Assembly: GCA_944381155.1 (NCBI GenBank)
Contig: CALWKA010000004.1
Coordinates: 1-64,000, forward strand
DNA from: an uncultured Clostridia bacterium
GTDB lineage: Bacteria; Bacillota; Clostridia; Christensenellales; UBA1242
Reading direction: 5' to 3'
DNA: 64,000 nucleotides
Both the position numbers and the translations under genes were made by a program. Shown in pieces: positions 1 to 64,000 of the stretch; positions within the stretch are counted from its first letter, which is position 1, and every line of letters starts with the position of its first letter. Under the pieces are notes generated by a model. It saw nothing but the letters and a program-made list of their open reading frames with translations, searched no databases and was not told where the DNA came from.

Positions 1-435
<435 letters not shown>

Positions 436-1216
436 AATTCGTTTATATTGATTTAAAACAAGTTTCAAATTTCAATAGATGCTAGATAGCATCAACGAAT
501 AGATTTATAAAATAACCTTCGCTCATTCGCTTGGCTAATTTCGTTGTCTAAAAAACTTGGAATTGATAAGAACTTTGTTCATTGAACATTGCCATAAGCA
601 ATTGCTTGCTTATTGTCTTACCATTGTACCTATTAAGATATAAATTGTCCTAACGAACCATTGGTTCGGCACCCTGCTTATGCTGAATGCAATATAAAGA
701 TAACACATATCAAAAACTTTGTCAACAGTTTTTTCAAAAAAAATTTAAAAAATTTTAAACTTTTTTTATTTTTTTATTAATTTTACGAAAATTTCCAATA
801 ATTTGTGCGTTTTAGGCATAAAATGGGCATAAAATACGCCAATTTTGATCAAATTTTAGACAAATCAAGTTTATTTTTTGCTCTTTTGACTTCTAAATTT
901 TCTAAAATTTTTCTTGATTTTTCATAAATTTTTAAAATTGATTGATAAAACTCGACCAATTTTTACTTATCCCATTACCCATTTTTGTGCACATTCAATC
1001 AAAATTGACCTTAAAAATTGGAAATTTGAAAAGAAAAAATGCCTAGTTGACTTTCATAACAAATACAATATCATTTTAAGGTTAAAGCAGAACGACTTAT
1101 TTTAAAATATACTCGTCAAATTCTACTATTTGAAGCATCTTAAAATATGATATAAGTTTTTTGTTTTTTATTATTACTAATGAAAGCCAATAGGCATTTT
1201 CTAAAATTGTATAGTG
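436..1216. other. rRNA leader and AT-rich spacer without a convincing gene
   Basis: From 436 to about 690 this is the 16S leader, read on the minus strand. It contains a short perfect hairpin (GATGCTA/TAGCATC at 478-493) and a GAACC/GGTTC hairpin near 655-670, plausible processing or antitermination structures. From 730 to 1216 the DNA is extremely A/T rich. A 63-codon frame at 914-1105 has no ribosome-binding site and low-complexity content, so I see no gene there. A weak hairpin (GCC/GGC) near 1182-1200 could end the neighbouring minus-strand gene. Confidence 0.6.
697..725 (-). promoter_or_regulatory. rRNA operon promoter (sigma-A type)
   Basis: On the reverse strand TTGACA (725-720), a 17-bp spacer and TATCTT (702-697) form a near-consensus promoter. 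Transcription would start near 690, giving a leader of about 255 nt before the 16S gene. A weaker second candidate, TAGGAC-18-TACAAT, lies at 652-623. The consensus -35 and the position upstream of 16S make this the likely main rrn promoter. Confidence 0.85.
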
Positions 1217-2494
1217 CTACGCGCTGGGAATTTCATCTAATAGCACTCCACTGTCTTCTAATATTTCCATTAAATTGCTAAAATCTGACAAAATTAAATC
1301 TTTGACTTGTTTATAATCTGGACTATCCGTGCTACCAACATTGATATATTTATCTTTTATACCTGTGCCATCGTCTATCGTTCCGCCCATAGATGAATAA
1401 TATCTAGCGGACGGCTCAATCAAACCTGCGTTTATAAGTTCGTCCATACTGCTCTCTTCAAAAGCGGTTGACAATGCTTGAGCTAAATTTGTAAGCGTCA
1501 CGCCATCATCAATCAATGATAACGCGCCTACAGACAATTCTTCGCTTGTGAATATGTCAGATATCTTCAAATTGGTTACGCTTTCGGATAGTTCTCCAAT
1601 CTTGAAATCTGCAAGTGTATTCATCAATTTGCTGACTTCATTTCCGTTTTTATCTTCGTAAATACCATCGCTGTCTTGATCTTCATAAGTCAATAGTTGC
1701 GCCACCGTCAATCCTTCAATTGCCTGACCTAATCCGCTAATTTGTGTCGAATCGGATATATTGTCAAAGAATGCTGGCAAGGCGATGTTGTATTCATCTC
1801 TCAACTCACCTATCGTGATTTTGGAATCAATATGAACTGAAATTGAACTGATAGCCTCGTTCAATGGAATATATCGCAACGCAACTTTTACTTGATTCGA
1901 TGATAGCGGAAAATCATAATCTTTGATGATTACACGCGATCTTGCTAAATCTATTGAATAATCAAATTCCACTGCTTCATTGAAGTCCGCGTCTTTATAC
2001 AGTTTCATATCTACCATATTAAAATAGTAAGTGTTAGTTTCATTAAGAATACTATCAATTTCAGTCATATCAATCACATTCTTTAATTCTTCTGCACTGA
2101 TATTTGATAGTTTATTTTGAAGTGCGTCCACAAGTTTTGGTAAAGGAACATCTTTCAAATCAGTTATATTTATGCCCACTATCTCGTCTTTGATCTCTAT
2201 ATCAAAATCTGATTGCAAATCATTCAGAGTATAACTATCAATATTTTGTGACAAATTGATTGCGTGCGTGACAAATTTATTCAATGTCAGATTGTTCAAA
2301 TCATCATTGCCTAAATCTAACTCGGTGTGAAATTTGTCATTTATCCAGTTTGGTGACGCTTTATAATAAAATAATGCCACGATTCCCGCTATCGCCGCTA
2401 TGCCAAATAGCAAGCCTATCAGCGCACCAAAGAAAAACGAACCAATTGATCCATTTCTGGACTTTCTTTCAATTTTCCCTATTTGTCTACTCAT
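1217..2494 (-). CDS. membrane-anchored extracellular protein with repeated short L-rich motifs
   Basis: A 425-residue protein of no family I recognise. A short basic, Ser/Gly-containing N-terminus is followed by one membrane span (about residues 18-42) with no cleavage site, so the roughly 380-residue remainder should lie outside the cell. The outer part repeats a short motif of hydrophobic-Thr/Lys-hydrophobic-x-(D/E)-L type at least eight times (for example YTLNDL, INITDL, ITIGEL, FKIGEL, LKISDI, VTLTNL). It also holds an acidic DQDSDGIYEDKNGNE stretch resembling a calcium-binding D-x-D-x-D-G loop. The start is supported by GGGG five bases before the ATG. The anchor layout is the same as in the giant protein at 12-23 kb, suggesting a shared surface system. 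Function unknown. Confidence 0.8.
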   Translation of the reverse strand: MSRQIGKIERKSRNGSIGSFFFGALIGLLFGIAAIAGIVALFYYKASPNWINDKFHTELDLGNDDLNNLTLNKFVTHAINLSQNIDSYTLNDLQSDFDIEIKDEIVGINITDLKDVPLPKLVDALQNKLSNISAEELKNVIDMTEIDSILNETNTYYFNMVDMKLYKDADFNEAVEFDYSIDLARSRVIIKDYDFPLSSNQVKVALRYIPLNEAISSISVHIDSKITIGELRDEYNIALPAFFDNISDSTQISGLGQAIEGLTVAQLLTYEDQDSDGIYEDKNGNEVSKLMNTLADFKIGELSESVTNLKISDIFTSEELSVGALSLIDDGVTLTNLAQALSTAFEESSMDELINAGLIEPSARYYSSMGGTIDDGTGIKDKYINVGSTDSPDYKQVKDLILSDFSNLMEILEDSGVLLDEIPSA

Positions 2495-2802
2495 ATTTAC
2501 CCCGTTTATAGTATTATGGCATAAATTACATTAAAAATAAAACGATTTCTTATGAATTTTTAAAAATATTGATGAATTTTGTTGTTTTAAGTATCAATTG
2601 ACACTCAAAAATTGTTGTGATTGATTATATGATTATTTTGCTGTGAAGTCTATTTTTTTAATATAAAAGGCGGAAGTGCGTTTTCAACGCCAACCGCCCG
2701 TCTGGGCGGTTCAAACGCTCGTTCGAGCGTTTACTTCCGCCACCCCTTCCCTGTCAATTTAAACAAAAAAATAAATTATTGCCAAGCAAACAATGAACAA
2801 TA
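2495..2802. other. spacer holding the cloverleaf
   Basis: This 308-bp spacer lies between two minus-strand genes. Apart from the cloverleaf at 2669-2741 it is plain AT-rich sequence with no reading frame of note. The part next to 2494 should contain the promoter of the downstream surface-protein gene, but I could not pick out a clear -35/-10 pair. Confidence 0.5.
2669..2741. other. GC-rich perfect cloverleaf (four-way junction) element
   Basis: A 73-nt block, GC rich in an AT-rich spacer, folds without mismatch into a closing stem and three hairpins. The closing stem is GGCGGAAGT (2669-2677) with ACTTCCGCC (2733-2741). Hairpin 1 is GCGTT/AACGC (2678-2690), hairpin 2 is AACCGCCC/GGGCGGTT (2692-2711), and hairpin 3 is AAACGCTCG/CGAGCGTTT (2713-2732). 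Junction gaps are 0, 1, 1 and 0 nt. It is not a tRNA: there is no T-loop, no anticodon-loop layout and no CCA. On the minus strand a short T-run (TTTTATATT) follows the closing stem, so it might act as an elaborate terminator for the gene ending at 2803. Alternatives are a structured RNA, a recombination site or a REP/MITE-like repeat. Confidence 0.85.
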
Positions 2803-3792
2803 TTAATTCAGCAAAAGTGAATTATTAAGAGGCTTATAAAACTCCTCTAATATCTTCGGAAAATATTTTCTTAAAGGCACATCCTGTTTTTCATATTCTT
2901 TCAATGCCTGTAAAACTGCGCGTGTGTGGATAAATCCTATATCCTCCTCTTGCTTTATTAGAGTCTCTTCATATTCCTCACCATAGAGATTATTTGAATA
3001 TAAAATTGTCGTACAACGAATAATTTGTTCATTGACATAAGTTGATATGGATCCATAGGCTAAATTTCGCATTTTTTCTTTCACTTCATCGGGGAGTGGA
3101 GGCATACGCCTAGCATCGAAATACTTGTCAGTGAGCGGATTGATCAATGGATGAGAAAATTCGTGTTGAATAAGGTCTAAATTTTTTTGTGACAGAAAGT
3201 ATGGCTCCAGTTTGTTTTCAGAAAATTTTGCACCCAAATTGCAAATACTCTGATCGCCATTTTCCACTGCATAATTGCAGTGTGTTTGAAGAGGCATAAG
3301 GTTTATAATATAATCACGTTCCAATTTTTCTTTGTAGAAATTATCCATATAATCAAGCAAATTTTCATCTACTTTGCTCTTCGTGTCTTCAATCCATTTT
3401 TGATACACCCGTGTATGTTTTTTATAAAATTCATCATACTTGGAGTCGATTGTAAAATTTCTAATTTCTTTTATGAATTCAAGGACTTTAGGACTCCTAC
3501 CTAAACGAGTTTCAAAAGGATATTTCAACAACTCATTGATACTAAAATCAGAGTTTAATTGCCACATTAACGCAATAGGTGCATCATAATTAAAACTCAA
3601 TTCGTGGATAATTTCAGTTAATAGTTTCACAGCCCTATGATTTTTGTACTGTGAAAAATAATTCTTCACATCCACAGCATAATCAAACTCGGTTGGCACC
3701 CTTAATTTCGGAATGCGGTCAAAATAATCTGTCAATGTGAGCATTATCTCCATAATCTCGGTACGTTTGTCTAAAGTATATTTGATTTTCAT
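2803..3792 (-). CDS. DUF4932-like putative zinc metalloprotease
   Basis: A 329-residue protein without signal peptide or membrane span, so probably cytoplasmic. An HEFSH motif at residues 210-214, in the context IQHEFSHPLINPL, is the HExxH zinc-binding signature of metallopeptidases, and Glu254 (in TYVNEQII) is a candidate third ligand. The sequence around the motif resembles the DUF4932 family, whose members carry a conserved HExxH followed by a hydrophobic-Asn stretch; this assignment is from memory of the family pattern. Residues 1-200 look mainly helical. GGAG lies 13 nt before the ATG, a rather long spacing. The gene stands alone between two spacers, and its substrate is unknown. Confidence 0.7.
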   Translation of the reverse strand: MKIKYTLDKRTEIMEIMLTLTDYFDRIPKLRVPTEFDYAVDVKNYFSQYKNHRAVKLLTEIIHELSFNYDAPIALMWQLNSDFSINELLKYPFETRLGRSPKVLEFIKEIRNFTIDSKYDEFYKKHTRVYQKWIEDTKSKVDENLLDYMDNFYKEKLERDYIINLMPLQTHCNYAVENGDQSICNLGAKFSENKLEPYFLSQKNLDLIQHEFSHPLINPLTDKYFDARRMPPLPDEVKEKMRNLAYGSISTYVNEQIIRCTTILYSNNLYGEEYEETLIKQEEDIGFIHTRAVLQALKEYEKQDVPLRKYFPKILEEFYKPLNNSLLLN

Positions 3793-3877
3793 ATTGTTAT
3801 TATATCTCCTAATAATTTTAATGTCTTAAACGTTAAATTTGTAGAATTTGAAACTAAATTCAATTAAACTAATATTT

Positions 3878-4219
3878 TCATAAAATTACAATCGTGCAAC
3901 CGGAATTTAACAAATACAAATCTCTATCCGCAAGTAAATCTGGGCAATAATTTATAGCGATTTTTCTAACCACATTGTTTGGTGTCCATCTATCGCAACA
4001 AGTGTAATCCTCAATTTTTCCTCTACGCTTCAATTCTTCACATTTTTTTAGGAAATTTACTTTGATCGCTCCGCCAACTCCGTGACTGCCATATCCGTGA
4101 ATGACTTTCATTACCTTGTATCCGCCTCTTTTATAACTCTCTACTTCTAACAAAAATTGAGCGATTGCCTCACTAACTGTCTGCCTATCAGATTTGATAT
4201 CAATAGTAATTAGTTCCAT
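3878..4219 (-). CDS. Smr-domain-like small protein
   Basis: About 113 residues from the ATG at 4219; the frame could begin nine codons earlier at a GTG (4246), but neither start has a clear Shine-Dalgarno sequence. The centre reads KVIHGYGSHGVGGAIK, matching the HGxGxGxL/I core of Smr (small MutS-related) domains, preceded by a predicted beta-alpha segment (ELITIDIKSDRQTVSEAIAQ). Smr domains are nucleic-acid nickases or binders in proteins such as MutS2. This copy is a stand-alone short version with a C-terminal Cys-containing extension (YTCCDRW, NSGCTIVIL). Catalytic activity cannot be judged from sequence. Confidence 0.65.
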   Translation of the reverse strand: MELITIDIKSDRQTVSEAIAQFLLEVESYKRGGYKVMKVIHGYGSHGVGGAIKVNFLKKCEELKRRGKIEDYTCCDRWTPNNVVRKIAINYCPDLLADRDLYLLNSGCTIVIL

Positions 4220-4445
4220 ATTGTAATTATTATATATGAAATTCACAAATATTGCAAATCAATTAGGACTTAATTGAATACAAAATGTAAGATTTTAAAT
4301 TAATATAATCTTCTTAATTTAAAAGCTATTCCCTTCCTGAATAATTGAGTGAATCGTTAGCGGGCAAGTTTTGATTGGCATAAATTTTACAACTCAGTTC
4401 TATTTGGGCAAAATTTTATCTCCAAACTAATAATGTGGTATATTA

Positions 4446-5015
4446 TTACTTCAAAATCTCAGCTTGCAATCTTTCCATAATATGTGGAAAATGTCTTTCG
4501 CAAAACCCATAAATACCTGTTTCTTTTTTGTCCAAAATGCCTAATTCGATAATCATATTAGAGATATATTCGTCAATCATTTTATTATATTCTTCTGTGT
4601 CGCAAAAATAATGTAGTTTGATTTTCGATTGGCTATTTAGTTCTTGTATGTAATTATATACATTATTAACCTTTTTGCAATTCAAGATTTTGACAGGACT
4701 CTCGCTTACAAGTTCACCACTGAATGTAGTCTTGCCTGCTACAAATGTTGAGGGATCTACTTCGTAAATATAGCATACGGCATTATCAAATATTCTTTTG
4801 AGGGCACCTTTGTAAGCCTCGTAGAAGAATGGTATATTATCTTTTATGCCATAAATCCCATCGAAACCGCCCGCCATTTCCTTTCCGCCAAAAAATAAAG
4901 AAAATTCCAAACTTGGTGTAGCATATACATAAGATTTTCCGTGCGTTGAAATACGAGGTTCTATGATTTTCAGATTTGGAATAGTTGATGTGTGATATAA
5001 CTTCATCTTTTTCAT
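4446..5015 (-). CDS. conserved hypothetical protein, possible ADP-ribosyltransferase-like fold
   Basis: A 189-residue soluble protein. The N-terminal pattern LYHTS...L.IIEPRISTHGKSYVYAT...SLFFGG resembles a group of clostridial hypothetical proteins that begin YH(T/G)S followed by a P-x-(I/V)-S-x-H-G-K-x-(Y/V)-V-(Y/F)-A-T stretch. The opening H and the YATPS segment recall the H-Y-E type layout of ART-like folds, but I see no certain catalytic triad, so this is only a suggestion. A TATAAT box at 5029-5024 ends 9 bp before the ATG at 5015, so the mRNA would be leaderless or start at Met4. No ribosome-binding site is visible. Confidence 0.65.
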   Translation of the reverse strand: MKKMKLYHTSTIPNLKIIEPRISTHGKSYVYATPSLEFSLFFGGKEMAGGFDGIYGIKDNIPFFYEAYKGALKRIFDNAVCYIYEVDPSTFVAGKTTFSGELVSESPVKILNCKKVNNVYNYIQELNSQSKIKLHYFCDTEEYNKMIDEYISNMIIELGILDKKETGIYGFCERHFPHIMERLQAEILK

Positions 5016-5333
5016 ATAATTTGATTATAACACAAAATTACAAATTTATATCAATATTTTAAATAAAATTCAAATAAAAAATAGATAACTTGAAGTTCAT
5101 ATCATCAATTTCTCTTGTTGTACTTCTAAGATAAAATACCAAAACTCAATATTGTGTTATTCTCTATTGATAATGAAATGATATATCTCATTTCATCGGC
5201 AATGTTCCTAATTTAGATGTAAGTATCATCAAATAATTTGAAAAAATATTATTTTTTTATTTTCTAAAATAATAAAAAGGAACTTCATCATTTAGCAAAG
5301 TCCCTTTACTTTTTTCCTCAAAACTTATTAACT
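5016..5333. other. spacer with a terminator and a perfect inverted repeat
   Basis: A 318-bp AT-rich spacer between clpX and the hypothetical gene. It contains the clpX terminator (5274-5307) and a perfect 9-bp inverted repeat ATGAAATGA/TCATTTCAT at 5173-5196 with a 6-nt loop. The repeat has no T-run on either side, so it looks more like an operator or RNA hairpin than a terminator. No gene is apparent. Confidence 0.6.
5274..5307 (-). terminator. rho-independent terminator of tig-clpP-clpX
   Basis: In the minus-strand RNA AAAGGGACTT pairs with AAGTTCCTTT (one G-U), with a 12-nt loop, followed by TTTATTATTT. It starts about 26 bp after the clpX stop. The stem sequence is nearly the same as in the terminators at 40225 and 43748. 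Confidence 0.85.
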
Positions 5334-6608
5334 TTATGCTGTTTGCTTTTTCTCTTTGAGTTTCGGTTTGGCTTTGATGATTTTTGCTTTTGCGTTCTTG
5401 TTAATAAAATCAGCAGTTATGACAATTCGTTCAATATTGTCTTCAAAATGATAACTATACATAACATCAAGCATACGCTCTTCAAGAATAGTCCTCAATC
5501 CTCTAGCACCGGTCTTCAGTTCTATAGCTTTCTTGGCTACAGCAGTAATTGCCTCAGGCTCGAAAGACAAATCAATTCCGTCCATTTTGAACATTTGAAT
5601 ATATTGTTTCGTGATGGCATTCTTTGGTTCTACCAAAATTCGCTCCAACGCTTTTTCATCTAGACTGTCAAGACAAGCAACGATAGGAAGCCTACCAACA
5701 AATTCTGGAATCATACCATATTTTATCAAATCTTGTGGTTGAATATTTTCGAATTTGTTTAAAGATTCTTCCATCTCTTTTTTCTTGACACTAGCTCCAA
5801 AGCCTAAAGAAGATGCACCATTTCGTTCACTGATTATTTTATCAAGTCCAACAAACGCACCGCCACAAATAAACAAAATATTGGTCGTATCAATTTTAAT
5901 ATTTTCTTGTTGCGGATGTTTTCTTCCGCCCTGTGGTGGAACGGAAGCAATCGTTCCTTCCAAAATTTTCAATAAAGCCTGTTGCACTCCTTCCCCGCTC
6001 ACATCGCGTGTGATGGATACATTTTGAGTCTTTCTTGCAATTTTATCTATCTCATCAATATAGATTATGCCACGCTGTGCCTTTTCAATGTCGTAATCAG
6101 CATTTTGAATAAGTTTCAACAAAATATTTTCAACATCGTCACCAACATAACCCGCTTCTGTCAGCGCCGTGGCATCGCTTGAAGCAAACGGCACTTTCAG
6201 CGTCTTGGCAAGCGTTTTTGCAAGCAAAGTTTTCCCGCTTCCTGTAGGACCAACCAACAACACATTAGATTTTTCCAATTCCACTTCATCTTGCGAATTG
6301 TCGCGTTTGATAGTGTTGTAATTTATGCGCTTATAATGATTATATACAGACACGGCAAGGATCTTCTTCACTTCGTCCTGCCCAATAATGAATTCGTCTA
6401 ACTTTTGCTTGATTTCTTGCGGTTTAATCAGATCTATAAATTCATTTTTTTCGCTCTGTCGTGTGCGGTGATTAAAATCCATAAGATCTTTGCAAATGTT
6501 CAAACAATCTTTGCAAATGAAACAATCACCTTCCGGATTGCTAATGATATCCGTCAATTCGCGTGCAGGACGCCCACAGAATGAGCAAATAGTTTCTATC
6601 TCTTTCAT
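5334..6608 (-). CDS. clpX: ClpX, ATP-dependent unfoldase of the ClpXP protease
   Basis: A AAA+ unfoldase that feeds tagged or unfolded proteins into ClpP. Counting from Met at 6608 (424 residues), the N-terminal zinc-binding domain has Cys8, Cys11, Cys32 and Cys35. Walker A is GPTGSGKT at 120-127, the pore loop GYVG at 153-156, and the Walker B acidic pair (IDEID) at 185-186. The ClpP-docking loop is LGF in SSLGFGAS. The frame could open 18 bp upstream at a TTG, but AAAGGAGAGT sits directly in front of the ATG at 6608, which is clearly the start. It is the last gene of tig-clpP-clpX, separated from clpP by 53 bp containing a hairpin. Confidence 0.97.
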
Positions 6609-6627
6609 ACTCTCCTTTATTTGCAAA

Positions 6628-6653
6628 ATACAGACGAAAACATCAGTCTGTAT
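6628..6653 (-). promoter_or_regulatory. intercistronic hairpin between clpP and clpX
   Basis: A perfect 8-bp stem ATACAGAC/GTCTGTAT with a 10-nt loop lies between the clpP stop and the clpX ribosome-binding site. On the minus strand it is followed by TTTTGC, too short a T-run for an efficient terminator. It may act as a partial terminator or mRNA processing point that sets clpX below clpP. Confidence 0.55.
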
Positions 6654-6661
6654 CTTTATTT

Positions 6662-7243
6662 TTAATTTTTTCGTTTATCGTATATCTTGTCCACCAAGCC
6701 ATATTTCAATGCTTGTTTAGCGTCCAAGAAATTGTCTCTATCCGTATCTTTTGTAATCGTTTCAAGGCTTTTGCCCGTGTTGTCTGCTAAAATTTTGTTC
6801 AAACTCTCTCGTGTCTTTTGAATGTGACGGGCGTGAATCTCAATGTCTGATGCTTGACCTTGCGCTCCGCCAAGTGGTTGATGAATCATCACTTCGCTAT
6901 GAGGAAGACAAATTCGTTTACCCTTCGTACCGCTAGACAAAATCACCGCTGCCATACTTGCTGCCATACCAATGCAAATGGTAGATATATCGCATTTTAT
7001 ATATTGCATAGTGTCATAGATTGCAAGCCCAGCTGTCACACTGCCACCCGGACTATTGATGTACATAAAGATGTCTTTGTCCGGATTTTTGCCTTCCAAA
7101 TAAAGCAATTGAGCGACAACTGTATTAGCAGTTTGGTCATCAATCTCGCCAGATAGGAAAACGATTCTGTCTTCCAAAAGTCGCGAATAGATATCATAAC
7201 TGCGCTCAACATTGCCAACCTGATCAATAACCATAGGTATCAT
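6662..7243 (-). CDS. clpP: ClpP, serine peptidase subunit of Clp protease
   Basis: At 193 residues this is the normal length for ClpP, which forms the barrel-shaped cytoplasmic protease that works with ClpX and other Clp ATPases. The catalytic triad is visible: Ser96 in GMAASMAA, His121 in [10 protein letters not shown], and Asp170 in DTDRDNF. The spacing matches E. coli Ser97/His122/Asp171. The substrate-binding segment [16 protein letters not shown] is intact. AAGGAGAG stands nine bases before the ATG. The gene follows tig with a 78-bp gap and precedes clpX, the order common in low-GC Gram-positives and proteobacteria. Confidence 0.98.
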
Positions 7244-7321
7244 AATCTTCTCTCCTTATATTTATTTGAATTGTTTGTAAATTTATTACAGAAAATCAAT
7301 TTTTATCAAAAATTCTTAATA

Positions 7322-8605
7322 TTAGATAATTTCATTGTTGTTTCTCAAAAATTCTACCAATTTCTTCATAAGAATTTCATTTGCAATATGATTTATCATA
7401 TCATTATTAACTTGCTTCTTGAATTCTTCCACCGTCTTTCCGGTATTTTTTGCCATTTCTTCGATTTTTTCGTCGATATCTTTTTCTATCAAGTCTAGAT
7501 GCTCATCTCGAATAAGTTTTTCCAATACCAAACGCCCTTTCACTTGTCTACGCGAATTTGCTTTCACTTCTTCTTTGAATTGATCCATTGTCTTGCCAAT
7601 ATATTTCACATAGTCTTCAAGTTTCAAGCCTTGATATTGCATTTGAGCGTTCAGCCCATTCATTTGGCGATCAAACTCTTCATCCACCATCGCTTCAGGC
7701 ACATTCAATTCGGTGTCGTCAATGACTTTGTCTAGAATATCGTTGTCCAACTCCAATTCATTTCGCTCGTCCGCTTCTTTTTCAAGGCGGGTGCGAATGC
7801 TCTCTTTGTATTTGTCTACCGAGTCAAATTCCGTAGAATTGGAAACAAATTCTTCATTAAGTATTGGCATTACGCGCTCGCGTATATTTTTAATTTCAAC
7901 TTTAAATGTGGCAGGTTTGCCTGCTAAATCTTTTGCGTGATAATCTTTTGGGAAAGTGACGACCACATCTTTTTTGTCCCCAATATTGAGCCCAACCAAT
8001 TGATCTTCAAAATTGTCGATAAAAGATTTGCTACCAATCTTTAATTGATAATTGTCCGCCTTGCCACCTTCAAACTGCTTGCCGTCAATATATCCATCAA
8101 AGTCTAGCGTAACAAAATCGCCTTCTTTCACTGGCTTTTTCGTTTCGACCAATCGAGAGGCGCGCAACAACTCCTTATTGATTTCTTCTTCAACATCTTT
8201 ATCTGTTATCTCCGTCTTTTTCTTTTCGAACTTCAATCCCTTGTATGGAGCGAGTGTGAAATCTGGCACACATACAATAGTCATCAATAGTTCGACTCCA
8301 GATTTGTCCAATTTTTTAATATCAAGTTTTGGCGCGTCAACCGGCTTGATATCTTCATTTTCACGCAAAACTTGCGTATACGCTTTGTAATACACTTCAT
8401 CTAGCGCTTCGTTTACAAATGCGCCTTCACCATAACTTTTTTCAATAATATTCCTAGGTGCGTGACCTTTCCTGAACCCTGGAATATTGAATTTCCCCTT
8501 ATTTTTTTCATACGCGGAATTAAGGCTATCCTGCCAATCTTTTTCATCAAGGCTCACTTTTGCCTCATAAATTCCATTTTCTTTCTTCTCTACTTTCAGT
8601 ACCAT
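7322..8605 (-). CDS. tig: Trigger factor, ribosome-associated chaperone
   Basis: A 427-residue protein with all three domains. The N-terminal ribosome-docking domain has the signature GFRKGHAP at residues 43-50. The central FKBP-type prolyl isomerase domain begins near DFVTLDFDGYIDGKQFEGG (about 160-250), and a long helical C-terminal chaperone domain follows. It binds nascent chains at the ribosome exit tunnel. AAGGAGATTAGT precedes the ATG and a good promoter lies just upstream (8664-8636). It is the first gene of tig-clpP-clpX, linking nascent-chain folding with Clp proteolysis. Confidence 0.97.
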   Translation of the reverse strand: MVLKVEKKENGIYEAKVSLDEKDWQDSLNSAYEKNKGKFNIPGFRKGHAPRNIIEKSYGEGAFVNEALDEVYYKAYTQVLRENEDIKPVDAPKLDIKKLDKSGVELLMTIVCVPDFTLAPYKGLKFEKKKTEITDKDVEEEINKELLRASRLVETKKPVKEGDFVTLDFDGYIDGKQFEGGKADNYQLKIGSKSFIDNFEDQLVGLNIGDKKDVVVTFPKDYHAKDLAGKPATFKVEIKNIRERVMPILNEEFVSNSTEFDSVDKYKESIRTRLEKEADERNELELDNDILDKVIDDTELNVPEAMVDEEFDRQMNGLNAQMQYQGLKLEDYVKYIGKTMDQFKEEVKANSRRQVKGRLVLEKLIRDEHLDLIEKDIDEKIEEMAKNTGKTVEEFKKQVNNDMINHIANEILMKKLVEFLRNNNEII

Positions 8606-8635
8606 ACTAATCTCCTTATAAATATAGACTTGTGT

Positions 8636-8664
8636 ATTTTATCATACAATTAAAATTAAATCAA
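8636..8664 (-). promoter_or_regulatory. promoter of tig-clpP-clpX
   Basis: Reverse strand: TTGATT (8664-8659), a 17-bp spacer, TAAAAT (8641-8636), about 30 bp before the tig start codon. It lies at the very end of the preceding minus-strand gene. No CtsR-like or HrcA-like operator is recognisable next to it. Confidence 0.7.
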
Positions 8665-9009
8665 TCAAATTAGCACAAAAATTCCTACGATTATGAAAAG
8701 TATCGCGCATATGTAGGACACAATATTTATACGCTTTTTTTGCTTGTATAATGTGGAAAATTCAGCATTTATCTCTATAGATTGTTCATCATTCAATTCA
8801 TTTTCTTTATCCAAAATTTTGTCGATTTCCATTTGTCTTTTGACGATTTTGTCCGTTCTATCTATGGCAAAAAAGACTATGCCAACTGACAAAAAGAAAA
8901 AACCAAAAGACTGGCAATACTTATTTTGATTGCCCACAATCAAGAGTATAAATCCTACAAACAAACTCACCAAACAAATGGTGAGTTTTAAGTTAAACTT
9001 AAATTTCAT
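8665..9009 (-). CDS. small membrane protein with three predicted spans
   Basis: About 114 residues from the ATG at 9009; a TTG two codons upstream is a less likely start. Hydrophobic stretches near residues 7-25, 31-48 and 93-112 flank a charged middle part (DRTDKIVKRQMEIDKILDKENELNDEQSIE), so the protein probably has three spans with one long soluble loop. I do not recognise the family. It begins 7 bp after the stop of the other small membrane gene, has no strong ribosome-binding site of its own and is probably translationally coupled to it. Function unknown. Confidence 0.65.
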   Translation of the reverse strand: MKFKFNLKLTICLVSLFVGFILLIVGNQNKYCQSFGFFFLSVGIVFFAIDRTDKIVKRQMEIDKILDKENELNDEQSIEINAEFSTLYKQKKRINIVSYICAILFIIVGIFVLI

Positions 9010-9015
9010 AATCAA

Positions 9016-9282
9016 TTAAAATGTCAAGAACAAGAATACAATTATCAAAATAACTGCTATAACATAAGCAATCATAAAGGCAATACTTCTTCTAGACTTG
9101 GCAAAATAAAATGCAAATACTGCCGTGATAGCATACGCAATAAATTGTGCAATTGTGCTCATAGCGGATACAACGGTCGAACTAACCCCTACCGCACCCA
9201 AAATGTATTGCACGATCAAAGCAATGGCAACGAGCATAATAGCAAGATACGCTAAAAAGTTTACAAAACCCTTACCTTTCAT
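9016..9282 (-). CDS. small hydrophobic membrane protein
   Basis: An 88-residue protein that is almost entirely hydrophobic, with three predicted membrane spans (about 8-30, 40-60 and 67-87) and one short basic turn (AKSRRS). A strong ribosome-binding site (GGAGGATGT before the ATG) argues that it is real. It forms a two-gene unit with the membrane protein at 8665-9009. No family is recognised and no function is proposed. Confidence 0.7.
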   Translation of the reverse strand: MKGKGFVNFLAYLAIMLVAIALIVQYILGAVGVSSTVVSAMSTIAQFIAYAITAVFAFYFAKSRRSIAFMIAYVIAVILIIVFLFLTF

Positions 9283-9443
9283 ACATCCTCCAATAGTCGT
9301 ATTATAACATAACTATTCAGTTTTTACAAATAAATTACAAAATTTGTCAAAAATATCAAAAAAATTTGTCAAAATTACACTTTTCTATATGATTTTTTCT
9401 ATATTTGTATGAAGTTGAATCAATTTTAAATAAATCGTTTGAA

Positions 9444-10349
9444 TCAATCGGATATTTTTTTGATGACATCTAAAAAATAATCGGGCAAACCAATTTCAAA
9501 TTGGAGCTTTTCTTTGCTGGTCGGGTGAACGAAATTGATTTTATAGGCAAATAACAGTTGACCATTTGTGGCAATATTTTTGTCTTCACCCCCATACAAT
9601 TTGTCACCCACGATAGGATGATTGATTGATTTTAGATGGGCGCGTATTTGATGCGTCCTACCTGTCGTCAACTTGCAATTCAATAATGTATAATGATCAT
9701 ACACTGCATCTATACTAAAAATTGTTTTGCTATACTTGCCTTTTTCAGATTTGGTGAGCATCATTTGCTCTCTATTCTTCGGATTTCGAATCAAATATCC
9801 CTCTATAACAAAATCTTCTTTTATCCTTCCTTTTATCAATGCTTTGTATTCCCTATTTAGCGTTTTATCCTTTAGTTGCTCGCTCAAAATCTTGTGCGAA
9901 TTGTCGTTTTTCGCAACTATCATCAATCCCCCTGTGTCTTTGTCTAATCTATGCACAATACCTGGGCGCAACACGCCATTGATTGTAGATAAATTTTTGA
10001 TATGATACATCAATGCGTTGACAAGAGTGTGCGATTTTGTGCTGGCGCACGGATGGACCACTAGCCCTGCTTGTTTGTTTATTACTAGCAAATCGTCATC
10101 TTCATACACTATATCAAGCGGTATATTTTCAGGTGAAGCGTCAATGGTGCTGATTGGTTTTTCATCTATCTCTATCTGATCGGATAGTTTCAATTTATAA
10201 CCCGATTTTTTCTTTTCATTGTTCACCAAAATTCTTCCTTCATCATTCAATGTTTTCAAATAACTGCGTGAAAAATTCGTGTGTTGCACCAAAAAAATGT
10301 CCAATCTAATATCTACACCATCTTCGTTTACTTTAAGAATTGTTTTCAT
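9444..10349 (-). CDS. RluA/RluD-family 23S rRNA pseudouridine synthase
   Basis: A 301-residue pseudouridine synthase. An S4-like RNA-binding domain occupies about residues 13-60 (RLDIFLVQHTNFSRSYLK), followed by the catalytic domain with GIVHRLDKDTGG, where Asp136 is the catalytic nucleophile. The conserved RTHQIRAHL motif follows near residue 225. Members convert uridines in helix 69 or other 23S sites. The gene overlaps the end of lspA by 17 bp, the lspA-rluD/ylyB arrangement usual in Bacillota, and its AGGCAGGAAA ribosome-binding site lies inside lspA. The exact target uridine cannot be deduced, so I give no symbol. Confidence 0.93.
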   Translation of the reverse strand: MKTILKVNEDGVDIRLDIFLVQHTNFSRSYLKTLNDEGRILVNNEKKKSGYKLKLSDQIEIDEKPISTIDASPENIPLDIVYEDDDLLVINKQAGLVVHPCASTKSHTLVNALMYHIKNLSTINGVLRPGIVHRLDKDTGGLMIVAKNDNSHKILSEQLKDKTLNREYKALIKGRIKEDFVIEGYLIRNPKNREQMMLTKSEKGKYSKTIFSIDAVYDHYTLLNCKLTTGRTHQIRAHLKSINHPIVGDKLYGGEDKNIATNGQLLFAYKINFVHPTSKEKLQFEIGLPDYFLDVIKKISD

Positions 10350-10815
10350 TTTCCTGCCTCAAATTTTTCTTCCCCATAAAAAATAGTATGAATATTGCCA
10401 TCATCACCGCTCCTACACACAAAAAACTATCCGCAAAATTAAATACAGGGAACGCTTGCCAAAAATCTAGGAATATAAAATCTCTGACATATCCTAAAAA
10501 TAATCTATCCACCAAATTGCCTATTGCTCCGCCCACAATGAATCCAAATGAAATGGAATAGAAAATTGAATTTGTCTTCACAAAATAATTGAATATAAAT
10601 AGTGCGATTATCATAATTATGCTGACGATTATAAGGGCGATTGTATTGTCGCTAAATAGTCCAAAGGCAGCACCTGTATTGCCGTTGTTTGTGGCAATGG
10701 AGATCACATTTGGTATCAAATTGAAATATTCGACCTCAAATAAAAAATGTTTGGTAACAAGATCTATTACCAAAACACCAATTATTGAACAAATGATAGT
10801 TATCCATTTTTTCAT
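10333..10815 (-). CDS. lspA: Lipoprotein signal peptidase II
   Basis: A 160-residue integral membrane aspartic peptidase that cleaves prolipoprotein signal peptides after lipidation. Four spans are visible. The two catalytic aspartates are Asp112 (in GYVRDFI) and Asp129 (in FNFADSF), and the conserved GNLVDRLFLG and NTGAAFG motifs are present. AAGGGA lies 11 bp before the ATG. Translational coupling to the overlapping pseudouridine synthase gene is likely. No lipoprotein with a lipobox was found in this window, so its substrates are elsewhere. Confidence 0.96.
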   Translation of the reverse strand: MKKWITIICSIIGVLVIDLVTKHFLFEVEYFNLIPNVISIATNNGNTGAAFGLFSDNTIALIIVSIIMIIALFIFNYFVKTNSIFYSISFGFIVGGAIGNLVDRLFLGYVRDFIFLDFWQAFPVFNFADSFLCVGAVMMAIFILFFMGKKNLRQENENNS

Positions 10816-11027
10816 TAAAAATATTTTCCCTTATTAAAATAAAGTATGTTTTAATTAGATAGTTTAATTATTTTCTATAAAATATTTTTATTTTTTGTTT
10901 ATTTATATATTTTTATTGTTTATTTTTTTATTATAATCTTTTACTATTAATTAATAATGAGTACTAATTTCTATTATTTAGTTTAAATAGAGTTAATCTA
11001 CTAAATTAATATTAAATTTTATGTATC

Positions 11028-11471
11028 TTATTTTTTGTCTGAATTTTCAGGGCGCAAAATCTTATGCCCTTCTGGCGTTAGCAAAAACAAATCTCCGTGC
11101 CAACGAAGTATGCTACCATTCAGCCCATATATTGCGCCAGACAAAAAATCTAGGATACGCATCCTATCCTCGTCCGCAATTCCTTCTAAATTCACTGCGA
11201 TAGATTGTCCCTGCTTCAAATAATCAATGACTTGCTGAATCTCTTTGTGTGTCGTAGGTTCTACCATAATTATATTAGATTCTGGCTGAAGCCCAAACGC
11301 ATTGAAGTTCGCTCCCGTAGAAAAAGATGGCTGACTCGTCTCCCCTTCTATGCGTTCGTGAAGGTTAAAATTGGAATATTTGTCATCTTGGACGATCGTT
11401 TTAGCCTTCTTGTCTTTTTTGTTCTTGTCATCAAAGCCCAATCCACGCATTACCCAATCAAAAAACCCCAT
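11028..11471 (-). CDS. sepF: SepF, cell-division protein anchoring FtsZ
   Basis: From the ATG at 11471 (AGGAGAG just upstream) the protein has 147 residues. The short N-terminus MGFFDWVMRGLGF is the amphipathic membrane-binding helix of SepF, followed by a charged linker. The conserved C-terminal domain runs from NIIMVEPTTHKE through AVNLEGIADEDRMRIL to DFLSGAIYGLNGSI and LFLLTPEGHKIL. SepF binds FtsZ and shapes the division septum in Gram-positives. A small upstream gene ends 7 bp before it and shares its promoter. A longer frame from 11489 would spoil the amphipathic N-terminus and is rejected. Confidence 0.95.
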   Translation of the reverse strand: MGFFDWVMRGLGFDDKNKKDKKAKTIVQDDKYSNFNLHERIEGETSQPSFSTGANFNAFGLQPESNIIMVEPTTHKEIQQVIDYLKQGQSIAVNLEGIADEDRMRILDFLSGAIYGLNGSILRWHGDLFLLTPEGHKILRPENSDKK

Positions 11472-11478
11472 ATCTCTC

Positions 11479-11724
11479 CTATGAACCAAAAATTTGTTTC
11501 TTCAACATTTCATATTCTGCATCTGTGGCGATATTGAATTCTTTCACTACGCGTTCATAAATTGAAATCACTTGTTTGTTGCTCGTCTTGCCTTTTGCTT
11601 TTTCCAGCATTTTTTCCGCCACCTTGATAGCGCCTTTTCTGTCCATACGATTGTCTATGCCAACAATTGTTTCAATCACATCCATACATTTATTTTCAAA
11701 TTCTTCTGTTGTCAGTCCTGCCAT
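11479..11724 (-). CDS. small conserved-looking protein upstream of sepF
   Basis: From the ATG at 11724 (AGAGGTGAAT ribosome-binding site) this encodes 81 residues; a longer frame to 11781 would run across the promoter. The protein is soluble, charged and helical (TTEEFENKCMDVIETIVGIDN, VAEKMLEKAKGKTSNKQVIS) with one Cys and no known motif. It is the first gene of a two-gene unit with sepF, 7 bp apart, so a division-related role is possible by context only. Confidence 0.75.
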   Translation of the reverse strand: MAGLTTEEFENKCMDVIETIVGIDNRMDRKGAIKVAEKMLEKAKGKTSNKQVISIYERVVKEFNIATDAEYEMLKKQIFGS

Positions 11725-11743
11725 ATTCACCTCTACTTTATAT

Positions 11744-11772
11744 ATTTTAATAAAGAGTTGCAATTTTGTCAA
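11744..11772 (-). promoter_or_regulatory. promoter of the sepF unit
   Basis: Reverse strand: TTGACA (11772-11767), a 17-bp spacer, TAAAAT (11749-11744), 20 bp before the ATG at 11724. This near-consensus sigma-A promoter also helps to fix the start of the upstream small gene. Confidence 0.8.
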
Positions 11773-11781
11773 CAATTTCAA

Positions 11782-12184
11782 TAATTTTATAATTATTATT
11801 TGATATAAAAAATTGCCAATTTAAACCATTTATTTACACAGCAAAATAATAATTTCATAAAAAAAAGCTGATTAAATTATATCATAATAATACTATGTAT
11901 TATATAGTAGCGCACTAGTCTATCAGTAATGTATTTTAATTTTTAATATATATTATTAAAATACTTCTATATATATTATACAAACTAATTTTAATATATA
12001 TTATGATAAAACATTTTATATTTATTGTGTAAAACATTTCTATATATTATTAAAACACTTTTATTGATTCACTGATTATATATAGTTTATATCATATATA
12101 ATAATATTTATAATTTTAATGCACAATTTATTTATTCTATCAGTATTTCAAGCCAAAAAAGAATTCGCATAATGCGAATTCTTT
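11782..12184. other. AT-rich spacer with degenerate repeats
   Basis: No gene is seen. Four degenerate copies of an (A/T)TAAAA-(C/T)A-(C/T)TT-(C/T)TATATATT-like unit start near 11954, 12005, 12028 and 12050. The right end contains the terminator of the giant gene (12156-12186). Confidence 0.5.
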
Positions 12185-12186
12185 TT
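12156..12186 (-). terminator. terminator of the giant surface-protein gene
   Basis: A perfect inverted repeat of 15-nt arms (AAAAAGAATTCGCAT and its complement, separated by one A) overlaps the stop codon of the giant gene by two bases. On the minus strand the 3' arm ends in a T-run. Confidence 0.9.
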
Positions 12187-15100
12187 AAACACTGCGATTT
12201 ACTATAATGCTAAATTGCAGTTCGTGTTGAGTTCCAAACGCGTTTCCCGTGGTTAGAGTGAGCACAATTTCAAGATGATTTTCACTAGGATAATCTGCAA
12301 AATACTGCTCCACTTCCGCTCGATTCAATACAATCTCTCCTGTATAGACATTGTTGTTCGATTTAATTTCGCTAATATAATTAGTGTTATTCTCGACTAT
12401 AGAAGATATTATTTCTTTATTGTCATCAGTCAATGCGACCAACACACCATCAGAATCATATACATTCAAATAGTCCCCTAATATGTTGACAGGAATTTCT
12501 CCGTCCGCTGTTAGCGTAGTTTCAACATAAGGATATTCAGGAAGCTGGAAGTCCACTCTGAAAGTTAAGTCAACACCTTTATATTTAACATTATAATTCA
12601 AAGTCAATGCTGTTTTGGTTGGATTGTCACGCTTGTATTTTCTTAATGTCTCTTTTGTTACAGTAATTGCCAAAGAATTTTCATCACTATAACTTTTTCC
12701 TTCTGCTTCCACTTCTTGTATACTACCCAAAACATCCGAACCCGAACCTGTATATGGAATCTTTGTAAATGCTCCACCAACATTTTGATATGTGGCAAAT
12801 TTTCCAATTAAATCCAATACAGCAGGGTCTGAATTGTGGGTGTAGTTTACTTGGAAGAAGTATGATTGAATATTCGTGCCATAGTCTACTGTAACTATTG
12901 GACTTGATGTTATTGCATAGTATTTATCAGTAGTCAAATTGTATAATAGATCAGATGAACCACCTGTAAAGGTTAATTGTTGTAAATTGTATTTTTTGCC
13001 ATTTACATCGATTGCACCAACTGAATCACCAAGTTCATCAACACTATTAGCATTGTTTGCCCAATTAGAATTTGGAGTTCCCGCTCCTACCACAATATAG
13101 TCTAGGTATGAAGTACTATCGCATTGAGTAGGCAGGAATATATCTCGCACTCTGAATTGTCCTTTTGGAACTATAGCTTCAGTAGTGGTCAATTTGAATC
13201 CAAGATTTGTATCCGCGTCATATTTTTCAATATGGACAATTGGATTTCCACTAGCCATTACATCGAGATCTGCAATCAATTCATTGTTAAACAATTTACT
13301 ATTAGGATAGTCCGAACCCAAACCTGAATTGATTTTCGGATCTGATAGATCAATTCCAAACCCGCCATCGCCAATATAAATCAATTGATAATATATTTCA
13401 GAATAATCAGTGCTAGTAAATCCTGTCATATCAGACAATCTCACGCTTTCCACTGAATTTATAAATGTATAGAAATTGTCTATATTTGAATATTCACTGC
13501 TGAACACCGAACCATTAATAATGCTTCCAGTTACATCAAACTCTGCGTTATAAGTGGTAGTTGATCTATTCGCTGTAAATGATGTGCCACCAGGAAGCGT
13601 GATTGTATACACATAGTTGTTTGAAGTGATGGTCATTCCATTTTTATAATTAGTCGTACTATTTCCGTCTCTTTCATATGGACCATTCCCATTCAGATAT
13701 GCCACGATTTCCTTATCTTCATTTAGACGCAAAATGACTTCATCATCACCACTAGTGGATTCATATCTTTCTTCATAATAGAATAAATCTAACAGATATT
13801 CACCAGACAGATCATTGTCAACATCCACAATGGTGAAATCGCTATTCACATTCACGCTAGCGCTATTGTACACTTTGTATGTGACATAATAATTATCTGT
13901 GGTTTGACCTAAATAGGTGAAAGACAATCTGTATATGACATTATAATAATCATAATTTGGTCCGCTAGACTGCGCCACGCTTGGCAAGGTTAAGCTAGCA
14001 ATATTTGCAGTAAGGATAGCATTGATAACATCATTAGCAAGCGTTACACTATATGCGCTACCAGCATTAAACAATTGATCCGCATCAATAGTTTCTGTGA
14101 ATGGCACCACTACATAATCTACCGTTATCTCGCCCATAGCAAAGTTGTTGGCAATTGATGGTGTTTCAAGCAATGTTCCATTAGTGTCTGACATAATTAT
14201 ACCGGTACCATCCCCTGAAGAAGAATAAATAATATCCACACTTTCTCCAGACGCGAACGCTTCACCGCTAGTGTGAGTCAAGATTCCATTTTCGCCTGTA
14301 GCCGATCTATATTGTAAAGTTACGAAGCCCAACACATTGATATTCCAATAAATCGTATATACGCCATTTTCACGCAAATTGATATTAAGGCGAAGGATGA
14401 TCAAGCCTGAAAGATCTTTTTTGAAAGTGAGATTTAATCCGTCAATCGTGAAATAACCTGTACCCCAACTAGACGATTCTGTGATAGACACATTGTTTGT
14501 ATCCGTAATTTTCCTATTTGAGCCATCCGCACTATACAATTCAAGCATCAAATCAGTATTGTAGTTTTCTGCGTTGTATGGAATGATCGTGTTTCTAGTT
14601 TCAAATCTAGACAAATCTTCACTGTATGGGAAGTCTCCAGAATTAAGTTTTTCTGAAGTCAAGAAGATATAATTTGTATAGAAATCGTCATATCCGCTAG
14701 AAATTGGACTGCCATTCACCCTAAATTCAAAGTTTGGACGCAGGGTGAAGTTGTATTGAATGTACCCTATGAAATATCCTCCTACTGCCACATTGAATAT
14801 TAGATTGACATTGATGTTTACCCCAACCGCTTTGGTCATAATAAGGTTGGAACTAGCGTTTTCACCATAGTCGAAAATGTTGTTGTTTGTATTCTGAATA
14901 TAATGCCTATTTCCAGAAATCATATAGCTACTTGCGCCTTCGCTATTTCCTGTCACAAGTGTAGCATTGCTCAACGAGATAGATGCGTTCTTTGCATTTG
15001 ATGTGATAGCTATCTTTTGAGAAAGGTCTATATAATTTCCTGCATATATAGAATCATAATTCGTATCAAATTCGCTTTCAAGTGAATAGTTGAAAAATTT

Positions 15101-18100
15101 GATTTCTAGATTCCTTGAACTAAATCCGCCACCCTCGTATCTTGTAATCAAATTTCCACTATCTCCAAATAGCGTGAGCGTGATTGTCATTTCGTCAAAT
15201 AAACTTCCGTTATTGCGCTGTAGCCCAACATATAATTGTCTACCCGCACCTAGTCTAATGGTCAAAGTCATATTTGCACCATTAATACCCGATATAATAT
15301 AAACTATATCATCCGGATAATTGCTAGATTCCACTCTATCTGATTTGTAAATATCATAGTCTCTCACTGTAGAGTCATCAATTGTAATATTTATACTTGT
15401 TATATAAAATGCGCTATTATTTCCGTCAGAGAGAGTGGCAATATGATTGCCTAGCATCACAGTCTGTCCATTGTCTGTGGTGGTTTCCCCATATACTAAT
15501 GGCGTACCTTCTACTTTGTCTTCAATGAGAAGTGAAACATATTCGTTTTCGTTAATGTCATCTTCACCATTTGTGTCTAGCTGATAATCTAATCTATCCC
15601 TATATTCAGTGCTACTCATTATCTGGTATGCATATACGACATTTGCTACACCTGCGCTGTTCGCTAAATATAAATTAGACAAAGTGTTTGTGCTTACTGT
15701 TGAGAAATTCAATGAATTCCCAGTTGCCGGCATACTCGCTCCCTCGCTTGCTGTGAAAGTGATGTAATTTGGATTGTCCGGTGTGGTAAAGCCCATATCT
15801 GCTGCTGAATAACTTAAAGTAGAATTATTCTCCAAATCAATGAGTGCTATACGCTTTTGATTGATTATATTATCTTTATTAACTTTCGCATCTCCAACAT
15901 CGTATGCTGCTGGATCTGAAATATCATTAAATAGTTGCGTACGGATATCAGAAATGCTATATCCACTCACCACATTTTCGTGAGTAGCTCCCACTGTGTA
16001 ATACGAAGCAACGAGTCCTGCGTACGATCTTTGAACATTTACATAATAATTGATAGTGACTGGTGCTCCACCCCTTTGGTAATAATCACCGCCCGAGAGT
16101 ACATTTATATTCAAAGTCAAAACTTTGTCTTGTGCTGTATGAGTAAAGTTAATTGTTCCTTGGGTACTAATATTTAATTTTCCGCTATCTAGCAAATTCG
16201 TGACATAACTATTGTCCGAGAATGTAATCTCAAGTGAACTAGCCACATTCGTATAAATGTTCAAACCACCAAAATAATATCTGGTCACTTCTGCATTACT
16301 GCTAGAATTGATTGTTATCTGGCTACCTATGGAACTATGATATTGATTATCTACTATCAAATCAGAAAGTTGTGGATTGTCTTCACTATATCCGCTACCT
16401 GATTGCGGTTGAGAGTAATACAGCCCGCTCAAAACATTTGCCGTGATCGTCTTTGAATATCTTGAATTATTTTCGTCAAACACATCGTTGAATATTATCT
16501 CAAATTGCCCAACATAATCTGAAGTAGTTTGCTCAAACTCTAAATAATGATTTCCGTTCTCATAAACATATCTCATATCACAACCATTGGTAAATGTAAT
16601 AATATCTTTCGTAGTAAGTTGCGTATTGCTTAAGTCTATTTCTGCTTTGTCTGTACCATCCTGCGCAATAATAATTTTTTTCTTGTAATTTCCTACGATT
16701 GTGGACAAATCTAGACGATTATTGAAGTAACTATCTCCACCGCTTGCTCCGCTAGATACAAAATTTCCGACTGTGACAGTTTGCGGATTTGTGTTGATTC
16801 CTATCTGCTCGTAAGTGTAATGCACTTTCAATACGAATTGATTTTCCCCATAAGAAAATATGTATCTTACCACAAATTCCAAATCTTCATAATTTACATA
16901 ACTTTCTAAATTAATTGTCGTGTTATTAATAATGCTTACTATAGTCTTGCCATTAAGACTGATTGAATTTGATTCGTAAACAAATTTACCCTCACCTGCT
17001 TCAATCTCCGCCGTCCAAGAGCCACCAATGTCTCTTTGATCATCAGTAACATTCGATCTTGGTGTAACTCCTACAAATGGAATATCGAATTTAGACATAT
17101 CCGTGGTCAAAGTCTTGGTATACTCGCCCGTTTCAATTCCATTGATCTTTTCAGATATACCACTATCAGTATTCACACTCTCTTTGTATGCTGGCAAAAC
17201 ATATGCTTCAATTGTGCCGATGTAGAATTTGACTGTACCCGAATTGAAGATCATTCCTATCTTCAAATGTGTGTAATTTGATATGGCTGGTATAAATTTA
17301 TCGTCAATTTTTGAATATCTGCCATATCCAAAATTCGCTTTATCTGTTTCGTTATCCGCGGTTTCAGATAGGACTGATATCATACCAAAATAATCTCCGT
17401 CCAACATCTCTGCATCAAGCAAATAGAAGTCCACGCTTGAATAATTAATGCTTGCATCAAAATGATCATTGAAGAAATCTTGGTCTATCGTCACGCCCAA
17501 AAGTGTATTCGCATTCAAGAACTGATTTTCATCATTTGTATCAAAATTTTCGCCCGAATTCAAAGTATACACATTGGTATAATCAACATTGTTGTACGCT
17601 GTATTAGTTTGATTGTATAGATACACAAAATAATACGCCACCGCACCCGAATTTGAAGTCAGTTTGAATATGAAATATCCATAGGTGTTGCTACCAAAAC
17701 TTGAATGTTGATTGAATATAACTGATTTATCATCATTGTTTATGACAATTTGATTGTTGTTGTAATAATTGCTAGTGTTAGCATTGTTTTGACGCGCCAC
17801 AAGTTCAATGGTGAAGTCCGCGTCAGTTGCAACGCTTCTATCAGCAGAATTAAATATACTTACTCGCCCAACAGACTGAATTTCATCATATCTAAAGTTT
17901 ATCGTTTGACCGATATTTACTGGCTCAAAATAATAGTCTATTAAGCCAATTTTCTGAATAGTGATTTGATATATATTCTCATTTTGACGCGTACCTAATA
18001 GATTTTCAGCATCTTGCGCGGGGTCGTCTCCCACAAACACGAATGATGTCGTAGTGCCCGTTAGGGTGTCGTCCTTAAACGGCGTTGTGATAGTGAGATA

Positions 18101-21100
18101 TTGCCTATTCTTTATCTGTAAATCGCGCTTAAATTCATAACTTTTCCCGTCATTGTAAGTGATAGTATATGTGATAGTAATAGTGGCACTATTCCCATCA
18201 ATTTCATTAATCACTGCGTACGCTCCGTTGTTCTCGCCATTCATATATCCGCTACCCAAAAATGCTGTATCTGCAAATATAGAATCGTCGCTCACCCCTG
18301 TCACTAAAATGGAAGTTATAATAGTATTGTCTTCCAAATCATTTAGTAAATCTTTCACATTGTACAGTTTATTCAACAGATCAAACGCATTTGAAGAATT
18401 CCCGGAATATGCCTCTACATTATTTTCTTCATCTGGGGCTAATGGCAAAAGTCTAACACTGAACTGCGTATCCGAAGCGGTTGAATAAATTAGTTTCTTT
18501 CCACTTCCTTCATCTTCAAATGTGAAAATCAGCACTACATTATCATAAATTTGCTCCAAATTGGTGATTAATTTGAATGTGTTTTCATTTGTATTAAATT
18601 CTACCCCTTCAATATCCGTTTGTAACGAAATAAGTTTAAATTGCGTATTATCTGCGATATTTATAAATGAATTATATCTGATATTAGACATTATATTATA
18701 AATATTATCCACATAGTTCGGAATGCCTGTATCTTCTGTACCTCTAGAAATTTCGTAGGCATTTTTCAATGTAACCTGTGTTTCGAGCAAGTCTATGCTT
18801 CTATCCGCATTATTTACTTGATAACTATAACTAATTCTAATATTTTCAGTCAAGCTTTCGCCTATGTTCTCTATCCAACCAATGCTGAATTTATTTTCAT
18901 CCAAACTGATGATAGTGCCAGATTGTAGAGTTAAGTCAAGATTGGTATAATCAGTATAGTCTACAAGATAGGTGTCTGTCTGGGGATATATCCCCACACC
19001 GGATAAACCATAAACTACACCCGTTTTGAAACTCTTTAAGCTAACAAATTCGCTATAATCATAAGTTTCTCCGCCTTCAAATTCGCTGGCAACAATTTGC
19101 GCTATCACATTAGGCAAAACGGTTATTGTGTATGACGCGAGTTCAGAGTCATTATATAGGAAACTAAATCTATATGTTCCTACTTCACTAAATGTATAAT
19201 TTATATTTGTAGGAGATTGGCTATTATTTATATCTACCTGGCAAGTTATGGAGCCTTCATCGGTTGAATTTTTTATCCCAAACACAGGATTATTCTTTGA
19301 AGTTTCTGTATCGCTATATTCTTCGTATAGCAACACGGTAGTACCCGCGTAGAATTTTTCCCAGTCTGAATTGAAATTAATTTCAATACTTGAAGTGAAT
19401 GTCAATTCAAAACTAATAGTTTCATTCGTCTTCACATTGATATCAAAACTTATTACTAGCACAGCATACAGATAATTTACGCGTGTAAACTTCCAAGAGT
19501 TGTCCACATTCTCAATTTTTAGCACTATATATTCGTCTGTGATAGAGCCGTCACCCGTGATGTTATAATCTGGTTCCATTATATAGATATTGCCTTCATT
19601 TTCGACAACTTCTAATTCGCTATTTCCCCCAAACTGAACTACATCAACATTTTCTAATGAAACAAATTGTGAATTCGTAATCAAATCAATGTTTGTACCG
19701 CTATCATTATATGTGTATGTTATATAGTCACTTAAATTCACACTCAGTTCTTCCGTTTCACCCGTGCCTAATCTAGTTATGTCTGTTAGGGTGAAAGCAC
19801 TTTCTTCATTGTATTGTTTAGACACCACTGATATAGCAAAATATCTAATGATATCATCGCAACTAACAGTCGCTACCGCTTTGCCTATTTTCTTGATTAT
19901 CAAATTGTTATTTTCTTCATCAAAGTCCACTATGCTAGGAGAATTTGACGAATATGATATATTTTTTTCAATGCCTGTTATGGCTGGCAAAACTTGGAAA
20001 CCTTCTTCAATCGCCCCGCTTGAAGATGAGTTGAAAAGTTTGTCGCTTAACTCGGTTGCCAAGATTTCTTTTCTAATATTTTCGTCAACTATAAAATATG
20101 TATAAACATACCCACCATCTTGTGTTGAATATGAAATTTCTACTTCAATATAGAATGATGAACTCTTTGCATCATCTGGAGTTTGTGCTAATGAAATTGT
20201 TCTCACTTGATCCGTATCGTCAATTTTATATTTGAATTGTATATTTGTTGCCATCGTGCTCTCAATGTAAATTTTGCTATCTGTAATGATTTGCAAATCA
20301 TTATATTCTAGCACAATTTTTAAATATGAATCTCTATTTGATAATGCACTATTGCTATTATATCTCAAAATTAAACTATCCGCACTAAAATCTAGACCTT
20401 GGACATCTAATGCGTTTGAATTCTCTGAAACTAATGTGTCTGATGAATTGTACATATTGATATGCACATTTTCAATGTCAAATCCGCCAGCATTAAATAT
20501 ATTCTTCAGCATATTTGGCACATTTGAACTTATTATTAGTAAGTGCTCGGCAGTATTTTCCACCACATATACATCTCCGTCACTGATACTTATAAACTGA
20601 TCTCCTTCTGGATCGTTATCCCCATTCTCAGATCCTGGATTGTAATTGAACGATATTTCATCTGTGATCAAAGCGTAATCCACATTGATTGTCACGCGCC
20701 TAGCGTCAGTTATGTAGCTATTGACCACATCTGCTATCTCTTCCACATCTTCATATCTATTGGCAAGACAAACATCCCCGTTATTTTTTGAAACCGATTC
20801 AAAAGTACAAATATAATCTTCATTGCCAATTGTCACCACCAATTCATTATTGACCACTGCTACATTGCTAATGTTCGCACTGCCATCTGTTAATGTTGCA
20901 TTCAACCCTTCATCGTCTATTGTAACATTCAGATATCTTCTATTGACTTCTCCTTCAACTTCTGTCATTTGAATAGAATATCTCAAAACAATATTGTTTG
21001 ATTCGTTTTCCAAAACTGATTGAATGTATTCATCTGTTGTTTGATTATATTCATTTCGCAACTGCAACATGTATATAGGAGTACCCGAATTTTTTGCACC

Positions 21101-23101
21101 TTGTCTAACTCGAACTTTATTCACATATTGTGTCCCCTGCATATATCCTACTAGCACATATTCGTTGCCCATCGCATCTACGAAAATCATTCCGTCAATG
21201 ACATCAATATCATACACTCCGCCCTCTTCTGCATCAACTCTAGGAGTGACGAATACGCACGCATCATAACTTCCATTAGTAATATTTACAACATCACTAA
21301 AATCTAGCGCTTCATATACAGTTTGATAAACTTGATTTTCATCTCGTTCGTATTCCACCTTTAAATTGTGAGTTTGATCTTCATCCACAAATTCAAAAGC
21401 GAGTTCTACCGGGTTGACTGTCACACCCGTGGAAGCAAAGTATGCTCCGCCATTATTGTTCACCACGAGTATTCCCAAAACTAAACTCTGAGTATCTGTC
21501 AAATTCGGAATGTTTTTAGCAATGATATTCCAAGACTTTGTCTCTCCACTTCCAATTGCACTTGCTGAATAATTAAAATCATTAGCTTTTGTGTATGATG
21601 CTGTCTGTGTGTCATAAATATAAAATTCTAGATAACTACCGCTCTTAACTGCTTGTATGCTATATGATTCGTCTGCCGAACCGACCAGGAAAGCCACACC
21701 TGTAGTACAATAGAATGTTAAGGGTTCGCCCTCAATTTCGCATGTGATAGCATTAATCATAGTCTTATTGTCGTATTTAATATTACTGAAATTACATTCA
21801 AATTCAAAAAATCTAGTTATTCCATTTGTTAAAGTTATGCTATTATCACTAATATTAAAGTTATATGTGCCATCAAACTTTTGTTCATCAGTATCGAATC
21901 CGTCTATAGTCGCTGAATCTTGATTGAATCTGATCGTGCGAGAGCCGTCATCTGAAGTGAATACAATATCTTCCTGTATCCAATTATCAGATTCGTTCAA
22001 ACCAAAATCTACTTCATTAAAACGAATTGTCGTAGATTGCCCGTCTTTTATCATATACAATTCAAGGTCGTTGTCATTTGCACCTTGCACGCCAGATTCG
22101 CCAGAGAGCGTGATATAGTTGTTGTCCGAATATAGATTGAGTCCCACACCCGCTGAATTCATTCCAACATTTGATATCTCTGAATTGACAACATCTAAAA
22201 TTAGTGTGGTGTTCACCATTTTCGACACGCGTTCAAAATATGAATCTGTCTGGGCAGATTCGCTATTCAAATAATCTATGCGCGCTTGATATGTAGGGAA
22301 AACTGCGATCTTAAATTCATAACTGTCCGCAATTTCAGACGAAAAAGTATATATCTGCCTATCATTATCATAGTTGATAAACGGCAAACTTGAATATGTA
22401 TCCTGATTGACAGGAATATAGTCAGATTCATTTGGATCATAATAATATAGTTCCACAATCTTGCCCTCTTCCCTGCTGATAGGGTCAAGCGAATGGAGCG
22501 GTTTTGAATCAAATACGAAATCTAGTGATACATCAATGCCGATCGTAAATTCCTGCTCGCCATCGTATGCGTCAGAATCATCGTAGTCTAGATATACATT
22601 TGAAATTTCTCTATCAATCCAAATTGTCAAGTTGTTGTCAGACTGAATCTGATCGCGTGCGTCACGCGCCTGCAAAATTACTTGCCCATAGTTTTCTTGA
22701 GAAAAATCAGATTCGCTCACTGGCTTGATTGTATAATAAACATATTCATTACATTCAATGCTATAACGATTGTTTTGAGATTGCAGTGGCTCACCTTTTT
22801 CATTGCACAAAGTGATCAAATCTGCGCCAATGTTATCCACAAAATAAATATAACAATCTTTTTGATTGACTTCATATTCTTGATTATCTGAAAAACCATT
22901 CAAGACGAATGAATAAATCTTTTCCGAATCTTGCTCGCGATAAACGATAGTTTGTTCATTGTCTACGAATGTCAATCTGTCTGGACGGACTTCTGGCGTT
23001 TTAAATTTACCCATCAGCGCCATAACGCCAAAAACAGCACCCACGAAAACTAGGACGCTGGCGACGACTATTCCGATTACACTAAAAATTTTTTTTGTCA
23101 T
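12185..23101 (-). CDS. giant membrane-anchored extracellular protein (3638 residues)
   Basis: One uninterrupted 10.9-kb frame. MTKK is followed by a single hydrophobic span (about residues 5-29) without a cleavage site, so the N-terminus is a signal anchor and the remaining ~3600 residues lie outside. The outer part is beta-strand-rich, looks rich in Asn, Ser, Asp, Tyr and Thr and poor in Cys, and has no C-terminal LPXTG, GW, SLH or choline-binding repeats. Near residues 1040-1095 the pattern YSSNSPSIVDFD...KKIGKAVATVS matches the end of a Big_2-type bacterial Ig-like domain. The rest looks like many diverged beta-sandwich modules, including late Y-D-x-G-S stretches. AGGTAGGGG precedes the ATG. 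Likely an adhesin or surface stalk; no enzymatic motif was seen. Confidence 0.85.
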   Translation of the reverse strand: MTKKIFSVIGIVVASVLVFVGAVFGVMALMGKFKTPEVRPDRLTFVDNEQTIVYREQDSEKIYSFVLNGFSDNQEYEVNQKDCYIYFVDNIGADLITLCNEKGEPLQSQNNRYSIECNEYVYYTIKPVSESDFSQENYGQVILQARDARDQIQSDNNLTIWIDREISNVYLDYDDSDAYDGEQEFTIGIDVSLDFVFDSKPLHSLDPISREEGKIVELYYYDPNESDYIPVNQDTYSSLPFINYDNDRQIYTFSSEIADSYEFKIAVFPTYQARIDYLNSESAQTDSYFERVSKMVNTTLILDVVNSEISNVGMNSAGVGLNLYSDNNYITLSGESGVQGANDNDLELYMIKDGQSTTIRFNEVDFGLNESDNWIQEDIVFTSDDGSRTIRFNQDSATIDGFDTDEQKFDGTYNFNISDNSITLTNGITRFFEFECNFSNIKYDNKTMINAITCEIEGEPLTFYCTTGVAFLVGSADESYSIQAVKSGSYLEFYIYDTQTASYTKANDFNYSASAIGSGETKSWNIIAKNIPNLTDTQSLVLGILVVNNNGGAYFASTGVTVNPVELAFEFVDEDQTHNLKVEYERDENQVYQTVYEALDFSDVVNITNGSYDACVFVTPRVDAEEGGVYDIDVIDGMIFVDAMGNEYVLVGYMQGTQYVNKVRVRQGAKNSGTPIYMLQLRNEYNQTTDEYIQSVLENESNNIVLRYSIQMTEVEGEVNRRYLNVTIDDEGLNATLTDGSANISNVAVVNNELVVTIGNEDYICTFESVSKNNGDVCLANRYEDVEEIADVVNSYITDARRVTINVDYALITDEISFNYNPGSENGDNDPEGDQFISISDGDVYVVENTAEHLLIISSNVPNMLKNIFNAGGFDIENVHINMYNSSDTLVSENSNALDVQGLDFSADSLILRYNSNSALSNRDSYLKIVLEYNDLQIITDSKIYIESTMATNIQFKYKIDDTDQVRTISLAQTPDDAKSSSFYIEVEISYSTQDGGYVYTYFIVDENIRKEILATELSDKLFNSSSSGAIEEGFQVLPAITGIEKNISYSSNSPSIVDFDEENNNLIIKKIGKAVATVSCDDIIRYFAISVVSKQYNEESAFTLTDITRLGTGETEELSVNLSDYITYTYNDSGTNIDLITNSQFVSLENVDVVQFGGNSELEVVENEGNIYIMEPDYNITGDGSITDEYIVLKIENVDNSWKFTRVNYLYAVLVISFDINVKTNETISFELTFTSSIEINFNSDWEKFYAGTTVLLYEEYSDTETSKNNPVFGIKNSTDEGSITCQVDINNSQSPTNINYTFSEVGTYRFSFLYNDSELASYTITVLPNVIAQIVASEFEGGETYDYSEFVSLKSFKTGVVYGLSGVGIYPQTDTYLVDYTDYTNLDLTLQSGTIISLDENKFSIGWIENIGESLTENIRISYSYQVNNADRSIDLLETQVTLKNAYEISRGTEDTGIPNYVDNIYNIMSNIRYNSFINIADNTQFKLISLQTDIEGVEFNTNENTFKLITNLEQIYDNVVLIFTFEDEGSGKKLIYSTASDTQFSVRLLPLAPDEENNVEAYSGNSSNAFDLLNKLYNVKDLLNDLEDNTIITSILVTGVSDDSIFADTAFLGSGYMNGENNGAYAVINEIDGNSATITITYTITYNDGKSYEFKRDLQIKNRQYLTITTPFKDDTLTGTTTSFVFVGDDPAQDAENLLGTRQNENIYQITIQKIGLIDYYFEPVNIGQTINFRYDEIQSVGRVSIFNSADRSVATDADFTIELVARQNNANTSNYYNNNQIVINNDDKSVIFNQHSSFGSNTYGYFIFKLTSNSGAVAYYFVYLYNQTNTAYNNVDYTNVYTLNSGENFDTNDENQFLNANTLLGVTIDQDFFNDHFDASINYSSVDFYLLDAEMLDGDYFGMISVLSETADNETDKANFGYGRYSKIDDKFIPAISNYTHLKIGMIFNSGTVKFYIGTIEAYVLPAYKESVNTDSGISEKINGIETGEYTKTLTTDMSKFDIPFVGVTPRSNVTDDQRDIGGSWTAEIEAGEGKFVYESNSISLNGKTIVSIINNTTINLESYVNYEDLEFVVRYIFSYGENQFVLKVHYTYEQIGINTNPQTVTVGNFVSSGASGGDSYFNNRLDLSTIVGNYKKKIIIAQDGTDKAEIDLSNTQLTTKDIITFTNGCDMRYVYENGNHYLEFEQTTSDYVGQFEIIFNDVFDENNSRYSKTITANVLSGLYYSQPQSGSGYSEDNPQLSDLIVDNQYHSSIGSQITINSSSNAEVTRYYFGGLNIYTNVASSLEITFSDNSYVTNLLDSGKLNISTQGTINFTHTAQDKVLTLNINVLSGGDYYQRGGAPVTINYYVNVQRSYAGLVASYYTVGATHENVVSGYSISDIRTQLFNDISDPAAYDVGDAKVNKDNIINQKRIALIDLENNSTLSYSAADMGFTTPDNPNYITFTASEGASMPATGNSLNFSTVSTNTLSNLYLANSAGVANVVYAYQIMSSTEYRDRLDYQLDTNGEDDINENEYVSLLIEDKVEGTPLVYGETTTDNGQTVMLGNHIATLSDGNNSAFYITSINITIDDSTVRDYDIYKSDRVESSNYPDDIVYIISGINGANMTLTIRLGAGRQLYVGLQRNNGSLFDEMTITLTLFGDSGNLITRYEGGGFSSRNLEIKFFNYSLESEFDTNYDSIYAGNYIDLSQKIAITSNAKNASISLSNATLVTGNSEGASSYMISGNRHYIQNTNNNIFDYGENASSNLIMTKAVGVNINVNLIFNVAVGGYFIGYIQYNFTLRPNFEFRVNGSPISSGYDDFYTNYIFLTSEKLNSGDFPYSEDLSRFETRNTIIPYNAENYNTDLMLELYSADGSNRKITDTNNVSITESSSWGTGYFTIDGLNLTFKKDLSGLIILRLNINLRENGVYTIYWNINVLGFVTLQYRSATGENGILTHTSGEAFASGESVDIIYSSSGDGTGIIMSDTNGTLLETPSIANNFAMGEITVDYVVVPFTETIDADQLFNAGSAYSVTLANDVINAILTANIASLTLPSVAQSSGPNYDYYNVIYRLSFTYLGQTTDNYYVTYKVYNSASVNVNSDFTIVDVDNDLSGEYLLDLFYYEERYESTSGDDEVILRLNEDKEIVAYLNGNGPYERDGNSTTNYKNGMTITSNNYVYTITLPGGTSFTANRSTTTYNAEFDVTGSIINGSVFSSEYSNIDNFYTFINSVESVRLSDMTGFTSTDYSEIYYQLIYIGDGGFGIDLSDPKINSGLGSDYPNSKLFNNELIADLDVMASGNPIVHIEKYDADTNLGFKLTTTEAIVPKGQFRVRDIFLPTQCDSTSYLDYIVVGAGTPNSNWANNANSVDELGDSVGAIDVNGKKYNLQQLTFTGGSSDLLYNLTTDKYYAITSSPIVTVDYGTNIQSYFFQVNYTHNSDPAVLDLIGKFATYQNVGGAFTKIPYTGSGSDVLGSIQEVEAEGKSYSDENSLAITVTKETLRKYKRDNPTKTALTLNYNVKYKGVDLTFRVDFQLPEYPYVETTLTADGEIPVNILGDYLNVYDSDGVLVALTDDNKEIISSIVENNTNYISEIKSNNNVYTGEIVLNRAEVEQYFADYPSENHLEIVLTLTTGNAFGTQHELQFSIIVNRSV

Positions 23102-23696
23102 TTTCCCCTACCTAAATACTTTTTCTTTGGATAACTGATGTAAAGTTGTGAAAATTTCACTCACTTCAATCTTATTATCTACAAATTCCTACAAAATAAT
23201 TATATATTTTTAAATCAATGCTGTCAAATGAAACAAAATAAATTATTATTTATTTCTAAACATAAATTTTTGCATAAACATTCAAAATAATATAATGCAA
23301 ACAAATACTAAACTAATTTGAATCTTTTATAATATCAAATCATTAACGCGCCAAAAATATAAACTAACAAAATTATAAATCAAAAAAATTTTAAATTAAA
23401 AACCCGAGCCACCTAAAAATTTTTACACTTAAAAACATTTTTACTTCATTATTATCGCAAACAAAATAAGTTTATGTTTTGTTCATTCAAATTTATCCAT
23501 CCATAATAAATGATGCCTTCACACAGATTGATAAAAAAAGGAAGACTATTTTTTAGTTTCCCATTTTAAAATAAAAAATTAAAAAAATATGTTTATTAAA
23601 AAAGACAATGAAAACATTATAAAAATATTATCCTTCATTCAAAAAAATTAAAAAATTTATAAAAATTAATAAAAAACTCGAAAAAACTTTAATTTT
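23102..23696. other. AT-rich spacer, rsmA terminator and giant-gene 5' region
   Basis: This 595-bp region separates rsmA from the giant gene. It holds a 13-bp palindrome GTGAAATTTTCAC (about 23144-23156) 45 bp before the giant gene, a possible operator. The rsmA terminator lies at 23533-23561. I found no convincing -35/-10 pair for the giant gene and no coding sequence. Confidence 0.5.
23533..23561 (-). terminator. probable rsmA terminator
   Basis: Minus-strand RNA: GGAAACTA pairs with TAGT(C)TTCC, with one bulged C, followed by seven T. It lies about 135 bp after the rsmA stop, so the transcript would have a long 3' untranslated end. Confidence 0.55.
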
Positions 23697-24548
23697 TTAG
23701 TGATTTTTATCAATTTTTTCCAAAATATTGAAAATTTTTATGAAATTGTCCACGCCAATTTGTTCAGGTCGCACCATTTGAGAATACCCTAATTCATCCA
23801 AAATTGAATAAATTATTTCTTTTGAATATTCAGTTTTCAAATTGTTAACAAATGTTTTTCTTCGCATCGAAAATGCAAGGTGAACAAATTTTTTGAAGCC
23901 TTCAAAATTTTTAATATTATATCTATTATGCGGACGGAGTTTGCATAGCGCACTATCCACTTTTGGTTGCGGAGTGAAGCACTCTTTTTTCACTATGCGC
24001 GGAATTGATACATCAAAAATCGACTGCAATATCACGCTAGTAATTCCATAATCTTTGCTGTCACATTTGCTAGCGAATCTAACCGCCACTTCTTTTTGGA
24101 CAAGCAACAAAATGCTATCGAATTTTTCAATATGATCCAATAGTTTAAACACTATCGGAGTCGTGATATAGTATGGAATATTCGCCACTATCTTTGCCTT
24201 GCCTTCAAATAGATTGTCAATATCACACTCCATAAAGTCTGAAAAATGAAATTCAATATTTTTGCGTTCACCTGCCAAATCGTTTAATGTTGGAATTAGC
24301 GACTTGTCTACTTCAAATGAGATAACCTTTTTTGCCACTATAGACAATTGCCTTGTTAAGCTCCCCGCGCCCGCACCAATCTCTATGACTAAATCATCTT
24401 TTGTCACTTCACCGTCTGAAACAATTGCTTTCAACAAATTGGTATCAAAAAGAAAATTTTGACCTAAACTTTTTTTGAAATTGAAGTTAGAATCGTCAAT
24501 TTTTTGTATTTTTTTCACTTTTTTCTCTGTTTTTTCGATATTTTTCAA
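23697..24548 (-). CDS. rsmA: 16S rRNA dimethyladenosine transferase RsmA (KsgA)
   Basis: A 283-residue SAM-dependent methyltransferase that dimethylates two adjacent adenines at the 3' end of 16S rRNA during 30S maturation. SLGQNFLFD (27-35) is the family signature. Motif I is EIGAGAGSLT (56-65), the acidic Glu after strand 2 is in ISFEVDKSL, and the catalytic NIPYYIT motif is at 123-129. The start is a TTG: AGGAG lies seven bases before it and no ATG follows within the conserved part. The N-terminal extension of about 20 residues is very Lys-rich. It is transcribed divergently from the valS side. Confidence 0.96.
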   Translation of the reverse strand: MKNIEKTEKKVKKIQKIDDSNFNFKKSLGQNFLFDTNLLKAIVSDGEVTKDDLVIEIGAGAGSLTRQLSIVAKKVISFEVDKSLIPTLNDLAGERKNIEFHFSDFMECDIDNLFEGKAKIVANIPYYITTPIVFKLLDHIEKFDSILLLVQKEVAVRFASKCDSKDYGITSVILQSIFDVSIPRIVKKECFTPQPKVDSALCKLRPHNRYNIKNFEGFKKFVHLAFSMRRKTFVNNLKTEYSKEIIYSILDELGYSQMVRPEQIGVDNFIKIFNILEKIDKNH

Positions 24549-24576
24549 CTTTTTTCTCCTATTTTTTGTTTTTTTA

Positions 24577-24658
24577 TTGACTTTAACTACATTTTATGCT
24601 ATCATAATAATATACAAAAGAAGTTCAAATGACAAGGCTGGCGTTTGCCAGTTTTTTT
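24577..24658 (+). ncRNA. candidate short transcript between rsmA and valS
   Basis: Plus strand: TTGACT (24577-24582), a 17-bp spacer, TATCAT (24600-24605), then after only about 32 bp a terminator hairpin CTGGC/GCCAG (24638-24651) with seven T. The predicted RNA is about 45 nt. The same seven bases serve on the other strand as a -10 (TATGAT, with TTGAAC 16 bp away at 24628-24623) for rsmA, making a face-to-face promoter pair. A 20-codon frame starting ATGACAAGG at 24629 has no ribosome-binding site. It may be a small RNA or an attenuator remnant. Confidence 0.45.
24638..24658 (+). terminator. intrinsic terminator, plus strand
   Basis: CTGGC-GTTT-GCCAG followed by TTTTTTT. No plus-strand gene ends upstream, since rsmA is on the other strand. 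It therefore either ends the short transcript described at 24577 or stops antisense transcription leaving rsmA. Confidence 0.85.
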
Positions 24659-24889
24659 TATTCAAATGCTTTTTATCATAACTTTATAAAAATATATATT
24701 GATTAATCTTGATATTGTAATATTTAGTTTTTTAATAAAAAATATAATAAAAAATATGAATATATATTGATCTTGTATACGACCATTATTGAAATTTAGT
24801 TGTAAAAAAAATTGATTTTTACTATGTTTTATTCTATCATAATCGTTGCTCATTGTCAAATATTGATATCATCTTATACTTTCAAATAG

Positions 24890-24918
24890 TTGACAAAAAA
24901 TTTGAAATATGCTAGCAT
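24890..24918 (+). promoter_or_regulatory. promoter of valS
   Basis: TTGACA (24890-24895), a 17-bp spacer and TAGCAT (24913-24918). Transcription would start near 24925, at the beginning of the T-box leader. Confidence 0.8.
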
Positions 24919-24924
24919 CACTAT

Positions 24925-25245
24925 GAGAAACGCTATATAAGTTTGAGGAGTAGCTAACAAACGCCTTTCAGAGAGAATTGCATTTGCTGGAAGCAATTTA
25001 GGAAAGTTATTAGCGAAGGTAGCAAACGAGTTCAGACGAAGAAGAATAGTAGATCGTCTGCGTAGTTGAAAAGATACGTCAGTTTGAAATGAGAAGTGCA
25101 TACAAATTAAAATCATATTAAATATTTTGCTTTAAAATAAGTTTACATTATACGGCTTTTAATCATAATTAAATATCTATATGCACTTGAAGTAAGGTGG
25201 TACCACGATAAATTCGTCCTTGCATTTTGCAAGATTTTTTTATTT
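24925..25245 (+). promoter_or_regulatory. T-box leader (tRNA-Val-sensing riboswitch)
   Basis: All main T-box parts are visible. Stem I has AGAGAG (24970-24975), the distal loop GCTGGAAGC and the specifier region GAAGGTAGC, in which GTA (25019-25021) is a valine codon. The T-box core GGTGGTACCACG is at 25196-25207; its TGGT pairs with the ACCA end of uncharged tRNA-Val. The competing terminator CTTGC/GCAAG with a T-run lies at 25219-25240. Uncharged tRNA-Val would stabilise the antiterminator and switch on valS. The span to the valS start is 334 nt. Confidence 0.92.
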
Positions 25246-25258
25246 TTAAGGAGATTTT

Positions 25259-27886
25259 ATGTTAGACAAAACTTACGAACCTCAAAACAAAGAAAATAAA
25301 ATTTACAAAAAATGGGAAGAAAATCATTGTTTCAAACCTTTTTCAGATTTTTCAAAAGATTCAAGCAAAGAAAATTTTTCAATCATTATGCCCCCACCAA
25401 ACATCACAGGTCAACTCCACATTGGGCACGCGCTCAACAACACCACGCAAGATTTTTTGATTAGATTTAAGCGTATGAAAGGATTCAACACCCTTTGGAT
25501 CCCAGGCACTGATCACGCTTCAATCGCTACCGAAGTAAAAATAATTGAAGCCTTGAAAAAAGAAGGACTTTCAAAAGAAAAATTGGGTAGAGATGAATTT
25601 TTGAAACGCGCTTGGGAATGGAATGATAAATTTGGTGGACGCATAAAATTGCAGTTGAAGACATTGGGTTGCAGTTGCGACTGGGACAGATGTGCATTTA
25701 CTATGGATGAAAAAAGGCAAAAATCTGTTTTGTATGTTTTCAAAAAATTGTACGACGAAGGACTGATTTATCGCGGAGAAAAATTGATCAACTGGTGCCC
25801 TACTTGCAAAACCGCTCTATCCGATGCAGAAGTTGAACATATTGATGAAAATTCTAGCTTGTGGTATATCAGATATCCGTATGCTGACAATAGCGGTTAT
25901 TTGGTCGTTGCCACCACCCGTCCTGAAACGATTTTTGGCGATGTTTGCGTCGCTGTCAATCCGAATGACGATAGGTACAAAGACAAGATTGGAAAAGAAG
26001 TCATCCTTCCTATTATTAACAAAAAAATTCGCGTCATTTCAGACGACTATGTGGAAAAAGATTTTGGTACAGGCGTTGTGAAAATCACTCCTGCGCACGA
26101 TTTTAACGATTATGAAGTGGGCAAGCGCCACGGCTTTGATCCGATTAAAATTATGAATTTGGATGGCACAATGAATGAAAATTGTGGAAAATATGCCAAT
26201 TTAGATAGATATGCTTGTAGAAAGCAATTGGTTGAAGATTTAAAAGCTGTTGGCTTAATCGAAAAAATTGAACCGTACAATCTCCCAAAAGCCACTTGTT
26301 ATAGATGCCATAATGCGGTTGAACCTATGATGAGCAAACAATGGTTTATGAATATGCAAGATATGGCAAAATCTGGCTTGGAAGCAATTGACAATGACGA
26401 ACTTGAAATCGTGCCAAACAGAGTGCAAAAAATATATAGAAATTGGCTTGAAAATATCAAAGATTGGTGCATCTCGCGTCAATTGTGGTGGGGACACAGA
26501 ATCCCCGCATACTATTGCAAAGATTGTGGCAACACTATGGTAGAAATAAATACTCCGCTAGTTTGCAACAAATGTGGTGGCAAAAATATTGAGCAAGATC
26601 CGGATGTGTTGGATACCTGGTTCAGTTCTGCCCTGTGGCCATTCTCCACAATGGGATATCCAGATGAAACTGACGATTTGAAAACTTTCTTCCCTACTTC
26701 AATTTTGGTGACTGCTCAAGATATTATATTCTTCTGGGTTGCTCGTATGGTGATGTTGTCAAAAAAGATTATGGGCAAGACGCCATTTAGCAAAGTGTTA
26801 ATCAATGGAATTGTCCGTGATGACGAAGGCAAGAAAATGAGCAAGTCTTCAAACAATGGCGTGGATCCTATAGAGATTATTGAAAAATACGGTGCAGATT
26901 CTTTGCGACTATCGCTAATGTTTGGTAATGGCACGGGCAACGATTTCAGATTCAGTGAAGAAAAAATATTGGAGGACAGAAAATTCATCAACAAAGTATT
27001 CAATTCTGGCAAATTCTTGGAATTAGTTTTGAGTCAAACGACAGAGTCAAAATTAGACACTTCTAAATTGAACATTTTTGACAAATGGATATATTCAAAA
27101 TTGTATGAAACAATCGATGAGATAAATAAACTTGTCGACAATTTGGATGTATGTCAAGCGGTGAATAAAATGTACTCGTTCGTATGGGACGAATTCTGCA
27201 ATTATTATCTCGAATTTTCAAAACCTTATGTGTATAGCGAAGATCTAAAAATTCGTAGCAGTGCGTGTGCAATTTTGAAAGATGTTTATTTGAATATTTT
27301 AAAATTGTTGCACCCTATCATCCCTTTCATTACCGAAGATATATATTCGAATTTTACAAATGAATTGTTGATCAATCAAAGCTATGCTTCTTCTATTGGA
27401 TATTTCAAAAAAGAAAGCGAAGATGTAGAAAAAATTATTTCACTAATTCAAAAAATAAGAGAAACAAGATTAAGTTTCAATGTCACTCCTTCAAAAAGAA
27501 TTACGCTAGTTGTAGACAAAAATAATATTTCAGAAAATAGTTTGAATATTATAAACGAGGCAAAATTAGTTTTATCAAAAATGACCAATATCGAAAAGAT
27601 TGATATTTCAGAAAATATTGATAATGACGACATAAAATTTGTAAGCGAATTGGGAGAATTTTATTTCTACAAAAATGAAATTGTTGACACAGAAAAAGAA
27701 CGCGAAAAAATTAATAAAGATATTGAAAAAATCAATTCCGAATTGAAGATTTTGGAAACTAGAATTCTCAATCCAAATTTTGTATCGCGTGCTCCTAAAG
27801 CTCTAGTAGAAAAAGAAAAGTCAAGATATGATTATTTATTGAATAGCAAAAATTCATTATTGGAAAAATTAAAAAATTTAAAATAA
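25259..27886 (+). CDS. valS: Valyl-tRNA synthetase
   Basis: An 875-residue class I aminoacyl-tRNA synthetase that charges tRNA-Val. The nucleotide-binding motifs are HIGH (54-57, in GQLHIGHALN) and KMSKS (526-530, in GKKMSKSSNNGVDP). The editing domain with VVATTRPETIFGDV is intact, as is the C-terminal coiled coil typical of ValRS (about 800-875, KINKDIEKINSELKILETR). Cys pairs in CPTC and CKDC...CNKCGG suggest zinc-binding insertions. AAGGAG lies seven bases before the ATG. The gene is under T-box control and ends in a clean terminator; no folC follows, unlike in many Bacilli. Confidence 0.98.
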   Translation: MLDKTYEPQNKENKIYKKWEENHCFKPFSDFSKDSSKENFSIIMPPPNITGQLHIGHALNNTTQDFLIRFKRMKGFNTLWIPGTDHASIATEVKIIEALKKEGLSKEKLGRDEFLKRAWEWNDKFGGRIKLQLKTLGCSCDWDRCAFTMDEKRQKSVLYVFKKLYDEGLIYRGEKLINWCPTCKTALSDAEVEHIDENSSLWYIRYPYADNSGYLVVATTRPETIFGDVCVAVNPNDDRYKDKIGKEVILPIINKKIRVISDDYVEKDFGTGVVKITPAHDFNDYEVGKRHGFDPIKIMNLDGTMNENCGKYANLDRYACRKQLVEDLKAVGLIEKIEPYNLPKATCYRCHNAVEPMMSKQWFMNMQDMAKSGLEAIDNDELEIVPNRVQKIYRNWLENIKDWCISRQLWWGHRIPAYYCKDCGNTMVEINTPLVCNKCGGKNIEQDPDVLDTWFSSALWPFSTMGYPDETDDLKTFFPTSILVTAQDIIFFWVARMVMLSKKIMGKTPFSKVLINGIVRDDEGKKMSKSSNNGVDPIEIIEKYGADSLRLSLMFGNGTGNDFRFSEEKILEDRKFINKVFNSGKFLELVLSQTTESKLDTSKLNIFDKWIYSKLYETIDEINKLVDNLDVCQAVNKMYSFVWDEFCNYYLEFSKPYVYSEDLKIRSSACAILKDVYLNILKLLHPIIPFITEDIYSNFTNELLINQSYASSIGYFKKESEDVEKIISLIQKIRETRLSFNVTPSKRITLVVDKNNISENSLNIINEAKLVLSKMTNIEKIDISENIDNDDIKFVSELGEFYFYKNEIVDTEKEREKINKDIEKINSELKILETRILNPNFVSRAPKALVEKEKSRYDYLLNSKNSLLEKLKNLK

Positions 27887-27901
27887 TTTTAAAATTTATC
27901 A

Positions 27902-27931
27902 AAAAAATGTGCAAAATTTGCACATTTTTTT
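27902..27931 (+). terminator. valS terminator
   Basis: ATGTGCAAA and TTTGCACAT, separated by a single A, form a strong hairpin flanked by A- and T-runs 16 bp after the valS stop. Because of the flanking runs it can also act on the minus strand for transcripts leaving groEL. Confidence 0.9.
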
Positions 27932-28269
27932 CATTTTTTTTGATATTTTTTATGTTTTTTATAATTTTTAATTTTTTTGTTTTTATTCCATTTTTCAATT
28001 TTTATTATAGTTTTAGTTTTTTATTTTTTGTATATTTTTATTTTAATTTGTTCTTGCATCTTTTTTATATTTTACTATTTTAATATTTTTATTTTTTTCA
28101 ATTTTTTATAATTTATTTTTTTAATTTTTTATAATCTTTATATTTATAATTTATTTTTTATTTTCTATAATTTTTTTTAATTTAATTTTTTTATTTCAAA
28201 ATTAATAAAACAATTAAAAAATTTGTAAATTTTATTTTTAATTTTTATTAGATAAGATCAAAATATTTT
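27932..28269. other. almost pure A/T spacer between convergent valS and groEL
   Basis: About 340 bp with roughly one G or C in ten bases and a plus strand strongly biased to T (runs of up to eight T). No gene, promoter or terminator of its own is seen. Confidence 0.6.
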
Positions 28270-30152
<1,883 letters not shown>

Positions 30153-30246
30153 TTTCCCTCCTCGTTCAATTATACGCGCCGATGTCAATATTTTTTCACA
30201 TAACTGACATTTTTCATAAAATTTATTTTTTCATAATAAAATAAGT

Positions 30247-30990
30247 ATGCAATCGTACGAATTTGATTATTACCAATATAGGAAAAAGATAAACACACCA
30301 AAAAAAACAAATTTCTTTTTGCTATCCTTTTTTATTCTGATATTGCTGGGCGTAGCAATGTTTTTTTATCCTAATGCAAGTGCAAAAAACGAATATTATT
30401 TCGTAGAGATAAATTCATTTTTGTCGTACAGCGAAGCGAACGATTTAGCAAATACTATCAGTGCGCTCAATGGTGCAGGCTATGTTTATTATGACGGAAC
30501 ATACCGCGTCTTTGCATCCTTTTATCCCCGCAAAAAAGACGCAGAGAGCGTATGCGAAAATTTGAAATCTGACTACCCAACAGTGACTATATACACGCTT
30601 GAATGCAACAAATTTTATAAATTAAACGATCTATCAAACGATCAAAATAAGTGCGTAGAAAATTTACTATCTGCCAATCATAATTTGATAAATGCAGTGT
30701 ATAAATGTATTATAAATTTTGATACTAATGAAATAAATGTTAATGAACTATTACTGAATTTGAAAAATTTGAAATCAGATTATCAAAAATTTAGTGACGA
30801 TTTTTTTGAACAATTCAACACGAATTCAAAATATAATAAAGCGAAAAAATATGTTGCAAAAATCGAAAGTGCAACCAACTTTTTTGACGAATTAAAAAAA
30901 GAAGAAAACGATCATATCGTATCTCAAAAATTGAAGTACACGCTAATTGACATTGTAATCAATCACTCCATACTATTAAATTCTTTTTAA
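30247..30990 (+). CDS. SPOR-domain-like single-span membrane protein
   Basis: A 247-residue protein with a cytoplasmic Lys-rich N-terminus, one membrane span (about residues 23-43) and an outer part. Residues 50-120 (YYFVEINSFLSYSEANDLANTIS, then GAGYVYYDGTYRVFASFYPRKKDAES) follow the pattern of SPOR domains, which bind denuded peptidoglycan glycans at division or sporulation septa. The remainder is helical and charged, without known motif. It is transcribed divergently from groES. There is no Shine-Dalgarno sequence and a CATAAT box ends 9 bp before the ATG, so the mRNA may be leaderless. The SPOR call rests on pattern only. Confidence 0.7.
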   Translation: MQSYEFDYYQYRKKINTPKKTNFFLLSFFILILLGVAMFFYPNASAKNEYYFVEINSFLSYSEANDLANTISALNGAGYVYYDGTYRVFASFYPRKKDAESVCENLKSDYPTVTIYTLECNKFYKLNDLSNDQNKCVENLLSANHNLINAVYKCIINFDTNEINVNELLLNLKNLKSDYQKFSDDFFEQFNTNSKYNKAKKYVAKIESATNFFDELKKEENDHIVSQKLKYTLIDIVINHSILLNSF

Positions 30991-31182
30991 AAATAGCATA
31001 ATTGTTTTTTACTAAAAGAAAATAAAAATCTACAAAATAATTTATAAAATCAATATTTTTTATAAAAATTTTTGTTTTTTTCAAAGAAAAACGCGAAAAA
31101 TTGCATATTTTTTATCAATTTTACAAATTTTTTTATTTTTTATATCCTTTTCATTTTAAAATCTGCACACCTAATTTCATCT

Positions 31183-31596
31183 TTAATTTGAATTGATGTT
31201 TTCTTTTTGATTTTCTGTCTCTTTCGATTTTTCTTTCTTTGCTTTTATCATCTCCACAATTTGCCAAATAGCAAGCCCTATTAAAAATATGGCAAACAAT
31301 TTTTTCAATAGAGAATTTGATATATGATTGGCAAGCAGTGCTCCGCCCAAAGAAAATATACACCCAACTAGCGCAAGCAACCACGCCTGTTTAAAAGCCA
31401 CTAAATGATTTTTTATATGTATGACGAGCGCGATTATTGACATTGGTAAAAACGCTATCAAATTTATTCCTTGTGCGGTAAGTTGCTCATACTTCAAAAA
31501 AATGGTGAGAATGGGTATAGTCAGTGTTCCGCCACCCATTCCCATTCCGCCAATAATTCCACCTAAAATTCCTGCTATTATTTCCCAAAAAATCAT
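31183..31596 (-). CDS. half-size TSUP (TauE/SafE) permease, second of a pair
   Basis: A 137-residue protein with about four membrane spans and the TSUP signature GGIIGGMGMGGGTLTIP near the N-terminus. Full-length TSUP transporters (sulfite, sulfoacetate or other organic anions) are about 250 residues and arise from two such halves. Here the halves are separate genes, so a heterodimer is likely. GGTGA lies just before the ATG, and the stop of the upstream half is 4 bp away. The C-terminal tail is Lys/Glu-rich (about 25 residues). Substrate unknown. Confidence 0.88.
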   Translation of the reverse strand: MIFWEIIAGILGGIIGGMGMGGGTLTIPILTIFLKYEQLTAQGINLIAFLPMSIIALVIHIKNHLVAFKQAWLLALVGCIFSLGGALLANHISNSLLKKLFAIFLIGLAIWQIVEMIKAKKEKSKETENQKENINSN

Positions 31597-31600
31597 ATGT

Positions 31601-31963
31601 TCACCATATCAACATACCTATGCCACCAAGCAACATAAAAAATATGAAGATTCCTTTTATAATATTGTTTTTTATCTTATTTAATAGAAGTGCGCCAACC
31701 ACTCCGCCCAAAATTATGCCCACAATCACTGGCCAACCCTGTGAAAAATCAATTGAGTGATAACACATATAAACAATAGTGCTGACCAAACTGATTGGCA
31801 ATATTACAAACAGTGCGGTAGCTTGCGCTTTTTTCTGCTCCAAGCCAAACATTTTATTGAGTAATGGCACGACCACCATTCCACCACCACCGCCAAAAAA
31901 GCCGTTGATTATGCCTATTAGCGCGCCAAAAACGAATATGTAGACTTTCTTTACTTTTTTCAT
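31601..31963 (-). CDS. half-size TSUP (TauE/SafE) permease, first of a pair
   Basis: From the ATG at 31963 the protein has 120 residues and about four spans, with the repeat signature GIINGFFGGGGGMVVVP. A longer frame to 32002 would start at TTG without a ribosome-binding site and is less likely; AAGAG lies about 10 bases before the chosen ATG. It is the partner of the half transporter at 31183-31596, together equal to one full TSUP permease. It is divergent from the 1104-residue surface gene, with the intervening region holding that gene's promoter. Confidence 0.88.
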   Translation of the reverse strand: MKKVKKVYIFVFGALIGIINGFFGGGGGMVVVPLLNKMFGLEQKKAQATALFVILPISLVSTIVYMCYHSIDFSQGWPVIVGIILGGVVGALLLNKIKNNIIKGIFIFFMLLGGIGMLIW

Positions 31964-31995
31964 ATATTTATATTGCTCTTTTTGCTTAAATTTAT

Positions 31996-32024
31996 TTGCC
32001 AATTTTTTAAATTTATATTATAAT
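31996..32024 (+). promoter_or_regulatory. promoter of the 1104-residue surface-protein gene
   Basis: TTGCCA (31996-32001), a 17-bp spacer and a perfect TATAAT (32019-32024), 38 bp before the ATG. Confidence 0.8.
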
Positions 32025-32061
32025 AAATTAGTTTATAGCAATAATTATTAAAGAGGTTAGA

Positions 32062-35000
32062 ATGAAAACTAGAAGAAAATTATTAAAAAACATTATTTGT
32101 TACATCACAGCATTGGCACTAATTTTGTTTGCTAATGTCGGGCTATTAAATCTCATTGATTTTGATAGCATTGCCTATGCGGTGAACAACAAGAATCAAA
32201 ATGAAATTACTATCACCAATCAAGATTTTGACGACGATCCTGATAGTGATTATCCTTTTGATCCTACCGGATTTACTCCTAGTATGGATACTGAAACTGC
32301 AGGAGTCAGTGCGGGCGTCATCAATGTAGATGAGGAAGAATATTCAAAATATAAGACGGACGAATCTTTCCGTGACGAGTATGTTTTGATGATAGACAGC
32401 ACCATCTCTAGCGATGATGAAAATACAGATAGCGCGCCGAGTGAAGATGCTAGCACGGGCAGTGAGATCGGTCACAACGCAAATTTTGGATTCACCACAA
32501 ATGACGCAATTTCTCTTAAAGCCAATAAAAATTATTCGATATCAGTGGATGTTTATACTTCAAATTCGAATGGCATTGGCGCACTATATCTATTGGATTC
32601 GGAAGATAACGATTCAATTTACGCTAGTATCACAAACATTAGTTCGCTCAATCATTACACCACTTATACTTTCTTTGTTACCACAAATGACATTGAAAAT
32701 ATTGAAGTGAAACTTGCTATGTATTTGCACGGATCTGGAGTGGTATTATTTGATAATATATCTGCCTTTGAATTGAATTCAAAGACTTTGAATAAGAATA
32801 TAGACAATTTAAATTCGTCTTCTCTATCTAATGCCTATATATATATTGACGAACGCGACAACTTAATCAACGAATTTGATATGAGCACGAATCCATTTAC
32901 TATATCAAATTTCGAATCGGGCAAAAACTCGCCAGATTACACCGTCGCAGACTTAATTCAAAATTCTCAAGATGCAGAAGCAAACGATGGCAACACAGAT
33001 TTTGCATTTAGAATCACAAACAATTTAGCAACCTTTGTAGAATACGAAACGAATGACAATTTCTTTGAATTTGATCACAATTCTGTATACAAAGTGAGCA
33101 TATTTGTAAAAACTAAAGATTTGGACGGCAACGCAACTTTAAAATTGGTCCAAACGAACATTGACAGCAATGAAGATAGCGATGATAGCAGTAGCGAAGA
33201 TGATACTAGTGAGAGCGAACCTGAAATTTCAATCAGTTCGAATACGGGCGAAAGTGGAAATATTATAAACGATTACCAAGAATATTCATTCTATGTGCGC
33301 ACTAGCCCTATCAAATCTACCACATTCAAATTGGTGGTAAGTTTAGGAGATAGCGACAACCCAACAACAGGTAAAATGTATATCGCATCTATCATTACGA
33401 CGAAAGTTGACTACACCACATTTGACAATGTATCAACGGGAACTTATGCTCAAACTATTGATCTAGCTGAAGAATATATTTGGTCAGATGACGATCTATA
33501 TATAGATAACGGAAATTTCAATGATGTGCAAATCGTGGACTACTCTACTCCATACCCTGCCACTCCTACTGATTGGACAAGAGTTGACACGGGTGATTAT
33601 GATCAAATCTACGGCGTGATAAACACTCTTGATAGCGAATTTGCAAAATTAGATAGTTCAAAATTCTCTAATTTGCATAATCCTGGCGATCCTTATGGCG
33701 TCAATGGAAGCAATAATGTGTTGATGATGTACAACTCCACTGCAGATATTCAAAGCTATAGAAGTGAAACAAAACCTTTAACCGCAAGATCTTATTACAA
33801 ATTTACTTTGCAGGTTCAAACGCAAAATGCTCCAGCTCAAATCCAATTGGTAACCACAATTAATGATAGCGAAGTTGTGTTGTCTTCTATCACTGTGAAC
33901 ACGCTCGATATGAATTGGCATACTGTAAATATGTATCTATACACAGGACATCAAGCTTTGGATGTCGCCGTAAAAGTTGTATTGGATACCACTAATTCGG
34001 CTTACGGATATGTCTATATAGACAATGTGACCTTCAATAATCCTGTTCAGCCAAGTGCAGACGAATTTAATCAAGCGGTAAACTCAACCTACCTAATCAA
34101 AACCGATTTGGAAAACTTAATTAGTTCGGATAGCGACTCTGCGTTTTCTACCCCTAATTATTTTGAAGGTTCTGACGATGAAAATGTGACTTTCGGTGTA
34201 GTTGATTTAAACAATCGCGAATCATATGGTTCAGTCATAGCAAATGAAGATAATTATTCTAGTTTTGAAAATCTGCCATCTGATAATAAAAATGTTTTGG
34301 CAATCAGAGCACAGGAAGACTCATATTATACCCTTTCATCAAAATTAGGCTTTGATCTAACGAGTGGAAATTATTATAAAATTAGCGTTTATGTCTATAC
34401 TCAAAATCTGCAAATATTAGATGAAAATGTTGATGATGATCTAATGGGTGCTAGTATAAAATTGTCTGCATTCGATGAAACTTTCACTCAAATAGTATCT
34501 GACGGTCATTGGACAAATTACACTTTCTATATCCAACCTAATTCTGACACGACAACATATTTAGAATTGTCACTTGGCTCTAGTTCAGCATCTGTTGCGG
34601 GCGATGTGTTCTTCGGGGGAATTGAATTTATAGACTATGAAGATGACAGCACCGAATTTGACAAAGCTAATGAAAATTCAGTTACAAAAATCGTCACTCA
34701 AACGACCACAGATAACGATGAAAACGAAGAAGAAACTGAAACAGACGATACCAACAATAAATTTGATTACAACACAATTTTATATTATGTATCAAGTATA
34801 CTATTCGCATTGGCAATAATTATTGCAATAGTTGGCGTTTTGATGCGAAAAGTAAAATGGAAAAAACCAGTTAAGAAATCAAAGAATGAGTATGATAGAA
34901 ATCGTACCGTTTCAAAACAATTGTATCAAAGAAAAGCCACATCTCAAAGAGAGGCAAAATTAAGAGAATTGAATAAAGAACTTGCTTCTATGAATGAAGA

Positions 35001-35376
35001 ACGCAATCAATATGAAGAAGAATACAAATCTGATCTTTCAAAATTAAGAGATATGAAGATTAAACGCGCAAATCAAGCCGAGATCAACAAATTGCAAAAA
35101 GAAATGAAAAAGAAACAAAAATTGTCTGCAACTATCGGACTATCAATTGCCAAGTTGGAATCTGAAATTGATTATACAAAATCAGATCAATATCTGAATA
35201 GTTTGATGAAAAAATTAGAGCGCGAACAATTGGAAGCTAGTAGAAATGCAGAAAATAACAGCGAAGATGACCAAGCTGAAAATGTTGATAATAAACAATC
35301 AAATTCAAAAAATAAAATTGACTCAAACTCTAATACCAAGAAAAAAACTTCTAAAACAAAATCGGATAACAATTAA
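32062..35376 (+). CDS. surface protein with four CBM-like modules, membrane span and cytoplasmic coiled coil
   Basis: An 1104-residue type I membrane protein. The signal peptide ends near residue 44 (SIAYA). The outer part has four similar beta-sandwich segments, at about 145-235, 325-445, 570-675 and 755-880. Each has a Y-K/S-hydrophobic-S-V-x-V-x-T core, a later YTFYV-like strand and an ending such as VYIDNVTF; this pattern recalls carbohydrate-binding modules of the CBM4/9/jelly-roll type. Acidic Asp/Ser/Glu linkers separate them. One span at about 909-930 is followed by a ~170-residue Lys/Glu-rich cytoplasmic tail predicted as coiled coil (REAKLRELNKELASMNEERN). There is no LPXTG. The tail suggests a link from the surface to something inside the cell. 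AGAGGTT precedes the ATG. Confidence 0.82.
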   Translation: MKTRRKLLKNIICYITALALILFANVGLLNLIDFDSIAYAVNNKNQNEITITNQDFDDDPDSDYPFDPTGFTPSMDTETAGVSAGVINVDEEEYSKYKTDESFRDEYVLMIDSTISSDDENTDSAPSEDASTGSEIGHNANFGFTTNDAISLKANKNYSISVDVYTSNSNGIGALYLLDSEDNDSIYASITNISSLNHYTTYTFFVTTNDIENIEVKLAMYLHGSGVVLFDNISAFELNSKTLNKNIDNLNSSSLSNAYIYIDERDNLINEFDMSTNPFTISNFESGKNSPDYTVADLIQNSQDAEANDGNTDFAFRITNNLATFVEYETNDNFFEFDHNSVYKVSIFVKTKDLDGNATLKLVQTNIDSNEDSDDSSSEDDTSESEPEISISSNTGESGNIINDYQEYSFYVRTSPIKSTTFKLVVSLGDSDNPTTGKMYIASIITTKVDYTTFDNVSTGTYAQTIDLAEEYIWSDDDLYIDNGNFNDVQIVDYSTPYPATPTDWTRVDTGDYDQIYGVINTLDSEFAKLDSSKFSNLHNPGDPYGVNGSNNVLMMYNSTADIQSYRSETKPLTARSYYKFTLQVQTQNAPAQIQLVTTINDSEVVLSSITVNTLDMNWHTVNMYLYTGHQALDVAVKVVLDTTNSAYGYVYIDNVTFNNPVQPSADEFNQAVNSTYLIKTDLENLISSDSDSAFSTPNYFEGSDDENVTFGVVDLNNRESYGSVIANEDNYSSFENLPSDNKNVLAIRAQEDSYYTLSSKLGFDLTSGNYYKISVYVYTQNLQILDENVDDDLMGASIKLSAFDETFTQIVSDGHWTNYTFYIQPNSDTTTYLELSLGSSSASVAGDVFFGGIEFIDYEDDSTEFDKANENSVTKIVTQTTTDNDENEEETETDDTNNKFDYNTILYYVSSILFALAIIIAIVGVLMRKVKWKKPVKKSKNEYDRNRTVSKQLYQRKATSQREAKLRELNKELASMNEERNQYEEEYKSDLSKLRDMKIKRANQAEINKLQKEMKKKQKLSATIGLSIAKLESEIDYTKSDQYLNSLMKKLEREQLEASRNAENNSEDDQAENVDNKQSNSKNKIDSNSNTKKKTSKTKSDNN

Positions 35377-35384
35377 AAATAACG

Positions 35385-35422
35385 AAAAACACGGATGACA
35401 AATATAAACATCCGTGTTTTTT
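35385..35422. terminator. bidirectional terminator between convergent genes
   Basis: AAAAACACGGATG and CATCCGTGTTTTT form a 13-bp perfect stem with an 11-nt loop and T-runs on both strands. It lies 9 bp after the surface-protein stop (plus strand) and 91 bp beyond the end of the HD-domain gene (minus strand). Confidence 0.92.
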
Positions 35423-35512
35423 CAATTTCAAAATTTATAAAAATAATGTTTAATATAAATTAATCAAAATAAAATCTATTTTGTATCAATTTTTATCAAA
35501 ACAAAATTTTAT

Positions 35513-36250
35513 TTAATTTGCTTGAGTTTGGGTATTCGTCAAGTCTAAATTTTTCAACCTATTTCTCAAATTAAACTCTAAAAGATAACTCAAAGGAACT
35601 AATGATTTTGATTCAGAAAGTCGTAAATAGGACAAATTTATATATGGATATTCCAATCTTGTCCTATCCAAAGCATCCGAATCTTTCAATAACTTAAACA
35701 AAATTTTACATTTTTCATAGCAGTCTGAACACTCTTTTTCTGCCATAACTGGAAAACGATCGTCTGGCAAAGAATGACAAGTTATTATTGTTTTTAAAAT
35801 CTTTTTATCCATGTCGGATATCTTTAAATCTAGTTTGTCTATAAGTTTTGCGCTCCTTGCCCCGTGCGACATATCTTCATCGTCATTAACTCTGCCTATG
35901 TCGTGATACATACAAGCATATAACAAATTTTTTGTGTCTGCCCTAGTTAGATTCAATCTGTTTGCCAGAAAAAATGCATACAGCGCCACTCGTATGTTGT
36001 GCTTGATTCCGTGCTTTTGACTTTTATATATCAAATTCAAATCGACATTTTCAAACGCGTCTATTAATAGGTCCAAATTTTCTGATGTTTGAATGGTTTG
36101 AATAAAATCATCAAGCGCAGTTATCTCAATGTTCAGATCTTCCACTTCGTCTAATTGTTTTTGAAAAAAATAATAATTAAAATCTTTTTCGGGCATAGGT
36201 TTGAATTTTTTATAATCTTTGATATCTTCTAAAATTTTTTTCGCATTCAT
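35513..36250 (-). CDS. HD-domain phosphohydrolase
   Basis: A 245-residue soluble protein with an HD metal-dependent phosphohydrolase domain. His84 (KHNIRVALYA), the paired His116-Asp117 in ACMYHDIGR, His129 in DMSHGARSA, His159 in IITCHSLPDD and a later Asp in KDSDALDRTR fit the H...HD...H...D ligand order. Members hydrolyse nucleotides or cyclic nucleotides, and the substrate cannot be told here. A Cys cluster KECSDCYEKC (about 173-181) is unusual. The first 75 residues are helical and not recognised. GGAG lies five bases before the ATG. It stands alone. Confidence 0.88.
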   Translation of the reverse strand: MNAKKILEDIKDYKKFKPMPEKDFNYYFFQKQLDEVEDLNIEITALDDFIQTIQTSENLDLLIDAFENVDLNLIYKSQKHGIKHNIRVALYAFFLANRLNLTRADTKNLLYACMYHDIGRVNDDEDMSHGARSAKLIDKLDLKISDMDKKILKTIITCHSLPDDRFPVMAEKECSDCYEKCKILFKLLKDSDALDRTRLEYPYINLSYLRLSESKSLVPLSYLLEFNLRNRLKNLDLTNTQTQAN

Positions 36251-36482
36251 TTGTACTCCATTTGATCTAAAAATTATATCGTATTTTTATTCAATTTGCA
36301 ACATCTTTTGTATTGATATCAAATCTTTGTCGTTTATATTATTATGACTTGAAAATATTTTAATATGAAAACTTATATGACTTCAAAATATAAAAATGTC
36401 CTATAATATTTTAGCAATAATCACACTTTATATCTGATTGTGATACTAGATTTAATACCCTAATTAATATTTACTTTACCTT

Positions 36483-36788
36483 TTACTTATATATCTTTAT
36501 CAATTGACCAATATATAGTCGATTTTCTTTTAGATTATTATCCGCTTTTAACTTTTCTATCGATAAATTGTATTGCTTTGCTATTTTTGATACTGTTTCC
36601 ATAGGCTTTACAAAATGCGACAAATAATCATTGACTTTGATCTTGATCCACTCGCCCGTGTATAAATCAATCTTGTTGTTATTCCTTATTATATTTGATT
36701 TGCTGGTATTGAATTTCATACAAAGATCAAGTATATTGTCATTCTCTTTTACTCTATATAAAAATTCTTTGGCTAAAACTATTTTCAT
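36483..36788 (-). CDS. double LysM protein without signal peptide
   Basis: A 101-residue protein made of two LysM repeats, about residues 11-52 (YRVKENDNILDLCMKFNTS to GEWIKI) and 58-99 (HFVKPMETVSKIAKQYNLS to GQLIKI). LysM binds N-acetylglucosamine-containing glycans such as peptidoglycan. There is no signal peptide or membrane span, which is typical of spore-coat LysM proteins made inside the mother cell (SafA/SpoVID type) rather than of secreted hydrolases. No Shine-Dalgarno sequence is visible. A CATACATT box (36832-36825), identical to the -10 of mother-cell sigma-E promoters, lies 37 bp upstream, but the -35 is not convincing. A spore-envelope role is inferred. Confidence 0.85.
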   Translation of the reverse strand: MKIVLAKEFLYRVKENDNILDLCMKFNTSKSNIIRNNNKIDLYTGEWIKIKVNDYLSHFVKPMETVSKIAKQYNLSIEKLKADNNLKENRLYIGQLIKIYK

Positions 36789-37048
36789 AACTATTTATAT
36801 ATATTCGAAATGAACCATTTTGTGAATGTATGTTTTATATTTAATACCTAAATATCTTTTAAACATAATAATTTCATTTTTTTAATAAAAATATTTTATA
36901 CTTTGGACAATTATTATCTATAAAATCAGTTCTGCCCCCACTATCTAAATAAAAAATTCAAAATAAGTTGCAACCTATCTTGCTTTTAAAATTTTTATCT
37001 TGGTATATATTTTTGCTTGTTTTTATATATTTATATAGGATATTTTAT

Positions 37049-38560
37049 ATGAAATCATTTTTTAAAGCAGTAGCGATAGTAACAATATTTTCAGTGATCA
37101 CGCGTTTTTTAGGCTTCTTTTTTAGAATTTATCTCACTCGAAAACTTGGTGCGGAAGGTATTGGACTTTTTCAAATGGCAACTTCTATCTTGGGCATTTT
37201 TACCACATTAATATCTAGTGGACTACCTTTGACTACAGCAAAATTAGTATCTAAATATGAAACTAATTCCGAATTGAAAAAAAGAAACAAAGTGGTCAGT
37301 TCTGCTCTCATCATCGCTCTTATGATAGCGGTCATATCTTCTCTGATCGTCTATCTATTAAAATCGCTATGGGGAATCATTTTAACAGACAGTAGAGCGG
37401 TTGAATTATTAATCATTCTTCTGCCGTCCATAATTTGCAGTGCCGTATATGCCATTTTTCGCGGGGCTATGTGGGGACAAAATGATTATTTCAACTGCGG
37501 GCTAACTGAATTGATTGAACAAATCATTCGCTTTGCTCTCACTTTCATTATGCTTTTTACAATTACAGATTATTTCGTAGCAACAAAATATTCAGCAATT
37601 GCCTTTAATTTTACTTGTCTGCTTTCTGCCCTGATCACCGCCTTCATCTATTTTAGAAAAGGAAAATTGAATTTCAAAAAAGGTGAATACAAAAACATTA
37701 TAAAAAGTGCTACACCAATCACGGGCATTCGTCTAGCGAACTCGCTTGTCCATCCTTTGACCACGCTTATTATTCCTAATATGTTGATTTTGTCTGGATA
37801 CTCAACGAGCGAAGCGATATCAAGTTTTGGCGTTATTATGGGGATGACCTTCCCTATGCTGTTTGTGCCAATGGCAATAATTAGCAGTATCAGTATGGTA
37901 CTGATCCCTTCTATCAGTTCAATGATGACTAAAAATCAATACGATTCCATTCAAGAAAATGTCACGAAATCTCTCGATGTCTCTATCTTTATTAGTATGA
38001 TTTTCATTCCACTCTATCTATCTGTAGGCGACCTGATAGGAATCGTATTATATGATAACACTCTATCCGGCGTGTTGCTCCAGCTCTCTGCCGTGTGCGT
38101 CCTTCCTATCACACTTACCAACCTAACTGGTAGCATCCTCAACGCTTTGAACAAAGAAGTAAAGTCATTTTTGAATTACATTTTAGGCTCTGTGGTGTTG
38201 TTTATTTCTTTGATAGCATTCACTCCGCTGGTTGGCATAAATTCAATAATAATATCCTTCTTCCTATCAATGTTGACCACCACGGCATTAAACATTAGAA
38301 TAATAAAAAAATCTATACCAAATATCAAATTCAATTTGTTTAATTTGACATTCAAATATTCTTTGATTATAATACCCACTAGTTTATTAGGGCATTTTAT
38401 ATCAAATATCTGTTTGAACATCTTTAACAATTTTATCTCCGCGTGTATCGGTGGCGGAATAAGCATTTTATTCACCCTACTATTGTGTAAAATGTTTAAT
38501 CTATATGATATTTCAAAATTATTGCATTTAATCAAGAAAAAACGCAAAAATTCCGTTTAA
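37049..38560 (+). CDS. SpoVB/MurJ-like polysaccharide flippase (MOP superfamily)
   Basis: From the ATG at 37049 (AGGA eight bases upstream) the protein has 503 residues and about 14 membrane spans. The opening MKSFFKAVAIVTIFSVITRF followed by YLTRKLGAEGIGLFQMATSI is characteristic of the stage V sporulation protein B group, close to MurJ and O-antigen flippases. SpoVB moves lipid-linked peptidoglycan precursors for the spore cortex; YtgP-type relatives act in vegetative growth. A 27-codon upstream extension beginning TTG is rejected because the ribosome-binding site and homologous start lie at 37049. It stands alone, on the plus strand. Confidence 0.88.
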   Translation: MKSFFKAVAIVTIFSVITRFLGFFFRIYLTRKLGAEGIGLFQMATSILGIFTTLISSGLPLTTAKLVSKYETNSELKKRNKVVSSALIIALMIAVISSLIVYLLKSLWGIILTDSRAVELLIILLPSIICSAVYAIFRGAMWGQNDYFNCGLTELIEQIIRFALTFIMLFTITDYFVATKYSAIAFNFTCLLSALITAFIYFRKGKLNFKKGEYKNIIKSATPITGIRLANSLVHPLTTLIIPNMLILSGYSTSEAISSFGVIMGMTFPMLFVPMAIISSISMVLIPSISSMMTKNQYDSIQENVTKSLDVSIFISMIFIPLYLSVGDLIGIVLYDNTLSGVLLQLSAVCVLPITLTNLTGSILNALNKEVKSFLNYILGSVVLFISLIAFTPLVGINSIIISFFLSMLTTTALNIRIIKKSIPNIKFNLFNLTFKYSLIIIPTSLLGHFISNICLNIFNNFISACIGGGISILFTLLLCKMFNLYDISKLLHLIKKKRKNSV

Positions 38561-38949
38561 AACAATAAATTTTTAAAAATTTTTATATTTTTTCTAAATT
38601 ATTACTTTAACATTCAAAATTATAAAGAATAAAAAATGGTTAATTAATTAATATAAATTAATTCTTTCAAAACTTGATATAATTTTTTAAACATATAAAA
38701 ACATTTGTAATCTGCTTTTTATTATATTTTCACCCATCATTTTTATTAGAAAATAATGCAAAATTATTTTTTGAATTTATATATCTTTCATTGCCTAAAC
38801 TAAACGATTTTCATCTAAAAAATTTTTTTTTATAAAATTAAAAAAATAAGCATAGTCAAATTTACTTTCGCTAAAAATTTTAAATATAAATTGCTTTTTT
38901 AATTCTATTCTTTCAAAACTATCCCATAACTATAATATTAAAATATAAA
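38561..38949. other. AT-rich spacer without gene
   Basis: About 390 bp of A/T-rich sequence between the flippase and yetF-like genes. I see no reading frame with a ribosome-binding site, no strong hairpin with a T-run and no RNA gene. Confidence 0.5.
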
Positions 38950-38978
38950 GTATAAATTTGTTTTCTCTGAACATACTT
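38950..38978 (+). promoter_or_regulatory. possible forespore (sigma-F/G-type) promoter of the yetF-like gene
   Basis: GTATA (38950-38954), a 17-bp spacer and CATACTT (38972-38978). The sigma-G consensus is GHATR then CATXHTA at about 17-18 bp, so five of five bases match at -35 and six of seven at -10. DUF421 proteins are known forespore products in Bacillus, which makes this plausible. Transcription would start at or next to the ATG at 38984. Confidence 0.45.
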
Positions 38979-38983
38979 ATTGT

Positions 38984-39700
38984 ATGTTTATAATTTTTAT
39001 GCGAGTCGTGATAATTTATGTTACAGTTTTAGTATTTTTAAGATTGATGGGCAAGCGACAGATCGGCGAAATGCAACCATACGAAGTGGTCATCACGCTA
39101 ATCATTGCTGACTTGGCAACCGTGCCAATGAGTGATACAAATATCCCTTTGATAAATGGTATTTTGCCACTTGCAATCTTGGTGCTAATACATTTTTTAA
39201 TCACAATTTTGACACGAAAAAATATTAAGATCAGAAGACTGATGAGTGGACGACCTGTCCTTGTGATAACCCCTAAAGGAATTGAATATAAAGCACTCAA
39301 AGATCTAAATATGAATATTGACGATTTGCTAGAATCAATTAGACAGGCGGGATATTATAGTTTTGATCAAATATTGTACGCGATCATTGAAACAAATGGA
39401 AAAATGAGCGTCATACCCACAAGTGACAATTCGCCCGCCACTGCAAAAGATGTTAGCGTTTCAAACCCGCCAGCAGTGCTACCGCACATTATCATTTCGG
39501 ACGGGAAAATTATAAAAGAAGAAATGGAACAACTTAATATTAATGAAGATGATTTAGATAAAATTTTAAAATATCTAAAAATAAAAAATATAAAAGATTT
39601 GATCATACTTTCACTAGACAGCGAAGGAAAAACTTATTATCAAAAAAAAGGTGAGAATTTTAAATTGATTGCTGATATAAAAAAGGAAGTGAAATTATGA
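38984..39700 (+). CDS. YetF-like DUF421 membrane protein
   Basis: A 238-residue protein with three N-terminal membrane spans (about 1-80) and a cytoplasmic C-terminal domain. The family signature LMGKRQIGEMQPYEVVITL is clear, followed by GRPVLVITPKGIEYKALKD and the C-terminal PPAVLPHIIISDGKI segment. The N-terminus MFIIFMRVVIIY fits the usual start of the family (MLIIFIR), so I keep the first ATG although no Shine-Dalgarno sequence precedes it. DUF421 proteins in Bacillus influence spore resistance. It overlaps the DUF4363 gene by 4 bp (ATGA), the usual pair. Confidence 0.93.
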   Translation: MFIIFMRVVIIYVTVLVFLRLMGKRQIGEMQPYEVVITLIIADLATVPMSDTNIPLINGILPLAILVLIHFLITILTRKNIKIRRLMSGRPVLVITPKGIEYKALKDLNMNIDDLLESIRQAGYYSFDQILYAIIETNGKMSVIPTSDNSPATAKDVSVSNPPAVLPHIIISDGKIIKEEMEQLNINEDDLDKILKYLKIKNIKDLIILSLDSEGKTYYQKKGENFKLIADIKKEVKL

Positions 39701-40083
39701 AAGTTTATGTGCCTATAATAATTTTGTTTCTTGCTGTCACCGCCCTATGCATTTGGGATGGAATCTATACTCAAAAAGTGTTTGAAAAATTAGAATTAGA
39801 TAGCGAAAAAATCTATATCTCACTACAAACGAATCAAATTACTGATCCAGAAATTCAAAACGATATCATAGATTTGAACGAATATTGGACAGAACAAATG
39901 GATATTTTATGCATATCAATTTCACGAAAAGATTTGCAACCAATATCAGATTATCTGCAATATTTATGCTCATCAATAATTAACGAAAATCAAGAGGATG
40001 CGCTGACATATTCGCGCCTATTGAATTACAACATCATTGGGCTAAATCAAACCACAGGAATTAATATTTTGAATTTAGTCTGA
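39697..40083 (+). CDS. DUF4363 family protein
   Basis: A 128-residue protein with one N-terminal membrane span (about 4-22) and a helical outer domain with many charged residues and a central W (NEYWTEQMDILC). DUF4363 proteins are commonly encoded directly after a DUF421 gene in spore-forming clostridia, exactly as here. The ribosome-binding site AAGGAAGTG lies in the end of the upstream gene and the start overlaps its stop (ATGA). Molecular function is unknown. Confidence 0.85.
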   Translation: MKVYVPIIILFLAVTALCIWDGIYTQKVFEKLELDSEKIYISLQTNQITDPEIQNDIIDLNEYWTEQMDILCISISRKDLQPISDYLQYLCSSIINENQEDALTYSRLLNYNIIGLNQTTGINILNLV

Positions 40084-40224
40084 ATTTTAATTTAAAATAT
40101 TAAACTAAAAAATTCAAAATTAAAACTTTAAAAAATTATACATAAGAAGTTATCCAAATTTAAGTTATAATTTTATTTAAAAATGTAAAATTCTCAAAAT
40201 AAATTTTCGAATAATTTTATTAAA

Positions 40225-40271
40225 AAAAGGACTTAATTAATATAGAATAAATCTAAATCAAAAGTCCTTTT
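40225..40271. terminator. bidirectional terminator
   Basis: AAAAGGACTT/AAGTCCTTTT is a perfect 10-bp stem with a 27-nt loop. On the minus strand seven T follow, ending the uvrA unit; on the plus strand it lies 142 bp after the DUF4363 stop with a shorter T-run. The stem sequence is shared with the terminators at 5274 and 43748. Confidence 0.8.
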
Positions 40272-40371
40272 CACTAATTTTAAAAAATAAATTAAAAATA
40301 TTATAGTAATATCAAAAATTTTTTAGTTATTTATAGATTTTTGTAGAATTTTTATGCAATTTTTAAAAATT

Positions 40372-40689
40372 TTACAACAAAGTTAAAAATGTGACAGTAC
40401 AAATAATCACCATAATTATCAACACAAAAGTGAGCGTCGCCACTTCGTTGATCGTGGAAGAAAAATTAAAAAGGCTCGCCTTCGGTATGCCATTTACTTT
40501 AATATAATCTAAAATTTTGCTTGTTGAACTATTCACTTTTGCAATCTGATTTTTATATGATTTTCCACTATTTATGCTTTTCGCACGAAAAATTTTAATC
40601 ATAATTTTTTGCCTTGATTTGATTTCGTCAATTGTGGAATCATATTTTAGATCCATATAATGATAGCAACGCTTTATTTCTTTATCCAT
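40372..40689 (-). CDS. tail-anchored protein with a degenerate J-like domain
   Basis: A 105-residue protein. Residues 7-65 (CYHYMDLKYDSTIDEIKSRQ, then NQIAKVNSSTSKILDYIKVNG) follow the helix pattern of a DnaJ J-domain (hydrophobic-x-L-x-x-x-A/S-T-x-x-E-I-K ... I-N-x-A-x-x-x-L). The HPD tripeptide that activates DnaK is missing, so it should not act as a normal co-chaperone. A single C-terminal span (about 83-104) makes it tail anchored in the inner membrane with the J-like part inside. GGGGAAGT precedes the ATG. It starts 7 bp after the uvrA stop and is surely co-transcribed with it. Confidence 0.72.
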   Translation of the reverse strand: MDKEIKRCYHYMDLKYDSTIDEIKSRQKIMIKIFRAKSINSGKSYKNQIAKVNSSTSKILDYIKVNGIPKASLFNFSSTINEVATLTFVLIIMVIICTVTFLTLL

Positions 40690-40696
40690 ACTTCCC

Positions 40697-43513
40697 CTAT
40701 TTATTCAACATTTTCTTTAAATATGTGCCGGTATAACTTGATTTCACTTTTGCAACTTCTTCAGGCGTACCAGTCGCTACTATTTTCCCGCCACCTTCTC
40801 CGCCTTCTGGTCCCATATCTATGATATAATCGGCTGTCTTGACTATGTCCAAATTGTGCTCTATCACCACGACTGTATTTCCGTTGCCAACCAATCTTTG
40901 CAATATGTCAACCAATCTTTTCACATCGTATGAATGCAATCCTGTGGTAGGTTCGTCCAAAATGTAGACTGTGTTTCCTGTGTCGCGTTTTGTTAGTTCG
41001 GTTGCCAATTTCAATCTTTGCGCTTCCCCACCAGACAATGTGGTTGCACTTTGCCCCAATTTTATATACCCTAATCCGACATCAACCAATGTCTGCAATT
41101 TGCTTTTTATTTGAGGAAGTGCATCGAAAAATTCGTACGCTTCATCAATTGTCATTTCTAGCACATCATAAATAGATTTTCCTTTGTATAGCACATCCAA
41201 AACTTCGCGCGAATATCGTTTTCCGCCACACACTTCGCACGGCACAAAAACATCCGGCATAAAGTACATTCTCAATCGCTTTACTCCATCACCTGAACAG
41301 GCTTCACATCGCCCACCTTCCACATTGAAACTAAATTTCCCCAGGTCAAAACCTTTTTCTTTTGCTTGTGGAGTGGACGCAAAAAGTTCCCTAATTTTTG
41401 TGAACACTCCCGAATAAGTGGCAGGATTGCTTCTAGGCGTACGACCAATAGGCGTCTGATCAATTTGTATTACTTTATCTATTCCTTCAATGCCTAAAAT
41501 ATCCATTAAATTTTTATCTTGATCGCGCCTGTTGAGTTTGTTGAACAACGCTTGATAAAAAATGTCATTGACTAGCGTAGATTTTCCGCTACCGCTCACC
41601 CCTGTTATACAAGTGAGCACCCCGCGCGGAATAGCGACATCTAAATCTTCAATATTGTGTTCCCTACAGCCAAGCAATCTAATGAATCCTTTGTCTGTGC
41701 TTCGTCTTTTTTCAGGAACTTCTATCTTCATTTCACCCGACAAAAATTTACCTGTGATAGATCGTGAATTATCGATAAGGTCCTGCACGCTTCCATATGC
41801 CACCACTTCACCACCATTAGTGCCTGCAAATGGCCCAATATCTACTAGATAATCTGCCTGCCTAATCGTATCTTCGTCGTGCTCTACCACAATAAGCGTG
41901 TTGCCCAAATCGCGTAAATTTTTCAGAGTGTCAATCAATCGATCGTTATCTCGCTGATGCAATCCAATGCTTGGTTCGTCCAATATATACAGCACTCCGC
42001 TCAATCCGCTTCCAATCTGTGTGGCCAAACGAATACGCTGTGACTCTCCGCCCGAAAGCGTGCCTGCACGCCTAGACAAAGTCAAATATGTCAATCCAAC
42101 ATTTATAAGAAATGAGAGTCTAGCGCTGATCTCTTTGATAATGCTTTCTGCAATCATTTGATCAGTTTTGCTCAATTCCAACGAAGTGATGAATCTATAT
42201 AATTTTGTTATAGACATATCGCACAATTCTGCAATATTTTTTTGGTTTATTTTGATTGATAATGCGCTCGGATTTAGCCTTTTGCCTAAACATTCAGGGC
42301 AAGTATCTTCACTCATCAATTTATATATTTCTTCCTTGACATACTCACTCTGCGATTCTTGGAATCTTCTCAAAAGGTCAGGAATAATTCCCATAAACAA
42401 AGCATCTTTTTGTGTGCAATATTGATGCAAATTAGGTGCGATTGCTTCTTTGTCACCACTTTCACCATTTATCAGCACATTCCTAGCCTCTTTAGGAATT
42501 TTATAATATGGCATATCCAATGTGAAATTGTATTTTTTGCCCAATTTTTGCAATGCGCGTTTCGTCATTCCTGTGGTGTCAATATTAAATCCCATCACTG
42601 CCAATGCACCTTCGTTTATTGACAGTCTATCATTTTTAACTATAGAACTTTCGCCAATTTTGATCACATACCCCAACCCGCCACATTTTGGACAAGCTCC
42701 TGCGTGATTGTTGAAACTAAATAGCGTAGGTTCAATGTCTGGAATGGAAATTCCGCAGTCTACACAACTATATTTTACGCTATATAATTTATCTTCGCCA
42801 TCGTCATTGATGACCGCCAATCCATCCGCCATCTGCAAACATTTCTCAACAGATTCAGTAAGACGCGAGATTATCCCGTCTTTTTTCACCAATCTATCTA
42901 CAACGACATAAATATCGTGGCGTTTGTTTTTGTCCAGGACAATAGAATCATCTAGTGAATATATTTGCTTGTCTACCATAACGCGCACAAATCCGTCTTT
43001 TCGCAATCCGTCCAGCGTCTTTTCGTGACTGCCTTTTTGCGCTCTGATTATCGGTGCCATCACAAGCAATTTGCTCCCGTCTTCTGCTTCCAAGATTCTA
43101 TCCACTATCTGATCAATTGTTTGAACGCTGATCGGTTTGCCACATTTTGGGCAATATGGTTTGCCAATTCGTGCAAACAAAAGTCTCAAATAATCATATA
43201 TTTCCGTGATGGTTCCCACAGTTGAACGCGGATTGTTGTTTGTGCTCTTTTGATCAATCGAGATTGTGGGGCTCAATCCGTCTATGCTCTCCACATCGGG
43301 CTTGTTCATCTGACCTAAAAACTGCCTAGCATAACTAGACAAACTTTCCATATATCGTCTTTGTCCTTCAGCAAAGATTGTGTCAAATGCGAGAGTAGAT
43401 TTCCCGCACCCGCTCACTCCACAAAAAACTACCAATTTATTTTTAGGAATAATGACATCTACATTTTTTAGATTGTTTTCTTTTGCACCTTTTACAACTA
43501 TATTTTCTAACAT
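40697..43513 (-). CDS. uvrA: UvrA, damage-recognition ATPase of excision repair
   Basis: A 938-residue ABC-type ATPase that finds DNA lesions with UvrB. Both nucleotide-binding halves are complete: Walker A GVSGCGKSTLAFDT near the N-terminus and GVSGSGKSTLVNDIF in the second half, two LSGGE signatures, and two ILDEP Walker B motifs. Zinc-finger Cys pairs are present (CPKCGKPI, CVDCG...CPKCGG, CEAC...CEVCGGKRY). AAGGTGG precedes the ATG at 43513; a GTG two codons earlier is less likely. It is followed 7 bp later by a J-like membrane-protein gene. uvrB lies about 3 kb away on the other strand, so the usual uvrBA operon is split. Confidence 0.98.
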   Translation of the reverse strand: MLENIVVKGAKENNLKNVDVIIPKNKLVVFCGVSGCGKSTLAFDTIFAEGQRRYMESLSSYARQFLGQMNKPDVESIDGLSPTISIDQKSTNNNPRSTVGTITEIYDYLRLLFARIGKPYCPKCGKPISVQTIDQIVDRILEAEDGSKLLVMAPIIRAQKGSHEKTLDGLRKDGFVRVMVDKQIYSLDDSIVLDKNKRHDIYVVVDRLVKKDGIISRLTESVEKCLQMADGLAVINDDGEDKLYSVKYSCVDCGISIPDIEPTLFSFNNHAGACPKCGGLGYVIKIGESSIVKNDRLSINEGALAVMGFNIDTTGMTKRALQKLGKKYNFTLDMPYYKIPKEARNVLINGESGDKEAIAPNLHQYCTQKDALFMGIIPDLLRRFQESQSEYVKEEIYKLMSEDTCPECLGKRLNPSALSIKINQKNIAELCDMSITKLYRFITSLELSKTDQMIAESIIKEISARLSFLINVGLTYLTLSRRAGTLSGGESQRIRLATQIGSGLSGVLYILDEPSIGLHQRDNDRLIDTLKNLRDLGNTLIVVEHDEDTIRQADYLVDIGPFAGTNGGEVVAYGSVQDLIDNSRSITGKFLSGEMKIEVPEKRRSTDKGFIRLLGCREHNIEDLDVAIPRGVLTCITGVSGSGKSTLVNDIFYQALFNKLNRRDQDKNLMDILGIEGIDKVIQIDQTPIGRTPRSNPATYSGVFTKIRELFASTPQAKEKGFDLGKFSFNVEGGRCEACSGDGVKRLRMYFMPDVFVPCEVCGGKRYSREVLDVLYKGKSIYDVLEMTIDEAYEFFDALPQIKSKLQTLVDVGLGYIKLGQSATTLSGGEAQRLKLATELTKRDTGNTVYILDEPTTGLHSYDVKRLVDILQRLVGNGNTVVVIEHNLDIVKTADYIIDMGPEGGEGGGKIVATGTPEEVAKVKSSYTGTYLKKMLNK

Positions 43514-43550
43514 ATCCACCTTCTAATTTTTCTCAATTAAAACATTTAAT

Positions 43551-43579
43551 ATTATACCACAATTATCGTCAATTTTCAA
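43551..43579 (-). promoter_or_regulatory. promoter of uvrA
   Basis: Reverse strand: TTGAAA (43579-43574), a 17-bp spacer and a perfect TATAAT (43556-43551), 38 bp before the uvrA ATG. No obvious LexA box of clostridial or Bacillus type (GAAC-N4-GTTC or CGAAC-N4-GTTCG) is present around it. Confidence 0.8.
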
Positions 43580-43827
43580 GTGGAATTTTCTACTAATTTA
43601 TATCAAGTCTGAAAATGCAAGACAATTTCAAATTAATTATAACCAAATTTATAAAATAAAATGAATTTGATAAATTTATCTAATAAAAAAAATTTATTTT
43701 GCTATCAAAATTGATACAAATATCTAAATTTAATGCTATAAAATGCAAAAAGGGACTTTCAATTTTGTGTTTATCCAAAATTCAAGTCCCTTTTCGTTTA
43801 TTATCTAACTAAAACTCCTATCTAGAA
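43580..43827. other. spacer upstream of uvrA
   Basis: AT-rich spacer, about 310 bp in all counting the uvrA promoter. It contains the terminator at 43748-43794. No gene is seen. Confidence 0.5.
43748..43794 (-). terminator. terminator of the 128-residue membrane-protein gene
   Basis: AAAAGGGACTT/AAGTCCCTTTT forms an 11-bp perfect stem, extended by a nearly complementary inner CAATTTTG/CAAAATTC, and five T follow on the minus strand. It lies 34 bp past the gene end. It belongs to the same stem family as 5274 and 40225. Confidence 0.88.
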
Positions 43828-44214
43828 CTAATTTCTCCTTGGAATTGTAATGATCAATACCAATGCCAAAATGCCGACGCCAATCGCTATATAATATCCC
43901 ACTTGATTGAAAAATCCATTGCCAATATTATATAATGAATTGATGCTGATAACATCGTCTGCTTCTTCAAAATCTTCATCAATGCTCAACCAAACTTCGT
44001 TGCCTTTCAATTTATAATAATATTTAGTCGTGATGCCCAATTCGTTTTCTGCTGTGACAGTGCCATCCCAGTCAAAATTGTATGTTGCTTCTATCTTCGT
44101 ATTTCCAATTTCTGTAGAGCGCACATATTCGCCAAATGGAAGAATAAAACAAGGATAGCCATAACATACTACAACAAATGCCACACATAAAATCATAACA
44201 ATTTTTCTCAACAT
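43828..44214 (-). CDS. small membrane protein with an extracytoplasmic beta domain
   Basis: A 128-residue protein with two spans, at about residues 6-24 and 105-123, and a beta-strand-rich middle part between them (NTKIEATYNFDWDGTVTAEN, TTKYYYKLKGNEVWL). The middle resembles the small lipocalin-like DUF5640-type domains in which a GTY/GTV strand is followed by Y-x-I/L-x-G-x-x-I/V. That resemblance is only approximate. GGTGG lies about six bases before the ATG. Single gene; function unknown. Confidence 0.7.
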   Translation of the reverse strand: MLRKIVMILCVAFVVVCYGYPCFILPFGEYVRSTEIGNTKIEATYNFDWDGTVTAENELGITTKYYYKLKGNEVWLSIDEDFEEADDVISINSLYNIGNGFFNQVGYYIAIGVGILALVLIITIPRRN

Positions 44215-44331
44215 AATCTACCACCCTTTTATAAACATTTTAATTATACACCATAATGAGCAAACTGTCAAGACATCTATGCTACAAAATGATTACAATA
44301 TTATTCAATTTCAAGATTAAAAACTTATTGC

Positions 44332-44359
44332 TTGACAAAAATAATAATAAAATTAAAAT
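44332..44359 (+). promoter_or_regulatory. promoter of pepF
   Basis: TTGACA (44332-44337), a 16-bp spacer and TAAAAT (44354-44359), 20 bp before the ATG at 44380. Confidence 0.7.
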
Positions 44360-44379
44360 AATTGATAAAGGAGAATAAA

Positions 44380-46149
44380 ATGAAAAAACGAAATCAAATA
44401 CCAGCAGAATACAAATGGGACTTGTCAAGTTATATACAAAATGATGCAGAAATTGACGAAATTTTTAAAAAAATGGAAAAATTGACTAAAATTTTACCAA
44501 AATATAGCGGAAAATTGCAAAATCCCAATATTTTATACGAGCGCCTAAATAATTACAAAGACGATTTTATTGCCATAGCAAAATTGGCTCATTTCATATC
44601 ACACAATTTAAACACAGATTCATCAAACACAAAGATGCTTTTATTAGATCAAAAATTTAACAATTTATATGGCCAAATGAGCGAAGCAAATTCGTATTTT
44701 GTTCCACAACTATACGAACTGCCCGAAGAATATTTAAAATCACTATTAGCAAATAAAAAGTTTTCAAATTATGACAATTTAATCAAAGAAATAATAAAAT
44801 TAAAGCCACATAAAATAGACGAGAAAACAAATGAATTGTTGTCTAAAATGAGTAATTTTTTAGGCAATAATGAGAACATTCACAGCATAATCGTAGACTC
44901 CGAAATCAAATTCGATGACGCTATGGACAAGACGGGAAAATTGAAAAAAGTAGACAACTCCACTTATCCAAAATATTTGCGCGGAAATGATGCAATCCTT
45001 CGAAAAAATGCGTTTGATTCACGAATGACCGCTTTTTCTAGACTGAACAAAACATTTTCAGAATTGTATCTAAAAGATATTGAATATGACAAATTTTTGT
45101 CTAAACTCACCAATTATTCGAATTTATTGGAAAGTGTTTTGCTAGAAGATGATATCCCAAAAGCAGTATTTGATAATATAATAAAATTTACAGAAAAATA
45201 CATTCCATTATTGCAAGATTATTGCAAAACGCGTGCAAAAATATCAAAAAATAAAAAATTTGCATATTATGACCTTTTTGAAGACGCAAAAAACAACTCA
45301 AAAATTTCGCTTGAACAAGCAAAGGATATGATAACAAACGCCTTAAAGCCATTGGGAGAAGAATATCTAGCCAACTTAAATAGAAAGTTGAATGACAACT
45401 CTATTGATTATTTCCCTAATGAAAACAAAAATTCGGGCGCATACTGCTCACACTGTTATGGCGCGAAGACGGTCGTTTTGACAAATTATCTGTTCAATTA
45501 TAATTCTGTATCAACTTTATGTCACGAACTAGGACATTGTATTAATGCTGAATATTTTTTGCATTCTCAACCATACGAAAAGGCTGATATCACTATCTTT
45601 GCAGCTGAAATTGCAAGCACAACGAACGAAATATTGTTGAATCAATATATGTTGAATCATTCAAAAGGCAAGGATAGGTCGTATTATCTTCACCATTTCC
45701 TAGATGATGTTAGGAGCACTATTTTTAGACAGATTATTTTCACAGAATTTGAATTGTACGCTCATCAAAAAATTGAAAACAATGAGCCTATAACTTATGA
45801 AGATCTAAACAATTGTTATCTAAATCTAAATAAAAAATTCTATGGAAAATCTTTGATTATTCCTGAAAAATTGCAGTACGAATGGATGTGTGTACCGCAT
45901 TTCTACTCGCCTTACTATGTGTTCACTTATGCCACTGGATTAGTTACAGCCATTGCAATAGTGGACAAAATATTGTCTGATAGCAATTTTTACAAATCTT
46001 ATATCAACTTTTTAAAAAATGGCACAAACAGACCTGCTGTCGAAGTTTTGAAAGAAATTGGAATTGATCTAACTAGTGATCAACCATACGAAACGGCGTT
46101 TAATTTTATAAAAAAACAATTAGAATTATATAAATCGTTAAATAAATAA
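44380..46149 (+). CDS. pepF: Oligoendopeptidase F (M3 metallopeptidase)
   Basis: From the ATG at 44380 (AAAGGAG nine bases upstream) the protein has 589 residues, normal for PepF. The zinc site HELGH is at about 382-386 (STLCHELGHCINAEYF), with the third ligand Glu in the following ITIFAAEIASTTNE helix. The C-terminal segment with PHFYSPYYVFTYATGL is typical of the M3B group. It cleaves short peptides in the cytoplasm. The Lys/Asn-rich composition follows the AT-rich genome. It stands alone between its promoter and the following winged-helix genes, which appear to have their own promoter. Confidence 0.95.
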   Translation: MKKRNQIPAEYKWDLSSYIQNDAEIDEIFKKMEKLTKILPKYSGKLQNPNILYERLNNYKDDFIAIAKLAHFISHNLNTDSSNTKMLLLDQKFNNLYGQMSEANSYFVPQLYELPEEYLKSLLANKKFSNYDNLIKEIIKLKPHKIDEKTNELLSKMSNFLGNNENIHSIIVDSEIKFDDAMDKTGKLKKVDNSTYPKYLRGNDAILRKNAFDSRMTAFSRLNKTFSELYLKDIEYDKFLSKLTNYSNLLESVLLEDDIPKAVFDNIIKFTEKYIPLLQDYCKTRAKISKNKKFAYYDLFEDAKNNSKISLEQAKDMITNALKPLGEEYLANLNRKLNDNSIDYFPNENKNSGAYCSHCYGAKTVVLTNYLFNYNSVSTLCHELGHCINAEYFLHSQPYEKADITIFAAEIASTTNEILLNQYMLNHSKGKDRSYYLHHFLDDVRSTIFRQIIFTEFELYAHQKIENNEPITYEDLNNCYLNLNKKFYGKSLIIPEKLQYEWMCVPHFYSPYYVFTYATGLVTAIAIVDKILSDSNFYKSYINFLKNGTNRPAVEVLKEIGIDLTSDQPYETAFNFIKKQLELYKSLNK

Positions 46150-46160
46150 TTTAGAAAAGA

Positions 46161-46189
46161 TTGCAAAAGATAATTATAAATGTTATAAT
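46161..46189 (+). promoter_or_regulatory. possible promoter of the winged-helix/uvrB unit
   Basis: TTGCAA (46161-46166), a 17-bp spacer and TATAAT (46184-46189). The geometry is good, but the ATG follows only 10 bp later, so the AAAGGGTGA at 46190-46198 would be largely outside the mRNA. Either the transcript starts immediately and is leaderless, or the box is accidental in AT-rich DNA. Confidence 0.45.
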
Positions 46190-46199
46190 AAAGGGTGAT

Positions 46200-46571
46200 A
46201 TGTTAGACAAAAAATCAATATCCGTATTAAAAGCAATGAATAAGTTGGCATTAGGTAGTGCGTACAAAGTGGTCACTACAGATGAAATTATGTCTATTCT
46301 TGCTCAAAAGGCACAATATGATAATGACAGTTTGAAAGATATAATCAGTTTTTTGGAAAAACAAGAATATATCAATGTCAAATTCAGCGAAGACAATACT
46401 TATTGTTATTCAATCACTCCAAAAGGCAATATCTATTTGGAGCAAACTGACGGAAAAACTAAATCTCATACCACTAAACAAAATAAATTTTTGCCATATT
46501 TGTTTGTGGCTGTTGCCTCATTTGTTGGCACAATACTGGCATTGATTATTTTCTTCTTATTAACATTATAA
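46200..46571 (+). CDS. tail-anchored winged-helix protein 1
   Basis: From the ATG at 46200 (AAAGGGTGAT just before it) 123 residues. Residues 1-85 read as a winged helix: LDKKSISVLKAMNKL (helix 1), VTTDEIMSIL, DSLKDIISFLEKQEYI (recognition-type helix), then a wing YCYSITPKGNIYLEQ. A basic linker leads to one C-terminal span (about 98-121), so the DNA-binding-like part would face the cytoplasm, tethered to the membrane. The next gene is a diverged paralogue with the same layout, and uvrB follows. DNA binding is inferred. Confidence 0.75.
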   Translation: MLDKKSISVLKAMNKLALGSAYKVVTTDEIMSILAQKAQYDNDSLKDIISFLEKQEYINVKFSEDNTYCYSITPKGNIYLEQTDGKTKSHTTKQNKFLPYLFVAVASFVGTILALIIFFLLTL

Positions 46572-46586
46572 ACAAGGGAATCAAAA

Positions 46587-46943
46587 ATGTTAACATTCAA
46601 AGAAAAATATGTAATGGAATATGTTTATCAAAAATGTCAAGGCAAAAAATCTTGCCTTATTTCTCCGCGCGAAATTATTTCATTTGCAGCAGATAGATAT
46701 GTCATTTATCCTGACGAATTGGAAAAAATAATGACAAATTTAAGTTATGACAACTACATTGAACTTTTCAAATCGGACAAAAAAGGTAGCCCTGTATTTT
46801 GTGTTTCTCTCAAGATAAAGGGAGAGGGATTCCATCGCGAACTCACAAACAACAAACGCAATCTCCTATTATTGCTCGGGCGCACTTGCATACTGGCAGT
46901 GATAAGCGCATTGATAGGTGTGTTTATACGATTTATGTTCTAG
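46587..46943 (+). CDS. tail-anchored winged-helix protein 2
   Basis: A 118-residue protein parallel to its upstream neighbour: an N-terminal winged-helix-like part ([42 protein letters not shown], wing [17 protein letters not shown]) and a C-terminal span (about 95-117). The two share layout and spacing but little identity, so the duplication is old. GGGA lies eight bases before the ATG. uvrB begins 7 bp after its stop, so both winged-helix genes and uvrB form one transcription unit. Confidence 0.75.
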
Positions 46944-46950
46944 GACGATT

Positions 46951-48909
46951 ATGGAATATCGAAATTTTGAATTAGTATCAAAATATAAGCCAACAGGTGA
47001 TCAGCCTGAAGCAATTCAATCTCTAGTTGAAGGAATAAACGACGGACTGCAAGCCCAAGTTTTGAAGGGCGTCACAGGTAGCGGAAAGACATTTACTATG
47101 GCAAATGTTATAGCACAAGTCAATCGCCCTACCCTTGTGCTTGCTCACAACAAGACTCTTGCGGCTCAACTTTGCAACGAGTTTAGAGAATTTTTCCCTA
47201 ATAATAGAGTTGAATTTTTTGTGTCTTACTACGACTATTATCAGCCAGAAGCGTATATCGTTTCTAGTGATACATATATTGAAAAAGATATGAGCGTCAA
47301 TGACGAGATAGACAAATTGCGCCACAGCGCCACAAGCAGTCTGCTTGAAAGGTCGGACACAATCGTAGTCGCTTCCGTCTCCTGTATCTATGGGTTGGGT
47401 GCGCCGAAAGAATATTATGATTTGCACATTTCGTTGCGTGCTGGCGACAAGATGACCAGAGAAGAATTGATATCTAGACTAATTAGCATTCAATACACGC
47501 GAAATGACATAGATTTTACTCGTTCTACCTTCCGCGCGCGTGGCGATGTGGTGGATATCTTCCCCGCTGACAGCAGTGAACGCGCAATTAGGGTTGAATT
47601 TTTTGATGATGAAATTGAACAAATTAGCGAATTTGAAGCAGTCACAGGTAAGGTTATAGACAAATTAAAGCACGCATCTATTTTCCCTGCTAGCCACTAC
47701 GCTGTAGGAAGTGAACGCCTAAACAATGCGCTTGAACAAATAAAATTGGACGCAAAAGAACGCGAAGAATATTTTACCAAAGAAGGAAAATATATAGAAG
47801 CGCAACGCATTCGCGAACGCACAAACTATGATATTGAAATGATGCAAGAAATGGGTTATTGCTCTGGCATCGAAAATTATTCGAGATATTTTGACGGCAG
47901 GAAACCGGGTGAACCGCCATATACATTATTAGATTATTTTCCTAATGGATTTTTACTATTTGTGGACGAAAGTCATATTACCCTGCCACAAGTGCGCGGT
48001 ATGTACAATGGAGATAGAGCAAGAAAAACAAGTCTAGTAGATTATGGTTTTCGTTTGCCTAGTGCTTTTGACAACCGCCCACTAAATTTTGACGAATTCA
48101 ATTCACGAATTGGTCAGACAATATATGTTTCTGCCACTCCTAATGAATATGAACTTTCTCTAGCAGGTCAGGTGGTGGAACAAGTCATCCGTCCTACATA
48201 TCTATTAGATCCCGAAATTGAAGTGCGCCCGAGCCTTGGACAAGTTGATGATCTGGCGGACGAAATCAAGAAAAACATCGCCAAAAAAGGCAAAATATTG
48301 GTCACAACACTTACAAAAAAGATGGCAGAAGATTTATCATCATATTTTGGGGAAAATGGTATAAGAGTCAAATATCTGCATAGTGATATTGATACTTTGG
48401 AACGCGTGAAAATTATCAATGAGTTGCGTGCGGACGAATTCGATGTTTTGATAGGTATCAACCTGCTTCGTGAAGGTCTTGATCTACCCGAAGTTAGTTT
48501 GGTGGCAATTCTAGATACGGACAAAGAAGGATTTTTGCGTAGCGCCACTTCGCTTATTCAGATTGTAGGTCGAGCAGCGCGCAATAGTGAAAGTAAAGTG
48601 ATAATGTACGCAGATAGAATCACGGATAGTATGCGACAAGCAATAGATGAAACGAACAGACGCCGTGAAAAGCAGATGAAATACAATATAGAGCACAATG
48701 TCAAGCCTATGACTATCAAAAAGGATATAGTAGACACATTAAAAATTAGAATGGACAAAGATGAAGAACAGATGTCTAAAACTGACATTTCTAAAAAAAT
48801 CGAACAATTGAAAGGAATGATGAACACTGCTGCATCTCAACTTGATTTTGAAACAGCTATCACACTCCGAGAAGAGATTGCAAAACTAAAAAGAAAACTG
48901 CGAAAATAA
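46951..48909 (+). CDS. uvrB: UvrB, excision-repair helicase-like subunit
   Basis: A 652-residue protein that loads at lesions after UvrA and recruits UvrC. It contains Walker A GVTGSGKT (about 39-46), the DNA-clamping beta-hairpin [13 protein letters not shown], Walker B VDESH, the helicase motif [27 protein letters not shown], and the C-terminal UvrC-binding coiled coil ([20 protein letters not shown]). AGGA precedes the ATG at 46951; an upstream GTG at 46918 would overlap the previous gene and is rejected. It is the last gene of its unit. Confidence 0.98.
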
Positions 48910-49024
48910 TATATAAATTAAAACACCAAAACATAAAATTATATTTAAACAATAAACTGTTGATCATAAAGACTGAAAAGCATACTACTGCTATCATAAA
49001 TGTGAAAATGATAATAAACTAAAT

Positions 49025-49057
49025 AAAAAAATCTCTTAATTGCTTAAGAGATTTTTT
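49025..49057. terminator. bidirectional terminator between uvrB and the Ig-like surface gene
   Basis: AAAAAATCTCTTAA and TTAAGAGATTTTTT form a 14-bp stem with a 4-nt loop and T-runs both ways. It sits 5 bp from the end of the minus-strand surface gene and about 115 bp after uvrB. Confidence 0.92.
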
Positions 49058-49061
49058 CATA

Positions 49062-52000
49062 TTATTCAGCATCTTTATTAGTTTCGTCGTCTGATGATTC
49101 ATTAGACTTCTTATCTTCAGAATCTTCTATGACAATTTCGTCGTCTTTTTCTTCACTCGCTGCTACTTTTTCGTCTGCGTTCTTTGAAGATTTAGTTGAT
49201 TTTGAAGATTTTTCTGCTGAATCTTTTTTGCTTGATTTATTCTTTGAACTTCCACCCTTTTTACCTGTGAATGTGAAGAATAGAATTACACCTGCAAGAA
49301 TTACTAGAGATACTATGATCAAAATAATTCCTAAATATGAATCATTTTCTTCTTCTGGTTGTGTTTCACTGACTACATTAAATTCAATAGTCTTTGTGCC
49401 TACATTGTCATAGTTATCTTCAATCGTCAAAGTCAATTTACATTTTCCTGTACCAGATATGATATATTGTCCATCTTCTTCGCCGTCTGATACAATGTTT
49501 GAATCGCTAGTTAATTCTACAGTCAAAGAGTTCCAATTCGTGATAGTAGATTCGGTACCGCTATCATTTTTATCTTTGATTACCAAACCTGTATCATAAG
49601 AATAAATTCTGTTTCCGTTGCTAATAACTTCGATTACTAATGTTCTATCGCTCTTGTCTAGATTGATATTGTATTCAATTTGATTCGTTCCGTCGTATAC
49701 GATTTCTTGTGACAACTCATTTTCATAATTCATACTGAAGGTTGGAGCAACATTATCCCCTACTTTAATATTGAATGTTTCAGAAATCGTGCCATAATCT
49801 GTCTTTGCTGTATAAGTTACTTTATATGTTCCGCGAGTATTTTCATTCGTCTTGAATGTCCATACCATAGCATCTCCATTTTGAGTCTTGACAGCATTGC
49901 CTGCTTCTGGAACTAGTCCGTCTGGATCTTTGACAGACACTGTAACTTCTGCCTTCAAATTGCCCTGACTAGCAGTCCAATCTGGCAATATAATTGTTTC
50001 ATTTTGTTTTGCATATTCAGGAACATCAATATCAAAATCCCAATCTAATTCTGGCATAGTGATATTAACATTGTATACGCGTTCTATTGGCGTACCATCT
50101 TCAGTATATCTTGCTGTGAATGTGATAGTATAATTACCTTCACTATTGAAGCGGTATTCCATATAGTTACCCGTTTTTTCATAACTTAAACTTTGACTAC
50201 CTGTATCAACAGTAGGTGTGTCAAATATAGTTTGAGCATCATTTGTGATATCATCTCCGCTGGATGAGAACAAACTAGGGTCAAATGATATAGTGGCGCC
50301 AACTTCGGCAGTGATAGTGTTTCCACTGATGCTAACTTCTGAACCATCTACATTTGTACCTTCCGCATTGACAGACATATAAGGATCAGACGAATCATTG
50401 ACAACAAATGAGAAATACACAGTCGTCATATTGCCCGCATCGTCTGTAGCGGTATAAACAACATAATATGTGCCAACTTTGCTAGTAGTAATAGTGCCAC
50501 CCGTGATAGTATCATCGCTCATTTGCTTTCCGTTTGGAGATAGGAACTGCAAACCTGTGCCAACACTATCTGGAGTGCCAATATAATAATTTACATTCAA
50601 AGCAAGATATTTATCTTCTTCGTCTGTAAATTGAACTGTAGGAAGAGTAACTGTTTCAACTTGGTCAAATTCTAATGTTTGCAAAATATCTGTGCTATTC
50701 GTACTAAAATCGCCTGCGTTAATTATGCTATATTCAGGTGCATTAGTTTCGTCAGTAATTTTGATATTCAACACGCGAGTAGCAGTAGCAATGTTACCCT
50801 CGTCATTGAGCGCAATAGCAACTAAATTCAACACATTGCCATTAGTCTCTGAATTATAGTTTTCCAATTTGATATCAAAACTATTTTCATTGTCTGCATC
50901 CATTGTAGCTATACCAAATCCGCTATACAATTTTTGCATTTCTTCAATAAATTCTTTTGAATCTAGCACATTGCAAAGATTCTTTGAAACTTCTGAATCT
51001 GGATTGCTAGTAACCGTTCTAATAGCATTCAAAATGTCAGTATTCAAATCATTTTCTGAACTTTCAGAATAATAATAGAAAACTGCATTCTTTAAACGCG
51101 TATCAATTTCATCACTAGAAGTAATATTAACATTGATATTATCATCAGAAGAAATTGTAGCATTGTTCTTTACATTATTAATTTGGATAGTAGGAGTTGA
51201 ACTATTTTCCTTATCCTCGCCTTCTGCTGCTGTAGCATCTGCCACTGTAGGTCGTGACAATACTGTGATTGTGTATCTAGTTGTGCCCGTTCTATAAACA
51301 TAACTTTCTTGTTTTGAAATTGTATTTGCTAATACATAATAACCAACGGTGTATTCACCAGCATAGTCAGAAATGTTTGAATCATCTTGAGAGAATTTGA
51401 ATTCAACAGCCTTGCTAGGATCTCCAATATTATCATCTCCTGAATAGTTGTAACCCTGATCGCCTTCGTTTACATCGGTTAATACTCCATCAACCATCTT
51501 CTTATTGTCTATATAAAACATTTCGTGAGTGCTCGTGTTTTGAATATAACGGATGAATGTAAAATCTTTATATTCGGTCACTTTATCTGTAGCATAGATT
51601 GCTGGGAGCCTCAATTCGCTGTATCCATATCTAGTTTTCAAATCAACTGCATAATTTGTGTTGACATCGTCCACTAATTCGCCGTCATCATTCTCAACTT
51701 GAACAGGATTTTCGGTCAATTCGTCTATCTCATAATCGTATGCCATATACACGCTAGGACGAGTGTTGTCTGTAACATTTCTTATTACTACGCTAATTGA
51801 TTTCGTATTGCCATAGGCGTCAACTATGTTGTATGTCACTCTATAATCGCCAACCATATCAGCATAACTATCAGCATTGAAGTCTTCTTTTGTGAAATTA
51901 AATTCAAAGGTGTTGTTTGTCAAAGTTTGTGTGATATTTTCATTGTTTCTCTTTGTGATAGTGATAGAAGTAACATTGTGATCTACATTTGAATTGTCTT

Positions 52001-52925
52001 CATAACTAACTGTAAGTTTTGGCAAAGTCACGCCTTTGTCACCCAATTCAACGCTAGGCATTGAAGGAGTGGTGATAGTGATGTCGTCGCTAGTAGGCAC
52101 TTCGAAATCGTCAGACACATTGATTGTATATGTCACGGTAGGTGGATTGCTACCTTGCTTGTATGTGTATTCCAAAGTGATAGTACCGCTCTCGCTAGGA
52201 GTGATATAATATTTACCTTCAGATTCGTAAATATAATCACTGCTTGACCATTCTTGAGGCGCACCATTTACTGTCACATTAGGGATAACGGTTGTAACAG
52301 ATTCGTCATTGTCGCTATCTGCAACCTTAACATTGGCAACCGGCACTTCAAACGCTTCATTGCTAGTACGCATAGAAAGAGGAACTAGATCTTTCAAACC
52401 AGTTTCTGCATCTACAAAATCTAATTCATAAGAGATATTTTTGACTGTAACTTTGTAAGTGTTTGAATAATAAGTCTTGCCACCACTTGTAATGATATAA
52501 AGGATATCATATTGCCCGTTGTTGAGCGCATTGATTCCTAAATAACCACTAGTACCAGAGATTTTCGTTTCGTCAAAATATTCTGTGTCGTTATTGCTTC
52601 CGCCCACGACATAGTCATAAGATTTGCCAGAAGGATCAACTACTCTAATGGTATAATTGGTTGCGGTATCTGCAAACAAACCAGAAGTCTTACCGCCAGA
52701 CAAAGCGGTATCTAAAAGCGGAATTTCCACCTTTTCGCCCTTGGACACATCCACTGTGCTCTTAGGCATTTTGATTGAATTAATAGCTGCATTATAAGTT
52801 TCAAATGTATAAGACATTTCAGCCGCATAAGTGGTCAATACTGGGCTGAAAGCAAAAACAATACTCATTACTGCAAAAGCTAAAAAACAAAATGTAAGTT
52901 TAAAGTATTTTTTTAACTGTTTCAT
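49062..52925 (-). CDS. Ig-like surface protein with C-terminal membrane anchor
   Basis: A 1287-residue type I membrane protein. The signal peptide ends at about residue 35 (TTYAA-E). The outer part consists of several beta-sandwich repeats with the endings G-x-Y-x-V-x-Y-x-A-x-D-x-x-G-N-x-T (for example VGTYYVVYTATDDAGNMTTV, VGDYRVTYNIVDAYGN), the pattern of DUF5011/HYR bacterial Ig-like domains found in adhesins. One span at about 1193-1215 is followed by a ~70-residue tail: Lys/Ser-rich first, then Asp/Glu-rich. There is no LPXTG before the span, so it is membrane- rather than wall-anchored. GGAGACAGTA precedes the ATG, and a consensus promoter lies upstream. Probably a structural or adhesive surface protein. 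Confidence 0.85.
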   Translation of the reverse strand: MKQLKKYFKLTFCFLAFAVMSIVFAFSPVLTTYAAEMSYTFETYNAAINSIKMPKSTVDVSKGEKVEIPLLDTALSGGKTSGLFADTATNYTIRVVDPSGKSYDYVVGGSNNDTEYFDETKISGTSGYLGINALNNGQYDILYIITSGGKTYYSNTYKVTVKNISYELDFVDAETGLKDLVPLSMRTSNEAFEVPVANVKVADSDNDESVTTVIPNVTVNGAPQEWSSSDYIYESEGKYYITPSESGTITLEYTYKQGSNPPTVTYTINVSDDFEVPTSDDITITTPSMPSVELGDKGVTLPKLTVSYEDNSNVDHNVTSITITKRNNENITQTLTNNTFEFNFTKEDFNADSYADMVGDYRVTYNIVDAYGNTKSISVVIRNVTDNTRPSVYMAYDYEIDELTENPVQVENDDGELVDDVNTNYAVDLKTRYGYSELRLPAIYATDKVTEYKDFTFIRYIQNTSTHEMFYIDNKKMVDGVLTDVNEGDQGYNYSGDDNIGDPSKAVEFKFSQDDSNISDYAGEYTVGYYVLANTISKQESYVYRTGTTRYTITVLSRPTVADATAAEGEDKENSSTPTIQINNVKNNATISSDDNINVNITSSDEIDTRLKNAVFYYYSESSENDLNTDILNAIRTVTSNPDSEVSKNLCNVLDSKEFIEEMQKLYSGFGIATMDADNENSFDIKLENYNSETNGNVLNLVAIALNDEGNIATATRVLNIKITDETNAPEYSIINAGDFSTNSTDILQTLEFDQVETVTLPTVQFTDEEDKYLALNVNYYIGTPDSVGTGLQFLSPNGKQMSDDTITGGTITTSKVGTYYVVYTATDDAGNMTTVYFSFVVNDSSDPYMSVNAEGTNVDGSEVSISGNTITAEVGATISFDPSLFSSSGDDITNDAQTIFDTPTVDTGSQSLSYEKTGNYMEYRFNSEGNYTITFTARYTEDGTPIERVYNVNITMPELDWDFDIDVPEYAKQNETIILPDWTASQGNLKAEVTVSVKDPDGLVPEAGNAVKTQNGDAMVWTFKTNENTRGTYKVTYTAKTDYGTISETFNIKVGDNVAPTFSMNYENELSQEIVYDGTNQIEYNINLDKSDRTLVIEVISNGNRIYSYDTGLVIKDKNDSGTESTITNWNSLTVELTSDSNIVSDGEEDGQYIISGTGKCKLTLTIEDNYDNVGTKTIEFNVVSETQPEEENDSYLGIILIIVSLVILAGVILFFTFTGKKGGSSKNKSSKKDSAEKSSKSTKSSKNADEKVAASEEKDDEIVIEDSEDKKSNESSDDETNKDAE

Positions 52926-52953
52926 TACTGTCTCCTTAATTTTCGTCTAATTA

Positions 52954-52982
52954 ATTTTAATAAATATAGAGAAATTTGTCAA
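52954..52982 (-). promoter_or_regulatory. promoter of the Ig-like surface gene
   Basis: Reverse strand: TTGACA (52982-52977), a 17-bp spacer, TAAAAT (52959-52954), 29 bp before the ATG. Confidence 0.82.
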
Positions 52983-53271
52983 TCAAAATAACTAATATTT
53001 AATAAGATTTACATAATTAGTTTAATATTTTAAACATTTTTTATTGCAAGAAAAAAGACTTGTTCTGTCGAATAATGAAATAAAATGAAAAATATGAAAT
53101 TGAAAAATTTTTATTTTCTGAAATTCTATCAATGTTTGCATTATTTATGATGTAAAATTGAAGTTCAATTCATAATGATTTTTGAAAAAAAATAAAACTG
53201 AAATACAATTTTAATTAGAGTTATTTGCTAGCAATTATATTAAAATTATTGATGTTAAAATTAATAAAAAT
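52983..53271. other. AT-rich spacer
   Basis: Together with the promoter and the terminator at either end this is a 375-bp gap without a gene. The middle is plain AT-rich sequence; no RNA or reading frame is apparent. Confidence 0.5.
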
Positions 53272-53292
53272 AAAAACGCAAATTGCGTTTTT
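53272..53292 (-). terminator. terminator of the HicB-like two-gene unit
   Basis: AAAAACGC/GCGTTTTT with a 5-nt loop, followed on the minus strand by a T-rich run, 9 bp past the gene end. Confidence 0.85.
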
Positions 53293-53300
53293 ATCCTTAA

Positions 53301-53828
53301 CTATAATCGACTAATCTGCTGATTTGCATAACTTTTTGTGATAAAATTAAACTCATCACTGCTAGCTAAAAAATATTGTTTTTCCCTATGCTTGTTCAGT
53401 TTGCTAATAAAATCACTATTCAACATTTTATATCTGTCCAACAAAATATTGTTCAATTCTTCAAAATTCAAATTATTTGAATCTATCAACAATCTCTTTG
53501 TTTCCACCGCCCATTCGCTGGGTTCTACCCCATTCGATTTGTCAAAATCGCATAAGACATTCATATCTTCAGGGCTGGTCGTGAATCGCGTAATTATTTT
53601 GATTTTTTCTTGAATGGTGCGTGGCAATTCTTTCACTGCGTTTGCATCCATATAATAGAATGAATACAATCTATCTGCTTCATTGAAAATAGCTTCTGCG
53701 CGTCTAGGGCGTTTCAATACAACTCTATCCCCGTATATGCCTCGACCGCGCTTGTATTCTACAATCTCATAAAAATTGTTTATCAAAAAGTCTAACTGCG
53801 CCCAGTTCAATTTGTTAACTTTAGTCAT
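53301..53828 (-). CDS. unknown 175-residue protein paired with a HicB-like gene
   Basis: A soluble protein without signal peptide or membrane span. The N-terminal part is basic (VEYKRGRGIYGDRVVLKRPRRAEAIF), the middle has LPRTIQEKIKIITRFTTSPED, and the rest is helical. No family or catalytic motif is recognised. It starts 9 bp after the HicB-like gene with GGTGAG as ribosome-binding site, and the two share a promoter and terminator. The basic N-terminus could bind nucleic acid. If the pair is a toxin-antitoxin module this would be the toxin, but nothing in the sequence proves it. Confidence 0.65.
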   Translation of the reverse strand: MTKVNKLNWAQLDFLINNFYEIVEYKRGRGIYGDRVVLKRPRRAEAIFNEADRLYSFYYMDANAVKELPRTIQEKIKIITRFTTSPEDMNVLCDFDKSNGVEPSEWAVETKRLLIDSNNLNFEELNNILLDRYKMLNSDFISKLNKHREKQYFLASSDEFNFITKSYANQQISRL

Positions 53829-53837
53829 ACGCTCACC

Positions 53838-54107
53838 TTATGCAAGTGCATCTACCAACAAAACTATGTTTTTCTTGTTCGCCTTGTAGACTTCTTCAAA
53901 ATCGCGTGGTGCTTCTAATTCGCAATTGAATTTAATTGCACAGTCTACCATAGCGCACAAATCTTCTTTCGCCTTGATATATGCGTCAACAACGGTTTCA
54001 CCTTCTTTGACAATATCCAATTCCTTAATATGAATAGTATACCAACCAGTGTTGGAACCCTTTTCATCATCCTTATATAAAACTGCTGGATAAACTAATT
54101 CTTTCAT
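53838..54107 (-). CDS. HicB-like small protein
   Basis: From the ATG at 54107 (GAGGGTGATT ribosome-binding site) 89 residues. The pattern VYPAVLYKDDE...YTIHIKELDIVKEGETVVDAYIKAKEDLCAMVD matches the partial RNase H-like fold of the HicB/UPF0150 family: a strand with Y-P-A-hydrophobic, a central ELDI (where HicB has DLPG), then E-A-hydrophobic-x-x-A-x-x-x-L. No C-terminal DNA-binding domain is present and no HicA gene is adjacent. It is the first gene of a two-gene unit with an unknown 175-residue partner. It may be an orphan regulator or a non-classical antitoxin. Confidence 0.75.
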   Translation of the reverse strand: MKELVYPAVLYKDDEKGSNTGWYTIHIKELDIVKEGETVVDAYIKAKEDLCAMVDCAIKFNCELEAPRDFEEVYKANKKNIVLLVDALA

Positions 54108-54131
54108 AATCACCCTCTCTGCTTGTAAACA

Positions 54132-54160
54132 ATTATACCACAAAAAAAATGATATGTAAA
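54132..54160 (-). promoter_or_regulatory. promoter of the HicB-like unit
   Basis: Reverse strand: TTTACA (54160-54155), a 17-bp spacer, TATAAT (54137-54132), 24 bp before the ATG. Confidence 0.75.
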
Positions 54161-54193
54161 ATAAAATGTTTTAATAAATATAAAAATTTCATC

Positions 54194-54217
54194 AAAAAAA
54201 ACTCCTAAAAGGAGTTT
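54194..54217 (-). terminator. terminator of the 128-residue protein gene
   Basis: AAACTCCT/AGGAGTTT with a 3-nt loop and eight T on the minus strand, about 134 bp past the stop at 54351. Confidence 0.85.
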
Positions 54218-54350
54218 AGTGATAAAAACAAATATATTACTATCTAACTACTTTAACTATAATTATAACAGCAATATTTATATAATTCGAATATTTATAA
54301 TTTTTAATTTGAAAGTTTTATTTGAAAATTTCATTAATTAAAAGTTTGAA

Positions 54351-54737
54351 TTACACTCCGCTTAATAAAATTTCTTCTTCATTATGCGTCATATCGTTTT
54401 CCAATTTTCTTTCTTCGCTTTCTAATGATTTAATATAATCTTCAATTTTTTTATGGTCAATCGTACTTCCTGAAACTTGACTTCCCATTAAAAAAGCTTG
54501 TCTATTCACATTTTCATTGAATATTTCTCTACCTACTTCTAAAGTGGTAGGAGAATTGGTATTCCCATTGTTCACCACCGCGGTAGCCTTCATTTTTCTC
54601 AATTTTTCCAACCTGGCACGAATAAATGCAAGTCTACCAGCAATGAGCACTTTTACAGGAGTTTTTGGAGTTTTTTTGGATACATTATTATTCTTTTTTG
54701 AGGACGATTTTTTACTAATTAAAGTCTGTGTTTTCAT
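54351..54737 (-). CDS. small basic protein of unknown function
   Basis: From the ATG at 54737, preceded by a perfect AGGAGGAATT, 128 residues. The first 55 residues are strongly basic and Ser/Lys-rich (SKKSSSKKNNNVSKKTPKTP, then RLAFIRARLEKLRKMK). The second half is acidic and helical (HKKIEDYIKSLESEERKLEN). There is no signal peptide or span, so it may bind nucleic acid or the membrane surface. The long Lys/Ser/Asn stretch could reflect low-complexity drift in an AT-rich genome. No family recognised. Confidence 0.7.
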   Translation of the reverse strand: MKTQTLISKKSSSKKNNNVSKKTPKTPVKVLIAGRLAFIRARLEKLRKMKATAVVNNGNTNSPTTLEVGREIFNENVNRQAFLMGSQVSGSTIDHKKIEDYIKSLESEERKLENDMTHNEEEILLSGV

Positions 54738-54976
54738 AATTCCTCCTAATTTATGACTACATAATACCACAAAATTTTTTATTTGTAAATAGTTTTATAA
54801 AAATTTTTAATAAATAATAAAATTAAATAAAATACTATAAAATAGAGGATTTTTACGAATTTTAATTTGTTATTATAAATTTTTTTTAATATAATGTCAA
54901 TATTTTTTTTAATAATTTTAATATATTTATTATCTTTTAATTTCTAACTCTAAAATTAATCACTACAAAATTAAAA

Positions 54977-55019
54977 TAAAAAAAATCTCACAAAATTGTT
55001 GATTTTATTTGTGAGATTT
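54977..55019 (-). terminator. terminator of rpoB-rpoC
   Basis: AAATCTCACAAA and TTTGTGAGATTT (12-bp perfect stem, 13-nt loop) with a run of eight T on the minus strand, 12 bp after the rpoC stop. Confidence 0.92.
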
Positions 55020-55030
55020 CAGTATTAATA

Positions 55031-58000
55031 TTAGTCTTCAATATCGCTAAATTTGATATCCACATCTTGACTAGAAAGAGATGAATTGTCTTCCTTGATT
55101 TGCTTTGGAAGAAGATTTCTATAGATTGGAGCGCCTGTTCCTGCTGGAATCATCTTACCAATCAAGATATTTTCTTTCAAGCCTACAAGGTGGTCAACTT
55201 TGCCCTTCAATGCAGCTTCTGTCAACACATTGCTTGATTCCTGGAACGAAGCAGCGGACAAGAAACTTTCTGTCGTCAAAGATGCTTTTGTGATACCTTG
55301 CAATTCGCGTTTTGCTGTGGCAGGAATTCCGCCTTCTTGCAATGTTTTCAATTTAGCTTCTTCGAACACCTTTATATCAACTATATCGCCAGGCAACAAG
55401 TCTGTATCTCCTGAATTTTCAATCTTAACTTTTCTAAGCATCTGTTTGATGATGACTTCAAGGTGTTTAGCATTGATAGAAACAGATTGAGATTTATAGA
55501 CTTCAAGCACTTCGTTCAACAAATATTCCTGAACTGCTTTCACACCACGCGTACGCAACACATCTTTTGGATTCAAAGGTCCTTCAGTGAGCGCTGTACC
55601 CGGAGTGACCACATCGCCATTTTTCACTTTCAAAACTGAACCAAATGGCAATAGATAACTTTCATCAATAGTGCTTCCTTTGATAACCACTTCATAACGC
55701 TTATCCACTTGATTGATGCTGACTTTACCGCCAATGTCACATATTACTGCCGCACCTTTTGGATTGCGGGCTTCGAAAATTTCTTCCACCCTAGGAAGAC
55801 CAGTGGTTATATCAGCGGATGCAGTACCACCGCTATGGAAGGTACGAAGCACCAACTGTGTACCAGGTTCACCGATTGATTGAGCGGCGATAACTCCGAC
55901 TGCTTCACCAACATGGACGATATCATTAGTAGACATATCTCTACCATAACATTTAGCACACACGCCTGATTTTGCTTTACAAGTGAGCAAACTTCTGATT
56001 TGAACTTTTTGAATGCCGGCATCAACAATAGTTTGAGCAAGTTCATTAGTGATGAACACATCCTCGCCACAAATTTCCTTTTTAGTTTTAGGATGGATCA
56101 CAGGCGCTGAAGTAAATCTACCAACAATACGATTGAACAAAGATTCAACTTCTGCACCATTGCTAATGATTGCTGTCACTTCAATACCTTTCACAGGTTC
56201 GCCAAGATTAGCAAAGCAATCTTCTTCTGTGACTGTAGTATCTTGAGCAATATCCACAAGTCTTCTCGTCAAATAACCTGAATCGGCTGTCTTCAATGCG
56301 GTATCCATCAATTGTTTACGACTACCACGCGCCGCGCTATAATATTCAAGCGAACTCAAACCGCGTCTGAAATTTGACTTAACAGGCACATCACTATCTC
56401 CACCGCTCGCGGACGCCATATTACCCAACATACCGCTCAATTGTTTCAAAGAGTCTTCGCCACCACGCGCCTTTGATGTAATGATCACTTTCAATGGATT
56501 GAATTTATCAAATTCGTTGCTGGTTACTTTCATAACCTTGTTTGCAGTTTCTTCCCAAATTGCAATATTTTTTGATTTTTTATCATTATAACTGATGAAA
56601 CCTTGCATATACATAGCATCGTTTTGTTTTACAACTTTGTCTGCTTCTTCAATCATTTGATCTTTCTCTTTTGCTTCAAGAATATCAAATATTGAGAATG
56701 ATATACTAGCAAGAGTTGAATATTTGAATCCCATATTTTTGATATCATCTATCATTGTAACAGTAGGATTGGTGCCGTGCTTTCTATAGCAAGTTTCAAT
56801 AAGGCTTGAATAATCTCCCTTTTTGAACTCTTTTTCAATTTCATAATGGAAAATATTTTCTTTCTTCGTCCTATCCACGAATCCTAAATCTTGTGGAATG
56901 ACGCTATTGAAGATGATTCTTCCTAAAGTTGTTTCAATTCTGCCGGTATATTGCTTTCCTTCAAATTCAACCGTCCTACGAAGATTGATTTTTGCTTGCA
57001 AGCTCAACTCGCCGTTTTCATACGCCAACATTGCCTCATCTTCGCTACCAAAGGTCATTCCTTCACCTTTTGCGCCATCGCGAATTGCAGTGATATAATA
57101 ATTTCCCAATATCATATCTTGGCTAGGTACCATATTTGGACTGCCGTCACTTGGCTTCAATACATTGTTTGAAGCAAGCAACAACATTCTAGCTTCTGTC
57201 CTTGCCTCTACAGACAAAGGTACATGGATACTCATCTGGTCACCATCGAAGTCCGCGTTGAATCCACCGCACGCCAAAGGTGGCAATCTGATAGCCTTTC
57301 CTTCTACTAGTATTGGTTCAAACGCCTGCACGCTCAATTTGTGCAAAGTAGGTGCACGGTTCAAAAGCACAGGATGCCCTTGCACAACTTCTGCCAATAT
57401 ATCAAACACAACAGGACGCTCCTGATCGATCATACGAGTAGCTTTCTTTAGATTGTTGGTTGCATTAAGTTCAAGCAAACGCTTTATTATAAATGGTCTA
57501 AACAACTCCAAAGCCATTGATTTTGGAAGTCCGCATTGATATATTTTCAATTCAGGACCAACCACGATAACGCTACGCCCAGAATAATCGACACGCTTTC
57601 CTAGCAAGTTTTGACGGAAACGGCCGTGTTTACCCTTTAAAGATGCAGTGAGAGATTTTAAGTCACGCTGTCTGCTTCCTTGCACTGCTCTACCGCGTTT
57701 TCCGTTATCAAATAGGGCGTCAACCGCTTCTTGCAACATTCTTTTTTCATTTCTAATAATGATCTCTGGTGCGCCCAATTCGATCAATTTCTTCAATCTG
57801 TTATTTCTATTTATTACTCTACGATACAAATCATTCAAATCTGATGCCGCAAACTTTCCGCCATCAATTTGAACAAGTGGACGCAAATCTGGTGGGATGA
57901 CTGGAATCACATCTAGTATCATCCAACTAGGCTTGTTTCCGCTCTTGATGAAGGCTTCCACAATTTCAAGACGCTTGGTAGCCTTCAATTTCTTTTGACC

Positions 58001-58600
58001 TTTGCTCGTGCGCATAATTTCAGTCAATTCATCGCGCTCTTTTTCCAAGTCTATATTGTTCAAAAGCTCTTTGATTGCCTCTGCTCCCATACCAGCTCTA
58101 AATCCGTTAGGTCCGTATTTTTCAAGAGCTTCACGATATTCTCTATCTCTGATAATCTGTTTGTAAGTAAACTCTGTATTCTTCGGATCAAGCACAACAT
58201 AGCTGACATAGTATAACACTTCATCCAATTGCTTTGGAGACATATCAAGAATAATGCCTATACGAGATGGCACCGCTTTGAAAAACCAAATATGGCTTAC
58301 AGGAGTAGCGAGTTCAATATGTCCCATTCGTTCGCGTCTAACCTTGCTACGAGTGACTTCCACACCGCACTTGTCGCAGACAACACCTTTGTATCTCACT
58401 CTCTTGTATTTTCCGCAATGACATTCCCAATCTTTTTTAGGTCCAAAAATACGCTCGCAAAACAATCCGTCCTTTTCGGGCTTTTGTGTACGATAATTGA
58501 TTGTTTCGGGTTTTGTCACCTCTCCCCTTGACCAACTTCTGATCGTTTCGGGAGAAGCGATTCCTACACGAATTGAGTCAAAATTGTTTAATTCAAACAT
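55031..58600 (-). CDS. rpoC: RNA polymerase subunit beta'
   Basis: At 1189 residues this is of Bacillota length, without the large proteobacterial insertions. The N-terminal zinc finger is [20 protein letters not shown] (starting about residue 60), and the catalytic NADFDGDQM with its three Mg-binding Asp is at 448-456. The bridge-helix and trigger-loop regions are recognisable ([23 protein letters not shown]). The second zinc site [13 protein letters not shown] is present. AGGAG lies seven bases before the ATG. It follows rpoB by 112 bp, including a weak 7-bp hairpin (58676-58708). Confidence 0.99.
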
Positions 58601-58712
58601 TTTATTTCTCCTAAAATTGTATATTTCAATTAAGTAAACTTCTCGAATATATTTCTCTCAATTTGTTCACTTTCATAAGGTTAAATTCTATAATGAAGTC
58701 CAACCTTAAATT

Positions 58713-61700
58713 TTATTCATCCGAATCATCCAAATCGTCAAACAATGCAGACTCATCAAATGTGCTACTATTGATATCACACTCATAATTCTTTTGAATA
58801 TCATCAAATTCAACTGTGACATCTTCAAGCGCTTGCTTGTTGACAGGTTCGATTGCACTGACTTCATCGCCTTCTTCGCTGACTTCATTGATTGAAAGTT
58901 CGTGATTGTCTGCCGTCAATATCTTCACATCTAGGCATAATCCTTGCATTTCCTTAACCAAAACTTTGAACGACTCTGGCATACCAGGTTCTGGAATAGG
59001 TTCACCTTTCACGATCGCTTCATAAGTCTTGATTCTTCCTTCCACATCATCCGATTTGATAGTGAGCATTTCTTGAAGAAGTCGTGATGCTCCATACGCT
59101 TCGAGCGCCCACACTTCCATTTCACCGAACCTTTGACCACCTAGTTGACCACGACCGCCAAGAGGTTGCTGAGTGATAAGTGCGTATGTTCCAATTCCAC
59201 GCGCGTGAATTTTATCATCTACCATATGGATAAGTTTCAACATATACATCACGCCCACTGTCGTTTTATTTTCAAATGGAAGTCCTGTCCTTCCGTCATA
59301 CAATTGCATCTTTCCATCTTCTGGAAGATTGTTTGCACGCAACAATTCTCTAATATCTTCTTCTTTTGCTCCGTCAAACGCAGGGCTAGCAACTTTCCAA
59401 TCTAGCGATTTAGCAGCAAGCCCTAGATGCATTTCAAGCAACTGTCCTAAATTCATACGAGATGGTATTCCCAATGGATTCAACACGATGTCCACCGTTT
59501 CGCCATTTGGCATATATGGCATATCTGATTCTGGAAGGACTACTGATATAACGCCTTTGTTACCATAACGACCTGCAAGTTTATCTCCGACTTGCAAAAT
59601 TCGTTTTTGTGCAATGTAAACTTTTACCATTACATTCACGCCTGCATCTAGTTCGTCTTTGTTCTTCCTAGACAGGATCTCTACGCCCACGACCACACCT
59701 TCTTCGCCGTGTTTTACTTTCAAAGAAGTGTTTTTAACTTCTTTCGTCTTTTCACCAAAGATTGCTTTTAATAGTCTTTCTTCAGGGGTAAGATCGGTTT
59801 CTCCTTTAGGAGTGACCTTTCCTACCAATATATCTCCCACCTTAACTTCGGTACCAATTCGAACAATACCATTTTCGTCAAGGTTCTTCAATGCGTCTTC
59901 GCCCACGCCGGCTATATCACGAGTGATTTCTTCATCGCCTAGTTTGGTAGTGCGCGCTTCGGTACGCACTTGTTGAATACTAATAGAAGTAAACACATCA
60001 TCGCGCACGATTCTTTCGTTCACCAATATAGCATCCTCGAAGTTGTATCCTTCCCAGTTCATAAACGCTACTGTCAAGTTCTTGCCTAGCGCCAACTCAC
60101 CATTTTCAGTGGATGCACCATCTACTAGCACATCACCCTTTTTCACTCTTTCGCCCTTTTTCACAATAGGTTTTTGATTGAAACAAGCTTTTTCGTTCGT
60201 GCGTTCAAACTTACGCAATTTGTGATTTACGATTGAGCCGTCATCATATTCCATAGTGATATAGTCACTTGAAACATATTTACAAACGCCGTCTTGCTCT
60301 GCCATTATGAGTGCGCCCGAGTCAACTGCAATTTTATGCTCAATACCTGTACCCACAATAGGGCTTTCAGATCTAATTAATGGAACGGACTGACATTGCA
60401 TATTACATCCCATCAATGCACGGTTCGCCGCGCAGTGTTCAACGAATGGAATCAAGTCTGCACCGACAGACAGTAATTGTCTTGGTGACAAGTCCACCAA
60501 ATCAATCATATTGGAATCTACTCGCGCAGTCTGACCATTGTGCCTACAATCAATATATCCTGATTGAAGAATATTTTTATCATCCACATCAACTGTTGCC
60601 TGTGCGATATAGTGACCGCGTTCTTCATCTGCCATCAAGAACACGATTTCATCAGTCAATTTGTGTGTGTTTGGATCCACCTTTCTATAAGGTGTTTCAA
60701 TAAATCCATATCTATTTACGCGCGCATAAGCGGCAAGTGAGGTCATAAGTCCGATAGGTTGTCCTTCTGGGGTCTCAACCACACATATACGCCCATAGTG
60801 AGATGGGTTGATATCACGAACTTCCACTGTTGCACGCTCTTTCTTGACACCACCCTTACCAAATGATGACAAACGCCTCTTGTTTCTCAAACTAGCGGCT
60901 GGATTAGTTTGATCCATCAACGCGCTCAACTGGTTAGTCGCCATAAATTCTTTGAAGATTTTATTTATCTGTCTAGCATTGACTATCTGACTAGGTGTCA
61001 CATCTGTCAAATCACGACTTTGCAACGCTTCTCTCACTTGTGTTTGAAGTTTTACCATACCGCTACGGAATTGATTCTTTAACAATTCACCGCTGGTAGC
61101 CACTCTACGCATAGACAAGTTATCAATTTCATCCGTCTCGCCCAAGCCGTCTATCAAATTCAAATGATAACTAACTGTGGCAAGAATATCGTCCAATGTC
61201 ACTTGATAATCTTCAAGTTTCCTAGCATTTGCCTTGATTGTAGCGCGAAGTGCATTTTCGTCATCTTTATTCTCTTTCATTATCTGTTGAAGCAAAGGCA
61301 AATAAACTAGTTCGGTGATGCCAAATTCTTCAGGATTGAGTTTAGCATAGGCAAACAAGTCCACGCGTTTGTTGCCTACCACATGCACCACTTTCTCATC
61401 CACCAAAACATCTGCACTATTAATTCCTGCATTTTGAATGGCATTAGCCTGTTCAATAGAGATTATTTCACCCTTTGAAACAAACAATTTTTTGCCCAAC
61501 TTTATATCTTCTGCTGCCACTTGATTTGCAATACGATTTGCTAGCGACAACTTTTTATTCAATTTAAAACGCCCAACCTTTTCCAAATTGTATTGTTGGA
61601 TGTTAAAGAATCTGTCATTTATATATGACAAAGTGTTTTCAGGGTTAGGGATTTCGCCTGGACGCGTCCTTCTACCAAATTCAATCAAAGCATCTTCTTG

Positions 61701-62396
61701 AGTGATTTGTTGCTCTTTGTCCAAAGTGTTGACAATGAATGGATGATGCGCAAAAATTTCCAACAATTCTTCGTTGGTATATCCAAAACATTTGAGCAAA
61801 ACGCCCAAACTCATTTTGAATTTTCTTTCCACAATCACGCGGAGTGAATCACCTGTCACCTGTTCAGTCTGTATCCACATACCGTGACTTGGTTGAATAG
61901 AACCAAAATAGTCCATACGACCATACTTGTTCAATTCCCCTGTGAACACCACGCCAGGAGATTTGATGAGTTGATTCAAAACAACACGTTCAACGCCGTT
62001 GCAAATAAATCCACCATCATTAGACATATATGGAATATCGCCCAAAAAGACTTCCTGATCCATAATTTGACCAGTTTCTTTCACCAAAAGACGAACATTC
62101 ACTTTGAGCGGAACGGTGTAACTAGTCTGCCTGCGCTTGCATTCTGCCCACGAAAATTTTGGTGTTTTGTCCACTGTATAACCCAAAAAAGACAACTCGG
62201 CTCTGTTCGAGTAGTCTATGATAGGATTAAATTCGTTCAAAACCTCTCCAATGTCTTCTTCTAAAAACTTTTTATACGATTCAATTTGAATGTTGAGTAG
62301 GTTTGGCATCGTGTATGGGACATCTTTCTTGGCAAAACTGTATCTTTCCGCCTTACCATTTTTAATTTTTTTGATGTTGAGTGTGTTTGAATTCAT
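58713..62396 (-). CDS. rpoB: RNA polymerase subunit beta
   Basis: A 1227-residue catalytic subunit. Conserved blocks include the rifampicin-pocket segment LSALMDQTNPAASLRNKRRL, GRICVVETPEGQPIGLM, GYNFEDAILVNERIV, GDKLAGRYGNKGVIS, and the C-terminal GGQRFGEMEVWALEAYGA. The pocket reads LSALMDQTNP where E. coli has LSQFMDQNNP. The C-terminal tail is long and acidic (about 70 residues). AAGGAG is seven bases before the ATG at 62396; an overlapping out-of-frame ATG lies 4 bp upstream. rplJ-rplL do not precede it, so it heads its own transcription unit. Confidence 0.99.
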   Translation of the reverse strand: MNSNTLNIKKIKNGKAERYSFAKKDVPYTMPNLLNIQIESYKKFLEEDIGEVLNEFNPIIDYSNRAELSFLGYTVDKTPKFSWAECKRRQTSYTVPLKVNVRLLVKETGQIMDQEVFLGDIPYMSNDGGFICNGVERVVLNQLIKSPGVVFTGELNKYGRMDYFGSIQPSHGMWIQTEQVTGDSLRVIVERKFKMSLGVLLKCFGYTNEELLEIFAHHPFIVNTLDKEQQITQEDALIEFGRRTRPGEIPNPENTLSYINDRFFNIQQYNLEKVGRFKLNKKLSLANRIANQVAAEDIKLGKKLFVSKGEIISIEQANAIQNAGINSADVLVDEKVVHVVGNKRVDLFAYAKLNPEEFGITELVYLPLLQQIMKENKDDENALRATIKANARKLEDYQVTLDDILATVSYHLNLIDGLGETDEIDNLSMRRVATSGELLKNQFRSGMVKLQTQVREALQSRDLTDVTPSQIVNARQINKIFKEFMATNQLSALMDQTNPAASLRNKRRLSSFGKGGVKKERATVEVRDINPSHYGRICVVETPEGQPIGLMTSLAAYARVNRYGFIETPYRKVDPNTHKLTDEIVFLMADEERGHYIAQATVDVDDKNILQSGYIDCRHNGQTARVDSNMIDLVDLSPRQLLSVGADLIPFVEHCAANRALMGCNMQCQSVPLIRSESPIVGTGIEHKIAVDSGALIMAEQDGVCKYVSSDYITMEYDDGSIVNHKLRKFERTNEKACFNQKPIVKKGERVKKGDVLVDGASTENGELALGKNLTVAFMNWEGYNFEDAILVNERIVRDDVFTSISIQQVRTEARTTKLGDEEITRDIAGVGEDALKNLDENGIVRIGTEVKVGDILVGKVTPKGETDLTPEERLLKAIFGEKTKEVKNTSLKVKHGEEGVVVGVEILSRKNKDELDAGVNVMVKVYIAQKRILQVGDKLAGRYGNKGVISVVLPESDMPYMPNGETVDIVLNPLGIPSRMNLGQLLEMHLGLAAKSLDWKVASPAFDGAKEEDIRELLRANNLPEDGKMQLYDGRTGLPFENKTTVGVMYMLKLIHMVDDKIHARGIGTYALITQQPLGGRGQLGGQRFGEMEVWALEAYGASRLLQEMLTIKSDDVEGRIKTYEAIVKGEPIPEPGMPESFKVLVKEMQGLCLDVKILTADNHELSINEVSEEGDEVSAIEPVNKQALEDVTVEFDDIQKNYECDINSSTFDESALFDDLDDSDE

Positions 62397-62511
62397 TCAT
62401 TAACTCCTTATTCAGATGTTTTCCCTATATTTATATAAGTAAATTACATATTAATAACTATATCATATATAAAATACATTTTCTACTAGGGACAATCGTT
62501 CAATCTAGTCA

Positions 62512-62540
62512 ATCATAGCATAATCCACAATTAATGTCAA
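62512..62540 (-). promoter_or_regulatory. promoter of rpoB-rpoC
   Basis: Reverse strand: perfect TTGACA (62540-62535), a 17-bp spacer, TATGAT (62517-62512). The leader to the rpoB ATG is about 110 nt. Confidence 0.88.
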
Positions 62541-62775
62541 TAGAATTTAACAAATATTTTTATAATTTTGTTATTTTATAACTGAATGCCATTCTTTGTG
62601 TCATAAAAATGAAACTGCACTCACCCAACTTTTCTCATACCTTAATTATAATCGTGTAGTTTTGTCTTAACTTCACGAATTTTTTAATAAAATATATAAT
62701 AAGATTAAATAATTTTAGATTTTCTAATAAAACTAGAAAACAAATAAAAAATATAAACAAAAAATATAAATAAAA

Positions 62776-62834
62776 AAATTCAACCCGTGTAGCGTTACCG
62801 CTTAATAATTCGCCTTTTGGGGTTGGTTGAATTT
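62776..62834 (-). ncRNA. candidate small structured RNA / terminator
   Basis: On the minus strand AAATTCAACC (62834-62825) pairs perfectly with GGTTGAATTT (62785-62776) and a run of seven T follows, as in an intrinsic terminator. The 39-nt interior is unusually long and GC-rich and contains its own hairpin AGCG-GTAA-CGCT (62802-62791), a GNRA-type loop. A TATAAT/TAATAT -10 with CTGACA upstream lies just before it (about 62840-62870), so a free RNA of about 60 nt is possible. Otherwise it is a second terminator for the Cys-rich gene. Confidence 0.5.
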
Positions 62835-63017
62835 CTTATATTATATTTTAAAAATTTTGTATGTCAGCCATTTTTAAAAATTTATCCTAAAATTTTAAGT
62901 GATTAAGCGATTGCTTGATTGCGTTTGAAGGTTTTTTAGATGAGTTGAGATGTCGCAAAAATTGACTATATTCATTTTTGTATCTTTTCTTTCATAAAGA
63001 TTGTGCTTTCAATAAAA

Positions 63018-63035
63018 AATGGGCGTACACCCATT
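63018..63035 (-). terminator. terminator downstream of the Cys-rich gene
   Basis: AATGGG/CCCATT with a 6-nt loop and six T on the minus strand. It lies 246 bp after the Cys-rich gene stop, leaving a long 3' end. Confidence 0.8.
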
Positions 63036-63280
63036 CAGATTGCGGATACATTTTTAAATTCATATAAATTTCTATATTATTTTACACTATATAATTATTA
63101 TAGAATTTTATTTTATATCTTTCTGTCTAAATGAATATATGTCCATTTTGATTAAACCACTTCTATTTTATTTGATATCAAAAAATGATTATACAATATC
63201 TCATTTGATTTGACTTTTTTCTTTTGAGTTGCAGTTAAATTATTTCATCATTAATCGACTTGGCGATTTCTTAAAACCTT

Positions 63281-63490
63281 TTAGCAACCGCAGTTATCTT
63301 TCTTTCCGCCACCACAGCCACATAAAATTAGCAAAATTATTATAAGTAGGCAAGGATCAACTTTACAACCACAATTGCATAAGATCAATATCAAGATAAT
63401 AATCCAAGTGCAATCATTACAGCCACATCCTGAATTGTTGCCACAATCGTTGCAACAGTCAGTTCCGCCAGCAAAGAATTTATTAAACAT
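63281..63490 (-). CDS. Cys-rich small membrane protein (high-cysteine type)
   Basis: A 69-residue protein with 14 Cys, mostly as C-G-C, C-N-C or CC pairs (CCNDCG at 12-17, CGC at 22-24, CNCGC at 38-42, CGC at 57-59, CGC at the very end). Two hydrophobic stretches (29-37 and 48-56) alternate with the Cys clusters. It resembles the high-cysteine chorion-class proteins annotated in clostridia, often thought to be spore-coat related. A strong AGGAGGAATT precedes the ATG. The nearby ATAGGA repeats (63496-63505, and inverted near 63589-63597) may be regulatory. Confidence 0.75.
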   Translation of the reverse strand: MFNKFFAGGTDCCNDCGNNSGCGCNDCTWIIILILILCNCGCKVDPCLLIIILLILCGCGGGKKDNCGC

Positions 63491-63795
63491 AATTCCTCCT
63501 ATCGTATTTTAAAAATTTCTAATATGTACTACAAAAGTCTTTGTCTTTGGTACCTAAAAACTTCCTTTGTATAATACATACTATTTGACGATAGGAAAAA
63601 ATGTTCCAGCAAATTCAAAATTCCAATTTGAAAAGCATACTAGGACGAAATAGAATTTTCGTTCGTCACCGATTCAAACGAAGCCATTATTTCAAATATC
63701 AGTTATATATAATAAAATATCTAAAACATATACTGATACTGATCATTTGCAATTTAGTTTATTATTTTATTATATTGCTTGATTGAATCAATATA
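63491..63795. other. spacer between the Cys-rich gene and the hflX-like gene
   Basis: A 305-bp gap. It contains an inverted repeat CCTATCGT ... ACGATAGG about 90 bp apart and a TATAAT near 63570. A 61-codon plus-strand frame at 63601 starts after AGGA but looks random in composition; I do not count it as a gene. Confidence 0.45.
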
Positions 63796-64000
63796 TTAAG
63801 AAAATGATTCAAGTTTTTGTCTTATCATTTGTTTTAGTTGAACAATATTTTTCCCACTCTTCGCGCCCACATAACAAGTGTCATACGGATATGATCTCAA
63901 TTTTGAAATCTCGCCGTCATTTAGTTTGTCAATCTTGTTGTAAACTAAAATCACCTTGTTGCTATCTGTGCCCACTCGCTTTAACTCTTTTTCTACCACT
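63796..64000 (-). CDS. HflX-like GTPase, C-terminal end (cut by the window edge)
   Basis: Only the last ~67 codons lie in the window; the 5' part is beyond the right edge. The G4 motif NKID (VILVYNKIDKLNDGE) and a G5-like GAKSGKN (SAK in most TRAFAC GTPases) are visible, followed by a short C-terminal helix (IVQLKQMIRQKLESFS). The preceding VEKELKRVGTDSNKVILVYNKID fits the HflX group, in which V-L-x-E-L-G precedes the G4 strand. HflX rescues stalled or damaged ribosomes. Era- or Obg-type GTPases are less likely because no C-terminal RNA-binding domain follows. Confidence 0.7.
   Translation of the reverse strand, partial: VVEKELKRVGTDSNKVILVYNKIDKLNDGEISKLRSYPYDTCYVGAKSGKNIVQLKQMIRQKLESFS

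What the first reader, a model, noticed from the sequence alone, without database searches (positions are those of the whole stretch)
2669..2741. Perfect 73-nt GC-rich cloverleaf in an AT-rich spacer
Four stems of 9, 5, 8 and 9 bp without mismatch close around a junction with only 0-1 nt linkers. The element is far richer in G/C than its surroundings and lies outside any gene. It matches no RNA family I know (not a tRNA, not an attC with core sites). Such a compact four-way junction might be a recombinase or transposase substrate, a palindromic repeat family of this genome, or a structured RNA. It is the strongest unexplained structure in the window.
Basis: partly seen in the sequence, partly recalled or inferred. 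Interest (0 to 1): 0.75.

Follow-up and report, generated by a model that had tools for sequence, protein, structure and literature searches.

The report
Cloverleaf DNA repeat family in Clostridia
The window holds one copy of a family of short DNA elements, scattered in relatives, that keep the same perfect three-armed cloverleaf fold while their letters change almost freely, which suggests that the folded shape is what is conserved.

Summary
The cloverleaf is real: stems of 9, 5, 8 and 8 bp, with no equal in 1.54 Mb of Markov copies of the window or 1.54 Mb of random 62%-GC sequence. It is single-copy in its genome by BLAST but not a chance relic. Two sister species have it at the same place, with loop changes and a compensatory pair. 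Relatives carry a dispersed family with the same architecture: outer stem of about 9 bp, three perfect arms, 3-4 nt loops, few linkers, largely different letters. I catalogued 50 in 17 genomes; 49 fold with exactly three arms. All 30 aligned pairs show double changes. G-T pairs are 0.8%, against 7.5% in terminator-like hairpins. Copies cluster near stop codons; 14 of 39 have a T-tract. Y1 transposase, reverse transcriptase, consistent target duplications, REP tags and attC cores do not explain them. Best reading: a REP/MITE-like element class conserved by fold rather than sequence, probably kept perfect by hairpin template switching plus selection, sometimes doubling as a terminator. What spreads it is unknown; function is untested.

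The parts
2669..2741 (.). cloverleaf element (four-way junction with three hairpin arms)
   Evidence: same place in G005 and G028
2669..2677 (+). outer stem, left strand, 9 bp with 2733-2741
   Evidence: fold
2733..2741 (+). outer stem, right strand
   Evidence: fold
2678..2690 (+). arm A, 5 bp stem, 3-nt loop
   Evidence: fold; identical in the three species
2692..2711 (+). arm B, 8 bp stem, 4-nt loop; loop differs in G028
   Evidence: fold; alignment
2713..2732 (+). arm C, 8 bp stem, 4-nt loop; one base pair changed on both sides in G028, half-changed in G005; loop differs in all three species
   Evidence: fold; alignments
2742..2755 (-). G-rich lead just 5' of the element on the gene strand; over 39 gene-sense copies the nearest 10 nt on that side are 32% G
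   Evidence: sequence
2660..2668 (-). T-rich tract (7 of 9 T) directly after the outer stem on the gene strand; possible terminator tail
   Evidence: sequence. The simple terminator scan, which looks for single hairpins, found 0 here
2803..3792 (-). upstream gene, DUF4932 protein (PF16286); its stop lies 61 nt before the element
1217..2494 (-). downstream gene, 425 aa protein without Pfam match; membrane-like N-terminal segment read by eye

Best explanation
The 73-nt cloverleaf is one copy of a dispersed, non-coding DNA element family found in this bacterial family. What defines the family is a fold: an outer inverted repeat of about 9 bp closing three perfect hairpin arms at a compact four-way junction. 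(Shown:) members recur at many loci with shared outer stems and partly shared arms, some persist at orthologous places, and both sides of base pairs differ together with very few G-T pairs. (Inferred:) the element folds as DNA, as a cruciform or in single-stranded DNA during replication. Template switching inside the hairpins copies one arm onto the other, which would keep stems perfect, change pairs in one step, and replace or invert loops; selection or the spreading process keeps the three-arm junction. (Inferred:) copies spread and land next to gene ends; where a T-tract follows, as at the window copy, the transcript of the element can act as a terminator or 3' end block of the upstream gene. 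What spreads them is not identified.
For: Family: 33 places of one outer-stem pattern in 9 of 34 genomes of the genus (own included), 0 for the reversed-pattern control. 80 matches of nearly the same pattern in viral contigs gave 0 perfect three-arm folds, against 33 of 34 catalogued elements with that stem. Model R1, built from one element, gave 23 matches at 17 places in 73 loci, and all 17 are in the finder's list. Architecture: 49 of 50 catalogued elements have exactly three arms; loops are 3 nt (73) or 4 nt (62) of 147. Covariation: 97.4% of cells paired, 30 of 30 pairs with double changes, score 0.861 against 0.157 in shuffles. DNA rather than RNA: 13 G-T of 1632 pairs in 49 elements, against 57 of 765 in 81 terminator-like hairpins of the same stretches. 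Spread: best-arm similarity at non-orthologous places 0.345 within and 0.205 between genomes, 0 of 1000 label permutations as high; two near-identical copies 2 kb apart in G001 with different flanks. Gene ends: 24 of 41 within 30 nt of a stop codon; in 29 of 36 tandem gaps the median position is 8% from the stop side, KS 1e-7. T-tract in 14 of 39 against 40 of 468 control windows. Local hotspot at the window copy: 9 of 73 differences from G028, against 0 of 240 substitutions (one indel) in the spacer and 1 of 994 upstream. One orthologous loop exactly inverted, GCA in G014 and TGC in G015. Published support for the mechanism: PMC8794818 (abstract and opening lines), PMC8604942 (passages).
Against: The element is not a hotspot everywhere: three G014/G022 orthologous pairs differ by 1/74, 2/66 (one indel) and 0/78, no more than their flanks. 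25 of 39 gene-end copies lack a T-tract, and 8 of 48 copies lie between divergent genes, so termination is not a general role. No consistent target duplication; Y1 transposase and reverse transcriptase do not track the element; so mobility rests on copy distribution alone. The alignment was fitted to the structure and holds both strands of most elements, and one of its five measures, further pair types, does not exceed the shuffles (87 against 85.1; 175 of 500). The finder and its energy threshold favour perfect pairs and so lower the G-T count. One-sided changes do occur in orthologues: one half-changed pair in G005, one in G028's outer stem, one mismatch in G022. The inverted loop is 1 of 27 loop comparisons, many of them identical, and could be chance. 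Own and G028 share a nearly identical stretch next to a diverged gene, which suggests recent exchange, so their divergence is not a clean clock.
Confidence: 0.6

Rival explanations
1. Multi-branched intrinsic terminators: each cloverleaf is simply an elaborate terminator hairpin of the upstream gene, evolved in place and kept by selection on the RNA.
For: 20 of 41 copies lie within 11 nt of a stop codon or overlap it. 14 of 39 have at least 6 T in the first 9 nt, the window copy included. In G013 a plain terminator with the same T-tract lies exactly where G007 has a cloverleaf.
Against: 25 of 39 lack the T-tract; 8 of 48 lie between divergent genes, about the share of such gaps (54 of 281). 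At the L052 and L055 places the element follows a complete ordinary terminator, read by eye. G-T pairs are about nine times rarer than in terminator-like hairpins. Shared outer stems and arms at unrelated loci do not fit in-place origin.
Confidence: 0.2
2. A substrate of a structure-specific recombinase or transposase (cassette-site-like or REP-like), with the folded single strand as the recognised form.
For: Fold conserved over letters, GC-rich, just 3' of genes, as recalled for attC sites. Arms more alike within genomes. At one orthologous site the arm order is reversed between G014/G022 and G015 (read). Two of 45 elements have direct repeats of 7-8 nt near the ends, rarely reached in shuffles (4 and 0 of 200).
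Against: Y1 transposase in 7 of 34 genomes of the genus, only G032 and G005 among the 12 with a catalogued element. Reverse transcriptase in 8 of 34, only G014 and G028 among the 12. attC-like core pairs in 1 of 45, REP tags in 1-4 of 45, no consistent target duplication. Other recombinase and transposase families were not searched.
Confidence: 0.3
3. A structured regulatory RNA or a promoter element of the downstream gene.
For: A promoter-like pair of boxes (10 of 12 matches) on the - strand starts inside arm A; 5 such sites in the region against 2.1 in shuffles. In the trio both half-changed pairs would be G-U on the + strand and A-C on the - strand.
Against: No Rfam match. The neighbouring genes differ among the fetched loci. 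G-T pairs are nearly absent. 31 of 34 genomes have a relative of the downstream gene, and most loci read there lack the element.
Confidence: 0.07
4. Chance or decaying element of no significance.
For: Single copy in its own genome by BLAST; of 99 genomes (own included) only G005 and G028 have another full-length match.
Against: 0 in 3.1 Mb of model sequence; fold kept through change in the trio; a dispersed family with the same architecture.
Confidence: 0.03

Closest known systems
REP elements (GTAG and CGTC palindromic repeats; PMC3733652, abstract start in listings and passages)
   Same: short palindromic repeats in intergenic space, subfamilies with alternative complementary stem letters; CGTC REPs also seem to lack a dedicated transposase
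   Different: REPs are 20-40 bp hairpins ending in GTAG or CGTC, and that paper says GT pairing was often seen; these are three-arm cloverleafs of 66-121 nt, without the tags and with few G-T pairs
Double-hairpin elements and GC clusters of mitochondrial DNA (PMC2800124 and PMC4478555, passages)
   Same: hairpin-forming elements scattered in spacers, unknown mover, changing sequence under a fold constraint
   Different: single or double hairpins in organelles; here three arms closed by an outer stem, in bacteria
MITEs (features recalled)
   Same: short, non-coding, dispersed, ends are inverted repeats
   Different: no consistent target-site duplication, no parent transposon identified, internal letters not conserved
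Integron attC sites (features recalled; search listing only)
   Same: variable letters, conserved fold, just 3' of stop codons
   Different: core-site pairs in only 1 of 45, few bulged bases in the folds, single copies dispersed rather than in an array
Intrinsic terminators
   Same: place after the stop codon, T-tract in about a third
   Different: branched fold, few G-T pairs, found also without T-tract and between divergent genes
Parvovirus terminal hairpins (recalled, no call)
   Same: branched palindrome with arms that can flip
   Different: here chromosomal, dispersed and with three arms; no virus was examined for this

Membership tests
REP (GTAG/CGTC) | GTAG or CGTC tetranucleotide at the foot of the hairpin | tested here: not met
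   GTAG 1, CTAC 4, CGTC 4, GACG 1 of 45 elements with 8 nt flanks, counted anywhere in the stretch
REP (GTAG/CGTC) | single hairpin of 20-40 bp | tested here: not met
   three arms in 49 of 50, length 66-121 nt in 45
REP (GTAG type) | associated Y1 transposase (RAYT) | tested here: not met
   PF01797 in 7 of 34 genomes of the genus, 2 of the 12 with a catalogued element
MITE | terminal inverted repeats | tested here: met
   outer stem of about 9 bp, GGGGCTT-type in many
MITE | target-site duplication | tested here: not met
   abutting direct repeats of 5 or more nt in 0 of 45; with offsets 0-5, two cases of 7-8 nt, above shuffles
MITE | related autonomous transposon | tested here: inconclusive
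   only Y1 and RVT_1 families were searched
integron attC | paired core sites RYYYAAC / GTTRRRY (motif recalled) | tested here: not met
   both present in 1 of 45
integron attC | integrase and cassette array | not tested
   no integrase search was made
intrinsic terminator | GC-rich hairpin followed at once by a T-tract | tested here: inconclusive
   met at the window copy (7 T of 9) and in 14 of 39 in all; not in the other 25; the simple scan found none at the window copy
intrinsic terminator | transcription ends there | not testable with these tools
   no transcript data
Rfam RNA family | match at the curated score | tested here: not met
   only the 16S fragment in the window
tRNA | ARAGORN call | tested here: not met
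   none in the window

The most novel reading that the evidence does not exclude
A class of selfish DNA whose inherited identity is a shape: a four-way junction with exactly three arms that replicates, spreads and repairs itself by fold (template switching plus a structure-reading, sequence-blind host or element enzyme), so that letters drift freely while the cloverleaf persists, loops and arms flip, and the copies are used as gene-end structures.
Probability: 0.35. Interest if true: 0.9.

Novelty: new variant of a known kind. Interest (0 to 1): 0.72.

Why it matters
Repeat families are usually found by sequence similarity; this one is largely hidden from it and was met through its fold. If copies are kept perfect by template switching, the family is a natural laboratory for how compensatory base-pair changes arise without wobble intermediates, an open question in RNA and DNA evolution. 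If a structure-reading enzyme moves them, it would be a new kind of mobile-DNA recognition. Either way, gene ends in a small bacterial genome are being remodelled by branched DNA.

Tried and rejected
Weak BLAST hits of 14-28 nt: the five fetched ones (L004-L008) did not fold as cloverleafs and were dropped; the rest were not examined. Rfam, tRNA, phage and plasmid searches gave nothing for the element. Y1 transposase and reverse transcriptase were tested as movers and do not track it. Target duplications were tested. A tRNA control for G-T pairs failed because no tRNA was parsed; terminator-like hairpins serve instead. One search stopped with an error after its first lines; one search repeated it without G013:C26, whose best fold is not three-armed.

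Counts to handle with care. The 50-element catalogue was put together by hand from pattern, finder and model hits and is not a random sample; it includes orthologous copies; the stretches of G015, G007, G001, G055, G106 and G138 were partly chosen to contain known hits. Left out of it: the G196 element at a contig end, a two-arm GC-rich stretch in L088, and the model matches G001:C4:55844, G001:C17:12315, G032:C38:1912 and G371:C90. The last was not confirmed by the finder; the other three were not examined. Tandem-gap statistics use 29 of 36 rows; seven were dropped because an ORF call overlapped the element, and three of those seven would have gone against the stop-side bias. Nearest starts lie within 30 nt in 11 of 45, nine of them overlapping ORF calls. 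The T-tract count uses 39 of the 41 gene-end copies (two G055 copies left out); by my own recount the 14 fall to about nine sites when orthologous copies are merged. In one search the double-change counts for own-G005, G005-G028 and C1 are register artefacts and are not used. The phylum search (0 of 398) held no genome in which the model is known to match. The shuffled control gave 35 hits, two of them three-armed, without printed energies; one search is the control used. In one search, 9 of 29 loci were not read because the gene motif was not found.

Full report
What is there. Window 2669-2741 holds a 73-nt cloverleaf: an outer stem of 9 bp, arms of 5, 8 and 8 bp with loops of 3, 4 and 4 nt, and two unpaired bases at the junction. 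It folds about equally well on both strands and as DNA. A strict finder sees it once in the window and never in 1.54 Mb of Markov copies or 1.54 Mb of 62%-GC random sequence. It lies 61 nt after the stop of a DUF4932 gene and 174 nt before a 425-aa gene, all on the - strand. It matches no Rfam family, tRNA, phage or plasmid record at the thresholds used.

Same place in sister species. BLAST finds one copy in the own genome at E <= 0.001. Of 99 genomes searched (own included), only G005 (97%) and G028 (88%) have another full-length match, both in the same genus and at the same gene junction. Two named records carry these loci: uncultured Clostridia MAGs BRZ_AM bin38 and BRZ_PF bin51. Own and G028 differ at 9 of 73 positions in the element, at 0 of 240 in the spacer (one indel), and at 1 of 994 upstream (Fisher p 1.4e-6 against the spacer). 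Six of the nine changes lie in the two 4-nt loops, two form one compensatory pair, and one makes an outer pair G-T on the + strand (A-C on the - strand). G005 shows the half-changed state of the compensatory pair.

A family. Reading the same gene junction in other species, I saw a different perfect cloverleaf in G014. A finder run over the fetched loci then showed three more in other species. A pattern for their outer stem gave 33 places in 9 of 34 genomes of the genus and none for the reversed control. Fourteen of the 15 places first fetched fold as a three-arm cloverleaf. A sequence-free finder showed the window element alone in 424 kb of the own genome, 9 in 399 kb of G015, 5 in 198 kb of G007 and 7 in 191 kb of G001 (two-arm and AT-rich hits, one weak hit in G001, and two hits that I read by eye as a tRNA are not counted). 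Other genera of the family have elements with other outer stems: G055 has 4 in 80 kb, G106 1 in 40 kb, G138 1 in 35 kb; there were none in six 20-kb stretches of G005 and G028 or in 20 kb each of six further genomes. Covariance models matched 11 of 198 genomes among relatives (R2), 13 of 309 of the taxonomic family (R3), 4 of 396 of the order, one of them in another family, and 0 of 398 of the phylum. The models lean to the GGGGCTT-type stem and miss the window copy with default filters, so these are lower bounds. With filters off the window copy scores 30.6 bits on the gene strand.

Architecture. Of 50 catalogued elements 49 fold with exactly three arms; loops are 3 nt (73) or 4 nt (62) of 147. 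On 57 aligned rows (55 distinct; both strands of most elements) 97.4% of cells are standard pairs, all 30 pairs have double changes, and the covariation score is 0.861 against 0.157 in shuffles and at most 0.144 when slid; the number of further pair types does not exceed shuffles. This alignment was fitted to the structure. G-T pairs make up 13 of 1632 pairs in 49 elements and 57 of 765 in 81 terminator-like hairpins of the same stretches.

Spread and persistence. Best-arm similarity at non-orthologous places is 0.345 within genomes and 0.205 between them (0 of 1000 permutations). G001 has two near-identical copies 2 kb apart with different flanks. Orthologous places with remodelled arms were read at the nucleoside-hydrolase gene (cloverleaf in G007, G014 and G015 of 20 loci read), beside the Smr-like gene (G007, G025), and at another gene end where the arm order in G015 is reversed relative to G014/G022. 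One of 27 orthologous loop comparisons is an exact inversion (GCA and TGC). Against a general hotspot, the three G014/G022 pairs diverge no faster than their flanks.

Place. Of 41 copies next to a gene 3' end, 24 lie within 30 nt of the stop codon, median 16. In 29 of 36 tandem gaps the median position is 8% of the gap from the stop side (KS 1e-7; orthologous copies are counted apart, and three of the seven dropped rows would go the other way). At least 6 T in the next 9 nt is seen in 14 of 39 gene-sense copies against 40 of 468 control windows. G013 has a plain terminator exactly where G007 has a cloverleaf, with the same T-tract. But 8 of 48 copies lie between divergent genes, and two lie just after what I read as a complete terminator.

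How it most likely works. Shown: fold conserved, letters not, double changes, dispersal, gene-end bias. Inferred: hairpin template switching in DNA keeps the stems perfect. The abstract of PMC8794818 says that template switching can create perfect stems and fix pairing, and passages of PMC8604942 that it homogenises inverted-repeat arms and inverts spacers; both fit the data here. Unknown: what spreads the copies. Y1 transposase and reverse transcriptase do not track them, and there is no consistent target duplication; other enzymes were not searched.

Known or new. REP repeats (PMC3733652, passages), mitochondrial hairpin elements (PMC2800124 and PMC4478555, passages), MITEs and attC sites each share some features and fail others (membership table). 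I saw no description of a three-arm, fold-conserved bacterial repeat family in the listings of nine library searches, two of which returned nothing; the library lacks most subscription papers. One listed paper, PMC3017870, reports long intergenic palindromes in Blochmannia (passages); those passages do not speak of branched ones.

Noticed in passing
L045 (G032), spacer before the relative of the 425-aa gene; L097 (G015) 14701-14822 and 19667-19772: Another GC-rich repeat type with TGTCATCC..GGATCT-like letters sits in spacers, once in the same gene junction where G014 has a cloverleaf.
   Followed up: no
about 2500-2545, upstream of the 425-aa gene, and the same place in many of the 28 loci read: A T-rich block (TTTTATTTTT) followed by a TG..CATAATA-like box recurs across species and may be that gene's promoter, without a clear TTGACA-like -35 box.
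   Followed up: no
L010 against L009 (own and G028): About 1.2 kb with most of the DUF4932 gene and the spacer is 99.9% identical apart from the cloverleaf, then the downstream gene differs by 15%: a recombination boundary close to the element.
   Followed up: partly
2660-2687, - strand: A promoter-like pair of boxes (10 of 12) begins in arm A and ends in the T-tract; the same letters are kept in G005 and G028.
   Followed up: no
2591-2604: A 14-nt near-palindrome GTATCAATTGACAC lies in the spacer and is kept in G005 and G028; possible operator.
   Followed up: no
L134 (G014) and L137 (G025): Two elements on opposite sides of the same Smr-like gene, in two species, share one identical arm, as if copied locally.
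   Followed up: partly
L165:8404-8517 (G055), L168:8379-8499 (G138): Arms with long or nested inserts inside the cloverleaf.
   Followed up: no
1-435: The window starts inside a 16S rRNA gene on the - strand, at a contig end.
   Followed up: no
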